NCBI RefSeq assembly: GCF_030733265.1
Contig: NZ_JASHJI010000009.1
Location: 62,001-126,000 of the forward strand
Direction: 5' to 3'
Source of the DNA: Roseibium sp. MMSF_3412
GTDB lineage: Bacteria; Pseudomonadota; Alphaproteobacteria; Rhizobiales; Stappiaceae
DNA: 64,000 nucleotides
Shown here: in pieces, positions 1 through 64,000 of the stretch
How the letters are laid out: each line of letters begins with the position of its first letter
How positions within the stretch are numbered: the stretch's first letter is position 1
Made by a program: the position numbers and the translations under genes
The notes under the pieces: generated by a model
Seen by the model: only the letters and a program-made list of their open reading frames with translations
The model's database searches: none
What the model was told of the DNA's origin: nothing

Positions 1-627
1 GCGGCCCGTTATCATCAGATTCGATGGTGCTGTGCCCGGTGCGGGTTTTTCCACCATATTCGAGATTTCGCTCGAAGCAGCATTGATCCGCTCGGCGAGT
101 TCCACAATGCCGTACTGATGCGTCTGATCTTCCGGGATCTCTTCAACGGCGATGATGTTTCCGCCCGTCTGGTCATAAAGGTCCACCATTTGCCGCAGGC
201 AGCTGACCTTTGACTTGATGATCACATCTGGCAGCAGGATCGCGAACGGCTCGTCGCCAATGATGTCGCGCGCGCACCAGATCGCGTGTCCGAGACCAAG
301 CGGTGCCTGCTGGCGGGTAAAGCTGGTTGATCCCGGTTGCGGCCTGTGTTTTTCGAGCAACTCCAAAGCTTCGGTTTTCTTCCGCGCCTTCAGAGTGTCC
401 TCGAGTTCGTAAGCCATATCGAAATGATCTTCGATGACGTGCTTGTTGCGGCCGGTCACAAAGGCAATGTGCTCGATCCCGGCAGCGCGCGCTTCATCGA
501 CCACATATTGAATGATCGGCCGATCTACGATCGTCAGCATCTCCTTTGGAACCGCCTTGGTGGCCGGCAAGAACCTCGTGCCGAGACCGGCAACCGGAAG
601 CACTGCTTTGCGAATGGGTTTGTTCAT
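1..627 (-). CDS. galU: UTP-glucose-1-phosphate uridylyltransferase, 3' end off window
   Basis: Makes UDP-glucose from UTP and glucose-1-phosphate in the cytoplasm, for envelope polysaccharides. Reading the minus strand from the ATG at 627 gives 209 codons that stay open to base 1, so the C-terminal third is outside the window. The N-terminus has the nucleotidyltransferase signature [19 protein letters not shown] (about residues 14-32), followed by [12 protein letters not shown] and [15 protein letters not shown], all diagnostic of GalU. The plus-strand reading frames here are shadows. It is divergent from kdsA. Family assignment is firm; only the missing C-terminus is unknown. Confidence 0.95.
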
Positions 628-975
628 GTGGCGTTCTCACTCTTACTGACAGACGACTGTATGCCAATCTGCTCACGAAAGTACAAAACAGACAATAAAC
701 TCAGGGTTCTGAGCGGGTATATGTTGGATGATAGCGTCTAACAATTTCATCGCGGTTAAGTTTCAGGACCAGCTCAAAATTAAAAAATGTCTATGGTTTC
801 ATTGAAATACACATACAGGACAATTGCGACATAAATATATTAGGCAACACAGCCTTTTCAATCGATTTAATAGCACAAAAGAAGTGCACAAGACGGAAGG
901 TTGCAGCTTTTTCAAAAGAGCGCTATGGAACACCCGAATTGGGCAGACGCCTGTTTTCGATGAAAGCAGGTACGC
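628..975. other. Intergenic region between divergent galU and kdsA
   Basis: 348 bases between divergently transcribed genes, locally AT-rich around 770-850, so promoters for both genes are expected here. I see no gene-like reading frame and no strong hairpin. The minus-strand frame covering 799-1401 runs antisense into kdsA and has no recognisable domain. Confidence 0.5.
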
Positions 976-1842
976 ATGGCGCACCCCTTTACAGCAAGGT
1001 TGAGAATGACTGAGGCGAACCGGGAAGTTCAGGTCGGAAACGTTACGTTCAGCAACGATGCGGCTTTTGCTCTGATTGCCGGCCCATGTGCACTGGAGAG
1101 CCGCGATCACGCACTCGAATGCGCAGCGGCCATCAAGGAAATATCGGAAAACGTCGGCATAGCGACGGTCTACAAGTCGTCCTTCGACAAGGCCAATCGC
1201 ACATCGTTGTCGGGAGGACGCGGTATCGGCCTTTCCGACGCCTTGCCGATTTTTGCTGAAGTGAAGGAACGCTTCGGCCTTCCCGTTGTCACGGACGTCC
1301 ACGCGGCCGACCAGTGCGCTCCGGTCGGGAAGGTGGTCGACATTCTTCAGATCCCTGCTTTCCTGTGCCGGCAGACGGATCTTTTGGTGGCGGCGGCGCA
1401 AACAGGCAAGACTGTCAACGTGAAGAAGGGCCAGTTCCTCGCCCCCTGGGACATGAAGAATGTGCTGGCCAAGGTGACGGGGTCAGGCAATCCGAACGTG
1501 TTGCTGACGGAAAGAGGCGCCAGCTTCGGTTACAACACGCTTGTGAGCGACATGCGTGCACTGCCCATCATGGCTCAAACGGGAGCGCCTGTTGTCTTTG
1601 ACGCCACCCATTCCGTTCAGCAACCTGGCGGACAGGGCGCCTCGACCGGCGGCGACAGGACAATGGTTCCGGTTTTGGCGCGCTCTGCGGTGGCTGCCGG
1701 TGTTGCGGGCCTGTTCATCGAAACACACCCTGACCCGGACAAGGCGCCCTCGGACGGACCCAACATGGTGCCGCTTAAGGACCTTGAAGCCTTGCTTCGC
1801 CAGCTCAAGGCCATTGATGCCGTAATCAAAACCAGTGCTTAG
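976..1842 (+). CDS. kdsA: 3-deoxy-8-phosphooctulonate (KDO-8-P) synthase
   Basis: Condenses phosphoenolpyruvate with arabinose-5-phosphate to KDO-8-phosphate, the first step to the KDO sugar of lipopolysaccharide. The 288-residue length fits the family. Visible family blocks are [10 protein letters not shown] (substrate loop), [10 protein letters not shown], the metal/substrate segment [20 protein letters not shown] and [12 protein letters not shown]. The start could also be the internal ATG at 1006, which gives the [14 protein letters not shown]-terminus common in relatives; neither has a strong ribosome-binding site. It sits upstream of eno, which supplies its substrate phosphoenolpyruvate. 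Confidence 0.96.
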
Positions 1843-1856
1843 GAACAGGAAATAGC

Positions 1857-1896
1857 ACGCCGGGCCAAGGCGTGAATTACTGGAGCGCAGCTCCAG
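1857..1896. repeat. Two tandem hairpins in the kdsA-eno spacer
   Basis: CACGCC/GGCGTG arms (1857-1862 and 1870-1875) and CTGGAGC/GCTCCAG arms (1880-1886 and 1890-1896) form two adjacent perfect stem-loops. There is no U-run, so this is not a classical terminator; it may pause RNA polymerase or stabilise kdsA mRNA. Function is inference. Confidence 0.4.
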
Positions 1897-1978
1897 ACCA
1901 TCAGCCGAATTCGAGGCCAGAAACGCGCCGGTACTTCATCGGCACATGCCAGCAAATGTCCATGCGACAAGGAGTTAG

Positions 1979-3256
<1,278 letters not shown>

Positions 3257-3284
3257 TCCCGCAACGACCTTGTTCCGGCAACAC

Positions 3285-3316
3285 AAAACCCCGCTGTTGA
3301 AAACGGCGGGGTTTTT
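3285..3316 (+). terminator. Rho-independent terminator of eno
   Basis: An A-run, then CCCCGCTGTT, a GAA loop, AACGGCGGGG and a T5 run. The A-run on the other side makes it bidirectional, so it can also end the convergent DsbA-family gene at 3344. Confidence 0.93.
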
Positions 3317-3343
3317 CCATTCCTTTATCCGGACTTTACCGGA

Positions 3344-4009
3344 TCAGACGGCTTCCGGGTCGGAACGTGTTTCCTCGGCGTGCAACAGGGCGGCCGCGAT
3401 CGTTTCCGCTCTTTCCGCACCGGCCAGCACGAACCGTCCGTCGATGATGAAGCAGGGCACGCCCGTAATTCCCGATTCCTGCGCCTTTGCGATTTGCGCC
3501 TCTGTCTTGTCCAGATCGGTCTCCGTTTCAAGAAGCTGTTCAACCAGGTCGGATTCCATCCCGGCTTCTTCCGAAATCCTCACCAGTGTCTCGGCCTTGG
3601 TCAGGTCTTCACCATCCAGGAAATAGGCCTTGAAAAGCCTTTCCACGACATCGCTCTGGACATTGTCGGCCCTCGACCACAAGACGAGGCGGTGGCAATC
3701 AAGCGTATTGGGCGATAGTTTTATGTCCTCGAATGCAAACGGAATTCCTTCCAGTTGCCCTGCTTCCCTGATCCGGTCATAGACAGACGCGGCATTCGCC
3801 GGGCCTCCGAACTTGTCATTGAGGTACTGCTGCCGGTCCTTGCCGGTTTTCGGCAAGGTCGCATCCAGCTGGAACGGGTGCCAGCGCACCTCGACGTTCA
3901 ACTGGGGCACAGACTTCAAAGCCGCTTCAAGCCGCCTCTTGCCAATAAAGCACCATGGACACATGACGTCCGAGACGACATCGACGGAAAGCGGAGCGGT
4001 TTCGTTCAT
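3344..4009 (-). CDS. DsbA-family (FrnE-like) thiol oxidoreductase
   Basis: A 221-residue protein of the DsbA/2-hydroxychromene-2-carboxylate isomerase superfamily, FrnE branch. Near the N-terminus it has VVSDVMCPWCFIGKRRL with the redox CPWC motif (about residues 17-20), and near the C-terminus GITGVPCFIIDGRFVLAGA with the cis-Pro loop (GVP). There is no signal peptide, so it should act in the cytoplasm in thiol-disulphide exchange. Substrate is unknown. It is convergent with eno and shares its terminator. Confidence 0.9.
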   Translation of the reverse strand: MNETAPLSVDVVSDVMCPWCFIGKRRLEAALKSVPQLNVEVRWHPFQLDATLPKTGKDRQQYLNDKFGGPANAASVYDRIREAGQLEGIPFAFEDIKLSPNTLDCHRLVLWSRADNVQSDVVERLFKAYFLDGEDLTKAETLVRISEEAGMESDLVEQLLETETDLDKTEAQIAKAQESGITGVPCFIIDGRFVLAGAERAETIAAALLHAEETRSDPEAV

Positions 4010-4340
4010 ATCAGACCCGATTTGTTCTTTTGTCCGACACTAGTGATTTGGGTTCGAATGCCAAGCCGGTTTTTTCAATAAAAAGCCATTTTGAATGAAA
4101 CAGCGGCATCTGAGCGAGCCATCACGGTTCATATCAAAGACGAGGAACGCAGCACATCGGCAGAGGTGCCGGGATAGCCTGCCGTGCTGTAGCCGGACCC
4201 GGTCGGCTGCTTTGGCCCAGGTTTCAGGCTCCCCGGACGGCCGTGCGCTCCGAAAATTGTCAAGATGATTGCTGCGTGGAGCGCCTCTGGCCGCCACCCC
4301 AGACCAGCGTTTCATGTGATCCCGATTATTCAAACGCGCT
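4010..4340. other. Non-coding stretch, no convincing gene
   Basis: 331 bases between two minus-strand genes. One 97-codon minus frame (4040-4333) exists but is rich in Arg, Cys and His, has no domain and no good ribosome-binding site, and looks like GC-driven noise. I see no terminator or repeat. Confidence 0.5.
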
Positions 4341-5522
4341 CTAACGGACCGTATGATTCAAGATAGAGCTAATTCGTTTTTGCAACCGGACGGTGCCGGC
4401 CTGATTTTTCAGAACGGCGACCGGTCCGAGATCTTTGACCAGGCAAACCAGATCTTCGTCACGGCTGGTTGCGTCGGCAATTGAAAGCAGGGTCGTGTAG
4501 ATTTCGTCGATATCCGTTTCAGGCGTGATCTCGATCCCGAAACTTGCCGGTTCCAGGCGCATTTCCCAGAGATCCAACCCGCGAGCCGCGAGCGCATCGC
4601 TGCAGGTCTTCAGGTAGTTGGCATAGTATTCCCGTCCGAGGCCGCCATCCATGATCTGCTGCCGCAGCCACATCTGGCTTTCGGCCAGAATTCTGTCGGC
4701 CAGCCGCCGTCTTTTGCCGAAACGAAGGGCTGTGATCATGCGTTGCGTCAGTGTTTCCTTGCAGTTTTGCCCGATGATGACATCCGAGGCGCCATTGCGA
4801 AACAAAAGCGCTGAATCCTCTTCGTCTTCGCAGACCGCGAGAACCGGCAGACCTGCAAACCTGGCATCTCTCCTGATTTGCCTGATGTAGTCGATCGCGT
4901 CTTCGAATGCGGCGTCGATGACAACGGCATCGAACGCACGCATGGACATGTATTCAACGGCCATCTTTCCGTCGAAAGCACCGACAACCTCGACCTTCTC
5001 GTCACTGGCATCCTGCCATTCAAGAAAGCGGCCGCTCAGACCGACAACCATCAGGCTGCTGCCACCGGTATGATGCGGGGCCGATCCGAAACCCGGTATG
5101 CGTCCGAAAATCTTTCGTCGTAGCTGAGCTTCCTCGGACCGCATCAAGGCGCGTTGATGAATGCAGATGAGCATGAGCAGCACATCGTCTGGAACCACAC
5201 GATCAATGATCGCCGTGGCCTGAATGTCCTGCGGAAGACTGCTGCCCCCGTCGGTCAGCACATAGATCGGCACATCACACGGCAAGGCCTTTACGTGAGG
5301 CAACAGCCATTTCAGGAAGTCATGGGGATCATGGTCTCCAAGCGCTTCCATATCGATCACGACGGCCGCGGGGAGCGCTGTCGGCGGAACAGCACTGCGC
5401 TCGAACATCCTCAGGAGCGAAACATCAAGATCTTCGGGCGCGTCGCCATTGCTGTTGCGCTTTGGCCGCCGGCCCGCATACCAGTAAGGTCCACGCCACG
5501 AAAGCGACGTTTCATAATCCAT
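4341..5522 (-). CDS. PleD-like regulator: two receiver-like domains and a degenerate GGDEF domain
   Basis: Starting at the ATG at 5522 (preceded by AGGTGGGG) gives 393 residues; an upstream ATG at 5564 would add 14 with no support. The first receiver-like segment contains AAVVIDMEAL and PIYVLTDGG; the second contains SLMVVGLSGRF, AFDAVVIDAAF (candidate phospho-Asp) and LPVLAVCEDEED. A C-terminal domain begins MDGGLGREYYANYL, which resembles the DxLTGLxNRRYF start of diguanylate cyclases, but no GGDEF motif follows. The architecture resembles PleD with a catalytically dead output domain. It is probably a signalling or scaffold protein and not a cyclase. Partner and signal are unknown. Confidence 0.7.
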   Translation of the reverse strand: MDYETSLSWRGPYWYAGRRPKRNSNGDAPEDLDVSLLRMFERSAVPPTALPAAVVIDMEALGDHDPHDFLKWLLPHVKALPCDVPIYVLTDGGSSLPQDIQATAIIDRVVPDDVLLMLICIHQRALMRSEEAQLRRKIFGRIPGFGSAPHHTGGSSLMVVGLSGRFLEWQDASDEKVEVVGAFDGKMAVEYMSMRAFDAVVIDAAFEDAIDYIRQIRRDARFAGLPVLAVCEDEEDSALLFRNGASDVIIGQNCKETLTQRMITALRFGKRRRLADRILAESQMWLRQQIMDGGLGREYYANYLKTCSDALAARGLDLWEMRLEPASFGIEITPETDIDEIYTTLLSIADATSRDEDLVCLVKDLGPVAVLKNQAGTVRLQKRISSILNHTVR

Positions 5523-5766
5523 GCCCAGTCCCCACCTAGAGCCTCTTTGAATGAGACGGAGCAACTTGCCCCGGTTCTCGGGTTGGCCGGCCAGACGTGC
5601 TCTGCTCCCTGGATGGGAACCTTGTTGCTTCCATCAATTGACCCCGTATCACTCAAAAGGATTCAAGAGCGTCTCGTGCTTGTTCGTGTGCAACATGATG
5701 CCCTTACTACACAGATTCGATCAACCAGCAGATGTTGGAAAGGTTGCGGACTGCTTAAGCCTTCAC

Positions 5767-7398
5767 TTATGCCACCGCCGCAGGCAACCTCTGTGTTCGC
5801 ATCGTGAGTTTTTCCCGGAAGATTGTTCCATCCGGGTTGCGCGGCAACGATTGCAGGATCAGGACACGATGCGGGATCTTGGCAAGATCGACGCCTTCGG
5901 CGTCGAGATAGGCAAAAAACGACGCTGCATCCGGCACCGTGGCGGTATCAGGCACAATAGCCGCGTAGAGTCTCGATCCGAGCACAGGGTCCTCGACTAT
6001 GAACGCAGCCGCCTCTCGTGTTCCCGGATAATTTGAGTAGACAACGTCGATCGTCTCCAGGTTGCCGGTTCCAAGAGCGTAGGCGCCGGGTATCCCGAAA
6101 CCGGAGATTCCGTCTTCCACAAGTTCTACCTTGATGTTGGTATTCAGGAAGCCCGTACCCTCCCAGCGGACACGTCTCTGATCTCCGTTGATCGTGCGCC
6201 AGCCGATTTCCGGGACCATTGGCCCCTTGACGAGAAGTGTCGGCAGGCGTGCCTCGATCTCCTCCGTTACTGCGACTTCTAGAAGGGCTGGCCCGCTTTC
6301 ACACCCGTTCGACCCGTCATGCTTTCCCAAGGCGGTCGCCTTGACCTTTGCCGACGGCCCCCTGGCTTTGGCAACCAGCGCAAACTCATCGGCAATGTGA
6401 ACGTCGACGAGCGGGCGCTTGGCAACGAACGTGTTCGGATGCGGCGAGGAAATGTTCCAGGCGGCCAGGATTGTGGTTTCCGCATTGGCGAGCTTGCGGT
6501 CGAGGGTCTGTGCCAGAGGACCCGGTGTCATGACGATATCGGCGCCGACATCGTTGGCATGTGTGGCCAGGTTGGCAAGTGATGTGGGGTGATGCAGATG
6601 CAGCGTGCTGCCCGTCGCCAGAAAGGGCACCAGTCCTCCGCCCAGCCCCGTCAGGCCGCTGAGCGAATAGGGAACGAGGATCGTGCTGCCCTCCTGAAGG
6701 TCCGCCTCGCTGATCACCATCTGCGCGGCGGATATCCAATGATTGTGGCACCGGCTTACCGGTACGTTTTCCTCACCGCTCCGGCTCCAGCATATCGTTG
6801 CGGTATGATCGGCAGGATCCGGACGTTCCTGCGGCGCGAAGTCGAGCCCGTCCCCCATCTCCGCCAGCATCGGCGCAAGTTCAATCAGGCCGTCCGGCAC
6901 GTCCTTGCCGAGCCCGAACACAAAGCGCAGCGAAAAAAGGTCGCCCGCAACGTCGCGCGCAGCGGTTCCGACATCCCGCGTCTCGATGCGGTCCGCGGCA
7001 ATGAAGCCTTTGGCACCGATGGAATTCAGCGCTTCGAGAACGTTTTTCTGCCGCCAGTGAAGCGGCAGCGGCGAAACGATCAGATCCGCGCGCAACGCCG
7101 CGAGAAAAGCGATGACGGTATCCACGGTGTTGGGTGCCTGGATACCAATGACATGGTCGGCTGACAGACCGACGGTTGTGTAGAACGCGGCAAGACGGTC
7201 GATTTCCCGATCGGCTTCAGCGTAGGTCAGGCTGCGCGGTTCGCCTCCGGTCCAGGCGGCCCTGTCAGGCGCGTCCACCAGCGCAAGACGCTCGGGATGC
7301 TCTGCTGCCGTTCTGCGAAAGAGTTCATCAAGCGGCACATCGGACCAGGCTCCGCTTTCATGGTACTCCTTGGCGAGGTGTTCTTGCGTGACTTTCAT
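5767..7398 (-). CDS. AMP-dependent synthetase/ligase-like protein with degenerate active site
   Basis: A 543-residue protein with the ANL (acyl-CoA synthetase) layout: N-terminal LTYAEADREIDRLA and VIGIQAPNTVDTVIAFLA, a hydrophobic core, and a C-terminal LPRNPDGTIFREKL. The catalytic motifs are eroded. The P-loop position reads CWSRSGEENVPVSRC (from residue 203) where SGTTGxPKG is usual. The C-terminal catalytic Lys of GKI is Thr (GTI). No YGxTE motif is recognisable. AAGGAAA precedes the ATG. It lies 24 bases downstream of the solute-binding protein gene on the same strand. It may have lost adenylation or use a changed substrate; no function is claimed. Confidence 0.75.
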   Translation of the reverse strand: MKVTQEHLAKEYHESGAWSDVPLDELFRRTAAEHPERLALVDAPDRAAWTGGEPRSLTYAEADREIDRLAAFYTTVGLSADHVIGIQAPNTVDTVIAFLAALRADLIVSPLPLHWRQKNVLEALNSIGAKGFIAADRIETRDVGTAARDVAGDLFSLRFVFGLGKDVPDGLIELAPMLAEMGDGLDFAPQERPDPADHTATICWSRSGEENVPVSRCHNHWISAAQMVISEADLQEGSTILVPYSLSGLTGLGGGLVPFLATGSTLHLHHPTSLANLATHANDVGADIVMTPGPLAQTLDRKLANAETTILAAWNISSPHPNTFVAKRPLVDVHIADEFALVAKARGPSAKVKATALGKHDGSNGCESGPALLEVAVTEEIEARLPTLLVKGPMVPEIGWRTINGDQRRVRWEGTGFLNTNIKVELVEDGISGFGIPGAYALGTGNLETIDVVYSNYPGTREAAAFIVEDPVLGSRLYAAIVPDTATVPDAASFFAYLDAEGVDLAKIPHRVLILQSLPRNPDGTIFREKLTMRTQRLPAAVA

Positions 7399-7422
7399 GT
7401 TTTCCTTCGTCCGTTGGTCCGA

Positions 7423-9300
7423 TTATTGCGTTGCCGATGTCCACCACGTGTCAAATTCATGACCATAGAGAGAGTTGTTCTGAGGCGGAGAAACCTTCGT
7501 CCAGTGCGCGACCCAGTCATCGGAGACATGATAGAGCGGGACCGCATAGGCACCGGAGATCAGAACCCTGTCGAAGGCACGCACGGCGTCGACAAATTCT
7601 TCGCGGCTCCGGGCGCCCACGATTTCATCGATCAATGCGTCGATGGCCGGTTCCTTGGCGCCCACGAAGTTGAACGAACCTTCGGCGTCCGCAGATTGGG
7701 AACTCCAGCGCCCGTATTGTTCCGCGCCCGGCGAAAGCGAGGCGTACCAGGTGTTGAACACCATGTCGAAATCCCGTTTGGTGCGGCGCTCCTCGAATTG
7801 TGAAGGATCGACACTGCGCACGTTTACGGTAATGCCCAGCAGTTCGACGGTTCTGATATAGGCAAGCGCGAGTTTTTCCTCGTCCTCGTTCTTGGCCAGG
7901 ATCTCAAACGCCAGTTGCTGCCCGGTGGCCTCGCTGACCAGCTTCCTGTCCTTGAGCGCATACCCGGCATTGTTCAGCTCCGACAAGGCGGCGCGCAGAA
8001 CCTTCCGGTCCCGGCCTGAGCCATCCGCATCCGCCGGTCTCCAGGAACCCTCCATGACCTCGGGGGCAACGGCATCCGGGAAGGGAGCCAGCAGTTCACG
8101 TTCACGATCGCTTGCAGGACGTCCGATGGCGGACAGTTCGGAATTGTCCCAGTAGCCGGCCGTGCGGGAGAAAAGGTCGTAGTAAAGGTTCCGGTTCACC
8201 CAGTTGAAATCGAACAGCATCCGCAGGGCCTTGCGAACGCGAATGTCCTGGAACTGCTCACGGCGCGTATTGAAGGCAATGCCCTGCATCGGTGCCGGAA
8301 CACCCCTTGGAATGGACATCTGGACAACGTCGCCATCGCGTGCGGCGGGGAAATCGAAGCCTTTGGCCCAACGGGCCGGGTCGCGGAACTGCAGCGCGTT
8401 CACGAGGCCTTTCTTGAAGGCCTCCTGCAACGTGGTCTCGTCCCTGAAATATTCGATCCGGATCTCGTCGAAGTTGTCAAAACCGGCTTTGACCGGAAGG
8501 TCCCTGGCCCAGTAGTCCGGGTTCTTTTCATAAACGACGAGCCTTCCAGGCTGGATCGTCTTGAACGTATAGGGCCCCGACCCGACGGGCGGCGTCAGCG
8601 ACGACTTGTCGAAATTCTCCGCATCCGTGTTTTTCTTGGAAAAGATCGGCGCAAGCGCGATCAGCAGCGGAAGTTCCCTGTTGTCACCGTTTTCAAAAAC
8701 CAGCTTGATCCGGTTCGGAGGCGTTATTTCCTTCTCGACAATGGCGCCATACCAGTTGCGGTACGGGGGACGTCCCTTGTCCCGGATAATATCCAGCGAA
8801 AACGCAATATCCTCGACCGTCACTGGCGATCCGTCAGAGAATTTCGCATCCGGATTGAGCTCGAATTCAATCCATTCCCGGCTTTCGGGCATGCGGACAC
8901 GTTGCGCGATCAACCCGTAGAGAGAAAACGGTTCGGCGTAGGACCGCACCATGAGGCTTTCCAGGATGTTGTTGCCGAACTGGCGCTCCCTCATGCCGCG
9001 CGCAGATGTCCATCCGCCCTGCACGATAAACGAATTCATGCTGTCGAACGTGCCTTGTACACCGAGACTGATCGTCCCGCCCTTCGGCGCATCCGGATTG
9101 GCATAGGGAAAGGGTTCGCCGGGTGCCAGGGCAGGGGTCCCGTGCATCGAAATCGCATGTGTCCAGGGCACGGTTTCATCAGAAGCCGCGACCTGGTTGG
9201 CAAGCATGAACGCCACCGCAAAGGTCAGGACGAAACGGCCCTTTGACTTGCTCAAAAGACAATTTACCGTCCTGACGAGGTCAAGAATACGCATAACCAT
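7423..9300 (-). CDS. Extracellular solute-binding protein family 5, YejA-like (peptide/microcin type)
   Basis: Periplasmic binding protein for an oligopeptide-type ABC transporter. Of 625 residues, the first 40 hold a signal peptide ending near ANQVAASDETVPW. It then shows family-5 features: FPYANPDAPKGGTISLG, LNPDAKFSDGSPVTVEDIAFS, SGPYTFKTIQPGRLVVYEKNPDYW and VRKALRMLFDFNWVN. Length and the HAISMHGTPALAPGEPFPY start resemble YejA. The start at 9300 (AAGGGA upstream) is preferred over GTG 9303 or ATG 9294. No permease or ATPase genes are adjacent, so its transporter is encoded elsewhere. Confidence 0.88.
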   Translation of the reverse strand: MVMRILDLVRTVNCLLSKSKGRFVLTFAVAFMLANQVAASDETVPWTHAISMHGTPALAPGEPFPYANPDAPKGGTISLGVQGTFDSMNSFIVQGGWTSARGMRERQFGNNILESLMVRSYAEPFSLYGLIAQRVRMPESREWIEFELNPDAKFSDGSPVTVEDIAFSLDIIRDKGRPPYRNWYGAIVEKEITPPNRIKLVFENGDNRELPLLIALAPIFSKKNTDAENFDKSSLTPPVGSGPYTFKTIQPGRLVVYEKNPDYWARDLPVKAGFDNFDEIRIEYFRDETTLQEAFKKGLVNALQFRDPARWAKGFDFPAARDGDVVQMSIPRGVPAPMQGIAFNTRREQFQDIRVRKALRMLFDFNWVNRNLYYDLFSRTAGYWDNSELSAIGRPASDRERELLAPFPDAVAPEVMEGSWRPADADGSGRDRKVLRAALSELNNAGYALKDRKLVSEATGQQLAFEILAKNEDEEKLALAYIRTVELLGITVNVRSVDPSQFEERRTKRDFDMVFNTWYASLSPGAEQYGRWSSQSADAEGSFNFVGAKEPAIDALIDEIVGARSREEFVDAVRAFDRVLISGAYAVPLYHVSDDWVAHWTKVSPPQNNSLYGHEFDTWWTSATQ

Positions 9301-9560
9301 CACCGGAGATCCCTTTGATTCTCATTTTCGAGCCTAGCATAAGCTTCCATTGAACGCGCCTGGCACCAGCCACAAAGACACAGATATACAGATTTGAATC
9401 GAACTGGAGCTTTGCGTTGCAAATCGGCCACCCTCTTGCCCTAATTGGGTGCCTTACCATGCAATTCACGGATCAATTGTTCGAACGGGCCTTGCGGATG
9501 CTTCCGGAATGCCTCAGAACAACGCAAAGAATTCGCATAAGCACGATTGAGGACGTTTCA

Positions 9561-10172
9561 ATGACGAGTGTTTTAAAAAGAGGATTGTTCGGATGCGCCA
9601 CGGCTGCATTCGTGGCCGTGTCTTCTTTTGCAGCTGCTCCTGCAATCGCCCAGGAAGACAAGAGCCCTTGGACGAAGGCATGCAACACCAATCCGCAGAC
9701 GCAGAAGGAAATCTGCTTCATTTCGATTGAGTTGCGCACGAACACGGGTCAGTTCCTGAGCAACATCGCGATCCAGGAAACAGAAGGCGAGGCACGCAAG
9801 AAACTTCTGGTCGCCGTTCCGACCGGAGTTCTCATCCAGCCCGGCCTGCGCATCCAGATCGACGACAGCAAGCCGGTTCAGGCCAAGTACAGCATTTGTG
9901 CTCCGAACGCCTGTTATGCCGAGCTGGCAATCGACGACACCTTCATCAATGCGATGAAGCAGGGCGGTGAGATGCGCGTATCGCCGTACAACCAGCAGGC
10001 CAAGGAAATCGTCTTCAAGATGACCCTGATCGGCTTCACAAAGGTGTATGACGGCGAGCCGATGGATCTTGCCGAGCTGCAGAAGCGCCAGGAAGAGCTG
10101 CAGAGTGAACTGCAGAAGAAGGCCGATGACGCGCGCCAGAAACTGATCGACGCCCAGAAGGCCTCTCAGTAA
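9561..10172 (+). CDS. Invasion-associated locus B (IalB) family protein
   Basis: A 203-residue secreted protein. I start it at the ATG at 9561, just after GAGGA, because that gives a signal peptide (LFGCATAAFVAVSSFAAAP...AIAQ). The longer frame from 9417 only adds non-signal sequence. The mature part has the IalB pattern WTKACNTNPQTQKEICFI, a CAPNACYAEL cysteine pair and a predicted C-terminal coiled coil (QKRQEELQSELQKKADDARQ). IalB-type proteins are common in Hyphomicrobiales; outside pathogens their role is unclear. Confidence 0.87.
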   Translation: MTSVLKRGLFGCATAAFVAVSSFAAAPAIAQEDKSPWTKACNTNPQTQKEICFISIELRTNTGQFLSNIAIQETEGEARKKLLVAVPTGVLIQPGLRIQIDDSKPVQAKYSICAPNACYAELAIDDTFINAMKQGGEMRVSPYNQQAKEIVFKMTLIGFTKVYDGEPMDLAELQKRQEELQSELQKKADDARQKLIDAQKASQ

Positions 10173-10195
10173 CCAGGCTTGCACAGCAAACAAAG

Positions 10196-10228
10196 AAAAG
10201 GCCGGAACAATCGTTCCGGCCTTTTTTG
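10196..10228 (+). terminator. Rho-independent terminator after ialB-like gene
   Basis: AAGGCCGGAAC, loop AATC, GTTCCGGCCTT, then T-run. A-rich flank on the other side makes it bidirectional for the convergent hspQ. Confidence 0.93.
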
Positions 10229-10248
10229 TATTCGGGATCATTCGCGCG

Positions 10249-10572
10249 TCAGTGGATCTCGACGCTGCGCGGCAGATACGATCCGTCTGTCTGTTCTTCA
10301 AAGATTTCCTCAACCTGCGGATGGCGCACCGGTTCCCCGGTCATGTCGGGCTCCAGGTTCTGTTCGCTGACATAGGCGACGTATTCCGTCTCCTCGTTTT
10401 CCGCAAGCAGGTGATAAAAGGGTTGGTCTCGAACCGGCCGCACGTCCTCGGGAATGGCGTTCCACCATTCTTCCGTGTTGCTGAATGTCGGATCGACATC
10501 GAAAATCACACCCCTGAAAGGGTAAATCCGGTGCCGGACGACCTGACCTATTCTAAATTTTGCCGTTCGCAT
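10249..10572 (-). CDS. hspQ: Heat shock protein HspQ (hemimethylated-DNA-binding YccV family)
   Basis: A 107-residue protein beginning MRTAKFRIGQVVRHRIYPFRG, then VIFDVDPTFSNTEEWW, DQPFYHLLAENEE and YVAYVSEQNL, all typical of the HspQ/YccV family. In E. coli the family binds hemimethylated DNA and is a specificity factor for Lon protease. The frame extends 20 codons upstream, but the ATG at 10572 gives the conserved N-terminus. It shares a terminator with the IalB-like gene. Confidence 0.93.
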   Translation of the reverse strand: MRTAKFRIGQVVRHRIYPFRGVIFDVDPTFSNTEEWWNAIPEDVRPVRDQPFYHLLAENEETEYVAYVSEQNLEPDMTGEPVRHPQVEEIFEEQTDGSYLPRSVEIH

Positions 10573-10674
10573 GGGTACTCGTCCGCCTGCTGCATGCCTT
10601 GCCGGGATAGCGTGTCGACCGCCGGCTTGCAAGCATTGTAATATTAAAGTCTATACAACAGGCCTTGCGATTTC

Positions 10675-11715
10675 CTAAAAACCATATACCTCCGCAAGGC
10701 CGGAGTCTTTGCTGGCGACGAGCCTGGCAAGATCGACAATGACCTTGGCCTGTTTCCACGTCGCGTCATCCTGCATCTTACCATCAATCATGACCGCGCC
10801 GGTACCGTCCGGCATGGCCTCAAGTATTTTCCGCGCGAAGGCGACTTCTTGCGGATCGGGAGAAAACACCCGTTTGGCAATCTCTATCTGGGTCGGATGA
10901 AGCGACCAGGCACCCAGGCATCCCATCAAAAACGCGTTACGAAACTGGCTTTCGCAGGCCTGCGGGTCAGAAAAATCGCCAAAAGGCCCGTAAAAGGGCT
11001 TCAACCCGTTCGAGAGACAGGCATCGACCATCTTGGCAACCGTATAGTGCCACAGATCCTGCTGGTACGCAGACCGTGTTTCCGCGCTGTCGCCGTCGGA
11101 AAGGACGGCGTAGTCCGGGTGGCCGCCACCGACGCGCGTCGTCTTCATGCCTCTTGAAGCGGCCAGATCGGCCGGCCCGAGGCTCATGCCATGCATGCGC
11201 GGGCTCGCGGACGCAATCTGCTCGACATTCTTGACCCCTTCCGCCGTCTCCAGGATGGCGTGGATCAGGATCGGTTTGGAAAGCCCGGCCTTCGCTTCCA
11301 GCTGGGCAAGCAACTGGTCGAGATAGTGTATGTCCCAGACGCCTTCGACCTTGGGCAGCATGATGACGTCAAGCTTGTCGCCGACGGACTGGACAATCTC
11401 CTGAACGTCATCCAGGAACCAGGGGCTGTTCAGGCAGTTGACTCGCGTCCACAGGCCCGTTGAGCCGAAGTCATTGTCGCGCGCCATCTGGATGAAGCCG
11501 GAACGGGCATCCGACTTTGCATCTGCCGGAATGGCATCTTCCAGATTGCCGAGAACCACATCGACCTTGTTGATGAGATCGGGAACCTTGGCCCGCATCT
11601 TCTCGATATGCGGCGGCACGAAGTGGATCATCCGTTCCAGCCGGACCGGTATCTCACGAAACGGGGCAGGGGCGCCAATAGCGAGTGGCTTGTAAAATGC
11701 ACTGGGTGCTTTCAT
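10675..11715 (-). CDS. CitE/HpcH-family CoA-ester lyase (malyl-CoA lyase-like)
   Basis: A 346-residue TIM-barrel protein of the HpcH/HpaI aldolase/citrate lyase beta family. Seen: [37 protein letters not shown] (Mg-binding Glu), and [22 protein letters not shown]. The family cleaves or forms malyl-CoA or related hydroxyacyl-CoA esters. It is longer than typical roseobacterial Mcl1 proteins and stands alone, so I do not assign a specific substrate or symbol. Confidence 0.85.
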
Positions 11716-11808
11716 GAAACTGGCTTCCTCCTGCTGTCCGTCTCATAAGCTATAGCGCCTATGCTGCGCTGCAACCATTACCCGATAGGTGAAGAAGCGC
11801 GCACCTGC

Positions 11809-12774
11809 TCAGCTATTGAACGAATTCACGGCAGCGGCGCGGTTCTGCTGCCTCCGCAGAAGACTTTTGCCCGGTGGCGCCCATTTCTTGTGGATCCACA
11901 TCCACTGTTCCGGATGCTCCGTGATCCATCCCTCGAAGATCGCGTGCATTTGCGCTGTGGCAACCTGGATGTCTGCCTGCCGGTCATCCGTGTGCGGGAC
12001 CGTGATCGCCTGGCCCTCCACACGAAATCGAACGCCTTTTTCACGAACAACACGGCCGAGCACGATCGGCACATTGCACGATCTTGCCAGGGAGGCAGGC
12101 ACCGTGTTCGCATAGGCCATCTGCCCGAAAAACGGCACCTGAACGCCGCGCGCTTCCCTCAGGTCTCCCATCATCGCAATGATGCCTCCGCTTTTCAGCG
12201 TCGCCAGGATCTTGCGCGCTGTCTCCGGTCCCTTGGACAAAAGCCCGCCGCGATAAAGGTCCTTGCGCAGGTTTCGAACAACCTCGTCCGCCTTCGGGTT
12301 CCGCAGGGCCTGGTACACCCCGGTGATGTCAACGCCGCGCCTGACGACAGGCTGCACGCACAGTTCCCAGTTGCCGCTGTGGAACGACACAAGAATGCAC
12401 GCCTGTTTTCCGTCGAGCATTGCATTGGTGGTTTCGTCCCCGACGGCTTCAAACCGGTAGTCCTGCCGCAAGAGCCGGTCGATGTGAAACGTCTCGGCGG
12501 CAACCCGTCCGAGATTCTCCCACATGCCGCTGACGACCCGGGCTCGTTCACCTTCGCTCATGGAAGGAAATGCGCGCTCAAGATGCTCAAGCGCCCGCTT
12601 GTGACGGGCGTTGAACGGGGCGAACAGCCGCCAGCCCTTGCCCATCAGGTAAGATGCCGCGTCAACCGGAATGAGCCGGAACAAAAACACAGCGGCATTC
12701 AGGATCACACCTTCAATACGGTTCTGTATCGCAAACCGTTTCGGGTGTTTCCTCTGTCTTTTTTTCCGCGACAT
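11809..12774 (-). CDS. Lipid A biosynthesis lauroyl acyltransferase (LpxL/HtrB family)
   Basis: A 321-residue inner-membrane late acyltransferase that adds a secondary acyl chain to lipid A. It has a basic N-terminus followed by the hydrophobic segment VILNAAVFLFRLIPVDAA, the catalytic HX4E motif in SFHSGNWEL, and YQALRNPKADEVVRNLR. Substrate specificity (LpxL, LpxM or a very-long-chain type) cannot be read from sequence alone. It is divergent from the AEC transporter. Confidence 0.9.
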   Translation of the reverse strand: MSRKKRQRKHPKRFAIQNRIEGVILNAAVFLFRLIPVDAASYLMGKGWRLFAPFNARHKRALEHLERAFPSMSEGERARVVSGMWENLGRVAAETFHIDRLLRQDYRFEAVGDETTNAMLDGKQACILVSFHSGNWELCVQPVVRRGVDITGVYQALRNPKADEVVRNLRKDLYRGGLLSKGPETARKILATLKSGGIIAMMGDLREARGVQVPFFGQMAYANTVPASLARSCNVPIVLGRVVREKGVRFRVEGQAITVPHTDDRQADIQVATAQMHAIFEGWITEHPEQWMWIHKKWAPPGKSLLRRQQNRAAAVNSFNS

Positions 12775-12997
12775 ATCGGGGCGGTCACTTTCGGTTTTTA
12801 TAGCCCAGTCCGCATATGGGTTCTGTTCAGGTCATTTTGGCCAATTTGAGACCTTGCGGTACCCGTTCAGACCTGATTGGTATGCGGGATACGGCGCATT
12901 CCGCAAGTGAGGCGTCCATATCCAAGCTCAATGAGAGATGCAAGCTTCTTTCGATCAACGACCCGTGCGTGCCGCACCGTCAGAATACAGGTTTTGA

Positions 12998-13951
12998 ATG
13001 CTGGAAGTCATAAGTCTGGCACTGCCGTTTTTCGGCTTGATCATTCTGGGTTTCGGCGCCGGAAAAATTAAGCGCCTGCCCGAGTCCGGTCTCGCCTGGA
13101 TGAATTTTTTCGTCATCTATCTGGCCTTGCCCGCGCTTTTCTACCGGCTCCTGTCCGAGACACCGTTCGAACAGCTCGCGAACGTCTCCTACATCGCTGC
13201 CACGACGTTCACCACGTATATCGTGTTCGCGGTCTCGTTTTGCATCGGCGTCGTCGTGACGCGCGGCAGCATCGGGGAATCGACCATCCTGGGAATCGCC
13301 GGCGCATATTCCAATATCGGATACATGGGTCCCGGATTGACGCTGGCCGTCCTTGGAGAGCAGGCCACCGTCCCGACGGCGCTGATCCTGACCTTCGACA
13401 ACGCGCTCATGTTCACCCTGGCTCCCTTGCTTATGGCGCTTGCGGGCACCGAAAACGAGTCCATTCTTGGAACGCTCAAGCAGATTGCCATCAAGATCTT
13501 CACGCATCCCTTCATTCTGGCAACGATCGCCGGTGTCACGGCGGCAGCGCTCGAACTGCGTCCGCCACAGGCGATCAACACCCTTTTGCTCTATCTCAGC
13601 AACGCGGCTGCGCCATGCGCCCTGTTTGCGATGGGGGTCAGCATTGCGCTCAGACCGATGGGCAGGGTTCCGGTCGAACTGCCCCTGATCCTGTCGGTCA
13701 AGCTTCTGCTGCATCCGTTCCTTGTCTTTCTGCTTCTGACCTGGCTTGGCGGGTTCGATCCGACCTGGATTGCGACGGCCGTCCTTATGTCCTGCCTGCC
13801 TCCGGCAACAAATGTGTTTGTTATCGCGCAGCAATATGGAACCTATGTCCAGCGCGCATCGAGTTTCGTGCTTGTCGGCACGGCGGTCTCGATCATCACG
13901 GTGACCGCATTCATCTGGGCCATCACGACCGGATTTTTGCCGATCGGGTAA
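12998..13951 (+). CDS. AEC (auxin efflux carrier) family transporter
   Basis: A 317-residue integral membrane protein with about ten hydrophobic segments in the two-times-five AEC arrangement. It starts MLEVISLALPFFGLIILGFGAGK and contains the family segments YSNIGYMGPGLTLAVLG and MSCLPPATNVFVIAQQYGTY. Family members export or import organic anions such as malonate or malate; no neighbour indicates the substrate. Confidence 0.88.
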   Translation: MLEVISLALPFFGLIILGFGAGKIKRLPESGLAWMNFFVIYLALPALFYRLLSETPFEQLANVSYIAATTFTTYIVFAVSFCIGVVVTRGSIGESTILGIAGAYSNIGYMGPGLTLAVLGEQATVPTALILTFDNALMFTLAPLLMALAGTENESILGTLKQIAIKIFTHPFILATIAGVTAAALELRPPQAINTLLLYLSNAAAPCALFAMGVSIALRPMGRVPVELPLILSVKLLLHPFLVFLLLTWLGGFDPTWIATAVLMSCLPPATNVFVIAQQYGTYVQRASSFVLVGTAVSIITVTAFIWAITTGFLPIG

Positions 13952-14027
13952 CACGCTGCTCTTGAAAGAAAAGGGCCAGCGGACCACGATGGGACACATG
14001 CAAGCCTCAAGGTGATCGTTGCAAAAA

Positions 14028-14444
14028 ATGAACGAAGAAACACAATCAGACGAAATCTATGGTCACTACGCACCACCAGTCCGGCAGCGCCTTTTGCAAC
14101 TTCGCCGGCTAATTCTGGAAACGGCCCGGAAGAACGCGGCTGTCGGGGACTTGCAGGAAACCCTGAAATGGGGTCAGCCCAGCTTTGTGACGGTAAAACC
14201 GAAAACCGGCACAACGATCCGGATCGACAAGGACAGGTCGGAGGCATCGGACGTGGTCCTCTTCGTCCATTGCCAGACTTCCCTGGTATCGGAATGGCGC
14301 GTGCTTTATCCGCATCTTTGCTACGGCGGCAACAGAAGCGTTCATTTCCGCGCGGATGAGCCGCTTCCCGAAGCCGAGATCAGCCAGATGGTGTCGATGG
14401 CCCTGCGCTATCATCTCGACAAGACGCGGCGGACAACCTCCTGA
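14028..14444 (+). CDS. DUF1801 domain protein
   Basis: A 138-residue soluble protein with LQETLKWGQPSFVTVKPKTG and RIDKDRS, characteristic of DUF1801 (YdhG-like, iron-chaperone fold). I start at the ATG at 14028; an upstream TTG at 14019 would add three residues. No known function in bacteria. It is convergent with the UbiH-type gene, whose stop lies 25 bases away. Confidence 0.75.
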   Translation: MNEETQSDEIYGHYAPPVRQRLLQLRRLILETARKNAAVGDLQETLKWGQPSFVTVKPKTGTTIRIDKDRSEASDVVLFVHCQTSLVSEWRVLYPHLCYGGNRSVHFRADEPLPEAEISQMVSMALRYHLDKTRRTTS

Positions 14445-14469
14445 TACACGCCCAATGCCGGTGATCTGA

Positions 14470-15672
14470 TCATCCCGGACGCCGGAAACCGGATGCCGGA
14501 GCCATGCCCTCGCGCATCAGGAACCTTTTGAGCGGCGCGATCCTGTCGACAACGTAAAGTCCGAGGCCACGGGCGGCCTGGACGGGCAGGAACGGCGTCA
14601 GCAGCGATCTGTTGAGTATGTCGACGGCATTGGTTCTGGTAGCGATGTCGCGTGTGCGCTTTTTCTCGTAGTGCTGAAGGATGGCATTGTCGCCCGGATC
14701 CATGTTCCTGAGCCGTGCGCCTTCGATCACTGCCGTCAGGTCTATGATGTCGCGCAGCGACAGATTCAGGCCTTGTGCGCCGATGGGCGGAAAGACATGG
14801 GCTGCTTCGCCGATCAGGGCAATTCTTTCGCCCACAAGGCGGTGCGCGTTCATGCCGCTCAGCGGAAAACTCTTCACGCACGAAGCCAGCTTGAAAGAGC
14901 CAAGGATCGAATGCGCCCGGCGCTCAAGTTCCATCGCGAGCGCGTCCGCTTCCATCGCACACAATCTCGCGGCACCTTCCTCCGTCTCGACGCAGACAAT
15001 GGAAGACATGTTGCCCGGGAGCGGGACGAGCGTGAACGGTCCTGTTTTCGTGTGGAACTCCGTCGATATGCTGCTATGCGGAAGTCTGTGCTCGACATTG
15101 AGAACGACCGCGACCTGAGGATAGGTCCAGGTCTTCACCTCGATCCCGGCCGCTTCGCGAAGCACTGACTTTCGTCCATCGGCCGCGACCGCCAAACGGG
15201 CACGAAGGCTCTCTCCCGACGCCGTTCGGATGTGAACATGCTCTGACGATGTTTCGATGGAAACAGCGTGTTCGGGGATGACGGTCAGTGTGTCTTCAGC
15301 GCCGCATTTTTCTTCAAGTACCGCATTCAGTTTGTCATTCAAAATATTGAATCCAAATTCGTTTAGCTGAAGATCGGAAGAATCGAAAATGACTTCGGGT
15401 GCTCTGATCAGTCCACCCGTGTCGTCAACCATCCGCATCTTTGCAAGAGGTGCCGTGCTTTGTGAAAGTTCGTCCCAGACACCGATGCGCTCCAGGAAGG
15501 AAATCGATTGTTGCCAGAGCGCGGTCGTGCGGCCGTCCGGCCCATTTGGAACCGGAGCGACAAGTGAAACCGACAAGCCAAGCTGCGCCAGTCCGATTGC
15601 GGCAATTCGGCCGGATGGACCGCCGCCGACAACAACAATGTCCTGTACACTCGACTGATCGGATTTTGACAT
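14470..15672 (-). CDS. UbiH/UbiF/VisC-family FAD-dependent hydroxylase
   Basis: A 400-residue flavoprotein monooxygenase of the ubiquinone-ring hydroxylase family. N-terminal FAD-binding motif DIVVVGGGPSGRIAAIGLA, middle AVAADGRKSVLREAAG, and the second FAD motif ALIGEAAHVFPPIGAQGLNLSL. The ATG at 15672 is preferred over the frame start at 15699. Which ring position it hydroxylates is not decidable here. Confidence 0.9.
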   Translation of the reverse strand: MSKSDQSSVQDIVVVGGGPSGRIAAIGLAQLGLSVSLVAPVPNGPDGRTTALWQQSISFLERIGVWDELSQSTAPLAKMRMVDDTGGLIRAPEVIFDSSDLQLNEFGFNILNDKLNAVLEEKCGAEDTLTVIPEHAVSIETSSEHVHIRTASGESLRARLAVAADGRKSVLREAAGIEVKTWTYPQVAVVLNVEHRLPHSSISTEFHTKTGPFTLVPLPGNMSSIVCVETEEGAARLCAMEADALAMELERRAHSILGSFKLASCVKSFPLSGMNAHRLVGERIALIGEAAHVFPPIGAQGLNLSLRDIIDLTAVIEGARLRNMDPGDNAILQHYEKKRTRDIATRTNAVDILNRSLLTPFLPVQAARGLGLYVVDRIAPLKRFLMREGMAPASGFRRPG

Positions 15673-15874
15673 ATCTCTTGCCTGAGTTTCCCGTTCCACT
15701 GCAACAACATGCGCCTTTCCGCCATATAATCAACGGGGCGAAACCACGCAGGCTTGCCGGGAACCGAATTTCGCAACAGAAAAACGCGCTCTGTATGCGC
15801 AAGATCAAATCCGCTATCGAAAAGCGGCCTTACACTGGCACTCTGGATATCGACAAGTGCGACCGACGGAGCCG

Positions 15875-16795
15875 ATGACAGCAACAGCGACGGAAAAAAA
15901 CACTCTGACACAGCAGCCTGAAACCGGCATCAATCGGCGCGGCTGGCCACTCGTACTGCTGTTCGTCGTTGCGCTCAGCCTTGCCGGCTGGAGCTACCTG
16001 CTTGTCATGATTGCGGACATGGTACCGGCGATGGACATGACCGAGGCCGGGCCGGGCATGGGTGTTTTCAATCACTTCAACATATTCGCAGGCTTGTCTG
16101 CGGAAGCCCGGGCAGCCCTGGCGGTGATTTGCCTGCCGGCAGGGGCCACATTCGGCATGCCGGGGCCAGACATGACCGGATACGACCTGGTCAAGGTATT
16201 CCTGATGTGGACCATGATGTCGATGGCGATGATGCTCCCGACAGCCATTCCCATGATCAGGGCCTATCATGCCTGGCTCCGACGCGGTCCGGTGCACGCG
16301 GGCGCCATGACCGCTCCGTCCATTGCCGCTGTGCTGGGGTATCTCTCGATCTGGCTCGGTTATGCCGTTGTCGCCACTTTTGCCCAATGGGGGCTTTCCA
16401 TCGCGGGCGGCCTGAGTGACATGATGGCGCCGGCCAGTCTTGCCCTGACGACCTCCGTTCTGTTTGCAGCCGGTCTTTACCAGTTCACGCCGGCAAAGAC
16501 CGCGTGCCTGCAGCGTTGCTGGTATCCGCGCTGGACATTCTCCGGCGATCAGACCGGCCGCGGACTTGTGAACGGTTATCGCGAAGGTCTCGAGCAGGGA
16601 CTGATCTGCCTGGGCTGCTGCTGGGCCGTCATGACAGTCATGTTTGCGGTCGGCCTGATGAATGTCGTCTGGATCGCCCTACTGGGAGGCATAATGGCAC
16701 TGGAAAAGACATTTCCGAGCAGGGTGTTACCCAGGCTGATAGGAGCCGGCCTGATCGGTTGGGCGACCCTCCTGGTCGGACTGATTTACGCCTGA
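15875..16795 (+). CDS. DUF2182 predicted metal-binding integral membrane protein
   Basis: A 306-residue membrane protein with about seven hydrophobic segments. Features of DUF2182 are seen: a Met-rich transmembrane stretch FLMWTMMSMAMMLPTAIPM, YQFTPAKTACLQRC, and GLICLGCCWAVMTVMFAVG with closely spaced Cys and Met residues that could bind copper or another soft metal. ATG at 15875 follows CGGAG; a GTG at 15857 would add six residues. Function not established for the family. Confidence 0.82.
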   Translation: MTATATEKNTLTQQPETGINRRGWPLVLLFVVALSLAGWSYLLVMIADMVPAMDMTEAGPGMGVFNHFNIFAGLSAEARAALAVICLPAGATFGMPGPDMTGYDLVKVFLMWTMMSMAMMLPTAIPMIRAYHAWLRRGPVHAGAMTAPSIAAVLGYLSIWLGYAVVATFAQWGLSIAGGLSDMMAPASLALTTSVLFAAGLYQFTPAKTACLQRCWYPRWTFSGDQTGRGLVNGYREGLEQGLICLGCCWAVMTVMFAVGLMNVVWIALLGGIMALEKTFPSRVLPRLIGAGLIGWATLLVGLIYA

Positions 16796-16978
16796 GGCTG
16801 GAAATTGCTTTTCCGGAGATTTGCGACAAGGGCTGTTTTTTCGGTTCACACTGTCATACGATTGCAATAATAGTCCCCGGGCGCGGTTAGCAGAGGCGGA
16901 TCGGGGGCAAAGACCGGTGCCTTCCTTTAGCAGTTCAAAACAGATGGCACCGCGCTGCATCTAGTGTGAGGAAATCCC

Positions 16979-17695
16979 GTGACGGACGTAACCCCGGGCA
17001 AAGCAGCGCCCGAACCCGCATTGTTTCTGATTCACGTGTTGACAGCGTCCGGCGCACCCATCGCCCTGGTCGCGCTGCTGGCAGGTGCTCAGGGCAAGTG
17101 GGCCGAAATGTTCGCATGGCTCGGCCTGGCCTTTCTTGTCGACGGGATCGACGGGCCGCTTGCACGCAAATACAACATAGCCGAACGTCTTCCCCGATGG
17201 TCGGGAGCCTCGCTCGACTTTGTCATCGACTACGCAACCTACGTTTTCCTCCCGGCATTCGCTCTGTCCTGGAGCCTCATGCTGTCCCAGCCCTGGAACT
17301 GGATCTGTGGAGGTCTGGTCGTCTTTACCGGGGCTCTTTATTTCGCAGACAACGGCATGAAAACGCCTGATGGATCCTTCAAGGGGTTCCCGGCCGGCTG
17401 GAACATGGTCGTTTTTGGTCTGATGGTCCTTTCGCCGTCGCAGGCATTCACGATTGCCATTGTGATCCTGTGCTGCGCGCTCACCTTCGCACCGATCAGG
17501 TTTGTGCATCCCGTGCGTGTTCGCCGCTGGCGGATCGTCACGCTTCCGGTGACGCTCGGCTGGATGGGACTGGCCGCTTATGCGATCATCAACGACATGT
17601 CGCTGGGTGGAAGCCTCGCCGTTATCTTCACGGTTTCGAGCATTTATCTCTTTTCAGTCTCGGCGGTCCAGCAACTGCTGGATCGTGTTGATTAA
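16979..17695 (+). CDS. pcs: Phosphatidylcholine synthase
   Basis: Makes phosphatidylcholine from CDP-diacylglycerol and choline in one step, a pathway typical of rhizobia and relatives. The 238-residue membrane protein has the CDP-alcohol phosphatidyltransferase signature DG-x2-AR-x8-G-x3-D-x3-D (DGPLAR ... GASLDFVID, about residues 58-80) and the Pcs-specific DNGMKTPDGSFKGFPAGWN. It starts with GTG preceded by GAGGAAA. Confidence 0.93.
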   Translation: MTDVTPGKAAPEPALFLIHVLTASGAPIALVALLAGAQGKWAEMFAWLGLAFLVDGIDGPLARKYNIAERLPRWSGASLDFVIDYATYVFLPAFALSWSLMLSQPWNWICGGLVVFTGALYFADNGMKTPDGSFKGFPAGWNMVVFGLMVLSPSQAFTIAIVILCCALTFAPIRFVHPVRVRRWRIVTLPVTLGWMGLAAYAIINDMSLGGSLAVIFTVSSIYLFSVSAVQQLLDRVD

Positions 17696-17788
17696 CCACC
17701 AGATTTGCCTTTTCCCCTCGTTCCGGAGCCGTTAGTGTGCCTCACATGAGGACCCATACACGAGGCGCGAAGCCTCCCGGAGGTAAAA

Positions 17789-18766
17789 ATGGTTCAGGCA
17801 GTCCGCGTTCACGAAACCGGTGGCCCCGATGTCATGCGCTGGGAACATGTCGAAGTCGGAGAACCCGGTCCGGGTGAGGCGCGCATCCGGCATACGGCGA
17901 TCGGTCTGAACTTCATTGACACCTATTTCCGCTCCGGCCTCTATCCGGCCCCGGCCGGCACGCCTTTTTCTCCGGGAAACGAGGGCGCGGGCATTGTTCA
18001 GTCGGTCGGGGAGGGCGTGACCCATCTGAGCCCGGGCGACCGTGTTGCCTATGCCGGCCCGATCGGATCCTACGCGCAGGAGCGTATCATCTCCGCAGAC
18101 AGTCTTGTCATCGTGCCTGACGGGATCGACGACAAGACCGCAGCCGGAATGATGCTCAAGGGCATGACCGCCCAGTACCTGCTGCGCCAGACCTACCAGG
18201 TCGGACCCGGAACCACCCTTTTGTTTCACGCCGCTGCAGGCGGTGTCGGGCTGATTGCCGGGCAATGGGCAGCCCATCTCGGCGCGACTGTCATCGGAAC
18301 CGCGGGATCGCCGGAGAAAATCGAACTCGCGAAGGCGCATGGCTATCAGCACATGATCAACTACCGGACGGAAGATTTTGTCGAACGGGTGAAGGAAATC
18401 ACGGACGGCAAAGGTTGCGACGTCGTTTACGATTCGGTCGGCAATGACACCTATCCGGGCTCGCTGGATTGCCTGAAACCGCGCGGGCTGTGGGCAAGTT
18501 TCGGACAATCTTCCGGACCGATCACGGACTTCAATCTGGCGCTTCTTGCACAAAAGGGCTCGCTGTTCGCGACCCGGCCGACCCTGTTCACCTACATCGC
18601 AACCCGCGCAGCGCTTGAAAAAACGGCGGCCGAACTCTTCGACGTTGTGCAAAAGGGCATCGTGAAAATCGGGGTGAACCAGGAATACAGGCTGGCTGAC
18701 GCAGTGCAGGCGCACCAGGATCTTGAGGGCAGAAAGACAACGGGCACAACCGTTCTCATACCGTAA
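17789..18766 (+). CDS. NADPH:quinone oxidoreductase (zinc-free MDR family)
   Basis: A 325-residue QOR-type medium-chain reductase. It has the N-terminal GLNFIDTYFRSGLYP and the nucleotide-binding LLFHAAAGGVGLIAGQWAAHLGA with GGVG. It lacks the catalytic zinc Cys/His set of alcohol dehydrogenases. It probably reduces quinones or enones with NADPH. The start follows GGAGG. The LysR gene begins 15 bases downstream. Confidence 0.9.
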   Translation: MVQAVRVHETGGPDVMRWEHVEVGEPGPGEARIRHTAIGLNFIDTYFRSGLYPAPAGTPFSPGNEGAGIVQSVGEGVTHLSPGDRVAYAGPIGSYAQERIISADSLVIVPDGIDDKTAAGMMLKGMTAQYLLRQTYQVGPGTTLLFHAAAGGVGLIAGQWAAHLGATVIGTAGSPEKIELAKAHGYQHMINYRTEDFVERVKEITDGKGCDVVYDSVGNDTYPGSLDCLKPRGLWASFGQSSGPITDFNLALLAQKGSLFATRPTLFTYIATRAALEKTAAELFDVVQKGIVKIGVNQEYRLADAVQAHQDLEGRKTTGTTVLIP

Positions 18767-18781
18767 GAGGGAACAGGCGCG

Positions 18782-19741
18782 ATGCTCAGTGGCCGGGCAC
18801 AGGAGCTGTCCCGAAACCTCTACAGCCCCGCCATGCGATACTTCATGGCAGCTGCAGAGGCCGGGTCGATCCGGGCGGCATCGCGGGAACTGAACGTTGC
18901 CTCTTCAGCGGTCAACCGCCAGATCCTGTGGCTCGAAGATGCGCTCGGAATGCAGCTCTTCGATCGGGTTGGACGGCGCATAAGGCTCTCTCAGGCAGGC
19001 GAACTGCTTCTTGCGCATATTCGCCGGACCTACTCCGATTTTGAAGGCACGGTCGCCGAGCTTGATGCTTTGAAAGGCCTGCGGCGCGGCTCGGTCTCGA
19101 TAGCCAGTGTCGAAAGTGTATCTGAAAAACTGCTTCCTGCGCTCATCAGCGGTTTCAGAAAGCGGTATCCGGGCATTCATGTCAGCGTTTCCGTGTCTTC
19201 CTCGCAGGAGGCCGCGGCCAAAGTGGAAGCCGCCGAGGCAGACGTCGGTTTCACATTCGACCCGCCTGAAAACTCGGCGCTGACGGTAGCTTTCGAGCAT
19301 GAACTTGTGATTGGGGCCCTGATGTCACCCGGTCACCCGCTCGCAGATCAGGGTGCGCTTGGTCTTCATGACTGTCTGAAATATCCGGTTGCCCTGCCGG
19401 CGGAAGGATTGTCCCTGCGCACGCGTCTGGATCTTGTCAGAAGCCGGATACCGGGTGCCTCGCGAACTTACGTGGAAGCAAATTCGCTGCGTCTCATGCG
19501 GGCTCTCGCGCGCGAGGAGGACGTGATCGGCTTCCAGACAATGATCGGCTGCGAGGACGATCTCGCGACCGGGTCTCTGGTCTTCAGGCCGCTTACGGAT
19601 GCGCCCCTGCAGGCGGACCGGCTCTGTGTGATAACCTCGTCCTTGAGGGCGCTGGCTCTTGCACCTGGAATGTTTTTTGACCATGCAGTGTTGACCATGA
19701 AGGACAATCTACCTTCAATTGATGCCAAAACAGCATCATAA
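18782..19741 (+). CDS. LysR-family transcriptional regulator
   Basis: A 319-residue regulator with an N-terminal winged helix-turn-helix (YFMAAAEAGSIRAASRELNV, then AVNRQILWLEDALG) and a LysR co-inducer domain (ISGFRKRYPGIHVSVSV; VGFTFDPPEN). It follows the quinone reductase gene and precedes the purine block on the same strand. A perfect dyad with T-N11-A spacing sits in the next spacer, so it is a candidate regulator of the purine genes; that link is inference. Confidence 0.9.
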   Translation: MLSGRAQELSRNLYSPAMRYFMAAAEAGSIRAASRELNVASSAVNRQILWLEDALGMQLFDRVGRRIRLSQAGELLLAHIRRTYSDFEGTVAELDALKGLRRGSVSIASVESVSEKLLPALISGFRKRYPGIHVSVSVSSSQEAAAKVEAAEADVGFTFDPPENSALTVAFEHELVIGALMSPGHPLADQGALGLHDCLKYPVALPAEGLSLRTRLDLVRSRIPGASRTYVEANSLRLMRALAREEDVIGFQTMIGCEDDLATGSLVFRPLTDAPLQADRLCVITSSLRALALAPGMFFDHAVLTMKDNLPSIDAKTAS

Positions 19742-19801
19742 AGGTCTCAAATGAGCGCTTTGGTTCCGCGGCATTTTAAGGCACATTTTTTGTCAAGGTT
19801 T

Positions 19802-19818
19802 TGTGACGCTTGGTCACA
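19802..19818. promoter_or_regulatory. Candidate operator, TGTGAC-N5-GTCACA dyad
   Basis: A perfect inverted repeat with 6-base arms and a 5-base spacer. It ends about 15 bases before the uraH start, directly against its ribosome-binding site. It contains the T-N11-A pattern of LysR-type operators (19804-19816). Only position and symmetry support a role. Confidence 0.5.
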
Positions 19819-19833
19819 CGAGGGAGAATGTTG

Positions 19834-20184
19834 ATGGGTCGTTTGACGACGCATGTACTCGACACTGCATTGGGAAGGCCCGCGCGCGGGCTCAAGATTG
19901 AGCTTTGGCGTGACGAAGACGCATCTGTCTTGATCTCGTCTCATGTAACCAACGCCGACGGCCGTGTGGATGGTCCCATCCTGGACGGCGATGCTTTCAC
20001 AACGGGAACCTTTGAACTGAGATTTTATGCCGGTGACTATTTGAAAGCAACGGGACAGGATCTTCCCGATCCGCTGTTTCTCGACATCATTCCCATTCGC
20101 TTCGGTATCGCGGAGATCGAAGGCCACTATCACGTACCGCTGCTGCTTTCCCCCTTCGGCTATTCGACATACAGGGGGAGCTGA
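19834..20184 (+). CDS. uraH: 5-hydroxyisourate hydrolase (transthyretin-like)
   Basis: Hydrolyses 5-hydroxyisourate, the product of urate oxidation, to OHCU. The 116-residue protein carries the family's ends: N-terminal [17 protein letters not shown] and C-terminal YSTYRGS, plus [13 protein letters not shown]. Start at ATG 19834 fits the AGGGAGA site 8 bases upstream better than 19828. xdhA begins 3 bases after its stop, so they are co-transcribed. No urate oxidase or OHCU decarboxylase gene lies nearby. Confidence 0.95.
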
Positions 20185-20187
20185 AAG

Positions 20188-21669
20188 ATGCGCGATACGA
20201 TCCGCTTCCTCAGACGTGGCGAAATCGTCGAACTGGACAGTGTGGGGGCAACAGAGACCCTTCTCGACTACCTGCGTCTTCGCCAGGGACAGACCGGCAC
20301 CAAGGAAGGTTGCGGCGAAGGCGACTGCGGCGCCTGCACGGTCGCTCTTGGCCGCCTTGTGAAAGGCAAGCTTGTCTACCAGCCGGTGAACAGCTGCATT
20401 CTGCTGCTCGGCATGGTCGACGGCGCTGAACTGGTGACGGTCGAGGACCTGGCCCAGGACGACCGGCTCCACCCGGTGCAGCAGGCCATGGTGGATCTGC
20501 ACGGCTCCCAGTGCGGCTTCTGCACGCCCGGTTTCATCATGTCGCTGTTCACGCTCTATCACGCGGAAGATGTTACCAGGACCCGAAAGACCGTGACGGA
20601 CTGGCTCGCCGGCAACTTGTGCAGATGCACAGGCTATCGCCCGATCGTCGACGCGGCGCTCGAAACGTGTTTCCGGGCAACCGATGATGCCTTCACCTGG
20701 CGCGCCAATGAAACAAGAGAACAGCTTCAGTATCTCGCCGACAGCCGCGACATCTTCGTGGGAGACGGCGACGGTTTCTTTTCCGCCCCGTCCTCTCTGG
20801 ACGGTCTCGCAGCGCTTTACGGCCAGCACCCGGACGCAACGCTGATCGCGGGCGGCACCGATGTCGGCCTCTGGATCACCAAGCATCTTCGCGAACTGCC
20901 GAAAATGATCTGGCTCGGGCGGATAGAAGGCCTGGACCGTGTTGAAGACAGCCCTTCGGGCGTCTTGATCGGATCAACGGCCACCTATACGGCAACGGAG
21001 CGGGCCGTCACGGGGATCTCCCAGGACCTCGGTGAACTCTGGAGACGGATCGGCTCGAAGCAGGTGCGTGCATCCGGCACCGTGGGCGGAAACATCGCGA
21101 ACGGTTCGCCGATAGGGGACACGCCGCCGGCCCTGATCGCACTCGGCGCCACGCTTGAACTGCAATCGGCCGAAGGTTCGCGGGCGATTGCACTGGAAGA
21201 CTTTTTCCTCCAATACGGCAGACAGGACCGGCAGCCGGGCGAGTTTGTAACCGGTCTCTTCGTCCCCCGTCTTTCGGCCAACCAGGCGTTCCGCTGCTAC
21301 AAGATATCCAAGAGATTCGACCAGGACATCTCCTCGGTGATGGGAGCGTTCCGTTTTACGGTGGAAGAGGGCCACATCGTGGCTTCCCGGATCGCCTATG
21401 GCGGCATGGCCGGGACGCCGATGCGTGCCTCAAACGCCGAAAAGGCCCTGTCCGGTGCAGAGCTCGACAATCCCTCAACGTGGGGCGAGGCAATGAAGGC
21501 GCTGCTATCCGACTTCGATCCGTTGAGCGACATGCGCGCGAGTGCAGGTTACCGAATGGAAACGGCGAGGGCGCTCCTGGCCAAGGCGCTGATGGAGATC
21601 AGCGGAACGGCACCGGGTGACATTCGCATTTCATCGAGGCGAGGGGCTGACAATGACCGTGCAGCCTGA
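20188..21669 (+). CDS. xdhA: Xanthine dehydrogenase small subunit (Fe-S/FAD)
   Basis: Electron-transfer subunit of xanthine dehydrogenase, 493 residues. The N-terminus carries both 2Fe-2S motifs: GCGEGDCGACTV (plant-type) and SQCGFCTPGF with NLCRCTGYRP. The FAD domain follows (TLIAGGTDVGLW, then GTVGGNIANGSPIGD) and a CO-dehydrogenase-flavoprotein C-terminal domain. Its end overlaps the xdhB start by 17 bases, indicating coupled translation. Confidence 0.96.
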   Translation: MRDTIRFLRRGEIVELDSVGATETLLDYLRLRQGQTGTKEGCGEGDCGACTVALGRLVKGKLVYQPVNSCILLLGMVDGAELVTVEDLAQDDRLHPVQQAMVDLHGSQCGFCTPGFIMSLFTLYHAEDVTRTRKTVTDWLAGNLCRCTGYRPIVDAALETCFRATDDAFTWRANETREQLQYLADSRDIFVGDGDGFFSAPSSLDGLAALYGQHPDATLIAGGTDVGLWITKHLRELPKMIWLGRIEGLDRVEDSPSGVLIGSTATYTATERAVTGISQDLGELWRRIGSKQVRASGTVGGNIANGSPIGDTPPALIALGATLELQSAEGSRAIALEDFFLQYGRQDRQPGEFVTGLFVPRLSANQAFRCYKISKRFDQDISSVMGAFRFTVEEGHIVASRIAYGGMAGTPMRASNAEKALSGAELDNPSTWGEAMKALLSDFDPLSDMRASAGYRMETARALLAKALMEISGTAPGDIRISSRRGADNDRAA

Positions 21670-23992
21670 CCGCAAGCAGGAACCGATTGCCCTCAGGACG
21701 GTGCGTAAGGCGCTGCCGCATGACAGCGCCGAGAAGCATGTATCGGGCACCGCGACCTATATCGACGATGCCATCGAGCCGACGGGCACGCTGCATGTGG
21801 CTCCCGGTTGGGCAAGACACGCGGTCAGGGGAAAACTGGTTTCGCTCGACTTGAGCGAGGTGCGCGCAACACCCGGGGTCATTGCAGTGCTGACCTCCGA
21901 GGATATCCCCGGAACGAATGACTGCTCGTCTGCCTTCGGCGACGATCCCGTTCTGGCCGAAGACGAAATCCTGTTTTTCGGCCAGGTGGCGTTCGCGGTC
22001 GTCGCGCAAACCCGGGATATCGCACGCAGGGCCGCGCTCAAGGGCAAGATCGACGTTGCCCCGATCACGCCGATCCTGACACCGGATGACGCTGTTGCCG
22101 CAGATACGACGGTCCTGCCGGACTACCAGTTCAGAAGAGGGTCGCCTGAGACCGGCCTGCAGGCATCAAAGAACATACTGTCCGGGTCGATGAACATTGG
22201 CGGCCAGGAACATTTCTATCTGGAGGGACAGGTCGCCATGGCCACCCCCCAGGAGGACAATGGCATGCTGGTCCTGTCCTCCACGCAGCACCCGACCGAG
22301 ATCCAGCACACGGTGGCAAAGGTTCTGGGTGTCCCGGACGCAACCGTCACGGCGGAAGTGCGCCGAATGGGCGGCGGCTTCGGAGGCAAGGAATCCCAGG
22401 CAAACCAGTGGGCGGCGCTGGCAGCGCTTGCCGCCCGGAAAACCGGAAAGACCTGCAAGGTCCGTCTTGACCGTGACGACGACATGATCATGACCGGCAA
22501 GCGTCACGACTTCAAGGTCAACTGGAAGGTCGGTCACGATGACACGGGACTTATCCGGGCTGTCGATCTGGAGTTCCTGGCCCGCTGCGGATACTCCGCC
22601 GACCTGTCGCTTGGCGTGAATGACCGCACCATGTTCCACGCCGATTCCAGCTACTTCTATCCGGACGCTTCGATCCGTTCGCGCCGCCTCAGGACCGACA
22701 CCTGTTCCAACACGGCATTCCGTGGATTTGGCGGACCGCAAGGCATGCTGGCTGCAGAGAGACTGATCGACGCGATCGCGATCAGCCTCGGCAAGGATCC
22801 GCTGACGGTCCGCAAACTGAATTTCTACGACGGCAAACGCAACGTTACTCCCTATGGCATGCCGGTTGAAGAGTTCGAGGTCATGCACGATCTCATCTCG
22901 ACGCTGGAGACGCGCAGCGAATACTGGATCAGGCGTGAAGAGATCAGCGCTTTCAACGAAAACAACGCTGTGCTGAAGAAAGGGCTCGCCCTGACGCCGG
23001 TCAAGTTCGGCATTTCCTTCACGCTCAAGCATCTCAATCAGGCCGGTGCACTCGTCCACCTTTACACGGACGGTTCGATCCATCTGAACCATGGCGGCAC
23101 CGAGATGGGGCAGGGGCTTTACCAGAAGGTTGCGCAGGTTGTGGCCGAAGAGTTCGGCGTGACGATGGACAAGGTCGTGATTACGGCGACCAACACGTCG
23201 AAGGTCCCGAATACCGGACCGACCGCCGCGTCTTCAGGCACGGACCTCAATGCGATGGCTGCAAAAATCGCGGCGCGCGAGATCAAGTCGCGCCTGATTT
23301 CCATGTTGTGCGAAACGCATCAATGCGGCCCGGACATGGTTCTCTTCAGCGACAACAAGGTTCTCGTGGGAGACCGGAGTTACACACTCGCCGAAGTCGC
23401 CAGGCAGGGATACACCGGGCGCATTCAGATGTCTCACGCCGGTTTCTACGCGACCCCCGGCATTACCTGGGACCGGGAAACCGTTTCCGGACGGCCATTT
23501 TACTATTTCGCCTTTGGCGGGGCCTGTTCGGAAGTGACCATCGATACGATGACCGGCGAGATGATTGTTGATCGCGTCGACATTCTCCACGATGTCGGTC
23601 ATTCGCTGAACCCCGCCATCGACCTTGGGCAGATCGAAGGTGGTTTCGTTCAAGGCATGGGCTGGCTCACGACTGAAGAACTTGTGTGGGACGAGGAGGG
23701 ACGGCTGAGAACCCACGCACCGTCCACCTACAAGATCCCGACGGCATCCGACATACCGGATCATTTCGACGTGCAGCTTTATGAAAGTACAGGCAATCCT
23801 CAGGACACGGTCTATCGCTCCAAGGCGGTCGGCGAGCCCCCGGTGATGCTGGCAAATTCCGTTTTCTGCGCCATCAACGATGCCGTTGCGAGTCTTGCCC
23901 CGTTCGAGGTGCCGAGCCTCGATGCGCCGGCAACGCCTGAGGCCATCATGCGCGCCGTACAGGACATGCGCCGCAGGAAGGCGGGTGCATGA
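21653..23992 (+). CDS. xdhB: Xanthine dehydrogenase molybdopterin subunit
   Basis: Catalytic subunit that hydroxylates hypoxanthine and xanthine to urate. From the ATG at 21653 (GAGGGG upstream) it has 779 residues; a longer frame from 21617 overlaps xdhA further with no support. Seen: molybdopterin-family motifs RRMGGGFGGKESQ, NTAFRGFGGPQGMLA (substrate Arg), and the C-terminal KAVGEPPVMLANSVF with the catalytic Glu. The stop overlaps the xdhC start (ATGA). Confidence 0.96.
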   Translation: MTVQPDRKQEPIALRTVRKALPHDSAEKHVSGTATYIDDAIEPTGTLHVAPGWARHAVRGKLVSLDLSEVRATPGVIAVLTSEDIPGTNDCSSAFGDDPVLAEDEILFFGQVAFAVVAQTRDIARRAALKGKIDVAPITPILTPDDAVAADTTVLPDYQFRRGSPETGLQASKNILSGSMNIGGQEHFYLEGQVAMATPQEDNGMLVLSSTQHPTEIQHTVAKVLGVPDATVTAEVRRMGGGFGGKESQANQWAALAALAARKTGKTCKVRLDRDDDMIMTGKRHDFKVNWKVGHDDTGLIRAVDLEFLARCGYSADLSLGVNDRTMFHADSSYFYPDASIRSRRLRTDTCSNTAFRGFGGPQGMLAAERLIDAIAISLGKDPLTVRKLNFYDGKRNVTPYGMPVEEFEVMHDLISTLETRSEYWIRREEISAFNENNAVLKKGLALTPVKFGISFTLKHLNQAGALVHLYTDGSIHLNHGGTEMGQGLYQKVAQVVAEEFGVTMDKVVITATNTSKVPNTGPTAASSGTDLNAMAAKIAAREIKSRLISMLCETHQCGPDMVLFSDNKVLVGDRSYTLAEVARQGYTGRIQMSHAGFYATPGITWDRETVSGRPFYYFAFGGACSEVTIDTMTGEMIVDRVDILHDVGHSLNPAIDLGQIEGGFVQGMGWLTTEELVWDEEGRLRTHAPSTYKIPTASDIPDHFDVQLYESTGNPQDTVYRSKAVGEPPVMLANSVFCAINDAVASLAPFEVPSLDAPATPEAIMRAVQDMRRRKAGA

Positions 23993-24999
23993 AGGTTTGG
24001 GCACACATCTCCGACAGTCTGAAGACATGCGGCTCATGTGCTCTCGTGACGGTCGTGGACGTCGACGGCTCCGCGCCGCGCGAGGAAGGCGCGCGCATGG
24101 TGGTCCGGCCGGACGCTTCCTTCTTCGGAACGATTGGTGGCGGTACGCTGGAACTGGAAATCATCCGCAAGGCGGCAAGGCTTGCCGGTGACAACGTTGC
24201 GCTTCTCGACATGCAGACCGTGGCACTGGGCCCGGACCTCGGACAGTGCTGCGGTGGTCGCGCCAAACTGTCGATCGAAGTTCTGACGGCCAATTATGCT
24301 GAGACAGCCGAATTGCTGGCACGGCACGAGAATAGCGGACAGGTTTTCGCCACGAGCGCCGAACTCCGGGACGGGTGCGTTGGTCCGCGCCGTCTTCTGG
24401 AAGAGCCCGTCACGCACCCCTTTTCACTTTTCGAATCCACTGACAAGACCGAAGCCAGGATCATTGAACGTTTCGGGGAAGCCAGAACGCCGCTTGCACT
24501 GTTTGGGGCAGGGCATGTCGGCAAGGCGCTCGTCCTGGCGCTTGCACCGCTCCCGTTTTCCATCACCTGGATTGACAGCCGGTCAGATCAGTTCCCAGGC
24601 GCCGTACCGGCCAATGTGACGAAAGTTGCGCTCGACAATCCAGCGTCCGCACTTGATGACCTGCCGTCCGGCACCTTCGTGCTCGCAGTGACCCATTCCC
24701 ATGCTCTCGACGAGGAAATCATGGCGCGGGCCTTGTTGCTGCAGCGGTTTGGCTATTGTGGGGTCATCGGCTCGAAAACGAAACGCGCCAGGTTCATCAA
24801 GCGACTGAAAGAAAGGGGATTGAACGATCTCCTGATCACGCAAATGATCTGTCCGATTGGAAAAACAACAATAAAGTCAAAGCATCCTGCAGCGATTGCC
24901 GCCGGCATAGCAGTGGATCTTCTAGAGCGGATCGAGGCGGGACAAGTAAGGGAAACGACCAGTTCGGGCCTTGCGCAAAACATGACACATGGTCAATAA
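23989..24999 (+). CDS. xdhC: Xanthine dehydrogenase accessory protein XdhC
   Basis: Binds and helps sulfurate the molybdenum cofactor for insertion into XdhB. The 336 residues show the XdhC/CoxI N-terminal domain (ALVTVVDVDGSAPREEGARM, FGTIGGGTLE, CCGGRAKL) and a C-terminal Rossmann domain (LALFGAGHVGKALVLAL; CGVIGSKTKRARF). Translationally coupled to xdhB by a 4-base overlap. Confidence 0.95.
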   Translation: MKVWAHISDSLKTCGSCALVTVVDVDGSAPREEGARMVVRPDASFFGTIGGGTLELEIIRKAARLAGDNVALLDMQTVALGPDLGQCCGGRAKLSIEVLTANYAETAELLARHENSGQVFATSAELRDGCVGPRRLLEEPVTHPFSLFESTDKTEARIIERFGEARTPLALFGAGHVGKALVLALAPLPFSITWIDSRSDQFPGAVPANVTKVALDNPASALDDLPSGTFVLAVTHSHALDEEIMARALLLQRFGYCGVIGSKTKRARFIKRLKERGLNDLLITQMICPIGKTTIKSKHPAAIAAGIAVDLLERIEAGQVRETTSSGLAQNMTHGQ

Positions 25000-25023
25000 G
25001 GCGGCATTCAGGTGGGGGACAAC

Positions 25024-26604
25024 GTGGCAGAAACAGGCAGTCCGGATCACGACGGTAATGCGTCGACACACAGATCTGACAGGGAAACGCTGCTGAATGC
25101 CAGCGGGCTGACCAAGCGCTTCGGTGATATCCTTGCAAATGACAATGTGGATCTTGTTCTCAACAAGGGCGAAATCCACGCACTGCTCGGAGAAAACGGC
25201 GCCGGAAAATCGACGCTGGTCAAGATGTTCTACGGGTCTCTCGACCCCGATGCCGGCGAAATCTCCTGGAATGGTCGAAAGGTCTCGATCAACAATCCGG
25301 CGGCGGCAAGAGAACTCGGCATTGGTATGGTCTTCCAGCACTTCTCGCTGTTCGAAGCCCTGACCGTGGTCGAAAACATTGCGCTGGCACTGCCCAACCC
25401 CGGCAAGATGCAGGATCTGGCGAAGCGGGTTGAGACCGTTTCTAGAGACTACGGACTGCCGCTAAGCCCCGGCGATATCGTTGCCGACCTGCCAGTCGGC
25501 ATCCGCCAGCGCATCGAAATCGTCCGCTGCCTTCTTCAGGAACCGCAGTTGATCATCATGGATGAACCGACCTCTGTCCTGACGCCGCAGGAAGCGGACC
25601 AGCTTTTCGTCACCCTGCAGCGCCTGGCAAACGAGGGCTGCGCTGTTCTTTATATCAGTCATCGGCTGGAGGAGGTGAAACGGATCTGTCACCACGCCAC
25701 GATCCTGCGGCACGGCAAGGTGGTGCGTGAATGTGATCCGACAAAGGAAACGGCAGCGTCCCTTGCCAGCATGATGGTTGGCGCTGATGTCGCCTCGGTC
25801 AGCTCCGGAGAAGGAGAGGCACAGGTTGGTCAGACGCGTTTGACGCTGCAAAAACTGAACGCAGCGGCGGCAACGCCCTTTGCGACAGCCCTCAATGGAG
25901 TATCCCTGGACCTGAAAGCGGGAGAAGTCGTTGCCATCGCCGGTGTCGCCGGCAATGGGCAGGGGGAACTCTTCGATGCGATTTCAGGTGAAATGCGCGT
26001 TTCGCCGGACATGGTGCTTCTGGATGGGACACCATGCGGCAACAAGAGCATCACCTGGCGGCGCAAGCAGAATGCGGCCTTTGTCCCCGAAGAACGTCTT
26101 GGTCACGGTGCCGTGCCGGGCATGAAGCTTTCTCAAAACATCGTCCTGACGCGCCACAGCACCGGTGACAGGCTTGTCGGCGGCGGTTTCGTATCCAACG
26201 CGGAGGCCGGCAATCTGGAACAGCGGATCAAGAAGGCTTTCGACGTGCGCATGTCGCACGACGACCCGGAAGCCAGGTCTCTCTCAGGCGGCAACCTTCA
26301 GAAGTTTGTCGTCGGCAGGGAACTGGACCGCGAGCCGGGCATCCTGGTGGTCAACCAGCCGACATGGGGCGTCGACGCCGGCGCCGCGGCGCTGATCCGT
26401 CAGGCGCTGATCGACCTGGCAAGATCCGGTTCCGCCGTTCTGGTTATCAGCCAGGATCTTGATGAGATCTTTGAAATTGCCGACCGGATCGCCGTCATTT
26501 CCCGCGGCTTCCTGTCTGCAGCGGAACCGGCCGCGCAGATGACACGAGAGCGCGTTGGCCTGCTGATGGCAGGTGGTGCCGAAACGCAGGGAGAGGTGGC
26601 CTGA
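25024..26604 (+). CDS. BMP-type ABC transporter, duplicated ATPase (purine/nucleoside uptake)
   Basis: A fused tandem ATPase of the carbohydrate/nucleoside importer class (526 residues from GTG 25024; GTG 25012 is also possible). First half: Walker A GENGAGKST, Q-loop MVFQHFSLF, Walker B LIIMDEPTSVLTP, but the signature is the weak PVGIRQRIE. Second half: degenerate Walker A GVAGNGQGE, signature LSGGNLQK, Walker B ILVVNQPTWGVD. This one-degenerate-site pattern is normal for the class. It starts 24 bases after xdhC and overlaps the first permease by the shared A of TGATG. Confidence 0.92.
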   Translation: MAETGSPDHDGNASTHRSDRETLLNASGLTKRFGDILANDNVDLVLNKGEIHALLGENGAGKSTLVKMFYGSLDPDAGEISWNGRKVSINNPAAARELGIGMVFQHFSLFEALTVVENIALALPNPGKMQDLAKRVETVSRDYGLPLSPGDIVADLPVGIRQRIEIVRCLLQEPQLIIMDEPTSVLTPQEADQLFVTLQRLANEGCAVLYISHRLEEVKRICHHATILRHGKVVRECDPTKETAASLASMMVGADVASVSSGEGEAQVGQTRLTLQKLNAAAATPFATALNGVSLDLKAGEVVAIAGVAGNGQGELFDAISGEMRVSPDMVLLDGTPCGNKSITWRRKQNAAFVPEERLGHGAVPGMKLSQNIVLTRHSTGDRLVGGGFVSNAEAGNLEQRIKKAFDVRMSHDDPEARSLSGGNLQKFVVGRELDREPGILVVNQPTWGVDAGAAALIRQALIDLARSGSAVLVISQDLDEIFEIADRIAVISRGFLSAAEPAAQMTRERVGLLMAGGAETQGEVA

Positions 26605-27692
26605 TGCGTCTCGAACTTGTCAAAAGAAAAGAGCACAGCCAGGCAATGGCCCTGCTTTCGCCTTTGATTGCGGTGACTCTCACCGCCCTTTCCGCTGCAA
26701 TCATATTCTCAATAACCGGGCATAATCCATTGGTTGGATTATATAAATTTTTCATTGAGCCCTTGACGCAGCAATGGTCGCTGGAAGCAACGATCGACAA
26801 GGCGACGCCCTTGATCCTGATCGGGTGTGGTCTTGCCGTGTGTTACCTTTCGAACAACTGGAACATCGGTGCGGAGGGACAGTTCGTCGTCGGCGCATTG
26901 TTCGGTTCCGTGTTGCCGGTGCTGTTTCCGTCCTTTGAAAATGCCGCGACGCTGCCGCTCATGCTGCTCTTTGGCGCAATCGGCGGTGCGCTTTGGGCGC
27001 TGATACCCGCCTTGTTGAAGACCCGCTTCAATACCAACGAGATCCTGACCAGCCTGATGCTGGTTTATGTCGCCGGACTGCTTCTGGACTATCTTGTCCG
27101 CGGCCCCTGGCGCGACCCCGGCGGTTACAATTTTCCCGAGTCCCGTATCTTTTCGGACGCAGCGACGCTGCCCGAGGTATTTGGCGGCATGATGAGCCTG
27201 GCCGCACCGATCACGATCGCCATTGCAGTCATTCTGGCCGTGGTGCTTGCGAAGACCCTGAAAGGCTTCGAGATCAGGGTCATGGGTGAAAGCCCGCGCG
27301 CAGGCAGTTTCGCAGGCTTTTCCGCAAAGGGTCTGACACTGTTTTCCTTTGCTCTCGCCGGTGCCCTGGCCGGTCTTGCGGGAACCATGGAGGTTTCAGG
27401 CGCGCTGAACCAGCTGCTGCCGTCGATTTCGCCGGGCTACGGGTTCACGGCGATCATTGTCGCCTTTCTCGGGCGGCTCAATCCGATCGGCATCATCATT
27501 GCCGGGTTCGTGCTCGCCCTGTCCTATATCGGCGGCGAGGGGGTTCAGTCGGCGATGGGCGTTTCAAACGAGATTGCCAGCGTGATCCAGGGCCTGCTGC
27601 TCTTTTTCGTTCTCGCCTGCGATACACTGATCCTTTACCGCATACGCATGGTCACAAAGCGTTCGACATCAGCGGAGGCCTCCCATGTTTGA
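26604..27692 (+). CDS. BMP-type ABC transporter permease 1
   Basis: A 362-residue inner-membrane permease with about eight to nine hydrophobic segments (for example VTLTALSAAIIFSITGHNP and PLMLLFGAIGGALWALIPALL). It contains the conserved cytoplasmic segment GFEIRVMGESPRAGSFAGFS seen in nucleoside/ribose-type permeases. Pairs with the next gene; the two overlap by 8 bases. Confidence 0.92.
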   Translation: MRLELVKRKEHSQAMALLSPLIAVTLTALSAAIIFSITGHNPLVGLYKFFIEPLTQQWSLEATIDKATPLILIGCGLAVCYLSNNWNIGAEGQFVVGALFGSVLPVLFPSFENAATLPLMLLFGAIGGALWALIPALLKTRFNTNEILTSLMLVYVAGLLLDYLVRGPWRDPGGYNFPESRIFSDAATLPEVFGGMMSLAAPITIAIAVILAVVLAKTLKGFEIRVMGESPRAGSFAGFSAKGLTLFSFALAGALAGLAGTMEVSGALNQLLPSISPGYGFTAIIVAFLGRLNPIGIIIAGFVLALSYIGGEGVQSAMGVSNEIASVIQGLLLFFVLACDTLILYRIRMVTKRSTSAEASHV

Positions 27693-28599
27693 AGCCGTAC
27701 TTCTGACGGTCATCACCGCTGCAACCCCGCTTCTGATCGCCGCTGTCGGGGAACTCGTCGTGGAACGCTCCGGCGTTCTCAACCTGGGTGTGGAAGGCAT
27801 GATGATCATGGGTGCTGTGATCGGGTTTGCCGTTGCCAATCAGACCGGCTCGGGCTCGCTGGGAGTGATAGCAGCCATCGCCGCCGGCATGGCCATGTCT
27901 GCCCTGTTTGCCGTTCTCGTGTTGTTTCTTGTTGCAAACCAGGTCGCAACCGGTCTCGCACTGACGATCCTTGGCATCGGTCTTTCCGGCATGATCGGGG
28001 AAGCCTTTATCGGCGTGCCCGGTCTCGACCTGCCGCAGCTCTATATTCCCGTCCTCTCCGAACTGCCGTTCTTCGGTCCGGTGTTCTTCCAGCAGGACGC
28101 GCTGGTCTATCTGAGTTTCGTTCTTGTGGCCGTCGTCGCCTACGGTCTGTTCCGGACAAGGATCGGGCTGGTTTTGAGAGCCGTCGGAGACAATCACGGC
28201 TCTGCGCATGCTCTTGGGTATTCTGTGGTGAGGGTCCGCTTCGCAGCCATCCTGTTCGGTGGCGCCTGCGCGGGACTGGCAGGGGCATACCTGTCGCTGG
28301 CCTATACGCCGCAGTGGGTGGAAAACATGACGGCGGGTCGGGGCTGGATCGCCCTTGCATTGGTCGTCTTTGCCTCCTGGCTGCCACTGCGCGTTGTCAT
28401 CGGGGCATATCTTTTCGGAGCCGTCAGTGTCCTGAACCTGCATGCACAGGCACTGGAGTTCGATATACCGTCGCAGCTCCTGTCCAGCCTGCCGTATCTG
28501 GCAACAATTCTGGTTCTCGTTCTGATATCGGCAAATCGCAGATTGACTTTGGTGAACACTCCGGCATGTCTGGGGAAACCGTTCGTACCGGACCGCTAA
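27685..28599 (+). CDS. BMP-type ABC transporter permease 2
   Basis: A 304-residue permease of the same class. It opens with VITAATPLLIAAVGELVVERSGVLNLG (split around residue 15), a stretch diagnostic of the second BMP-system permease, followed by VEGMMIMGAVIGF and the coupling segment RTRIGLVLRAVGDNHGSAHALG. With the ATPase, permease 1 and the binding protein it makes a full importer. Confidence 0.93.
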   Translation: MFEAVLLTVITAATPLLIAAVGELVVERSGVLNLGVEGMMIMGAVIGFAVANQTGSGSLGVIAAIAAGMAMSALFAVLVLFLVANQVATGLALTILGIGLSGMIGEAFIGVPGLDLPQLYIPVLSELPFFGPVFFQQDALVYLSFVLVAVVAYGLFRTRIGLVLRAVGDNHGSAHALGYSVVRVRFAAILFGGACAGLAGAYLSLAYTPQWVENMTAGRGWIALALVVFASWLPLRVVIGAYLFGAVSVLNLHAQALEFDIPSQLLSSLPYLATILVLVLISANRRLTLVNTPACLGKPFVPDR

Positions 28600-28700
28600 A
28601 CCGGCCGGACAAAGCAACGGTCCTGGCCTGAACGCGATCACGGCCTGGGCCCAAAAGAAGATCGCAAAGACAAGAGATCAAACAAGAGGGGACTACTCGT

Positions 28701-29765
28701 ATGAAATCTCTTTTGAAGACCACGGTCGCAGCATTCGCACTTGCGACGCTTGGAACCGCCGCGAATGCGGCCGACGTCAAGGCCTGCTTCGTCTATGTCG
28801 GCCCGGTTGGCGACTTCGGCTGGACCTACCAGCACGATCAGGGCCGTCTTGCCGTGGAAGAAAAATTCGGCGACAAGGTCGAAACCGCCTATCTTGAGAG
28901 CGTGCCGGAAGGACCGGATGCGGAACGCGCGATCGAGCGGTTTGCCCGTGAAGGCTGCAACGTGATCTTCACCACCTCGTTCGGCTACATGAACCCGACG
29001 ATCAAGGTCGCGAAGAAGTTTCCCGATGTGAAGTTCGAGCACGCCACCGGCTACAAGACGGCTGACAACGTCGCCACCTATAACTCCAAGTTCCACCAGG
29101 GACGCTACATCATCGGCCAGATTGCCGCCAAGCAATCCAAGACCGGAACCGCAGGCTACATTGCATCCTTCCCGATCCCGGAAGTTGTTGCCGGCATCAA
29201 TGCCTTCCTGCTCGGAGCCCAGTCCGTCAATCCGGACTTCAAGGTCAAGGTCGTCTGGGTGAACACCTGGTTCGATCCGGGTAAAGAGGCAGACGCCGCC
29301 AAGGCCCTGATCGACCAGGGTGCGGACATCATCACGCAGCACACAGACTCCACCGCTCCGCTGCAAGTGGCACAGGAACGCGGCGTGCACGGCTTCGGCC
29401 AGGCCTCCGACATGATCAACTTCGCCAAGGATGCGCAGTACACCGCGATCATCGATGACTGGGCGCCTTACTATATCGAGCGTGTTCAGGAAGTCCTTGA
29501 CGGCAACTGGCACACACACAGCTCATGGGAAGGACTGGCTGAAGGTCACGTCGTGATGGCGCCCTACACGAACCTCCCCGCCGACGTGGTTGAAATGGCA
29601 CAGGCAACGGAAGCCAAGATCAAGGATGGCTGGGAACCGTTTACCGGGCCGATCACCAAGCAGGATGGCTCGGTTGCGGCCGAAGATGGCGTCAGGCTGG
29701 ATGACGGTGCCATTCTCGGCATGAACTGGTACGTCCAGGGCATCGACGACAAGCTTCCCGAGTAA
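28701..29765 (+). CDS. BMP-family periplasmic substrate-binding protein
   Basis: A 354-residue binding protein with a clear signal peptide (LLKTTVAAFALATLGTAANA, residues 4-23) and the BMP/PnrA-like core: FVYVGPVGDFGWTYQHDQGR, GYMNPTIKVAKKFPDVKFEH, YKTADNVATYNSKFHQGRY. Family members bind purine nucleosides or bases; the neighbouring xdhABC and uraH genes make a purine the likely ligand. Followed by a strong terminator, so it ends the block. Confidence 0.93.
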   Translation: MKSLLKTTVAAFALATLGTAANAADVKACFVYVGPVGDFGWTYQHDQGRLAVEEKFGDKVETAYLESVPEGPDAERAIERFAREGCNVIFTTSFGYMNPTIKVAKKFPDVKFEHATGYKTADNVATYNSKFHQGRYIIGQIAAKQSKTGTAGYIASFPIPEVVAGINAFLLGAQSVNPDFKVKVVWVNTWFDPGKEADAAKALIDQGADIITQHTDSTAPLQVAQERGVHGFGQASDMINFAKDAQYTAIIDDWAPYYIERVQEVLDGNWHTHSSWEGLAEGHVVMAPYTNLPADVVEMAQATEAKIKDGWEPFTGPITKQDGSVAAEDGVRLDDGAILGMNWYVQGIDDKLPE

Positions 29766-29777
29766 GCTTTTCAATGG

Positions 29778-29810
29778 CGGGCCGGATCACACGATCCGGC
29801 CCGTTTTTTC
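29778..29810 (+). terminator. Rho-independent terminator of the purine block
   Basis: CGGGCCGGAT, loop CACACG, ATCCGGCCCG, then T6. It lies between convergent genes and ends the BMP-binding-protein transcript. Confidence 0.94.
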
Positions 29811-29813
29811 TGA

Positions 29814-31022
29814 TCAATCCAAACCGGAAACCCGGTGGATCGCGTCCTCACGTGCGAAAAGACCGGGCTTCAGATCCATTCCGAGCCCAGGTTTTTCATT
29901 CACCGAAATCATGCCGTTCTCGATAGGCGGCAGGTCGTCGACCAGATCCTGATACCAGTTGTAGTAAAAGCCCCGGGCAATTTCCTGCTCTCTGACATTC
30001 CTGAGACCAAGCGCCAGATGCGTTGAAACCGCGAGCGTGACCGGCCCGGAGCAATCGTGAAAGGCGACAGGACGCGCGCGCGCTTCTGCAAGAGCCGCAA
30101 TCTTCCGGGCAATGGTGACGCCGCCGGCCCAGGTGACATCAACAATCGGGGTTGAAATGTCGCCGTCCTCGATCAACGCCTTGAACTGGCCAAGGCTTGC
30201 GAGCGTTTCCCCGCCGGCAAAGGGCACCGGCGAACTCTCCGTCAGTTTCCGGATGTCCTCGGTCCGGTCCATCCACACCGGATCCTCGATCCAGTCGATA
30301 TCCAGAGGTTCCAGGACGTGTGCGATCTTCTTGGCCGCATTCAGGCTCCAGAGACCATGCAACTCCGCTTTCAGCCGCATCCTGTCGCCGTGGGCCTTAC
30401 GGATGTGTTCAAACGGCTCCAGCCCTTTTTTCAGATCCGCCAGTGAAATATCGATGCCGTCCGCTGCGCCTTCAGCGAGATCAAATGGCCAGATCTTCAT
30501 GGAAAAGATGCCCATCTCCATGAGGGAAGCGGCAACCTCTTCTGGATGGTTCAGGAAGCCATTGAGATCATCGTGGAGCACGCCGACACCGGACCTTTCG
30601 TCAGTCCCGAAATTGTCCGGCCTGACGGCTGCGGTCTTGGAAACATAGGCAGGGCCCGCACACGTATTGTAGACTGCGATCCGCTCACGTGTTCGTCCGC
30701 CCAAAAGGTCGACAAGCGGCACGCCTGCAGACCTGGCGGCAAGATCCCAGAGCGCAACGTCGACGGCGGCAACGGCCCTGATCTCGGCACCGGTTCCGGT
30801 GAAGCCGACGTAAGGCTGCATCTTCATGTTCAAAAACTCGATCCGGCGCGCGTCCTGGCCGAGAAGGATGGGAGCGATGCGGTCATGCACATCGGCTTCG
30901 CTGGGACCGGCGCCGAAATAGGTTTCGCCGAGCCCCGTCTGACCATCCGAGGTGCGAAGCAGCACCCACAGCAGATTGGGATGCTCTTCAAGGCGCAGGG
31001 TTTCAACGGCTACTATTTTCAA
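29814..31022 (-). CDS. Mandelate racemase/muconate lactonizing enzyme family protein
   Basis: A 402-residue enolase-superfamily enzyme. The N-terminal capping domain is followed by a barrel with the expected residues: Lys in FSMKIWPFD, acidic metal ligands in LKAELHGLWS, DWIEDPVW and FAGGETLA, and a His/Asp pair (VDVTWAGG; AFHDCSGP) typical of the mandelate-racemase subgroup. It probably dehydrates or epimerises an acid sugar or related carboxylate. No sugar-acid pathway genes are adjacent, so substrate is unknown. Confidence 0.88.
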   Translation of the reverse strand: MKIVAVETLRLEEHPNLLWVLLRTSDGQTGLGETYFGAGPSEADVHDRIAPILLGQDARRIEFLNMKMQPYVGFTGTGAEIRAVAAVDVALWDLAARSAGVPLVDLLGGRTRERIAVYNTCAGPAYVSKTAAVRPDNFGTDERSGVGVLHDDLNGFLNHPEEVAASLMEMGIFSMKIWPFDLAEGAADGIDISLADLKKGLEPFEHIRKAHGDRMRLKAELHGLWSLNAAKKIAHVLEPLDIDWIEDPVWMDRTEDIRKLTESSPVPFAGGETLASLGQFKALIEDGDISTPIVDVTWAGGVTIARKIAALAEARARPVAFHDCSGPVTLAVSTHLALGLRNVREQEIARGFYYNWYQDLVDDLPPIENGMISVNEKPGLGMDLKPGLFAREDAIHRVSGLD

Positions 31023-31251
31023 GGCACTGTCCTGTTCTCAAAAGAGGTTCAAATCCGATGCACTGACCCTGACAGTCGGAACACGAGAGCATTGTTGCAA
31101 AGTCCCGCCGCGTTGCAAGGCCGGTTGCGGCGATATCGGCTGGCATTCCGGGCGCGCGATAGCTACCTATTGAGTACGGGTGGCGTCTCGGCAGGGCCAC
31201 CGCGTGCCCAGAACACTTACCCGGTGGCTCTTGCGTGGCGAAGGACAAGCG

Positions 31252-32193
31252 ATGATACAAAGACGCGAACTCATGCTCGGCGCGATCGCTGCCGGAGGGA
31301 CAACGCTTCAGACCATGAAACACGCCCAGGCCACATCGGACAGCTCCGGCGGCACCGCAGATCGAAAGCCTTCCGACCGGTTTGCACTCGCTCTGGGAGG
31401 CGGTGCCGCAAAGGCATTCGCCCATATCCCGATCCTTGAGGGCCTTGATGAGCTCGGCGTCAAACCGGCCGAAATGGCAGGAACCTCAATGGGGTCGATC
31501 CTTGGCGGTCTTTATGCCGGTGGCATGTCCGGCGTTGAAATCCGGGAATTCGCGGTCGAGCTTTTCACGAAAAAAACCCAGCTCTTCCAGAAGCTCTTTC
31601 TGAAGGACGGCCGCACATGGTCGTCGCTGTTCAACGTGGTACGTCCCGCGATTATCGATCCGATCATTCTGTTCGAGACCGTCTTTCCCAACACCATGGC
31701 CGAAACCTTCTATGAACTTGAAATTCCGCTCAAGATCATCGCAACGGATTTCTACACCCAGTCTCAGGTCGTGCTTGAAGACGGCCAGTTGCTGCCGGCA
31801 ATTGCAGCCTCTTCAGCTCTGCCGATGCTGCTGACGCCCGTCGAGCTGGAGGGACGTGTTCTGATTGACGGTGGCTTTGTCAATCCGACGCCCTTTGATG
31901 TGTTTCAGAATAAGGATCTCCTGACCGTCGGCATCGACGTTACAGGCAGCGACTACTCACACAAGAGTGGCCTCCCAAGCGGTCTCGACACGTGGATCGG
32001 TTCATTTTCCATCACGCTGCATTCCCTTGTGGCCGCCAAGCTCGCATGCTCCCGGCCCGATCTCCTGATCGAGCCCCCGATCGGCAGGTTCAAGACGATG
32101 GATTTCTTCAAGATCGAAGACATTCTCAAGGCAGCGGAGCCCGCCAAGGACGTCTTCAAGAGGGAACTCGGAGCGCTTTTGGAGAAGACCTGA
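31252..32193 (+). CDS. Patatin-like phospholipase, probably exported
   Basis: A 313-residue protein from ATG 31252, which follows AAGGACAA; the frame extends to 31180 without support. The N-terminus IQRRELMLGAIAAGGTTL looks like a twin-arginine or Sec signal. The patatin core is complete: oxyanion loop LALGGGAAKAFAHI, nucleophile GTSMGS, and catalytic Asp in VLIDGGFVNP. It is expected to be a serine lipid hydrolase. It converges on the alpha/beta hydrolase gene with 2 bases between stops. Confidence 0.87.
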   Translation: MIQRRELMLGAIAAGGTTLQTMKHAQATSDSSGGTADRKPSDRFALALGGGAAKAFAHIPILEGLDELGVKPAEMAGTSMGSILGGLYAGGMSGVEIREFAVELFTKKTQLFQKLFLKDGRTWSSLFNVVRPAIIDPIILFETVFPNTMAETFYELEIPLKIIATDFYTQSQVVLEDGQLLPAIAASSALPMLLTPVELEGRVLIDGGFVNPTPFDVFQNKDLLTVGIDVTGSDYSHKSGLPSGLDTWIGSFSITLHSLVAAKLACSRPDLLIEPPIGRFKTMDFFKIEDILKAAEPAKDVFKRELGALLEKT

Positions 32194-32195
32194 GT

Positions 32196-33845
32196 TCAGA
32201 ACGCAGGGCCGCGTCTGGAGAAGATATCCTTGAGCTGGTCCGCACGCTCCTTTGACCAACCCTTCGGCTCCACGACAGCCGCCCATGCGTCAATGTAATC
32301 GGGCGCAACGTAATAGTGGCCGAACCTCGGCACATCGAGTGCGAACATGGAATCCAGCGCGAGCTGTAACATCGTCACCACGGGAAACCACGAGAGCCGC
32401 TCGGAAACATCCGGTGCGCGCGGCTGATTGAGCCAGGCCGGCGGGCGCACCGCGCTGTCGAATGTGAAATTGACAATAGGATCGCTGCCATAGTTCAAAA
32501 AGACGGCTCTGATCGGCCCCCAGGGCCGGTAATCACCGTCAAGGCCGCCATACTGATCCATGACGCGCACCAGCGAGCCATTGCCGAATGTCGGCCGCCA
32601 TGCCGGACTGTCTTCGTTCCTCTGATCGCGCACCTCGGTCCAGTACCTGGAAAAGAAAGGTGACCCTGCCCACATGGCTCCTTGGATCGGATCTCCCAGC
32701 ATGTCAAAGAGGGGGAGCGTCGCCTGGGAATTGAACGCACCCTGGCTGAGACCGTGGACATAGAACTGGGGCCGGCTGTCTTTCGGCAGCGTGGTCCAGT
32801 AGTCGTAAATCCTGTCGAACAGGGCCCGGGACTGGGCAACGCCGTAATCCGGATGCGCGAGCAGGGCGAGCATGCTGGTCAGGTAGGAATATTGCACGGA
32901 GACGGTCGCGACATCGCCGGCAAGCATGAAATCAAGCGTGTCATGTGCACCCGGGTCCATCCAGCCGGTGCCCACCGGTACCATTACGATGAGCACGGAC
33001 CGGTCGAACCCGCCGACGCGGATCAGCTCTTGAAGCGCCAGGTCAGCCCGCGCTTCCGCTGTATCAGCCGATCTGCGGCCAACATAAACGCGGACGGGTT
33101 CCAAAACGGGTCCGTCCTGAAATTCGGAGATTTCCGGAACACCCGGAGCTGATGCCACGAAATGGCGTCCCCAACGTCCCATCTCGTCCCACTTGACCAA
33201 CGAGGCCGGACTGCCCGTTTTAGAAGGGTCCTGCGGTTGCGCGATGTTCGGCTCGATCAGCACATCGGCCGCTTCGAACGATGCATCCGCCGCCCGAAGG
33301 GTGGACCGAACCAGCGCCCCGTCGATCAGTGCCCAGAAGAACCAGCCCACCAGGGCGATCGAAAGAACCACGCCGACCTTCTGGGGCACGATCCGGTCAA
33401 GTTGACGGGCAACGAACCGTCTGAGCACACCGGCCAGTCTGAAGCCCGCCCAGAAGCCCAGAAACATCAGTCCGCCAACGGCAAAAATGAAAAAGGGTGC
33501 GGCTGTATCGAGCGGCGGCAGATCAACCGCAGTGCGGGTGGCATTTTGCCAGGAGGCGGCCTTTGACAGGGAGTAGACAAGGATGCCGGTGCTCATGAGG
33601 AGCGCCGTGGCCCACCAGACCCACAAGAAACGACCCTTGATGTCCGGAATTTCCATGTAGCGCCAAAGAGCGCGGACCAGCAGCGCGACTTCGTAGCCGA
33701 GACTGGCCGCAACGGCCGCGAGCGCGGCCTGTATCATCGGATCCCGCGGCATCAGGGACGGCGTGAGGGATGCCCCGAAGCAGCTTACCGCAACAACAAG
33801 AGCGGTCGCCGACAGTCCGTTCCGAATGACCTGCACAAACCCCAT
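32196..33845 (-). CDS. Membrane-anchored alpha/beta hydrolase (PF10081/PF15420 type)
   Basis: A 549-residue protein. The N-terminal 200 residues hold about four transmembrane segments (VRNGL-type start, ATALLMSTGILVYSL, FFIFAVGGLMFLGFWAG, VGVVLSIALVGWFFWALI), and the C-terminal half is a hydrolase domain with VYVGRRSADTAEARADLAL and the nucleophile elbow YVHGLSQGAFNS (Ser). The substrate of this family is unknown; a lipid or ester at the membrane is plausible. Confidence 0.85.
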   Translation of the reverse strand: MGFVQVIRNGLSATALVVAVSCFGASLTPSLMPRDPMIQAALAAVAASLGYEVALLVRALWRYMEIPDIKGRFLWVWWATALLMSTGILVYSLSKAASWQNATRTAVDLPPLDTAAPFFIFAVGGLMFLGFWAGFRLAGVLRRFVARQLDRIVPQKVGVVLSIALVGWFFWALIDGALVRSTLRAADASFEAADVLIEPNIAQPQDPSKTGSPASLVKWDEMGRWGRHFVASAPGVPEISEFQDGPVLEPVRVYVGRRSADTAEARADLALQELIRVGGFDRSVLIVMVPVGTGWMDPGAHDTLDFMLAGDVATVSVQYSYLTSMLALLAHPDYGVAQSRALFDRIYDYWTTLPKDSRPQFYVHGLSQGAFNSQATLPLFDMLGDPIQGAMWAGSPFFSRYWTEVRDQRNEDSPAWRPTFGNGSLVRVMDQYGGLDGDYRPWGPIRAVFLNYGSDPIVNFTFDSAVRPPAWLNQPRAPDVSERLSWFPVVTMLQLALDSMFALDVPRFGHYYVAPDYIDAWAAVVEPKGWSKERADQLKDIFSRRGPAF

Positions 33846-33948
33846 GTCTTTCCCGGTCCCAAATCACGCATGTGACGGATGATCCCAAGGAATGAGCACG
33901 ACAGATGCGCTCTTGTCTATCGAGTTTTTGCGAAGGCGCCGTGCGACC

Positions 33949-33975
33949 CCGGGTGGAAACGGGTTTTCCACCCGG
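33949..33975 (-). terminator. Perfect hairpin just past the ureohydrolase operon
   Basis: CCGGGTGGAAA, 5-base loop, TTTCCACCCGG, an 11-base-pair stem 12 bases beyond the last stop of the minus-strand operon. There is no U-run, so it may be a weak terminator or 3' stabiliser. Confidence 0.55.
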
Positions 33976-33987
33976 AATCGGTTGAAG

Positions 33988-34200
33988 TCAGTGCTTTTGG
34001 GACCGACGTCTTGAAGAGCGCACCTTCAGGAGGCCGAACCCGAGCACGATCGCACCGGCGACCAGCGCCAGGTGAAACGGAGAACTCAGAAGATGCTGAA
34101 CGGCTTCGGACCAGCCCGAGACCTCGTGGTGGTCACCCGGATGTGCCAGGGCAGGGGATGCGATCAGGGAAAGGGCCGTTGCGGTGACGAGGTGTTTCAT
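33988..34200 (-). CDS. Small exported/membrane protein with His-rich mature N-terminus
   Basis: A 70-residue protein: a signal peptide (MKHLVTATALSLIASPALA), then HPGDHHEVSGWSEAVQHLL and one C-terminal transmembrane helix (LALVAGAIVLGFGLL) with a basic tail. Such small 'ALAHPGHH' proteins occur near nickel or urease/HupE-type loci and resemble the DUF6732-type group; that assignment is tentative. It overlaps the His-rich gene by 4 bases, so it is translated with the ureohydrolase operon. A role in periplasmic metal supply is inference. Confidence 0.65.
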   Translation of the reverse strand: MKHLVTATALSLIASPALAHPGDHHEVSGWSEAVQHLLSSPFHLALVAGAIVLGFGLLKVRSSRRRSQKH

Positions 34201-34679
34201 TCTGCGATGTCTCCTGTTTTCAGTCTGTTCGTGAGGATATCGATCAAGTCCATGTCGAGACGCTCGGTCAGCGAAACGTAGGTGAACGTCATGGTTTCGC
34301 GTTCCGAAACCATCGTACCTGGGAACGGCATGTAGACCAGTTCACGCGAGGCAAAGGCCGGGGAGGCGGTGCCTATCTGCCAGTTGGAAACGATCTTTGC
34401 ATCGACGAGGTGCTGAACAAGACCATCCTTGCCGGCCTGATGAAAAGGAACACCTGCCAGTCTCAGGTAGCTCGTCTTGTCTTCAGCTGACCGGAACCCG
34501 TCGATGAAGCTTGTGGCAAGGGCCTGCAGTTCGTCGGCCCGTTCGGCGTCGGACGCACCGTGGACATGCGAGTGGAGATGATCCGCGCCCACGTGATTGT
34601 GGCCATGGTGGTGATGATGATGATCGTGATCGTGGTGATGGTGATCATGACTGCGGGTGTGATGATGATCATGCGGCAT
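34197..34679 (-). CDS. Extremely His-rich N-terminal protein, candidate metal chaperone
   Basis: A 160-residue soluble protein. It starts 4 bases after the ureohydrolase stop, with a GGGGTAAG site. The first 40 residues contain about 22 His and several Asp (clusters such as HDHHHHDHDHHHHHH), a nickel/zinc-binding tail like those of UreE, HypB or SlyD. The remaining 120 residues (ELQALATSFIDGFRSAEDKT ... MDLIDILTNRLKTGD) match no family I recognise; they are not a GTPase, since no P-loop is present. Operon position suggests it delivers or stores metal for the ureohydrolase. It overlaps the small membrane-protein gene by ATGA. Confidence 0.75.
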   Translation of the reverse strand: MPHDHHHTRSHDHHHHDHDHHHHHHGHNHVGADHLHSHVHGASDAERADELQALATSFIDGFRSAEDKTSYLRLAGVPFHQAGKDGLVQHLVDAKIVSNWQIGTASPAFASRELVYMPFPGTMVSERETMTFTYVSLTERLDMDLIDILTNRLKTGDIAE

Positions 34680-34683
34680 CGGC

Positions 34684-35922
34684 TTACCCCACATCCGGAC
34701 CGGCCGGGATCGAAACCGGCTTGTCGATGATCGACTTGTGAGAACCCATCTTGCCGTGGGAAACGAGCGTGCCGAGCACGTCGACGATGACGCGCGTTGC
34801 CAGCAACGCGGTTATATCGGAACAATCGTAAGGCGGTGAAACCTCGACCACTTCAAGCCCGCAAATGCCTTCCTTTGCAACAAGAGAAACGAGTTCCAGC
34901 GCTTCTCTTGGCAAGAAGCCGCCCGGCTCCGGCCAGCCGGTTCCCGGCACGAAGCCGCAATCGACACTGTCGATATCGAAGGAAATATAGACGGCATCGG
35001 CGTCCTGCCAGGCAAGCTCCAGCGCCCGCGCGGCTGTCTCTGCAAGGCCGAGTTCTTCCACGTCTCGCATGGTGAAGATGTTGGTGTTGCGCTCGCGGGC
35101 AACCTCGACACCTTCGCGGGGCACCTGCCAGCCGCCGATGCCGATCTGGACCAGGTTCACCGCCGGCACATTCACCAGGTCCGTTGCGTGGAACCAGGGG
35201 GTTGTGTGCATGCGCTCGTCGAGATCTTTTTCCTGGATATCGATATGCCGGTCGAAGTGAACGATGCCGATCCGTTTGGACGTGCATTCGGCAATGCCGC
35301 GCACGCATGGGAAACCGATGGAATGATCGCCGCCGATCATGATTGGCAGGGCACCGGACGAGGCGACATGGGAAACCGCGCGTGTGATCTGGTCAAAGGT
35401 CTTTTCGATATTCGCCGGGATGGTGAAAATGTCGCCGACATCGCACAGCGTCATCTGTTCGCGCAGATCGACACCCATTTCATAGTTGTAGGGTGTGTAG
35501 AGCGCTGAAATCTTGCGAACGCCCTGCGGACCGAAGCGTGTTCCCGGCCGGTATGTCGTCCCACCGTCGAAGGGAATGCCGATGATGGCCGCATCATAAG
35601 CACCGACCTGGGTCACGTCTTCCACGTAAGGTGCCTTCAGAAACGTGTTGATGCCCGCATAGTGCGGCAGTTCTCCGCGTGCAAAGGTCGGGATCGATTT
35701 GTCGGTCAGGCTGTCCGAACCGGTAAGGCCCATGCGCAGGGCCCATGCCTTTTCCTTTTCCCAGGCGGCGCTCGGCAACGTGCCTTCCTTTTCGGCGGAC
35801 TTCCAGCCGCGCAGTTGCAGCTTGTCGAAATCGGGATGGTGATGCCGTTCGGTGGGCCGCCGTGTGGCGGTCCCGGCAGCCTTGTGCCGTGTCGTCGGAC
35901 CGGAAGGATCAAAGATGGTCAT
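34684..35922 (-). CDS. Ureohydrolase, probable nickel-dependent guanidine hydrolase (agmatinase-family)
   Basis: A 412-residue arginase/agmatinase-superfamily enzyme. Binuclear metal ligands are all visible: H200 (GGDHS), D224/H226/D228 (HFDRHID), D316/D318 (SFDID). It differs from ordinary agmatinases by a long N-terminal extension (about 100 residues before IIGIPFDGG), by HFDRHID where HFDAHTD is usual, and by Trp330 in GTGWPEPGG where GTGTPEPGG is usual. Known guanidine hydrolases (Sll1077 type) belong to this superfamily, need nickel and also have an extended N-terminus. The guanidine-I riboswitch at the head of the operon, the ABC importer and the His-rich neighbour all point to guanidine as substrate (products urea and ammonia). 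Agmatine or another guanidino compound remains possible. Confidence 0.85.
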   Translation of the reverse strand: MTIFDPSGPTTRHKAAGTATRRPTERHHHPDFDKLQLRGWKSAEKEGTLPSAAWEKEKAWALRMGLTGSDSLTDKSIPTFARGELPHYAGINTFLKAPYVEDVTQVGAYDAAIIGIPFDGGTTYRPGTRFGPQGVRKISALYTPYNYEMGVDLREQMTLCDVGDIFTIPANIEKTFDQITRAVSHVASSGALPIMIGGDHSIGFPCVRGIAECTSKRIGIVHFDRHIDIQEKDLDERMHTTPWFHATDLVNVPAVNLVQIGIGGWQVPREGVEVARERNTNIFTMRDVEELGLAETAARALELAWQDADAVYISFDIDSVDCGFVPGTGWPEPGGFLPREALELVSLVAKEGICGLEVVEVSPPYDCSDITALLATRVIVDVLGTLVSHGKMGSHKSIIDKPVSIPAGPDVG

Positions 35923-35931
35923 GGACGTTCC

Positions 35932-36765
35932 TCATGAGGGGTTGGTTTGTGAATTGTTGACTGGATTGCGGTATGCGCCGGCACCAATGGTTTCGGCGAT
36001 GTCGTCCGGCTGAACCGCCGTGTCGGATATCTCGGGAGCTTCGAGCGGCAAGTCGTAGGTGATCGTCGCCCCGAATGCTTCCGGTGCCTGCGGGTCGTGC
36101 CGGATCTTGTCGAAGACAAGCAGCCGCGTGCCCAGCTTGAAGGCCTCGTGAATGTCGTGGGTCACCATGAAGATGGTCATGCCGAGTTCGCGCCAGAGAT
36201 TGAGAAGCAACTCGTGCATGTCCAGCCGGATGCCCGGATCGAGCGCGCCGAACGGTTCGTCCAGCAAGAGAATGCTGGGTTTCTTGATCAATGCCTGTGC
36301 GATCGCAAGACGCTGCTGCATTCCGCCGGAGAGCTGTGCCGGATAGCGGTCGGCGGCAGCGGAAAGCCCGATCCGCTCGAGCAGGTCTTCGATGTCCGAC
36401 AGGGCTGCCTGCTTCCGCGAGCCGAACAGCTTCCCCGCAAGACGCGAGGTCTGGAACTCCTGGGCCAGGATAAGGTTCTCGGCAACGGTAAGGTGCGTGA
36501 ACACAGAATATTTCTGAAAAACGATACCCCGGTCGGGTGTCGGTTCCTCGGGAAGATCATTACCGTCCAGTTGAATCGATCCACGGGTCGGATGCTCCTG
36601 AGAGAGCAGCATGCGCAGGAAGGTGGATTTGCCGCAGCCGGACGCACCGACGATCGTGCAAAAGGCACCTGCCTCGACATCAAGATCGACACGTTCGAGC
36701 ACCGGCGTGCCGTCGTAGAATTTGGAAACACTCTTTACGGAGAGTTTGCAAGGAGGCGTCGTCAT
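35932..36765 (-). CDS. ABC transporter ATPase (nitrate/taurine type), probable guanidine importer
   Basis: A 277-residue SsuB/TauB-like ATPase. Walker A GASGCGKST, Q-loop IVFQKYSVF, signature LSGGMQQRL, Walker B ILLLDEPFGALDP, switch His in MVTHDIHEA. The start ATG at 36765 overlaps the permease stop by ATGA; the much longer frame reaching 37371 is antisense noise joined to it. It lies 9 bases upstream of the ureohydrolase start. Specificity comes from the riboswitch context. Confidence 0.92.
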   Translation of the reverse strand: MTTPPCKLSVKSVSKFYDGTPVLERVDLDVEAGAFCTIVGASGCGKSTFLRMLLSQEHPTRGSIQLDGNDLPEEPTPDRGIVFQKYSVFTHLTVAENLILAQEFQTSRLAGKLFGSRKQAALSDIEDLLERIGLSAAADRYPAQLSGGMQQRLAIAQALIKKPSILLLDEPFGALDPGIRLDMHELLLNLWRELGMTIFMVTHDIHEAFKLGTRLLVFDKIRHDPQAPEAFGATITYDLPLEAPEISDTAVQPDDIAETIGAGAYRNPVNNSQTNPS

Positions 36766-37583
36766 AGCGCGTCGCTCCCCAAGTGATGCCAGCGGAAGGC
36801 GCGTCTGGAAATCAGCAGGAGCAGCCTGTCGAGAAGAAAGGCGAGGAGGGTGATCCACACGACATAAGGCAGGATCACGTCCATGGCGAGATAACGCCGG
36901 ACAAGAAAGATCCGGTATCCGAGACCGGTTGTCGACGCGATGGCCTCGGCCGAGATCAGGAAGATCCACGCAGGCACAAGACCCAGCCGGAGCGCCGTGA
37001 TCAGCTTGGGAAGAACCTGGGGCAGGACAAGCCGCGTGATCATCTGCCAGACCGACGCGCCGAGCGTTTCCGCCTTGATGATCATCTCGCGCGGGATATC
37101 GAGAACTGCCTGGGCGGTCGAGCGGATCATGACCGGAGCGGTTCCGATCACGATCAGCGCAATCTTGGCAACCTCTCCAAGGCCGAAGGTGATGAAGAGG
37201 ATCGGCAGGATCGTGATTGGCGGGATCAGGGAGAATGTCGCCAGGTAAGGGGCAAGCGTGCTTCTCACGTGCGGAATGAAACCGATCGCAATCCCGAGAC
37301 ACAGGGCCAGCAGTGTCGAAACGGCCATCCCGGTTCCAAGCCGCCACAGGCTGTCGAACGTGTCGACCCACAAGAGAAGATCACCGGACCGCCGGTCGGG
37401 AACGGCCGCCATGCGCCAGAACGCTTCGCCCATGCGCTCGATCGAAGGCAGCAGCTTGTCGGCAGGATTTTCCAGCCGCCGGTAATGGCTTGCGATCGCA
37501 TATGTGACGATCGTCGCGACGAACGGCACCATGCCGAGGGCAAGGGCGGTCACCCGGGACGGTCTGCGGTTGATAATGCGCAT
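36762..37583 (-). CDS. ABC transporter permease (nitrate/taurine type), probable guanidine importer
   Basis: A 273-residue inner-membrane permease with about six helices (SRVTALALGMVPFVATIVTY; FSLIPPITILPILFITFG). It has the EAA-type coupling loop AETLGASVWQMITRLVLPQVLP that binds the ATPase. An AAGGA site precedes the ATG. A perfect hairpin separates it from the binding-protein gene. Confidence 0.92.
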   Translation of the reverse strand: MRIINRRPSRVTALALGMVPFVATIVTYAIASHYRRLENPADKLLPSIERMGEAFWRMAAVPDRRSGDLLLWVDTFDSLWRLGTGMAVSTLLALCLGIAIGFIPHVRSTLAPYLATFSLIPPITILPILFITFGLGEVAKIALIVIGTAPVMIRSTAQAVLDIPREMIIKAETLGASVWQMITRLVLPQVLPKLITALRLGLVPAWIFLISAEAIASTTGLGYRIFLVRRYLAMDVILPYVVWITLLAFLLDRLLLLISRRAFRWHHLGSDAL

Positions 37584-37610
37584 GGGAGGTCCTTGCAGCG
37601 AGCGGTCAGG

Positions 37611-37635
37611 TGACCCGGCCCCGACGGCCGGGTCA
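37611..37635 (-). repeat. Intercistronic hairpin between binding-protein and permease genes
   Basis: TGACCCGGCC, loop CCGAC, GGCCGGGTCA: a perfect 10-base-pair stem with no U-run, 17 bases after the binding-protein stop. Such elements often protect upstream mRNA and lower expression of the downstream permease. Confidence 0.6.
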
Positions 37636-37652
37636 TTGTCGGTGCGGACCGC

Positions 37653-38723
37653 TTAGAGCGCGCCGTCCACTGCCATTTGCATGAAACTCGGGTCGAACCG
37701 GAGTTTCACATTGTTCGCATCGCCGTAGATCGAGCCGTCAGCGAAAGCCACTCCGACGAATTCCGGGCTCGGCGCGCCTTCACCCAGAATGCCCTTGTCG
37801 AAGAGAAACTCGGCAACGAATTTCATCGTGGCCGGCAGTTCGGCCGCCTTGGTGAATTCGACGGCCTCGGCAGGCGTGTAGAACATTTTGGTTGTCGCCA
37901 GCTGCGCGTCATAGCCGGCAAGGTCCGTGCCCGACGCTTCTGCCATGGCCGTGCGTGCGGCAATCCCTTCTTCGCTGTCGGACGACATGATCGACATCAG
38001 CTCATACCAGGCACCGACAAGCGCCTTACCGAAGGCAGGATTGTCGGCAAGCGTTTCGGTGTTGACCATCATGACATCGATGATTTCGCCGGGAATTCCG
38101 GCGCTGTCGAAAACCTTGGTGGCATTGGGCTGCGCCTCGATTTCCGAAAGCAGCGGGTTCCAGGTCACGACGGAAGTCACGTCCGCTGTCGCATAGGCGG
38201 CAATCATGTCGGCGTCCGACGTGTTGACCACTGTCAGGTCTTTCTCGGCCAATCCCACCGTGTCGAGCGCACGGGCGAGAAGGTAGTGAGAGACCGACAG
38301 TTCGACGAGGTTGACGGTCTGCCCCTTGATGTCGGCAAGCTCGGCCTTGTCTTTCAGGATGATGCCGTCATTGCCGTTGGAATAGTCGCCGACAATCAGC
38401 GCGGTCGTGTCGACACCGCCACCGGCAGGGATCGACAATGCGTCCATGTTGGTCATGGAGCAGCCGTCATATTCACCGGCCGTATACTGGTTGATGGATT
38501 CGACGTAGTCGTTGATCTGCACGATCTCCACGTCGATCTCGTATTTGTCGGCCCATTTCTTCATGATACCGCTGTCTTGAAGATAGCCCCAGGGCATCCA
38601 GCCGACATAAATGGACCAGCAGACCTTGAAGTCTTTCTTTTCTTCGGCCTGAACCGATGCAACGGACAGCGGCATTGTCAACGCAGCCGCGAGGAGGGAA
38701 GCTTTGGCTATGGATTTCAACAT
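37653..38723 (-). CDS. ABC transporter substrate-binding protein (NMT1/SsuA-like), probable guanidine binder
   Basis: A 356-residue periplasmic protein with a signal peptide (SIAKASLLAAALTMPLSVAS, cut near VQAEE). The mature part opens FKVCWSIYVGWMPWGYLQ, then INDYVESINQYTAGEYDGC and DALSIPAGGGVDT, as in nitrate/sulfonate/taurine-type binding proteins; the aromatic, acidic N-terminal segment would suit a small cation. It is the first gene after the guanidine-I leader; GGAGA precedes the ATG. Ligand assignment depends on the riboswitch. Confidence 0.9.
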   Translation of the reverse strand: MLKSIAKASLLAAALTMPLSVASVQAEEKKDFKVCWSIYVGWMPWGYLQDSGIMKKWADKYEIDVEIVQINDYVESINQYTAGEYDGCSMTNMDALSIPAGGGVDTTALIVGDYSNGNDGIILKDKAELADIKGQTVNLVELSVSHYLLARALDTVGLAEKDLTVVNTSDADMIAAYATADVTSVVTWNPLLSEIEAQPNATKVFDSAGIPGEIIDVMMVNTETLADNPAFGKALVGAWYELMSIMSSDSEEGIAARTAMAEASGTDLAGYDAQLATTKMFYTPAEAVEFTKAAELPATMKFVAEFLFDKGILGEGAPSPEFVGVAFADGSIYGDANNVKLRFDPSFMQMAVDGAL

Positions 38724-38821
38724 TCGTGCGCGTCTCCTGTCTTAAGCCCGCCGGAAGGAACCTGTTGGGCTGTAATCATGAGTTTCTTGCGCACGGCCGG
38801 GAGCAGGTTCGCGCGCGCGAA

Positions 38822-38945
38822 ACCTCGTGCAGTAGTCTCCCGGGTTTTTGTCCCGCCGTGTCACCGGACTATGCCGGTCGACGACCGTTTTTGTCCGGCT
38901 TGCGCCTCTTGGTCCTGCGTCGTGGTCGACCGGATCCCTAGGCGC
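38822..38945 (-). promoter_or_regulatory. Guanidine-I (ykkC) riboswitch
   Basis: On the minus strand the leader reads CTAGGGATCCGG (near 38941), then GGACCAAGAGGC, a variable arm, and finally ACACGG-C-GGGACAAAAACCCGGGAGA (38861-38836). These are the conserved blocks of the ykkC aptamer in the right order and spacing: 5' CUAGGG-UCCG, the GGnCC-GAGAG-like middle block, and ACACGG-GGGA-AAAA-CCCGGGAGA. The aptamer ends about 110 bases before the binding-protein start. An AGGTT...AACCT hairpin follows it and could be the expression platform. The class is known to turn on genes when free guanidine binds. Boundaries are approximate. Confidence 0.9.
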
Positions 38946-39152
38946 GCTGCACACCACATCCGTAGCAATCTGGATGCCAGTTGCTCCCAGCCTTCGAAAT
39001 CGCGATGAAAAACAGAGTGTTACCGGAAAGGCGCAATCACTTTGTCCAAGACTGGAAAGATCCGCAAACCGGATCTGTCTAAAAAAAAGGCACTGCTGGG
39101 CACTTTTCAATCAGCGTGATCCGGACAGGCCGGCAACGAAGATTATCCGCGA

Positions 39153-39554
39153 TCAACTGTCGCCCGTTGCGGAACGCTGGTCGTCCTTGATCTCGCAGAA
39201 GTCGGACCCGAGCACTCTGTCTATCTCGGACTTGATCTCCGCGCGGCGGTCCCGGACCTTAAAGACAGCGCTCGACCCTTCCACAAAGGCGGTCCCGAAA
39301 TCACCCCGCCGGACAAATTCCCTGAGAAGGTTCTCCAGATCCCAAAGGGCAGTATTGACCTGCCTGAGTTCGTCCGTGAGAGCAGACACTTCCGCGGCCC
39401 GGGGCACTGAACAAAACACGATGGACCGGTACTCAGCCAGGGCTTCCTTGACAATCTCAAGCTTGGCCGCATCAGTGATCTTCTCGCGCTTGATCTCCAG
39501 GATCGTCAGCCGATCAAAGAATTCGCCGTGAGATACCGGCACATTAAGCGTCAT
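39153..39554 (-). CDS. DUF6165 family protein
   Basis: A 133-residue protein starting MTLNVPVSHGEFFDRLTILE, then IKREKITD and NTALWDLENLLREF, matching the DUF6165 pattern. The ATG at 39554 gives the family's usual N-terminus; the longer frame begins with TTG at 39593. It is predicted soluble and largely helical. Relatives occur near polysaccharide or glycosyltransferase genes, but none are here. Confidence 0.8.
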   Translation of the reverse strand: MTLNVPVSHGEFFDRLTILEIKREKITDAAKLEIVKEALAEYRSIVFCSVPRAAEVSALTDELRQVNTALWDLENLLREFVRRGDFGTAFVEGSSAVFKVRDRRAEIKSEIDRVLGSDFCEIKDDQRSATGDS

Positions 39555-40091
39555 ATCTGCAAACCGGTTGATGGGGTACGTGTGATCTTTCAATACGAAA
39601 CCGAAGAATCGCCTCGACCGTCAAGCAATTTTTTGAAAAGTGCTTAACACCCTAAAGCTGCAGGATAATCGATTGATACACTTTTTGATTGTTTTTCGCT
39701 GATCCTTTTCAGGAAAACTCTGACGATATTGAATCGCATTCTTCTTGCCAAAACCATGCCCGGGTTCTCGACCCCAAAACCGACGATAGCCGAGAGACTC
39801 TCAAATCTTTAGTAATTTCTGACAGTTATCGGCGCCCAAAGTAGCGGGGAGCCGGCTTTTGCCCCCCGGTTTTTGTGCGCAAATCCCGACGATCTGCCAT
39901 GTTGCGGAACGCCAATGCTGCTGATACACCTATAAATTGTGCCATGTGGGGAAGCACACACCATCCGCCTGCCGGCTGCCCGTTACCAGAGGCCTGCGCA
40001 GCGGAAGACTTGCAAAGGGAAATCGGCAACACGCGCAACGGACGGCCCTAACGCGCGCCGATGACCTGAAACCCACAAAGGAATTCACATT
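39555..40091. other. Long intergenic region
   Basis: 537 bases, AT-rich in its first 250, without a convincing gene. A GC-rich segment near 39845-39872 (GGGGAGC ... GCCCCCC followed by T5) may form an imperfect terminator-like hairpin on the plus strand. Promoters for the flanking divergent genes should lie here. Confidence 0.45.
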
Positions 40092-40355
40092 ATGACTGAG
40101 ACCGACAGACCCAGTGCAGGGCAGATCGTTTGGGAAGATCTGGAATTCAGGATGGGACTGCTCAATGGCCTGGCCCAGATCGTGGGCGTTTTGACGAGCC
40201 GCGTGAGCGCCACCACCGAGGACCCTCATGATACGACGGAGGAGATCCTTGCCGGCATCATCAAGGAGCGTGCGAACTGGCACGGCCATCCCTATGGCGA
40301 GGGGCTCGAATGCGCGATCGATGCGGTCCGCGAGCACAAGCTTCCTGCTCGCTGA
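40092..40355 (+). CDS. Small hypothetical protein
   Basis: An 87-residue soluble protein with an acidic N-terminus (TETDRPSAGQIVWEDLEF) and amphipathic helices (MGLLNGLAQIVGVLTSRV). A good ribosome-binding site (AAAGGAA) stands 9 bases before the ATG, and composition is gene-like. I recognise no family. Confidence 0.6.
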   Translation: MTETDRPSAGQIVWEDLEFRMGLLNGLAQIVGVLTSRVSATTEDPHDTTEEILAGIIKERANWHGHPYGEGLECAIDAVREHKLPAR

Positions 40356-40364
40356 AGAAGAAGA

Positions 40365-40387
40365 GGGCGCGCCGACAGGGCGCGTCC
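40365..40387 (+). terminator. Terminator-like hairpin after the 87-residue gene
   Basis: GGGCGCGCC, loop GACAG, GGCGCGTCC: a 9-base-pair stem with one G-U pair, 10 bases after the stop. No immediate U-run, so termination efficiency is uncertain. Confidence 0.45.
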
Positions 40388-40525
40388 GTGTTATCGACTT
40401 TCAGGGTTTTTGACGTTTTGGAGCTTTTTGCGGCCAAACCAGATGACTGTCGCTTGAATGCGTTTCACAACGGGTGAGGATATCCTCATCAAATGATCCC
40501 ATTTGGTCGGAAAGTGCTCTGGGTG

Positions 40526-40759
40526 CTAGCTGAGACGCCTGATTTCACTGCGGCGCCAGTTGAAAATGTTTCCGAAAGACTCAATGTCTGCCCGCCGCAC
40601 CAGACGCTCCAGGGCCGCGTTGACGATCTCATCCGAAGATATTGTCTTGCCGTCGAACGTAAGCGCCACGAGCATGGCAACTTTGATCTGGTGCCTGCCC
40701 GGCGCGAGCTTGTCGTAAAGGGCTTTTTCGAGATCCGAGATTTCTTCGCTGAGGCACAT
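40526..40759 (-). CDS. Small hypothetical protein
   Basis: A 77-residue acidic, helical protein (SEEISDLEKALYDKLAPGRH; ISSDEIVNAALERLVRRADI). Its composition is more protein-like than the overlapping plus-strand frame. No family recognised. Confidence 0.5.
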   Translation of the reverse strand: MCLSEEISDLEKALYDKLAPGRHQIKVAMLVALTFDGKTISSDEIVNAALERLVRRADIESFGNIFNWRRSEIRRLS

Positions 40760-40937
40760 GTTTCCAGCTTATTGCCAGTTCGATTGCACAAAAGAAGTAT
40801 GTACCTAGAAATTGCATAACGCGAGTCTGTCTCGGTTTCTGATACAGTCTGCGCAATTAGCTTAACGGCAGGACGAGAACCGCCCTAAAAACAGAACACT
40901 GTAATTTTTGCGGTGGCGCCTGGGACATGCTGCGCAG

Positions 40938-41243
40938 GTGAAAGAACAGTTGTTGCTTGAAGTGGATTTCCAACGCCCCGCCGGAAGGCTCTCCATGACC
41001 GGAACCAAATACGTGATTGATGCAGGTATGGGCATCCGGCAGGGACAGTTTTTTCTGCGTCCGGCCAAACAGGACGACGACGGGCACTACATTCCCGACC
41101 TGACACAGGCGCACGTCATGTCCGACACGGTCGGAGACCGGGAGATCGTCGGTATCCATCACGAAGACGGCCCGGACGCCGTAGACACCTTCTGCAACGA
41201 ACACAAGGACGCGCTCCGGAAACTTCTTGCGCAGTTTTTGTGA
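40938..41243 (+). CDS. Small hypothetical protein
   Basis: A 101-residue frame from GTG 40938 (KEQLLLEVDFQRPAGRLSMT ... EHKDALRKLLAQFL). ATG 40995 is an alternative start. The acidic composition and a coherent C-terminal helix support coding, but there is no recognised domain or strong ribosome-binding site. Confidence 0.45.
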   Translation: MKEQLLLEVDFQRPAGRLSMTGTKYVIDAGMGIRQGQFFLRPAKQDDDGHYIPDLTQAHVMSDTVGDREIVGIHHEDGPDAVDTFCNEHKDALRKLLAQFL

Positions 41244-41744
41244 GAGGAAATTGTTGGGTTAGGCGACACACATGTAAAAGCAAAAACTTGCTTCTCATCA
41301 TACCTTTTGGTCGGTTAGGCCTATTCTGCCCCACAGCGCGATCGGCAACAAGCCGCCGATATCGCTCATGAAAGGCTCATCGGCGGCATCAGCCCTTTGA
41401 GCCAGACCCCCTGAAATTCCGACACGGGGCGATCCAAAGACGGGGAGTACCTCAGTTAATCGAAAACTCTAGCTCGTCCCGGGGGCGTTTTGGGTAGCAC
41501 TCTGTATGCAATGCGTGCAACGCAACCGGAACCTGGGTTAGGCAATTGTGCTGCAGTCTTTCCCAGGTCAATTCACATATCGGCGTGAGGGTTCGGAAAG
41601 AGAATGGCCCGTCTTTCCAGACTTTTAAGCTATGGCTTCGGTCAACTTGACGATAGTCAAGACCTGCCATGCCCAGTCCTGTGAAGATACGAACCGGCCC
41701 GGGACTGCTCAGTCGCGCAGCCGGTGATCATATAGCAGGAAAAC
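41244..41744. other. Non-coding region upstream of nnrS
   Basis: 501 bases with no convincing gene; a 72-codon minus frame at 41452-41670 lacks any domain. It carries the NNR/FNR palindrome at its end and should hold the nnrS promoter. Confidence 0.5.
41647..41660. promoter_or_regulatory. NNR/FNR-type box upstream of nnrS
   Basis: TTGACGATAGTCAA, a perfect TTGAC-N4-GTCAA palindrome, centred about 110 bases before the nnrS start. Matches the binding sites of NnrR/DNR/FNR-family regulators that control denitrification. Confidence 0.85.
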
Positions 41745-41762
41745 GTGCCGGAAGACGCAAGC

Positions 41763-43004
41763 ATGGCCGCAGTCCCACACACGCAACACGCCAAACATCT
41801 GCATCGGCTTCCAACTGTGCTGACGACCGGGTTTCGCTTCTTTTTTCTTTCAGCAGGTCTCTTCTCGATCTTTGCCATGCTCGCCTGGACAGTCTGGCTG
41901 GGCGTGCACGCGGCGGGTGGCGCGTTCATATTCCAACCCATGTCGATGGCACCGCACCTTTGGCATGCACACGAGATGGTCTACGGATACACGGCGGCCG
42001 TGATGGCAGGGTTTTTCAACACGGCCGTACCAAACTGGACCGGAACGCGGGAAGCAGGGGCAGGTTTCGTGATGGCCAGCGGCTTCATCTGGTTGCTGGG
42101 CCGTCTCGCTGTCTGGTTTTCGGCGAGTTTTGATCCGGTCATCGTTGCGGTGATCGACCTGGCATTCATCCCGGTCCTGGCCACAGCAATCATCGGGCGG
42201 CTCGCGCGAAAGTCACAAATTCGCAACCTGATCTTTCTGTTTCTGCTTTGCGCTTTGTTCGGCGGCAATCTGCTGATGCATCTGGACTGGGTCGGATGGG
42301 CAGGCGGGAATGCGGAATCAGGTATCCGGATCGGAATTTTCGCAAGCGCAACAATGATTTGCATCGTTGGCGGACGGGTCGTTCCGGCTTTCACGCGCAA
42401 CGCCCTCAATAAGGAGGGCTATGAGGGTGATTTGCCGCAGTCGGGCATTTGGCTGGAACGCAGCGGCATGTTGTTCGCCGCGCTGGCGACGCTGGCCGCT
42501 TTTCCGTTTGTGCCATCTCCGGTACTTGGCTGGCTCTGCCTGGCGGCCGGTGCCGCCAATCTGCTGCGCCTGGCCGGTTGGCGCGGGTGGGCGGTGCGCC
42601 ATGCTCCGATCCTCTGGATTCTACATATCGCATTCCTGCTGCTCGCCACCGGTTATCTTGTTTACGGCAGCACGCTTGTTCTCGGCGTCATGAGCGAAAC
42701 CTCAGCGCTTCATCTGCTGGCGGCAGGTGCGATCGGCAGCATGACGCTTGCCATGATGACCCGCGCGTCCCTGGGACACAGCGGACGCCCGCTCAAGGTG
42801 GCCCGGCCGATCGCGTGGGCGTATCTGGTGCTGATTTCGTCCGCACTTGTGCGCACTTTCGGCACGCTCGCTTTCGACTACTTTCCGGTGATGCTTGTCT
42901 CGGGTGCGCTCTGGGTTGGCGCTTTTTTTCTCTTTGTCTGGATCTACGCGCCGATCCTGCTGATGCCGAGGGCTCCGAGGCACCCGGACGCGCACGACAC
43001 GTGA
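41763..43004 (+). CDS. nnrS: NnrS family membrane protein
   Basis: A 413-residue haem- and copper-containing membrane protein of denitrifiers, linked to protection from nitric oxide. About twelve hydrophobic segments are seen; family landmarks are GFRFFFLSAGLFSIFAML, LWHAHEMVYGYTAAVMAGFF (His ligand), VVPAFTRNAL and LAMMTRASLGHSGRPL. The ATG at 41763 is chosen; GTG 41745, preceded by AGGA, would add six residues. Its own NNR/FNR box and the following nos operon fit co-regulation. Confidence 0.92.
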   Translation: MAAVPHTQHAKHLHRLPTVLTTGFRFFFLSAGLFSIFAMLAWTVWLGVHAAGGAFIFQPMSMAPHLWHAHEMVYGYTAAVMAGFFNTAVPNWTGTREAGAGFVMASGFIWLLGRLAVWFSASFDPVIVAVIDLAFIPVLATAIIGRLARKSQIRNLIFLFLLCALFGGNLLMHLDWVGWAGGNAESGIRIGIFASATMICIVGGRVVPAFTRNALNKEGYEGDLPQSGIWLERSGMLFAALATLAAFPFVPSPVLGWLCLAAGAANLLRLAGWRGWAVRHAPILWILHIAFLLLATGYLVYGSTLVLGVMSETSALHLLAAGAIGSMTLAMMTRASLGHSGRPLKVARPIAWAYLVLISSALVRTFGTLAFDYFPVMLVSGALWVGAFFLFVWIYAPILLMPRAPRHPDAHDT

Positions 43005-43052
43005 CCGTGCACCACCTCGAAACATGAACTTCGTGGTCAAATTTTTCCGCGC

Positions 43053-43066
43053 TTGACTATCGTCAA
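43053..43066. promoter_or_regulatory. NNR/FNR-type box upstream of nosR
   Basis: TTGACTATCGTCAA, a perfect TTGAC-N4-GTCAA palindrome centred about 75 bases before the nosR start codon. Expected to activate the nos operon under low oxygen with nitric oxide. Confidence 0.87.
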
Positions 43067-43134
43067 GACACTCGCCGGGTGGAAACCCGAAAATCGCTCC
43101 AACGTCATGATTGACCTTTGCGGGAGCGCTCAGC

Positions 43135-45348
43135 GTGCATCCTCTTTCTTTTATACTCCGATACGTCTGGCTGGCCGTCTGTTTGACGCTTGCGATTGCG
43201 GCCGCGCCCGTGGCCAGCGCGGCGGACGCGGAAATTGAGCGCTTTCTTGAAAAGGTATCGCCCGGAGACATGGTTCCGGGAGCGGACAGTTTCGGGCCGC
43301 TTCGAGACGACGTGCCTGTCGTGCCGGCCCTCAAGGGGGCAGATACCGTCGGCTGGGTTTTCCTGACGTCGGACTTTGTGTCCACCACCGGCTATTCCGG
43401 CAAACCGATCCATACACTTGTGGGCGTTGATCCGGACGCGGTTGTGACCGGTGTCCGCTTGGTCAAACACTCCGAACCGATCGTTTTGATCGGGATACCG
43501 GAGGCAAAGGTCAGGGCCGTCACGGAAGGATACGCCGGGCTCGATCTCAAGGCGGAAGCAGCAAGCGGCGGTTCGGCGCACGAACTCGACATCATTTCCG
43601 GTGCAACCGTGACCATCATGGTGATCGACGACTCCATCGTCCGTGCGGGCTTGAAGGTGGCCCGGTTGCTCGGTCTTGGCGGTCTTGCGCCACAAGTCGC
43701 CGAGGCGGGGCCGAAGAAAGAGATAGATACCGGACGGCAGGACATTCTTGACTGGATGACGCTGACAGGCGACGGATCCGTGCGCCGAATGTCGTTGGAC
43801 GTCGCGCAGGTGAATGACGCATTTGCGCAGCAGGGCGACCGGCGTGCGATTTCACGCCCGGAAATGGGGCCGGACACCGATACGTTCATCGATCTTTATG
43901 TGGCGCTTGCGGACGTTCCGACAATCGGTCTTTCTCTACTAGGCGACGCAGAATACACCAATCTCAAGAAACGCCTGAAGGACGGCGAGCACGCGCTCCT
44001 CGTGATGTCGCGGGGGCGCTATTCCTTCAAGGGATCCGGGTATGTCCGGGGCGGCATCTTCGACCGGATCCAGATGATCCAGGACGACGTTTCAGCCCGG
44101 TTCTTCGACAAGCAGCACGCCCGCGTTGGTGAAATCGCGGCGGACGGCGCGCCCGCCTTTGTCGAGATGGACCTCTTCGTCATTCCCGCCGATATCGGGT
44201 TTGATCCCGCCAGGGACTTTCGGCTCCAGCTCCTCGTCCAGCGTGCCGTCGGGCCGATTGACAAGGTGTTCCTGACATTCGACCTCGGATACCGGTTGCC
44301 GGACAGCTACCTGAAAGAGGTGCCGGTTTCGGCATCAGGACAGCAGACGGATCTGCCGGTTGCCACCGCGTCATTGACCGGTGATGAGGACGCCGCTCCG
44401 CTCTGGCAACGGATCTGGAAGGACCGCCAGACCGATATTGCCATCCTGGCTGCCGCCATCATCGTACTCACGCTGGTTTTCTTCTTCCAGATGCAGGTAA
44501 CCCGGCACGAGCGTTTCACGTTCTGGTTCCGGATCGGGTTCCTGACGTTCACGCTGGTCTGGCTTGGCTGGATCGAGAACGCCCAGCTTTCGGTCGTCAA
44601 CGTGATGGCGTTCTTTTCCTCGCTGACCGGCCAGTTCAGCTGGGATGCATTCCTGATGGATCCGCTGGTCTTCCTGCTTTGGTTCTCCGTTGCCGCCGCG
44701 CTCCTGTTCTGGGGCCGCGGGGCATATTGCGGCTGGCTTTGCCCCTTCGGTGCACTCCAGGAGTTGACGAACAGGCTCGCGAAACTGGTCCGGATCCCGC
44801 AGATCGAAATGCCGTGGGGTCTGCACGAGCGCCTCTGGCCGCTCAAATACATGATCTTCCTGGGTCTCTTCGGACTGTCGCTTTATTCGCTGGACGGCGC
44901 GGAGCAGTACGCCGAGATCGAGCCTTTCAAGACTGCGATCATCCTGAAATTCCAGCGCGCCTGGCCCTTTGTTCTGTTCGCCGTGGCCCTGCTGGCAGCC
45001 GGTCTCTTCATCGAGCGGTTTTATTGCCGGTATCTGTGCCCCCTCGGCGCGGCTCTCGCGATTCCTGCGCGGCTCAGAATGTTCGACTGGCTCAAGCGCT
45101 ACCGCGACTGCGGCAATCCGTGCCACCGCTGCGCCAAGGAGTGCATGGTCCAGGCCATCCATCCGGAAGGCAACATCAATCCAAACGAGTGCCTGAACTG
45201 CCTGCATTGCCAGGTTCTTTATCAGCACGATCAGAAATGTCCCGTTTGCATCAAGAAGCTCGCCAAGAGGCGGCGTTTCGAAAAGCAGACCGGGCTTGGA
45301 AAACCGGAGGCGACGGCCAAAACGGTCACGCCGGAGCCGGTTGTCTAA
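43135..45348 (+). CDS. nosR: NosR, membrane flavo-iron-sulfur protein for N2O reduction
   Basis: Inner-membrane electron donor and maturation factor for NosZ. From GTG 43135 (GGGAG upstream) it has 737 residues; the frame opens earlier at a TTG at 43111. Signal peptide, then a periplasmic FMN-binding domain with the covalent-attachment motif SGATVTIM. Transmembrane helices follow, with [12 protein letters not shown] and [11 protein letters not shown], and a C-terminal pair of 4Fe-4S motifs ([25 protein letters not shown]). All expected domains are intact. Confidence 0.95.
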
Positions 45349-45377
45349 CCTTCAAAGGGCAAACAAGGAGATCAGCC

Positions 45378-47288
45378 ATGAAGGAGAAAGAAAACCATAT
45401 GGGCGTTTCCCGCCGGGACCTTTTGGGAGGAACCGCGAAAACGGCCGTCGTGGCCGGAATGGGTGCTGTTGCCGTGACCGGAGCCCAACCCGCCTTGGCT
45501 CAAGGCGATCATCAGAAATTCGAAATGGCGCCGGGTGAACTCGACGAGTACTACGGCTTCTGGTCCTCTGGTCAGACTGGCGAAGTTCGCATTCTGGGCG
45601 TTCCGTCCATGCGTGAACTGATGCGTATTCCGGTCTTCAACCGCTGCTCGGCAACGGGTTGGGGCCAGACCAATGAATCACTGAAGGTTCTCACGGAAGG
45701 TCTCCTGCCGGAAACGAAGGCTTATCTGGCGGCGCAGGGCAAGGTCACCTATGACAACGGCGATCTGCACCACCCGCACATGTCCTTCACGGATGGCACA
45801 TATGACGGCCGCTACATCTTTGCAAACGACAAGGCGAACACGCGGGTTGCGCGCATCAACTGCACCACGATGAAGTGCGACAAGATCATCGAGATCCCAA
45901 ATGCGCACGACATCCACGGCATGCGCCCGCAAAAGTATCCACGCACCGGCTACATCTTTGCCAACGGTGAACACGAAGCTCCGCTCGTCAACGATGGCAG
46001 CATTCTGGACGATCCAGATCAGTATGCCTGCATCTTCACCGCCATCGACGGCGACGAAATGAAAGTTGCCTGGCAGGTGATCGTTTCCGGCAACCTGGAC
46101 AACACGGACGCGGACTATCAGGGCAAATATGCGTTCTCAACAAGCTACAACTCGGAAATGGGCACCAACCTTGCCGAGATGACTGAAAACGAACTGGATC
46201 ATTGCGTCGTCTTCAACATCAAGGCGATCGAAGAAGCCGTTGCCGCTGGCAACTACCAGGAGATGAAGGGTGTTCCGGTCGTCGATGGACGCAAGGAAGC
46301 CAAGTCCCAGTTCACGCGCTACATCCCGATACCGAACAGCCCGCATGGCTGCAACGCTGCGCCGGACAAGAAGCACATTGTCATCAATGGCAAATTGTCT
46401 CCGACAGTGTCGATCATCGATGTCACCAAACTTGATGCGCTGTTCGACGACAATGCCGACCCGCGCTCGGCAATCGTCGGTGAACCGGAACTGGGCCTCG
46501 GGCCGCTCCACACCGCGTTTGACGGCAAGGGCAATTGTTTCACGACGCTGTTCCTGGACAGCCAGGTGGTGAAATGGAACATGGACAAGGCCATTCAGGC
46601 CTATGCGGGTGAAGCCGTTGATCCGATCATATCCAAGGTCGATGTGCATTATCAGCCGGGTCACAATTCCACATCTATGGGCGAGACTGCAGAAGCAGAC
46701 GGCAAATGGCTGATTTCGATGAATAAATTCTCCAAGGACCGTTTCTTGAACGTCGGTCCGCTGAAACCGGAGAATGAGCAGCTCATCGACATATCGGGCG
46801 ACGAAATGACGGTGGTTCACGACGGCCCGACTTTTGCCGAGCCGCATGACAGCATTATCGTGCATCGCTCGAAGGTGAACCCGGCGATTGTCTGGGACCG
46901 CTCCGATCCGAGCTTCGTGGATGCCATCAAGCAGGCCGAAGCGGACGGTGTCGACCTCGAATACGCTGCCGATGTCATTCGTGACGGCAACAAGGTGCGC
47001 GTCTACATGCACTCCGTCGCGCCAACATTCAGCCTCGAGAAATTCACGGTGAAGCAGGGCGACGAGGTCACGGTCTATGTTACCAACATCGACGATATCG
47101 ATGACCTGACGCACGGTTTCTGCCTCGCGAATTACGGTGTCGCGATGGAAGTCGGGCCCCAGGCGACCGCGTCGGTCACGTTCATCGCCGAACGGCCGGG
47201 CGTCCACTGGTTCTATTGCCAATGGTTCTGCCACGCGCTCCACATGGAGATGCGCGGTCGCATGTTTGTTGAACCCAGGGGAGCTTGA
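45378..47288 (+). CDS. nosZ: Nitrous oxide reductase, TAT-exported (clade I)
   Basis: Periplasmic copper enzyme reducing N2O to N2. From ATG 45378 (AAGGAG upstream) it has 636 residues; the in-frame extension back to 44679 lies inside nosR and is not real. The signal peptide has the twin-arginine motif SRRDLLGG, placing it in clade I. CuZ-site His segments are present ([21 protein letters not shown]). The C-terminal CuA motif is complete: [12 protein letters not shown]. Confidence 0.97.
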
Positions 47289-47291
47289 GAC

Positions 47292-48575
47292 ATGCAATGC
47301 GCCCTGCGAATTCTGGCTCGCGGCATCGCTTCGGTCTGTACAGTTGTTGCGGGCTGTGGACCGCTGGCAGCTGCAGACTGGACAGTTCCGGCCAGGGAGG
47401 GCGCGTTGCAGCAAATCCTGCAAGACGCGCAAGCCGGGGACATCCTCCGGCTTGCGCCAGGCGATCATGCCGGCCCGTTGACGGTGGACAGGCCGGTGAC
47501 GCTCGACGGTGGCGGCAAGGCCCGTATCGTCGGCAACGGCGAGGGGAGCGTAATTACCGTGACCGTGCCGGGTGCGACGATCCAGGGGCTGACCCTGACC
47601 GGGTCAGGACTCTCACATGAAACGCTCGATGCCGGCGTCAAGCTGACCAAGAAGGCGCACGGCGCCGTCGTTCGAAACAACCGTATCATCGACAATCTGA
47701 CCGGAGTGGACGTTCACGGCGCGCGCAACGCCATTGTCTCGAACAATCTCATAGAGGGCCGGCGAGATTTGCGCCGGAACGAGCGCGGCAACGGCATCTA
47801 TGTCTGGAATGCACCGGATCTGCTTGCGGAATTCAACACCATCCGTTTCGGCCGGGACGGTGTCTTCGTCAATACCAGCCATAGGGACACCTTCCGCGGC
47901 AATCTTTTCGAGGAACTCCGGTTCGCCGTCCACTACATGCACGGCAACAGCGGCGTGATCGAGGACAATGTCTCCAAAGGCAACGACATTGGATATGCGC
48001 TTATGTTTTCGGACCGCCTGACGGTTCGCAACAATGTCTCGATCGGCGATCGCAACCACGGCCTCATGCTGAACTACGCCAACCGGGCAAGGATCTCGGG
48101 CAACCTTGTGTCCGGTGGCGGTGAGAAGTGCCTCTTCATGTACAACGCCAACAAGAACAGCGTATCGGACAACCACTTTGAAGGCTGTCCGATCGGCATC
48201 CATTTCACGGCGGGATCGGCCAGGAACACATTCCAGGGCAATGCCTTCGTCCGCAACAGGACACAGGTGAAGTATGTCGGCAGCCGAATGCTCGACTGGA
48301 GCACGGACGGGCGCGGCAACTACTGGAGCGACCACGCTGCATTCGACATGAATGGCGATGGTCTCGCTGACACCGCGTACCGGCCTAACGACATGGTCGA
48401 CCAGGTTCTGTGGACGCAGCCGTCCGCCAAGCTGCTGATCGGCAGTCCTGCCGTTCAGCTCCTGCGTTGGACGCAGTCCCAGTTTCCGGCCCTGTTGCCG
48501 GGCGGGATCGTCGACAACGCCCCGTTGATGCATCCGCCCGTTCGCCATACGCCAAATGCAGGAGTTCAGGGATGA
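47292..48575 (+). CDS. nosD: NosD, periplasmic copper-site maturation protein
   Basis: A 427-residue protein with a signal peptide (IASVCTVVAGCGPLAAA) and a right-handed beta-helix of repeated NxI/NNxI turns (VVRNNRIIDNLTGVDVHGAR; LTVRNNVSIGDRNHG). It works with NosF and NosY to assemble the CuZ centre of NosZ. Begins 3 bases after nosZ and overlaps nosF by 4. Confidence 0.95.
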   Translation: MQCALRILARGIASVCTVVAGCGPLAAADWTVPAREGALQQILQDAQAGDILRLAPGDHAGPLTVDRPVTLDGGGKARIVGNGEGSVITVTVPGATIQGLTLTGSGLSHETLDAGVKLTKKAHGAVVRNNRIIDNLTGVDVHGARNAIVSNNLIEGRRDLRRNERGNGIYVWNAPDLLAEFNTIRFGRDGVFVNTSHRDTFRGNLFEELRFAVHYMHGNSGVIEDNVSKGNDIGYALMFSDRLTVRNNVSIGDRNHGLMLNYANRARISGNLVSGGGEKCLFMYNANKNSVSDNHFEGCPIGIHFTAGSARNTFQGNAFVRNRTQVKYVGSRMLDWSTDGRGNYWSDHAAFDMNGDGLADTAYRPNDMVDQVLWTQPSAKLLIGSPAVQLLRWTQSQFPALLPGGIVDNAPLMHPPVRHTPNAGVQG

Positions 48576-49477
48576 CCCGGTCTACCCTTGCTGTTCGCTC
48601 GGTCACGAAACGCTTCAAAAGCCACGTCGCCGTCGACCAGGTGTCGTTTGAACTTGAACCCGGCACACGGGTTGCGCTTCTGGGGCACAACGGTGCCGGG
48701 AAAACCACGCTGTTCAAGATGATCCTGGGTTTCCTGAAGCGGGACGGCGGCGAGATCTCCGTTCTCGGGTCCTCTCCCGGCAGCAGGGTGTCCCGGCAGG
48801 GAGCAGCTTACTTACCCGAGTCAGTCGCGTTTTCCGGCGCTCTGACCGGCGCGGAAATCATCCGCTTTTATGCGCGCCTGAAGGGCGAGAATGTTGCCCG
48901 TTCCCTTCAGTTGCTGGAGAGGGTCGGTCTTGCCGATGCCGCAAGACGGCGGGTGAACACCTATTCGAAAGGCATGCGCCAGCGTCTTGGCCTGGCACAG
49001 GCGCTGATCGGAAAGCCTCAGCTGGTTCTTCTCGACGAGCCGACCACGGGTCTGGATCCGATTTCCAGACAGAATGTCTACGAACTGATCGGCGAAATAG
49101 CCGATCAGGGCGCGACCGTCCTGCTGTCGTCTCACGCCTTGACGGAACTGGAAGCCCGGACAGACAGGGTCCTGATCCTGTCAAAGGCGAAACTCGTCGC
49201 CGATGACGAACTCGGCACATTGCGAGCCCGGGCCGGCCTTCCGATCAGGTTGAAGGTCTGGACGAAACCGGGGGCGGTTCGGGAAGTGGCCGAACATCTC
49301 GGGGCAGGAAAAATGAACGGACGATCCGTGGAGCTGGATTGTGGCATGGACGAGAAGGTCCGGACGCTCTCGGCGATAAGTGCGCTCGGCAATCTGGTCG
49401 AGGATGTCGATGTACATGCGCCGAGCCTCGATGACGTGTACCGGCATTTTTCAGACACATCGCGAAAGGAGGCATGA
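48572..49477 (+). CDS. nosF: NosF, ABC ATPase for NosZ copper-site assembly
   Basis: A 301-residue ATPase: Walker A LLGHNGAGKTTLFKM, signature YSKGMRQRLGLAQAL, Walker B LVLLDEPTTGLDP, switch region LLSSHALTELEA. The ATG at 48572 overlaps the nosD stop (ATGA), which fixes the start against an upstream frame from 48410. Pairs with NosY. Confidence 0.95.
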   Translation: MTRSTLAVRSVTKRFKSHVAVDQVSFELEPGTRVALLGHNGAGKTTLFKMILGFLKRDGGEISVLGSSPGSRVSRQGAAYLPESVAFSGALTGAEIIRFYARLKGENVARSLQLLERVGLADAARRRVNTYSKGMRQRLGLAQALIGKPQLVLLDEPTTGLDPISRQNVYELIGEIADQGATVLLSSHALTELEARTDRVLILSKAKLVADDELGTLRARAGLPIRLKVWTKPGAVREVAEHLGAGKMNGRSVELDCGMDEKVRTLSAISALGNLVEDVDVHAPSLDDVYRHFSDTSRKEA

Positions 49478-49480
49478 GCC

Positions 49481-50311
49481 ATGTTCTCCCGAATTCTCAC
49501 GATCGCACAACAGGAAGTCCGGATTGGCATCAGGAACCGCTGGGTCCTGCTGGCCACACTGATACTCGCGGTTTTCTCGCTGGCTCTGGCCTTGCTTGGG
49601 TCCGCGCCGGCGGGAACACTTGGAATAGACAGGTTGACGATCACTGTCGCCTCTCTGGCAAGCCTGTCCGTTTATCTCGTTCCCCTGATCGCGCTTCTGC
49701 TCGCCTTTGATGCGGTTTGCGGCGAGATCGAGCGCGGCACCTTGCTCATGACCTTCTCCTGCCCGATTTCGCGCACGGAGTTCTTGTTTGGAAAAGCCAT
49801 CGGGCATGCGTTCGTGCTCACTATTGCTCTAGTCGCGGGCTACGGCCTTACGGCTCTTGTCCTCGTGGCATCGGGAACCGGTTCGCTATCCGGGCTGACA
49901 GACTTCACACGGCTGATTGCAACATCCGTGCTCCTCGGCATCTGTTTTCTTGCACTCGGTTACGTGCTGAGCGCGCTGACCCGTCAGTCGGGAACGGCCG
50001 CTGCATTGGCGATCGCCGCCTGGCTCCTCCTCGTTGTTCTTTACGACCTCGCACTTTTGGGCGCACTTGTCGCCAATCCGAGAGGCATATTCGCATCGCA
50101 GGTTTTCCCTTACGCGGTTCTCTTGAACCCGGCCGATGCTTTTCGGCTCTTCAATCTGGCGGCACTTGGGGCCAGTGACCTTGTTGGAGGCATGGCAGGT
50201 GTTGCGGAAACATTGCCGTTCGATCCTGCATTCGCACTTGTGTCGCTGGTTGTCTTCGCCGGCGCCGCGCTGGCAGCGTCGGCCACACTCATCCGGAGGA
50301 TCACGCCATGA
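49481..50311 (+). CDS. nosY: NosY, ABC permease for NosZ copper-site assembly
   Basis: A 276-residue membrane protein of the ABC-2 type with about six helices (LLATLILAVFSLALALLG; VYLVPLIALLLAFDAVCGE; FVLTIALVAGYGLTALVLV). The cytosolic motif EIERGTLLMTFSCPISRTEF is typical of NosY. Begins 3 bases after nosF. Confidence 0.95.
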   Translation: MFSRILTIAQQEVRIGIRNRWVLLATLILAVFSLALALLGSAPAGTLGIDRLTITVASLASLSVYLVPLIALLLAFDAVCGEIERGTLLMTFSCPISRTEFLFGKAIGHAFVLTIALVAGYGLTALVLVASGTGSLSGLTDFTRLIATSVLLGICFLALGYVLSALTRQSGTAAALAIAAWLLLVVLYDLALLGALVANPRGIFASQVFPYAVLLNPADAFRLFNLAALGASDLVGGMAGVAETLPFDPAFALVSLVVFAGAALAASATLIRRITP

Positions 50312-50856
50312 AACGAAGGTTCATTGTTCTCCTTGCGCTCGGGCTCCTCGCAGCGTGCCAGGAAGAGGTTGGGATTGTGAAACCGGCGGCTATTGCCCTG
50401 ACACCCGAGGCCGCGGGGCACTACTGTCAGATGACAGTCCTTGAGCACGACGGTCCGAAGGCACAGATCCATCTCACCGGAAATCCGTTTCCATTCTGGT
50501 TCACACAGGTGAGGGATGCGGTTGCCTTCATGCATTCCCCGGAAGAACCCAAAAACATCGCCGCGATCTACGTCAACGACATGGCAGTGGCGCGCAGCTG
50601 GAAGGAGCCGGGTTTTGAAAACTGGATCGAAGCAGAGGCGGCCTGGTTTGTCGTTGGCAGCAGACAGACCGGCGGGATGGGCGCGCCCGAGACGATACCG
50701 TTCGGAACTGAAGAGGGCGCAAAGGCATTCGCCGCCGCCAACGGCGGCCGCATCCTTCGCCTCCATGATATCCCTGTTGACTACGTATTGGCGCCGGTTG
50801 AGCTCTCGTCAAACGCACAACTGAAGCCGGATCATGCCGATGGGGTGGGGCAATGA
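50308..50856 (+). CDS. nosL: NosL, copper-binding lipoprotein
   Basis: A 182-residue lipoprotein (lipobox LLAACQEE, Cys at residue 17) that delivers copper for NosZ. The Cu(I)-binding region is visible as HYCQMTVLEHDGPKAQIHL (Cys-x-Met pair). Overlaps nosY and nosX by 4 bases each. Confidence 0.95.
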   Translation: MKRRFIVLLALGLLAACQEEVGIVKPAAIALTPEAAGHYCQMTVLEHDGPKAQIHLTGNPFPFWFTQVRDAVAFMHSPEEPKNIAAIYVNDMAVARSWKEPGFENWIEAEAAWFVVGSRQTGGMGAPETIPFGTEEGAKAFAAANGGRILRLHDIPVDYVLAPVELSSNAQLKPDHADGVGQ

Positions 50857-51863
50857 ACCAGCCAGTTTCTGCACCTGGACGACTGAGCCGCCGTCGCTTC
50901 ATCACGATCAGCGCGGCGGTTGCCGCAGGGACGGTTTTGCCCTTGCAAAAGGCGAGTGCTGAACCTGCGCTTCACACCTGGCGCGGGATCGCGCTTGGTG
51001 CGAAAGCCGAAATCAATCTGTTGCACGACGACGCCGGGAGAGCCCGGAGACTGTTCACCACGATCGAGGCGGAAATCAGAAGACTGGAGAGCATATTCAG
51101 TCTCTACGAGCCACAAAGCGAGTTGAACCGCTTGAACAGCACCGGGCAACTTTATGCCCCATCCCTGGAAATGCTGGAGATTCTCAGTCTGTCGCAAAGC
51201 GCACACTTCGCTACGCAAGGCGCTTTTGATCCGACGGTTCAGCCGCTCTGGAGCCATTATGCGCGTCTCGCCACCGGAGATCAGACTGGCGACTTCAAAG
51301 CGGCGTTGGCCTGCGTCGGGTTCGACCGTGTCCGGGTCCGTCCCGACGAAATCCGCTTTATGAAGACCGGTATGGCGATGACACTCAACGGTATCGCTCA
51401 AGGTTTTGTAACTGACCGCGTCACAGCGATTTTGGAGCGGGAAAACTGTGTGAACATGGTCGTGGAGATCGGTGAAATCGCGGCTCGAGGCACCGCATCC
51501 GAAAAGAATGGGCCTGACGAAAGCGGGTGGCCGGTCACGCTTCACCCAGATCCGTTCCTGACCGGCTCACGATCGGAAATTCATCTTGCCAACGCGGCGG
51601 TTGCAAGCTCGGCACGCCTAGGAACGACATTCGATCCGGACGGATCGCGTTCCCACATTCTGGATCCAAGAACCGGACATCCCGTCGACACCGGCCTGGC
51701 GGCCACGAGTGTTGTTGCACCGAGCGCAGCACTCGCGGACGCGCTTTCAACAGCCGCACTCGTCAGCGGTGAAACTCAGCTGCTGCATGCGTTGAAAGGT
51801 TTCCGGCCTGCACGCGCATTTGTCGTGCGCGATGATGGGTCCACGTCCTGGTTGTCGGCGTAG
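50853..51863 (+). CDS. nosX: NosX, ApbE-like FMN transferase for NosR
   Basis: A 336-residue exported protein with a twin-arginine-like signal (LSRRRFITISAAVAAGTVLP). The ApbE fold is shown by FSLYEPQSELNRLNSTG, MTLNGIAQGFVTDRVTAIL and VEIGEIAARG. It attaches FMN to the NosR SGAT motif. Last gene of the nos operon. Confidence 0.95.
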   Translation: MNQPVSAPGRLSRRRFITISAAVAAGTVLPLQKASAEPALHTWRGIALGAKAEINLLHDDAGRARRLFTTIEAEIRRLESIFSLYEPQSELNRLNSTGQLYAPSLEMLEILSLSQSAHFATQGAFDPTVQPLWSHYARLATGDQTGDFKAALACVGFDRVRVRPDEIRFMKTGMAMTLNGIAQGFVTDRVTAILERENCVNMVVEIGEIAARGTASEKNGPDESGWPVTLHPDPFLTGSRSEIHLANAAVASSARLGTTFDPDGSRSHILDPRTGHPVDTGLAATSVVAPSAALADALSTAALVSGETQLLHALKGFRPARAFVVRDDGSTSWLSA

Positions 51864-51867
51864 CACC

Positions 51868-51931
51868 AGGGGAAAAGGGCCGCGCATAGCAATACCGGCA
51901 CCTTTTCCTGCACAACAGCTTTTTTTTTTGT
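51868..51931 (+). terminator. Probable terminator of nos operon
   Basis: CAGGGGAAAAGG (after nosX) can pair with CCTTTTCCTG, enclosing a GGCC/GGC-containing loop, and a T9 run follows at about 51921-51930. The stem is long-looped and imperfect, but the position between convergent operons fits. Confidence 0.5.
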
Positions 51932-51933
51932 CG

Positions 51934-52332
51934 TCATCGACGCAATGTGCGACTGCGGGCGGTCAGCACAATCAGGGCCCAGACGGCCGTTCTGAACAGC
52001 ATCGCCACGAGTGTTCTGAGTTCATAGGCGCCCCCCATCGCGATATGCAAAACCAGGCCAGCCAGTACTGTCGCGGAACAGGCAAGGATAGCGATCGACA
52101 ACCAAACCGCCCAGTGGCGGTTTCGCAACAATCCAAACCCTGCGGCTACATATGGGAAACCGGCGAAGAAATTGAACCAAAGCACAAATTGAACGATGTT
52201 TCCGGCCGCTTCCGTGATCTCGTTGCCGCCGAAAAGAACGAGTCCGCCAGACAGAATTGTCAAGAAGCCGAAGACGATTGCGAACAAGGCAACAGGCGCA
52301 GATACGGTGCTTTTCGTCGGCGTGTTTGTCAA
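51934..52332 (-). CDS. Four-helix membrane protein, distal to nirN
   Basis: A 132-residue integral membrane protein with four hydrophobic segments (VALFAIVFGFLTILSGGLVL; FVLWFNFFAGFPYVAAGFGL; VWLSIAILACSATVLAGLVL; TLVAMLFRTAVWALIVLTA). I recognise no family. It is the last gene of the nir-side operon, converging on nosX. Confidence 0.65.
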   Translation of the reverse strand: MTNTPTKSTVSAPVALFAIVFGFLTILSGGLVLFGGNEITEAAGNIVQFVLWFNFFAGFPYVAAGFGLLRNRHWAVWLSIAILACSATVLAGLVLHIAMGGAYELRTLVAMLFRTAVWALIVLTARSRTLRR

Positions 52333-52386
52333 AATCGGCTCCTTGCCATGGCAGGATGTTACCGAACCGGTTTTTGGTATCGTGCG

Positions 52387-52635
52387 TCAGTCCGAAAACG
52401 ACTTCCCGTCAGCCTCGTCCATCAATCCACGCACCCATCTGGCGGCCCACCAGGTGGCGGGAATTCCCAAAGGAATGCTGATCCATATGGCCGTTAGTGG
52501 CGAAATCGCCGGCAACCCGAGTGAAATGCCGATCAGCCCCAGAAGAAAGAGATTGATTGCGACCGCCGCCGCCGTGAACGGGTAAAGCAGCAAGGCGAGT
52601 TTTTTCACCGACCATGTGCTGTCTGTTGCGGTCAT
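52387..52635 (-). CDS. Small two-helix membrane protein
   Basis: An 82-residue protein with helices LLYPFTAAAVAINLFLLGLI and TAIWISIPLGIPATWWAARW and a short acidic tail. Its ATG overlaps the CbiX-like stop by ATGA, so it is translationally coupled to the nir operon. Similar small membrane proteins sit at the end of some denitrification clusters, without known function. Confidence 0.7.
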   Translation of the reverse strand: MTATDSTWSVKKLALLLYPFTAAAVAINLFLLGLIGISLGLPAISPLTAIWISIPLGIPATWWAARWVRGLMDEADGKSFSD

Positions 52636-53582
52636 GCTGCTTGCCTCTTCATAGAGGATTGGAGATTTTGAAGTTTTTTCAACAGTGACGCGACAACTCT
52701 TAACCTGTTGTGAGAGCCGCGACTGGGCTCGTCACACCGCTCAATTCCGTGATTTGTCATGCCCGGAGCGACCGTTTCCGCATCAATCTCCACACCGGCA
52801 GATTGATGTTCCACGGTGCGGTGTTGGCTGACCGGGTCGAAATTATTCGCTTTCAGCCAGGCAGTGCCCAGACTGTGAGCGATGAGTTCCGCAATGAAAT
52901 CAGCCTCTCCGACAGCCGGGAGCAGCACGCCCTTGAAACCACCTTCGGCGAGGGCATCGGGAATGTCCTCCGTCAGATGAGATCCGGTTCCGGCCAGAAA
53001 CGGCAGGAGAAGCGTTCGGGGAGTGCTCACCTGCGCAACCCTTGAAAGAAACGGTTCCTGCGCGAGAAAACCCGTGTGGATCTTCTTTTTGAAGGGTATC
53101 AGGGCGCGCACGCGTTTTGCGAAATAAAGGGCGCAGTCAGCTGCGGCCGAGCCGGTTTCGGAGCCATGTGCCGCAATCATGACGTCACAGGAATTCAACG
53201 ACCAGCCATGTCGCTCTGCCGCCTGTTTCAACAGTTTGACGGTCCTGTGCGGCAACATCGGATGAAGACCGAGAGGGCTGAGCTGCCGGACCTCACGGCT
53301 ACCTGTGCGTTCCGGCAACGCCTTTTTGGTAAACCAGCCGTCTGCCATGAAGACGGGATAAAGAAACGGGACGCTGCCAAATGCCGCCAACTCCCGTTCG
53401 AATGTTCCCGGAGTTGCCAGAGTGGCGGACCGGACATCCCAACCCGGAAGCCGCAGCTTTATCTGCTGTGCCAGTTGCTGAAGCTGCGACTCGCCCGCCA
53501 TCCGACTAGACGGCTGACCGTGCGAAACGATCAGGGCTTCAGTGACTGGTTCCCTCCGAAAAGGTGATCTTGTTCCAGACAT
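52632..53582 (-). CDS. CbiX/SirB-like chelatase-family protein next to nirN
   Basis: A 316-residue protein resembling duplicated sirohydrochlorin chelatases. The first half has ALIVSHGQPSS, the second has DVMIAAHGSETGSA, each with the HG(S/Q) motif whose His binds the inserted metal. FLAGTGSHLTEDIPDAL adds a possible third His. The only ATG (53582) overlaps nirN by 44 bases; a shorter product is possible because the conserved part begins only at residue 14. Context suggests iron insertion into sirohydrochlorin for haem d1; this is inference. The C-terminal 80 residues match nothing I know. Confidence 0.75.
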   Translation of the reverse strand: MSGTRSPFRREPVTEALIVSHGQPSSRMAGESQLQQLAQQIKLRLPGWDVRSATLATPGTFERELAAFGSVPFLYPVFMADGWFTKKALPERTGSREVRQLSPLGLHPMLPHRTVKLLKQAAERHGWSLNSCDVMIAAHGSETGSAAADCALYFAKRVRALIPFKKKIHTGFLAQEPFLSRVAQVSTPRTLLLPFLAGTGSHLTEDIPDALAEGGFKGVLLPAVGEADFIAELIAHSLGTAWLKANNFDPVSQHRTVEHQSAGVEIDAETVAPGMTNHGIERCDEPSRGSHNRLRVVASLLKKLQNLQSSMKRQAA

Positions 53583-55071
53583 TGTATTTTCCCGAAGGTT
53601 TCTTCATCGGCAAACGCCTTATTTCTTCAAGCGTTTGCGCGTCGTAGACGATCATGGCACCTTCGTCTTCCCAGATGGAGACGAGGGCATGCCTGCCGTT
53701 GCGGGTGAACTCGACATGCGCGACGGTCGCGCCTTTCTCCGGCCGCAGGGTTTTCACGATCTCAAGGCTCTGCTTGTCGATCACATGCATGACGTCCCTG
53801 TTCGGACCGAAGAAGACATCGACCCAGACGTAGGGCGAGTTTTCATGGCTGCGCATGAAAAAACCCGGCCCCAGCGTCTCGATGCGTTTCACCGTCTTCC
53901 AGGTCTGCATGTCGATCACGGAGACAGCATTGTCCTTGAGGTGAGGGGTCGCCATGACGGTCGTGTCGCCATGTTGCCAGGTGATTCCGGACCCGAGATG
54001 CGGCATGCCCGGCAGGTCGAGATCAGCGGTTTTCTGCCCGATGACCAGGTCGATGACCTGGCCGCCCGCACCACTGCGCGAAGCCCCCATGACGTATTCG
54101 TAGCTCTGATCGAAAAAGAAATCGTCAAGATAGTCGGGCGTTGTGATCTTGCGAACAGGAAAAGGCTTGGTGTGCGGGGCAGGGCCTTCTATCCGCCAGT
54201 CATGGGCAAAGCCGTAATGCGGCGGGTTGGGGCCGTAGAAAACCTCCCAGATCTCTGGCACATCCTTCAGCGCCAGAACAAAGCTCTTGCGTGGTGGCGC
54301 CTGATAGACCGCGGAGATCCTGCTTGGGGTACCGTCCTTGCCCTTGATTTCTTGCACCGCCGCGACGCTCAGGTTTTCGGCGGCAAGGATTGTCAGGGTG
54401 TTTGGCAGATAGTTGGCGACGGCAATCCATTTGCCATCATGGCTCATGGCGATATTGCGGCTGTTGAGCCCGGCGCGAATGCGCCCGACTTCCTTGAGCG
54501 CATAGAGGTCGTATTTCTGGACCCAGCCGTCACGGGACATGATGAAGACGTAGCGGCCTTCGGGGCTGAATTTCGGCCCGCCATGCACCGCGAAAGGAGT
54601 CGGAAATCGGTCAAGTGTCTCGAACGTGTCGCCATCAAGCACGCTGACGTGGTGATCTCCGGTTTCGACGGCAAGCGTGATGTTCATCGGGTCAGAAGAC
54701 CAGACGGGCTTGTTCGCCGGCTGATAGTCTTCGTTGAGAATGCGGCTGGCCATGATCTCTTCAGCCCCCCAAGGCGGGACATCGACCAGCGGCTCCTGCA
54801 GGAAGGCGGCAAGTGCGTCAATGCGGCTATCGCTCATGAGGTCGCCGAAGGCCGGCATTTGCGTTGCCGCGCGGCCGTCCCGGATCACGGAGACAAGGTT
54901 GGGTCCGCGCATCCGCCCGAGTGTCTGCGGAATGAGGGCAGGGCCGATGCCGCCGAGGCGATTGACGCCGTGGCATTCCTGGCAGTTTTCGGCATAGTCC
55001 ACAACCGGATCCGCGAACGGGGCGGACACGGTCATCAGAAGAGCGCTAAGCGAAACGATGAGCCGGGTCAT
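53539..55071 (-). CDS. nirN: NirN, dihydro-haem d1 dehydrogenase
   Basis: A 510-residue periplasmic cytochrome: signal peptide, cytochrome c domain with CQECH (residues 30-34) and Met-bearing TQMPAFGDL, then an eight-bladed d1-type propeller ([30 protein letters not shown]). It catalyses the last step of haem d1 synthesis. It is NirN and not NirS because a separate NirS is present at the other end of the cluster. The start overlaps the nirJ end by 26 bases. Confidence 0.92.
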
Positions 55072-56266
55072 GGCGTTTTCCTCTGAAGGGTGTAACGGCC
55101 AGGCGTTCGCACGGGTCGCCGATGAGGCCGATCTCGTTGTCGTCGAGATAGCAGGCCGGGTCCTCTGCCCAGGGATCGCCCGTCAGCTGCAGCGCGCGGA
55201 TGCGCGTGTTGCCGCCGCAGACGTCCTTAACCGTGCAGGAGCCGCACCTGCCTTTCAGGGGCCTCGGCCGTGTCCTGAGCTGTTTCAACACGGGATCGTC
55301 ACCGGACCAGAGCTCGGAGAAAGGCTTGTCCTTCACGCTGCCGACCGTGTAATCGGACCAGTAGGTGTCCGGATGGACATTGCCGAGCGTATCGATATTG
55401 GCGACGCCGAGTCCGGACGCATTACCGCCCCAGGCGGCTAAATGGTTGCGGACATGGTCAGCGATTTTATTGCTGAAGTTTGCGCGCACCCAGTGCAGGA
55501 AATAGACCGCGTCGGCGTCATTGTTGCCGGTGACGATATCGAGTTTCCGCCCACCGCTGACGCCGGCCCACGCGCGGTCAAGCAAGAGGTCCATTGCCCA
55601 GCGCGACCGCTTGTGTTCCGCATCCTCTCCGCGGTTCTTGTCACCGCGCCCGGCATAGACAAGGTGCGACAGGTAGAATTTGTCGACATCCTCGTCGTCG
55701 CAGAGTTTCAGAAGATCTGGCAGATGCTTGTGGTTTCCTTCGGTCAGTGTGAAACGCAGCCCGACCTTGATGTTCCGGGCCCTGCATTCACGAACCCCGC
55801 GAAGAGCAGCCTCGTAAGCGCCTTCAACACCACGGAACCAGTCATTTGTCGCGCCGATGCCGTCAATTGAAATGCCGACATAGTCGAAGCCGATCTCCGC
55901 GACGCGGTCGAGCGCATCACCTTTAAGTTTTGTGCCGTTGGTCGAGAGCGCAAGCATACGCACGAATTTGCGTGCGCGCGTTGCGATCTCGAAGAGATCG
56001 CGCCGGTCGAGTGGCTCGCCGCCTGACAGGATCAGGGCGGGGATCTTGAAGCGGCCGAGATCTTCCAGCGTTTCCATGGCCTGTTCGTGTGTCAGCTCAC
56101 CCGGAAAATCGACATCGGCGGACACCGTGTAGCAATGCCGGCATCTGAGATTGCAGCGGCGTGTCAGGTTCCAGATCACGACCGGTTTCACCGGTCCATT
56201 GCTTGCCCGCCTGCGAACCGGTGTCGGATTGGTGATCTGCTGCATGTACTCCGTCAGACGAAACAT
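55046..56266 (-). CDS. nirJ: NirJ, radical SAM enzyme of haem d1 synthesis
   Basis: A 406-residue radical SAM protein that removes propionate side chains from didecarboxysiroheme. The 4Fe-4S motif CNLRCRHC (C38, C42, C45) follows [24 protein letters not shown] is the SAM GGE motif. The C-terminal [13 protein letters not shown] plus a later Cys is the auxiliary SPASM-like cluster. Starts 3 bases after nirH. Confidence 0.96.
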
Positions 56267-56269
56267 CGT

Positions 56270-56758
56270 TCAACCTCTCTTGGCGGCGAGCCGCATGCCC
56301 GTTTTCTTCAGGATCCGGGTTGAGAACAGGATGTCGCCGGCCTGGCAGGCACCACCGAGCAGGTCTGCGACCTTGTCCCGCTTGACGAGGACCTCCCCGC
56401 GGCTGGAACCGTGGACCATCGCGAAGAGGTTGTAGCGCCACACGGGAAGAACACGCGGACGCCGGTAGCAATGGGTCACGAAGGGGAGGGCACCGATGAT
56501 TTCACCCAGACTGTCGACAACGGTGTCATCGACGTCCCACACGGACATGCCGTTTGCGGTCATGCCGAGACGATAGTGGTTCGGCGCGGCGCCGATGCGG
56601 CGCACGACGCCCTGCTTCTTGAGAGCATCCAGACGGTCCAGCAGTTCGGCCTCGGTGATGCCAAGCGTTTCGGCGACAACCGCAAACGGCTGCGGCACGA
56701 GCGGCAGGCCAGCCTGTGTGGCCTCGATGATTGCCCTGTCTTTTGGGTCCAGTGTCAT
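56270..56758 (-). CDS. nirH: NirH, siroheme decarboxylase subunit (Lrp/AsnC-like)
   Basis: A 162-residue protein: winged helix (LDRLDALKKQGVVRRIGA) and an AsnC-like ligand domain with HCYRRPRVLPVWRYNLFAMVHG, the NirH/NirL-type signature. The ATG at 56758 overlaps nirG (ATGA); a longer frame to 56890 is inside nirG. Works with NirD, L and G to decarboxylate siroheme. Confidence 0.9.
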   Translation of the reverse strand: MTLDPKDRAIIEATQAGLPLVPQPFAVVAETLGITEAELLDRLDALKKQGVVRRIGAAPNHYRLGMTANGMSVWDVDDTVVDSLGEIIGALPFVTHCYRRPRVLPVWRYNLFAMVHGSSRGEVLVKRDKVADLLGGACQAGDILFSTRILKKTGMRLAAKRG

Positions 56759-57210
56759 GCGTCTACCCGGAAGCCAACGAAAAACTCGCGTTTCTTGGGA
56801 AAAAGAAGAACTTCCAATCCCGTGTCGTGCTCGATGTCCTTGGCCGTTCTCATGATGTCGCCGCGCTGCTCGGTCGCCAGCACGAACCACATGTTCAACT
56901 CGTGGTCCCGTTCATAGTTATGCGCGACTTCCGCATGAGCATTGACTTTGGTTAAGACGTCTTCGAAGCGGTCTTCGGGAACGGACATGGCGCAAAGGCA
57001 AAAGGCACCGCCGAGGGCCTCAGCGTCGAAAAAGGGGCCGAAGCGCGTTAGCAGGCCGTCGTCCCGCAGTTGACGAATCCGGTCGACAATATTCTCTTCT
57101 GTCAAACCGAGTTCCTCTCCCAGCGAGGCGAAGGGATGCGGGACCAGCGGCAGGTCATCCTGGAGGCGATTGATCAGCCGGCGATCGAGGTCGGTTAGCT
57201 GCACAGTCAT
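56755..57210 (-). CDS. nirG: NirG, siroheme decarboxylase subunit (Lrp/AsnC-like)
   Basis: A 151-residue protein from ATG 57210, which overlaps the nirDL stop (ATGA). Contains INRLQDDLPLVPHPFASLGEE, the winged helix IRQLRDDGLLTRFGPF and the active-site-like HNYERDHELNMWFV, the NirD/NirG-type signature. Part of the siroheme decarboxylase complex. Confidence 0.9.
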   Translation of the reverse strand: MTVQLTDLDRRLINRLQDDLPLVPHPFASLGEELGLTEENIVDRIRQLRDDGLLTRFGPFFDAEALGGAFCLCAMSVPEDRFEDVLTKVNAHAEVAHNYERDHELNMWFVLATEQRGDIMRTAKDIEHDTGLEVLLFPKKREFFVGFRVDA

Positions 57211-58196
57211 GCGGCAGCCCCCCGAGGTGCGATCATCGCTCCGGTCTGCTTGAAACACCGGCATGAAAACAGGATGCGTCGATCGACGTCCTCTAACTCC
57301 GGAAGAGCCGACGCTTTGGTCAGGGTCTCAAGTGCATCCTTGCGGCTCCGCGCGTGGATCATGCAGTAAAGCCGGTAGGGCCAGACACCGGCAACGGGAC
57401 GGCGCTCGTAGCACAGGGTCACGCCCGGCACGGCGGCCAGAGCAGGCCCGGCAGCGTCTACCAGTTCCGGGCGGATATCCCAGACAACCATGGCGTTGGA
57501 GCGCCAGCCAAGCGCCCTATGCCGCACGATCACACCAAGTCTCGAAATAATCCCTGCGTCCTGCAGCACCGCAATCCGGTCCAGAACATCTTCTTCCTGC
57601 CAGCCCAAGTCCGAGGCGATCTCATGATAGGGCCGTTCGGTGAGAGGCATGCCGGTAGCGAGCGCCTGCAGGAGATCGTTGTCACCCTCCTGCAGGTGCT
57701 CTTTACGAACCGGCCGGGGCGCGGGTGGCCGGTCCATCTCTCCGTTCAGTCTGAATCCGAGATCAACGTTGAACGGTCTGACAAGTGGAAGATCGAGGAC
57801 ACGAAGCCCTGTGCGAACCTGTATTTCCTCCAGGACGTTGTCGACATGCGCTCGGTTGGGGCCGGTCGCGACGAACCAGAGGTTCCAGTGGCTCTCTCTC
57901 TCGTAGGAATGATTGACGCCGGGCTGGCTGCCGACGATTGCCGCCACATCTTCCAGTCTTTCGGCGGGTGCGGCGATTGCGGCAAGCGTGCTTGCCGAAA
58001 CAGTGTTGGGCGCGCATGTCGCGCCGACCCTGGTTACACGGCCGGTCGCTCTCAGGAACTCCAGTCGTCTAATGACTTCCGTTTCGCCGCACCGCAGTGC
58101 CTCGCCGATACGCGCAAATGGGCGCGGTTCGATGGGAAGATTGCGTTGCCAGTCATCCAGAAGCTTCAGATCAAGTTGGTCGCCTATACGTTCCAT
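57207..58196 (-). CDS. nirDL: NirD-NirL fusion, siroheme decarboxylase
   Basis: A 329-residue fusion of two AsnC-like modules. Residues 1-155 are NirD-like (DWQRNLPIEPRPFARIGEAL, HSYERESHWNLWFV); residues 170-325 are NirL-like (LLQALATGMPLTERPYHEIA, LCYERRPVAGVWPYRLYCM). The linker (RPPAPRPVRKEHLQEGD) is Pro- and Arg-rich. Such fusions are known in several denitrifiers. Begins 3 bases after nirF. Confidence 0.93.
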   Translation of the reverse strand: MERIGDQLDLKLLDDWQRNLPIEPRPFARIGEALRCGETEVIRRLEFLRATGRVTRVGATCAPNTVSASTLAAIAAPAERLEDVAAIVGSQPGVNHSYERESHWNLWFVATGPNRAHVDNVLEEIQVRTGLRVLDLPLVRPFNVDLGFRLNGEMDRPPAPRPVRKEHLQEGDNDLLQALATGMPLTERPYHEIASDLGWQEEDVLDRIAVLQDAGIISRLGVIVRHRALGWRSNAMVVWDIRPELVDAAGPALAAVPGVTLCYERRPVAGVWPYRLYCMIHARSRKDALETLTKASALPELEDVDRRILFSCRCFKQTGAMIAPRGAAA

Positions 58197-58199
58197 CTT

Positions 58200-59363
58200 T
58201 CAAAGTCCCGTTCTGTGCGCCCTCGATGTGAAGAAGATGCCCGACGGGCTTTCCGCGTCGATCTCGCCCCGCTTTTCGAACGTTCTCGTGTCGTAGATCA
58301 TGACCTTCCCAGCATCCCGCACGGACACCCAGACCTCGTGGCCGCGAGGTGTGAACTCCATGTGCAGGACCGCTTTGCCGGGCTTGAGTTCGTGCACGAC
58401 TTCCTTGGAAACCGTGTCGATGATCTGAATGGTGTCGTTGAGCGGGTGGGCGAAGTTCACCCAAACCTGCCGGCCGTCCGGCCGCGACATCGCAAACACC
58501 GGCTGCCCGTGGGTCTCCGTTCGCCCTGTTTCGGAGAGGTCGCTGGCATCGATCCAGAGAACCCGGTGGTGTCCAACTGCGGGAAGCACGAATTCCTGTC
58601 CGGCCCGGGCCCAGCCCTCAAGATGAGGCATCTTGTAGACCGGCAGCTCTTTCTGGCCGCGGCCGTATTCCGGGAGTACCCGGATCGGTTCCGGTTCAAC
58701 TGCCCAAAGATCGATCGCGGTCAATCCATCCTCACCGAACAGGCCGGTGATGTAGAGGCGGCCGTCTCCGGTGATCAGGGCGTCGTATGGGTTGGCGCCG
58801 ATATCCATGATCCTGGTGACCGATGGCTCCCCAGTAGACAGGTCCGCGATCCAGGTTTCACCTTCATCCCAGAGGGTAAACACGAATTTCCGTCCGGGTG
58901 CGTCCACAAGACCGATCGTTTTCGAGCCGGTCGGAATGTCGGCGACAAGGTCGAGCGAGTCCGCATCAAAAATGCGGACGCCGCCGGGTTCATAGTTGGA
59001 GACGGCGACCAGTTTGCCATCATCGGAAATCGCGCCGCCGATGGCATTGCCGGACTGGACGACGCGCTTGACGATTTTTCCGGATGTGATGTCGACTTTT
59101 GTCAGACCGCCGTCTCGTCCGAAGACATAGGCGAACCTCTGGTCGGGCGAATAGACGAGACTGGCGTGCGAAAGATCTCCGAGACCCTCGATCCTGGCGA
59201 TGGCAGCGCGTTCGGACTGGTCGATAATCAGAAGAGACCCGTTTGCGCGCTCCACAACCAGGCCAAGGTCGCCCGTGGCGACAATGGTCTCGGATTTCAA
59301 TGGGGTTGCCAGTAGCGCCGCAGCCATTGCAAGTGCCAGAGCGAAGCCCTTCAGAGCCGTCAT
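58200..59363 (-). CDS. nirF: NirF, haem d1 biosynthesis protein
   Basis: A 387-residue periplasmic d1-type propeller protein without a cytochrome c domain. Signal peptide LKGFALALAMAAALLATPL with no lipobox Cys. Propeller segments YSPDQRFAYVFGRDGGLTKV, AISDDGKLVAVSNYEPGG and FTPRGHEVWVSVRDAGK resemble NirS and NirN. Needed for a late step of haem d1 synthesis. Overlaps nirC by 4 bases. Confidence 0.94.
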   Translation of the reverse strand: MTALKGFALALAMAAALLATPLKSETIVATGDLGLVVERANGSLLIIDQSERAAIARIEGLGDLSHASLVYSPDQRFAYVFGRDGGLTKVDITSGKIVKRVVQSGNAIGGAISDDGKLVAVSNYEPGGVRIFDADSLDLVADIPTGSKTIGLVDAPGRKFVFTLWDEGETWIADLSTGEPSVTRIMDIGANPYDALITGDGRLYITGLFGEDGLTAIDLWAVEPEPIRVLPEYGRGQKELPVYKMPHLEGWARAGQEFVLPAVGHHRVLWIDASDLSETGRTETHGQPVFAMSRPDGRQVWVNFAHPLNDTIQIIDTVSKEVVHELKPGKAVLHMEFTPRGHEVWVSVRDAGKVMIYDTRTFEKRGEIDAESPSGIFFTSRAHRTGL

Positions 59364-59665
59364 TTCAATTCTCCCTGCAAGAGATACTTCGCAATCCGAT
59401 CTGCGTCCGCTTCGCTGAGCAACGGCCGCCAGGGCGGCATTGCGGTTTCCGGGATGCCGTCGAGCACCACGGTGGCAAGGGTTTCAATGTCGTAGTGGGA
59501 CAACGATTCCGGCCGGATATCCGGTCCGAGGCCGCCCTTGAGCGTCAGTCCGTGGCAGGAACCGCAGTCCTGATGCACCAGATTGATCAGTTCCGTTTTC
59601 GCGCTACTCTCTTCCGCCATTGCAGGCGCACAAAGCAGGACAGCGATGGAAACAAGCCTAAGCAT
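59360..59665 (-). CDS. nirC: NirC, small c-type cytochrome
   Basis: A 101-residue periplasmic cytochrome c55X: signal peptide LVSIAVLLCAPAMAEE, haem motif CGSCH (residues 34-38), and TAMPPWRPLLSEADADRIA with the axial Met. It donates electrons to NirS or acts in d1 synthesis. Overlaps the nirE end by 8 bases. Confidence 0.94.
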   Translation of the reverse strand: MLRLVSIAVLLCAPAMAEESSAKTELINLVHQDCGSCHGLTLKGGLGPDIRPESLSHYDIETLATVVLDGIPETAMPPWRPLLSEADADRIAKYLLQGELK

Positions 59666-60455
59666 GGGCCTGCTGCCCGGTTGCCGATACGCCCGGTAAC
59701 GGCTTTAGAATGTCCAACTCATGTGCGGTCCAGTCGGCACTCAGCGTGACAACCTTGCCGATGACGAAGAGGACAGGGGCCTTGAGGCCGGCCTGCCGCA
59801 GATCAAGCGCAACCGTGCCGAGTTTCGAAAACAATCTGGTTTCGCGGGGCGTCGTCGCCTGTGCGACCGCCATGACCGGGGTCTCTTCGCTCAACCCCTC
59901 AGCGACAAGACGTAGAGCGATCTGGCCGATATTTGCCACACCCATGTAGACAACAAGCGTGGTGTCCTCGCAGGCGAGACCGCTCCAGTCGAGATCGAGC
60001 GACCCGTTCGATTTTCGGTGTCCGGTAACATATCGAACGCCGGTGGCAAGGCCTCTGTGAGTGAGGGGAACGCCGCTGACGCAAGCAACGCCTTGTGCCG
60101 CCGTAATGCCGGGTGCGTACTCAACTTGGACATTGTTCGCGACCAGATACGCGGCTTCTTCGGATCCGCGGCCAAAGATCAGTGGATCGCCACCCTTAAG
60201 GCGCGCCACTGTCAATCCGTCCTGCGCGAAATTGCAGAGCATCTCGTTGATGCGTTCTTGCGGAACCGGGTGGTTGTCGGGCGACTTGCCAACCGAAACC
60301 AGGTGTGCCCCCGTCGGCGCCAGCGACAGGATTTCCGGAGACACCAGCCGGTCGTAAACGACCACATCAGCGTCCTGCAGCATGCGCACGGACTTGAGGG
60401 TCAGAAGTTCAGGATCGCCTGGGCCCGCTCCGATGAGAAAGACTTTTCCAGTCAT
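59658..60455 (-). CDS. nirE: NirE, SAM:uroporphyrinogen-III C-methyltransferase
   Basis: A 265-residue enzyme making precorrin-2, the first committed step to haem d1. Motifs: LIGAGPGDPELLTLKSVRML, VYDRLVSPEILSL, RLKGGDPLIFGRGSEEA and VQVEYAPGITAAQGVA. It has no fused dehydrogenase/chelatase (CysG) domain. Preceded by its own NNR/FNR box. Confidence 0.95.
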   Translation of the reverse strand: MTGKVFLIGAGPGDPELLTLKSVRMLQDADVVVYDRLVSPEILSLAPTGAHLVSVGKSPDNHPVPQERINEMLCNFAQDGLTVARLKGGDPLIFGRGSEEAAYLVANNVQVEYAPGITAAQGVACVSGVPLTHRGLATGVRYVTGHRKSNGSLDLDWSGLACEDTTLVVYMGVANIGQIALRLVAEGLSEETPVMAVAQATTPRETRLFSKLGTVALDLRQAGLKAPVLFVIGKVVTLSADWTAHELDILKPLPGVSATGQQAHA

Positions 60456-60518
60456 GAAAACCCTCGCTTCGCCTGAAACCTCGATGGCCTATGGTTGCTT
60501 ATTTCGCACGCGGTCTGC

Positions 60519-60532
60519 TTGATTATTGTCAA
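60519..60532. promoter_or_regulatory. NNR/FNR-type box upstream of nirE
   Basis: TTGATTATTGTCAA, a TTGAT-N4-GTCAA site centred 70 bases before the nirE start. It suggests that the haem d1 genes have their own promoter, separate from nirS. Confidence 0.83.
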
Positions 60533-60571
60533 GCGCCCGGCAGCTTTTTCCCGATTTTAAGGTAAATTAAT

Positions 60572-60994
60572 TCAAGGAGTTACGGTAATTCTGCCGATCA
60601 TTTCCTGGGTTTCCCAATGCGGGCCGCACAGGTAGCTTTGCGGTGGTCCCGCGGTCAGGAACGTGAACTCGAAGGTCTCTTCGGGAAACAGCCGGTCTGA
60701 CTCGGCGATGCCCTCGTCTGAGAGAATGACGCTATGGCTGGTTCGCTTGTCGACATTTACCCATCGGACGGTCGTGCCCACGGGAACGCTGAGGTCTTCC
60801 GGGCAGAACCTGTACTTGTACATCTTGACCACAGTGACGCCTTTCTCTTCGGACGACGATTGCCCGAACATCTCGACATAACGGTCTTCCGCTTCGGCGC
60901 AGATCACAGCCGTGTCTTCTTCGGCGGCGATGGCTGGAAGAGCGGCCGTCATCGGCAACACGACAGCGGCAAGACGCAAAACACTCATGAACAT
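60572..60994 (-). CDS. Periplasmic cupredoxin, possible NirS electron donor
   Basis: A 140-residue blue-copper-type protein with a signal peptide (LRLAAVVLPMTAALPAIAAEE). Copper ligands are visible: His in RTSHSVIL, and Cys, His, Met in YLCGPHWETQEM. The ATG at 60994 is chosen because AAGGGAG stands 8 bases upstream; an ATG at 61012 would place that site inside the gene. In denitrifiers cupredoxins (pseudoazurin, azurin) feed electrons to nitrite reductase, and its position between nirS and nirE fits; it is not closely like either. It has an unusual acidic, Cys-containing N-terminal stretch (AVICAEAEDRYVEMFGQ). Confidence 0.8.
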   Translation of the reverse strand: MFMSVLRLAAVVLPMTAALPAIAAEEDTAVICAEAEDRYVEMFGQSSSEEKGVTVVKMYKYRFCPEDLSVPVGTTVRWVNVDKRTSHSVILSDEGIAESDRLFPEETFEFTFLTAGPPQSYLCGPHWETQEMIGRITVTP

Positions 60995-61048
60995 GAGATT
61001 TCTCCCTTTCATGCGGAAACGACGGCCGGCAAGCGGGCCGCCGGCCGT

Positions 61049-62848
61049 CTACTGTTTGGACACGTTGATCTGTGCGGTCTCGTCATCGAGCGCGAGACTG
61101 GTGTCGAAGGTCACGTGGTGGAAACGCGCCGCCGCGTAGTCGTCGTGGATCGCAAAACCGACCGTGTAGACCTTGCCCGGTTCCAGCGGGACGTCACCCG
61201 GTGCACCGGATTTGAGTGGCCGCGAAAACACGACGGTCCAGACGCCGCCCGACAGGCTTGCCTCAGCCGCCATCTCGCCGTCATTCGCAACCCGGCGGTC
61301 CAGCAGATAGCCGTTTGAAGACGAGCCGTCCGCATAGACCCTGAGCAGATCCAGAAACGTGCCGTCTGCAAGAAGCTGATCGATCTCTTCGGCCGGTTTC
61401 AGCTTGTCCCAGCCGCCCTGAGCCTTGCCGCGACGCCCCTTGACTTCGACCTTGGTCCGGCTCTCGGTCAGGTATTTCGTGATCGTGTCTTTCGCCTCCA
61501 GTCTGCCCGCAACATCGGCATTGGCGGCAATCGCTTCGGCGCCGGGATCGAACGGCATGTAGGTATTGTCCGCATGACACGAGGCCCAGCACCCGGTTGT
61601 TTCTCCCATCTCGATGCCGGTCCCGGTGATCATCATGGCAACCTTGACCTGGTTGTCCGGATCCATCTTGCCGCCGTCGATGAACGGAGCGGGGTTGTGA
61701 CCGGCATCCGGCCACTGCAATCGCACATAAAGATTTTCATCGTCATGGGCGGCCTGGATGGCTGCATCGATCGTGCCGCGCTTTCCTGGAATCGGCGTCG
61801 GTTCGATCTCACCGCCGGCGACGATCTTGGTGCCGATCGCGGTCACTTCCTTGGCGTGACAGGTGGTGCATGCATCGCCGCCCTTGGTGAGCGGACGGGC
61901 ACCGCCGTGGGTCTTGCCGTTCTGTACCCACTCAAACGAAGCCTGACCAGGATAGAACAGGGTCAGGTCGGTCGCGGGGACCGCGTTCCAGTCGATATCG
62001 GGAGCGACATTGCCTCCGCCTCCCGGCGACGTTGGCGCAGCCTCGGCCGCGTTGTCCTCCGCCTTGGCGCGCTCCTCGGCAACCGCGGCGTCAACGGCGG
62101 CAGCAATCTGGGCTTGGACAGCCTCCTGCCGGGCCTTCTGCTCAGCCTTGGCCGCTTCCGCCTCGCTCGCCTCCCGGGCTTCAACGCGGGCAAGGCTTGC
62201 CATGTATTCCTGCGGAACGTCCCGGACGAATCCGGGGTGAGGGGCTTCGAGCTCTTCCAGATATGCCTCGTCCGCCCGGTCACGCAGATCCGAGTGGGCA
62301 ATACCCTTGTGGCAGTCTATGCAGGTCTGGCCAGTCGACATGGCATTGAGGTGCTGCTGGCGTGCGCGCGGTTTCTGGAATTCCGGCATCATCGAATTGA
62401 AGTCGTGGCAGTTCCGGCACTCACGCGAATCGTTGGCCTTCATGCGCTCCCACTCGTTCATTGCGAGCGTCAGACGCTTGGCCTCGAACTTTTCGGGCGT
62501 GCTGATGGTACCCATAACCTTGCCGTAAAGTTCCTTGGAGGCCTGGACCTTGCGGATGATCTTGTGGGTCCAGTCTTTCGGCACATGGCAGTCTGAACAC
62601 GTTGCACCGACACCGGAGCGGTTAACGTCGTGGATAGTGCCCTTGTATTCCTCGTAGACGAAGTCGCGCATCTCGTGACAGGAGATGCAGAATTGCTTGG
62701 TATTGGTAGCTTCCATCGCGGTGTTGAAGCCGCCCCAGAAAATGATACCGCCGGCAAAGACGGCCGCGACACCGCCAATGGGCATGCCCCATATCAGGTA
62801 TCTGCGCCAGATCGGTTTCTTCTTTTCACCTTGGTTGTTCTCGGACAT
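61049..62848 (-). CDS. NapC/NirT-like multihaem cytochrome fused to a C-terminal haem-binding domain
   Basis: A 599-residue membrane-anchored cytochrome. Residues 20-43 form the N-terminal anchor. Four CxxCH haem motifs of the NapC/NirT module follow (CISCH 54, CSDCH 84, CRNCH 144, CIDCH 176). Residues 220-272 are an Ala/Glu-rich, probably coiled linker. The C-terminal part has CTTCH (327), an unusual CX3CH (CWASCH, 420), and a domain like the ethylbenzene-dehydrogenase-related/cytochrome c-552 haem-binding family ([13 protein letters not shown]). It probably carries electrons from quinol to NirS. It lies directly downstream of nirS. Confidence 0.87.
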
Positions 62849-62982
62849 GTCCAGGCTCCGTTTTGGATTTCTCCGCAGGCCCTTTCGACCGGGCCATAAG
62901 CGATCGCAATGCGGATGCGGGGAGCGTTTGCCCTCACTCAGGCGACCGGTGGTCGAAGCAGTCCCTTCACCGCTGGCAAAGA

Positions 62983-63011
62983 GGAAGGGCGGGATCTTTG
63001 CCCGCCCTTCC
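62983..63011 (-). repeat. Strong hairpin between nirS and the NirT-like gene
   Basis: GGAAGGGCGGG, 7-base loop, CCCGCCCTTCC: a perfect 11-base-pair stem 16 bases after the nirS stop. No U-run, only CTCTTT, so it could be a leaky terminator or a stabiliser that keeps nirS mRNA more abundant than the genes below. Confidence 0.65.
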
Positions 63012-63027
63012 GGAGTGCTGGCTCACA

Positions 63028-64000
63028 TCAGGTGACGTGGTTCGAACGGTTGTAGACGTTGAACTTGCCGGTCGGGGCGAAGAGGCCCTTGACCCGTGTT
63101 TTCTCTTCCAGCGTCTTGGCGTCGAAGATCACGATTTCACCATTGGGCTCCTTGGAGGTGGAGCGGTTCCACTTGGAGACCCAGACTTCCGAACCATCCT
63201 GGTTGAATTCGAAGTGAACGGCGACGTTGCCTTCTTCCTCGGTGATCTGGATGGTCTTGACGATCTCTCCAGTTTCCTTGGAGATGACCTGCACCGACTG
63301 TTGCACTTCCGGTTCCGGGTGCTTGGTCTGGTCGGCCCAGATGTAGTCTGAGGTCGGATGCGTCCTGATGAACAGGCCGGCACCATCGGTTTCGACTTCG
63401 TAGCAGACCTTCCAGGCGTCATCCGGACGGTTCTCCGGGTCATTGCCCCAGACTGTAACCGTGCCTTCTCCAAGGTGGGTGGTGCCTGCCACCGGACCAC
63501 AGTTCGGGTCATTCCAGTTGGCGCCCGGGCCGGGGTGCGGCAACGGCGCCGTGTCGATCATGGCCTCGAGCTTGTGGGTCTTGGTGTCCACGACAACCAT
63601 CTTGTTCGACGCATTCGCGGCGATCTGGAAGTAGCGGCCGGACGGATCGAAGAAACCGTCATGCAGGAATTTCGCGGAATCGATCTTGTCGATGCGCAAA
63701 TTGTCCAGATCGCTGTAGTCGACCTGCCAGAGTTGGCCGAGTTCCTTGACCGCGACGATCCATGTCGGCTCGTTCGGAGTGGTGTAGATGGCCGCAACGC
63801 GGCTTTCTTCCACATATTCACCGTCAACGTTCACGCCGCGAGTGGAAACGACTTTTTTCGGCTCCATGGTTTCCGCATCGACGATCGCAAAGTGCGGCGG
63901 CCAGTAACCTCCGCCGATGACATACTTGCCGTCGCCGGAAACCGCTACGTCGCGTGCGTCGTATGCGATCTTCACTTCGGCAACCAGCATGTTCTCCGGG
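63028..64000 (-). CDS. nirS: Cytochrome cd1 nitrite reductase, 5' end off window
   Basis: Reduces nitrite to nitric oxide in the periplasm. Only the last 324 codons are in the window; the frame is open to base 64000, so the cytochrome c domain and part of the d1 propeller are missing. Seen: DVAVSGDGKYVIGGGYWPPH, FLHDGFFDPSGRYFQIAANA (active-site His region), LPHPGPGANWNDPNCGPV, and the final FNVYNRSNHVT (split). These are typical NirS sequences. Confidence 0.96.
   Translation of the reverse strand, partial: PENMLVAEVKIAYDARDVAVSGDGKYVIGGGYWPPHFAIVDAETMEPKKVVSTRGVNVDGEYVEESRVAAIYTTPNEPTWIVAVKELGQLWQVDYSDLDNLRIDKIDSAKFLHDGFFDPSGRYFQIAANASNKMVVVDTKTHKLEAMIDTAPLPHPGPGANWNDPNCGPVAGTTHLGEGTVTVWGNDPENRPDDAWKVCYEVETDGAGLFIRTHPTSDYIWADQTKHPEPEVQQSVQVISKETGEIVKTIQITEEEGNVAVHFEFNQDGSEVWVSKWNRSTSKEPNGEIVIFDAKTLEEKTRVKGLFAPTGKFNVYNRSNHVT

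Follow-up and report, generated by a model that had tools for sequence, protein, structure and literature searches.

The window, a stretch of 64,000 nucleotides from Roseibium sp. MMSF_3412, carries a Guanidine-I riboswitch and behind it six co-oriented genes, one of which encodes an enzyme that is, by sequence, well supported as a guanidine hydrolase (guanidinase, GdmH). The gene after it encodes a small histidine-rich protein, here called HISR, which apparently belongs to an undescribed protein family and makes a good candidate for the enzyme's missing helper in nickel delivery. The whole reading, that is, import of guanidine, a nickel-dependent guanidinase and HISR as its nickel maturation factor, is in our opinion rather likely.

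In the mechanism that we propose, binding of guanidine to the aptamer would turn on the six-gene operon, the ABC importer would bring guanidine into the cell, GdmH would split it with the help of nickel into urea and ammonium, and a urease encoded elsewhere in the genome would complete the breakdown. HISR would act as the maturation factor of GdmH: its histidine-rich tail would gather Ni2+, and its core would dock on GdmH (or on unfolded or apo GdmH) and hand the metal over. The membrane protein encoded after HISR, which is HupE in some relatives and a protein of 70 amino acids with a beginning similar to HupE here, would aid the nickel supply.

Riboswitch, operon and importer

The features of the locus are the following:

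38835..38952, minus strand: Guanidine-I riboswitch aptamer (RF00442, Rfam cmscan)
38724..38834, minus strand: leader from aptamer to start codon (sequence, folds and an alignment of 13)
37653..38723, minus strand: periplasmic substrate-binding protein (SBP), putative guanidine binder (TIGR03427, NMT1)
36762..37583, minus strand: ABC permease (PF00528, 71.1 bits)
35932..36765, minus strand: ABC ATPase (PF00005, 119.8 bits)
34684..35922, minus strand: GdmH-type guanidine hydrolase (guanidinase) by phmmer and residues, 412 amino acids
34197..34679, minus strand: HISR, 160 amino acids, histidine-rich tail and core of about 115 amino acids (reading frame open from 34694)
33988..34200, minus strand: protein of 70 amino acids with an apparent signal peptide, an AHPGDHH motif and, by eye, one membrane span (sub-threshold match to PF04955)

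The earlier note on this DNA had claimed a Guanidine-I riboswitch in the leader, and the claim passed the covariance-model check: Rfam cmscan matched the full model (1-107) with 64.0 bits (E 4.7e-09), which barely exceeds the gathering score of 63. The aptamer extends to 38952, and the end at 38945 that had been given before was wrong. A search of the genome, whose scoring covered 150 of 280 first-look candidates, returned this single match to RF00442. Furthermore, all 12 close relatives that were taken for alignment, out of 80 loci retrieved by HISR only, keep the aptamer and the leader close to the start codon. Two loci that are more distant scored 82.9 and 75.7 bits for Guanidine-I. The riboswitch pattern was matched upstream in 70 of the 80 relatives and, among the remaining 10, 6 end at a contig edge. 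L113, L117, L118 and L119 gave no match to Guanidine-I, and neither did L152, L153 and L154, which are actinobacterial.

Regarding the leader, CCGGGAG/CTCCCGG and CGTGCGC/GCGCACG are able to pair, and its folds had z values of -2.14 and -0.74. A scan for promoters and terminators returned none on its own strand; between 38600 and 39100 there was no terminator-like site on the riboswitch strand and 1 on the other, with 0.6 expected. Guanidine probably switches on the gene cluster via the riboswitch.

The gene coordinates agree with the same-strand order that had been claimed, namely binding protein, permease, ATPase, ureohydrolase, histidine-rich protein and small membrane protein. The gap between the SBP and the permease is 69 nt, the ATG of the ATPase overlaps the permease stop (ATGA), gdmH begins 9 nt past the ATPase, and the junction between HISR and the small membrane protein is again an ATGA overlap. 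Where three ATGA overlaps or near-zero spacers had been announced, we count two such overlaps and two near-zero spacers. The SBP scored 558.7 bits (cut-off 333.9) with TIGR03427, a family named 'putative urea ABC transporter', and this TIGR03427-type protein lies under a guanidine riboswitch. Judging by the riboswitch and by how the genes are arranged, the importer very probably carries guanidine; urea may also be its cargo, the SBP family being named for it.

The guanidinase

Among the solved proteins in the PDB, phmmer gave the enzyme 542.7 bits with Synechocystis GdmH (7esr/7oi1) and 529.4 bits with the enzyme of Nitrospira inopinata (9fek), whereas the next-best protein reached 179.9 bits and the metformin hydrolase chains 126-142 bits. 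Identity over the aligned parts was 229/350 (65%) to 7esr and 220/356 (62%) to 9fek. The arginase family PF00491 matched with 260.2 bits, and all the metal ligands are present (H200, D224, H226, D228, D316 and D318), according to the six-ligand pattern of this family. The specificity residues T123, H239 and W330 are also in place. As guanidinase criteria, PMC11410670 uses Thr, His and Trp at positions 105, 222 and 313 of the N. inopinata enzyme. The raw index of the PDB chain gave other residues at these positions, and a numbering shift of two, which we infer, puts each of the four residues given in the paper (T, H, W and E) in place.

The proposal of the earlier note that the ureohydrolase is a guanidine hydrolase is therefore upheld at the level of sequence by the bit scores and by the T, H and W residues. 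The motifs HFDRHID and GTGWPEPGG of the enzyme, which had been called unusual, are near those of the known guanidinases in the alignments (HFDRHVD and GTGWPEPGG). On the bit scores and the specificity residues we rejected the agmatinase reading.

The score with the NCBIfam agmatinase TIGR01230 was 173.2 bits, slightly below the cut-off of 174.3. This and the urea name of the SBP family would fit an enzyme whose substrate is a different guanidino compound (agmatine, dimethylguanidine or a guanidino acid), with an importer for urea or for that compound and a riboswitch that senses the released guanidine. We regard this as very improbable, because the bit scores of the enzyme with the guanidinases are roughly threefold those with all other solved proteins, the three specificity residues are there and the riboswitch pattern precedes most of the relatives. 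For GdmH as a guanidinase, guanidine is very probably the substrate and nickel very probably the metal. Two annotated public records label GdmH as 'agmatinase family protein'.

The histidine-rich protein and its linkage to gdmH

HISR begins at 34694 or, likelier from its relatives, at 34679 (second Met). The earlier note had listed a histidine-rich gene, which is indeed present, and had given no reading of it. Its tail has 22 His within the first 40 residues. The core shows 11 invariant residues over 54 members and a conserved motif, D-x-x-S-x-L-R-x-A-x-x-P-F, and the predicted model gives it a pLDDT of 91-98. In these 54 members the core has neither His nor Cys at an invariant or almost invariant position, and therefore the metal handling of HISR would rest on the variable tail. 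The His content ranges from 5 to 31 across 80 members; HN is present in 79 of them and GHN in 69, most keep a histidine-rich tail, and the member with only 5 His (L112) retains the core.

No match at 0.01 was found to Pfam and NCBIfam for any of 23 members or to PHROGs for any of 54 cores, and there were two single-member Pfam hits at 0.05-0.09 among the cores. The core profile found no PDB sequence at E 1, and Foldseek with the full model and the core against the PDB returned nothing usable (best E 0.3 and 0.67). The full protein of the window had PDB matches from 2e-4 over its histidine-rich stretch, which are taken for purification tags. Its match to ZrgA was weak (E 0.055, 13.1 vs 185 bits) and lay on the same stretch. 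The Pfam, NCBIfam, PHROG and PDB searches gave no support to HISR as HypA or as a member of another described family. In the literature searched we recognised no paper on the family, although Funck 2022 (Nature) may mention it; in two public records it is named 'hypothetical protein'.

Of 297 genomes from the order, 31 had GdmH and exactly these had HISR, at a GdmH E cut-off of 1e-100 that would hide divergent relatives. At 1e-80, both were in the same 6 of 349 genomes of the phylum, and in a class sample of 289 genomes we found 9 with a GdmH-like protein, 8 with HISR and 7 with both. The exceptions in the class sample were two GdmH relatives without HISR, one with Thr in place of the guanidinase Trp and an extra histidine-rich loop (G675) and one that runs off its contig (G663), neither stretch having an Rfam guanidine riboswitch, and a C-terminal piece of HISR in a genome without a GdmH match (G718). 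All 80 loci fetched by HISR alone have GdmH on the contig (in L117 the match is without the first 110 residues). In 79 of them gdmH is just upstream of HISR on the same strand, while in L118 HISR lies about 7 kb away on the opposite strand. The distance from the gdmH stop to the HISR start was 384 nt or less in all 75 measured loci, and was unmeasurable in L125, L133, L144 and L148, where the BLAST match goes beyond the stop. Alphaproteobacterial plasmids with GdmH carry both genes in 7 of 7 cases, five being from Sinorhizobium fredii. The strain S. fredii NGR234 (L157) has the riboswitch together with gdmH and HISR. Furthermore, HISR is kept beside gdmH in five untruncated loci (L113, L117, L119, L129 and L138) without relatives of the SBP and permease of the window, therefore HISR travels with the enzyme and not with the importer. 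Four actinobacterial records have GdmH relatives without HISR, 3 of them with the full residue signature. Such tight co-occurrence can be obtained from operon co-inheritance alone.

Hpn of Helicobacter is a histidine-rich metal buffer and storage protein, and HISR could likewise store or buffer nickel (or zinc), kept by the demand for nickel and with no direct contact with GdmH. The swinging His count at a fixed gene place is buffer-like, and HupE adjoins HISR in 18 of the 80 loci. A buffer, however, has no need for such a conserved and confidently predicted core, and HISR apart from a guanidinase was seen in the samples only as a fragment, although urease, itself dependent on nickel, is present in 33 of the 34 HISR-linked genomes; we find this explanation unlikely. 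To the same degree improbable is that HISR serves GdmH as a structural partner or as a subunit for stability, with a secondary His tail, comparable to the beta subunit of metformin hydrolase, an enzyme that requires its second subunit (PMC11399263). The closely adjoining genes would fit such a partner, as would a folded core without conserved metal ligands that L112 retains with barely any His. Nevertheless, the N. inopinata guanidinase, which resembles GdmH, is described in PMC11410670 as a homohexamer, and the maintenance of HN, GHN and, in most members, the histidine-rich tail also speaks against such a partner.

Nickel supply and known systems

HypA (PF01155) was found in 8 of 34 gdmH-carrying genomes, never near gdmH, and was absent in 26; this count covers gdmH genomes only, and the absence shows only that HypA is dispensable. 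The genome of the window had no match to it, and there is no HypB-type GTPase among the six window genes. A HupE-type gene comes directly after HISR in the 18 loci mentioned and, by a profile built from them, at no other place in the 80; HupE is missing in most loci. Of these genes, 5 of 5 scanned genes match PF04955 with E 3e-45 or better. The 70-amino-acid protein sits where these relatives carry the full HupE/UreJ. Its PF04955 score is 16.5 bits, below the cut-off of 23 and behind two other sub-threshold families. Its relatives were found in 9 of the 80 loci by tblastn and in 16 by a profile of the positional family. The small proteins after HISR have 65-78 amino acids where measured and stay below the Pfam cut-off, and none of 5 scanned besides that of the window matches HupE. 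The genome also encodes a urease alpha subunit, which could complete the guanidine pathway.

More specifically, HISR could be an undescribed nickel-insertion factor made of a single protein, with a fold unmatched in the PDB, independent of a GTPase and dedicated to guanidinases, which cooperates with a HupE-type nickel importer and took the place of the HypA/HypB-type pair across the Alphaproteobacteria. We hold this tentatively, at a little under an even chance. Since the GdmH of N. inopinata, produced in E. coli with no chaperone co-expressed, was active, though partly loaded with nickel (PMC11410670), a dedicated chaperone is perhaps non-essential.

HISR bears on the question of how guanidinases acquire nickel in systems without known chaperones; for the comammox enzyme, the loading mechanism is called unclear in PMC11410670. 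A dedicated single-gene candidate, near one-to-one with the enzyme, makes the question testable by co-expression. Moreover, GdmH gives a partner to a family listed as hypothetical, and the locus suggests that marine and rhizobial Alphaproteobacteria make use of guanidine.

Regarding known systems, the N. inopinata locus shares the Guanidine-I riboswitch, GdmH and urease with ours, but uses an APC permease where we see an ABC importer, and PMC11410670 reports that no nickel chaperone was found in its genome. The operons of metformin/dimethylguanidine hydrolase resemble ours in a nickel-dependent ureohydrolase, adjoining nickel helpers and HupE in the last place; they carry hypA, hypB and hupE, and activation hinged on co-expression of HypA/HypB (PMC11399263). 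They differ in HypA/HypB and a two-subunit enzyme, in place of HISR and a GdmH-type enzyme. As for HupE/UreJ (PF04955), the gene following HISR is of this type in some relatives, whereas the window and the 16 loci of the positional family have a small protein below the cut-off.

Finally, the Synechocystis GdmH operon is like ours in its Guanidine-I riboswitch, ABC importer, GdmH and presumed use of guanidine as a nitrogen source. Two nickel-delivery proteins are encoded in that operon (PMC12186494), whereas here no HypA was found in the genome and HISR stands beside gdmH. The two cyanobacterial proteins are presumably GdmA and GdmB, of the HypA/HypB type.

Riboswitch, operon and importer

The earlier note had placed a Guanidine-I riboswitch at the head of an ABC importer and a ureohydrolase, and the Rfam search (RF00442) agreed: the match at 38952-38835 on the minus strand spans the entire model and scores 64.0 bits, a small margin above the cut-off of 63. 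It was the only match in the window's genome in a genome-wide search where 150 of 280 first-look candidates were scored. An alignment of 12 close relatives showed strong conservation of the aptamer core and the ribosome-binding-site region. Several leader segments can form competing pairings, and the aligned sequences are too alike to pick one; one candidate pairing would mask the ribosome-binding site. No terminator-like site was found on the leader strand between 38600 and 39100.

After the riboswitch, the minus strand encodes, in this order, the substrate-binding protein (SBP), permease and ATPase of the importer, the ureohydrolase (GdmH), a His-rich protein which we call HISR, and a 70-aa protein, membrane-bound by appearance. 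The ATPase and the 70-aa protein start in ATGA overlaps with the preceding stop, and the ATPase is separated from the start of GdmH by 9 nt. HISR has two possible starts, one inside the last part of gdmH and one 4 nt downstream of it; the second (MPHDHHH) agrees better with the relatives. The gap between the SBP and permease genes (37584-37652) contains a strong, GC-rich inverted repeat (GACCCGGCC ... GGCCGGGTC), which might determine how much binding protein is made relative to permease.

Regarding the importer, SBP matched TIGR03427, a family named for urea, with 558.7 bits (cut-off 333.9); from the riboswitch and the context, guanidine is its putative ligand. Urease alpha (PF00449) is encoded above cut-off in 33 of the 34 genomes with this system, including the window's genome, and therefore urea should be usable further.

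The ureohydrolase as a probable guanidinase

Against all PDB sequences, the ureohydrolase matched Synechocystis GdmH (7esr, 7oi1) with 542.7 bits and the Nitrospira inopinata guanidinase (9fek) with 529.4 bits, with identities over the aligned parts of 229/350 and 220/356 respectively; the next match was proclavaminate amidinohydrolase with 179.9 bits. Residue criteria for guanidinases are set out in PMC11410670, and the corresponding residues in the window enzyme are T123, H239 and W330. For this mapping the PDB chain index was offset by two positions from the numbering in the paper, an offset we deduced because all four published residues then fall in place; the raw index gives other residues. 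The six metal ligands are H200, D224, H226, D228, D316 and D318, following the ligand pattern of arginases. All ten positions are common to 85 of the 87 fetched loci (L071-L157), the exceptions being the truncated L087 and L154 from Embleya, with Thr for Trp. The ureohydrolase is thus, by sequence, a guanidine hydrolase as the earlier note had proposed, and riboswitch, importer and guanidinase together are a further instance of an already known system.

Linkage of HISR to gdmH

In the order sample (297 genomes; cut-offs E 1e-100 for GdmH and E 1e-3 for HISR), GdmH and HISR were each found in 31 genomes, and these were identical. The same was true of the phylum sample (349 genomes; GdmH at E 1e-80), with six genomes each, three of them already in the order sample. 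The class sample (289 genomes; GdmH-like at E 1e-80) gave nine genomes with GdmH-like proteins, eight with HISR and seven with both, two of these seven having been seen in the other samples.

The class-sample mismatches were the following. In G675 (L160, 5247-6437) the GdmH relative has GTGTPEPGG where the window enzyme has GTGWPEPGG, Thr replacing Trp, and in G663 (L161, 2495-3310) there is a similar relative whose contig ends before this point. Both belong to Alphaproteobacteria of other families and carry an inserted His-rich loop past the conserved ERMHTTPW; no riboswitch was found in either stretch. Possibly they are ureohydrolases of other specificity with their own metal-gathering loop. 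In G718 (L159, 7103-7360) a HISR fragment lies beside what by eye appear to be FtsX-type ABC genes, with no gdmH match in the stretch or the genome, and it is perhaps a remnant of a lost operon.

Furthermore, a HISR-motif scan of the genome collection gave 141 stretches and 136 confirmed relatives, of which we kept the best 80, all Alphaproteobacteria as far as titles tell. Among these 80 loci GdmH was always on the same stretch, in 79 cases on the same strand and just upstream of HISR, and the distance from the gdmH stop to the HISR start was at most 384 nt in all 75 measurable loci. The sole other arrangement was L118 (Jiella endophytica; 7902-8366 and 15411-16382), where some 7 kb separates HISR from gdmH and the two are encoded on opposite strands. 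The riboswitch core pattern was present in 70 of the 80; six of the remaining ten end at a contig boundary, and four do not (L113, L117, L118, L119). When nine loci were scanned with Rfam, Guanidine-I was not found in these four or in the actinobacterial L152, L153 and L154, and it scored 75.7 bits in L151 (Rubrobacter indicoceani) and 82.9 bits in L157 (Sinorhizobium fredii NGR234).

HISR follows gdmH in five untruncated loci (L113, L117, L119, L129 and L138) in which the search for relatives of the window's SBP and permease found none; L129 and L138 have the riboswitch pattern immediately ahead of gdmH. Since HISR stays with gdmH in such loci, it is tied to the enzyme and not to the importer. 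In L117 (7110-7994; a Hyphomicrobiaceae MAG), where neither riboswitch nor ABC genes were found, the GdmH match is confined to residues 111-405 and HISR is intact downstream; this gdmH may be shortened, damaged or provided with an unusual start.

Eleven plasmid records contained GdmH. HISR accompanied it in all seven alphaproteobacterial ones (five from S. fredii) and was not found in the four from Actinomycetota. On the R. indicoceani plasmid (L151, 5861-8840) the riboswitch heads GdmH and a sodium:solute symporter gene, a transporter different from the window's, with formamidase and urease genes nearby; no HISR was found at this locus.

HISR and its proposed role in nickel supply

HISR (160-165 aa) consists of a core, about 115 aa long, and a tail rich in His. 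No match was found for 23 full-length members in Pfam and NCBIfam at 0.01 or for 54 cores in PHROGs, the Pfam matches of two single cores were at chance level, and the core profile gave nothing at E 1 against PDB sequences. We discounted PDB chains matching the window HISR from E 2e-4, as the match was to its His-rich stretch, and also ZrgA (E 0.055 with the full protein). AlphaFold2 predicted the core with pLDDT 91-98 within the full protein and 89.8 overall (pTM 0.75) alone, as two helices, six strands and a final helix. Foldseek gave no PDB match at E <=0.001 for the full and core models (best 0.3 and 0.67), which does not prove a new fold. The invariant core residues concentrate in D-x-x-S-x-L-R-x-A-x-x-P-F.

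GdmH enzymes are nickel-dependent according to PMC12186494 and PMC11410670, and the HypA/HypB pair activates the related metformin hydrolase (PMC11399263). HypA was not found in 26 of the 34 genomes with this system, including the window's (99.99% complete); the other eight encode it away from gdmH. Directly after HISR, 18 of the best 80 of 136 loci have a gene of the HupE type (nickel permease), and a profile from these 18 found no additional copy in the 80; all five scanned matched PF04955. In the window and 16 other loci of the 80, the HupE position is occupied by a small protein (profile from 11 of them) with an apparent signal peptide, AHPGxH, SPFH and one apparent membrane span, distributed in Roseibium and kin, Kiloniellaceae, Denitrobaculum, Oricola and Tateyamaria. 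The window's copy (33988-34200) resembles the start of HupE but scored below the cut-off of Pfam, and there was no HupE match for the five other small proteins scanned. The two genes never occurred together in the 80 loci, and 46 had neither by these profiles.

Because GdmH is nickel-dependent, HypA is mostly absent, a HupE-type gene can follow HISR and HISR itself follows the enzyme, we propose a nickel role for HISR. Guanidine would switch on the operon and the importer would supply it to GdmH; from nickel binding onward we infer that Ni2+ would be collected on the HISR tail and handed to GdmH through contact by the core. The main weak points of this proposal are that no His or Cys is invariant in the core, that the tail is variable (the His count of the entire protein ranges from 5 to 31) and that some guanidinases elsewhere manage without HISR. 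If HISR is indeed a maturation factor, this would be a guanidinase operon in which an apparently undescribed family replaces the known nickel chaperones. The metformin hydrolase operon, with hypA, hypB and hupE beside the enzyme (PMC11399263), follows the same logic as HISR and HupE here.
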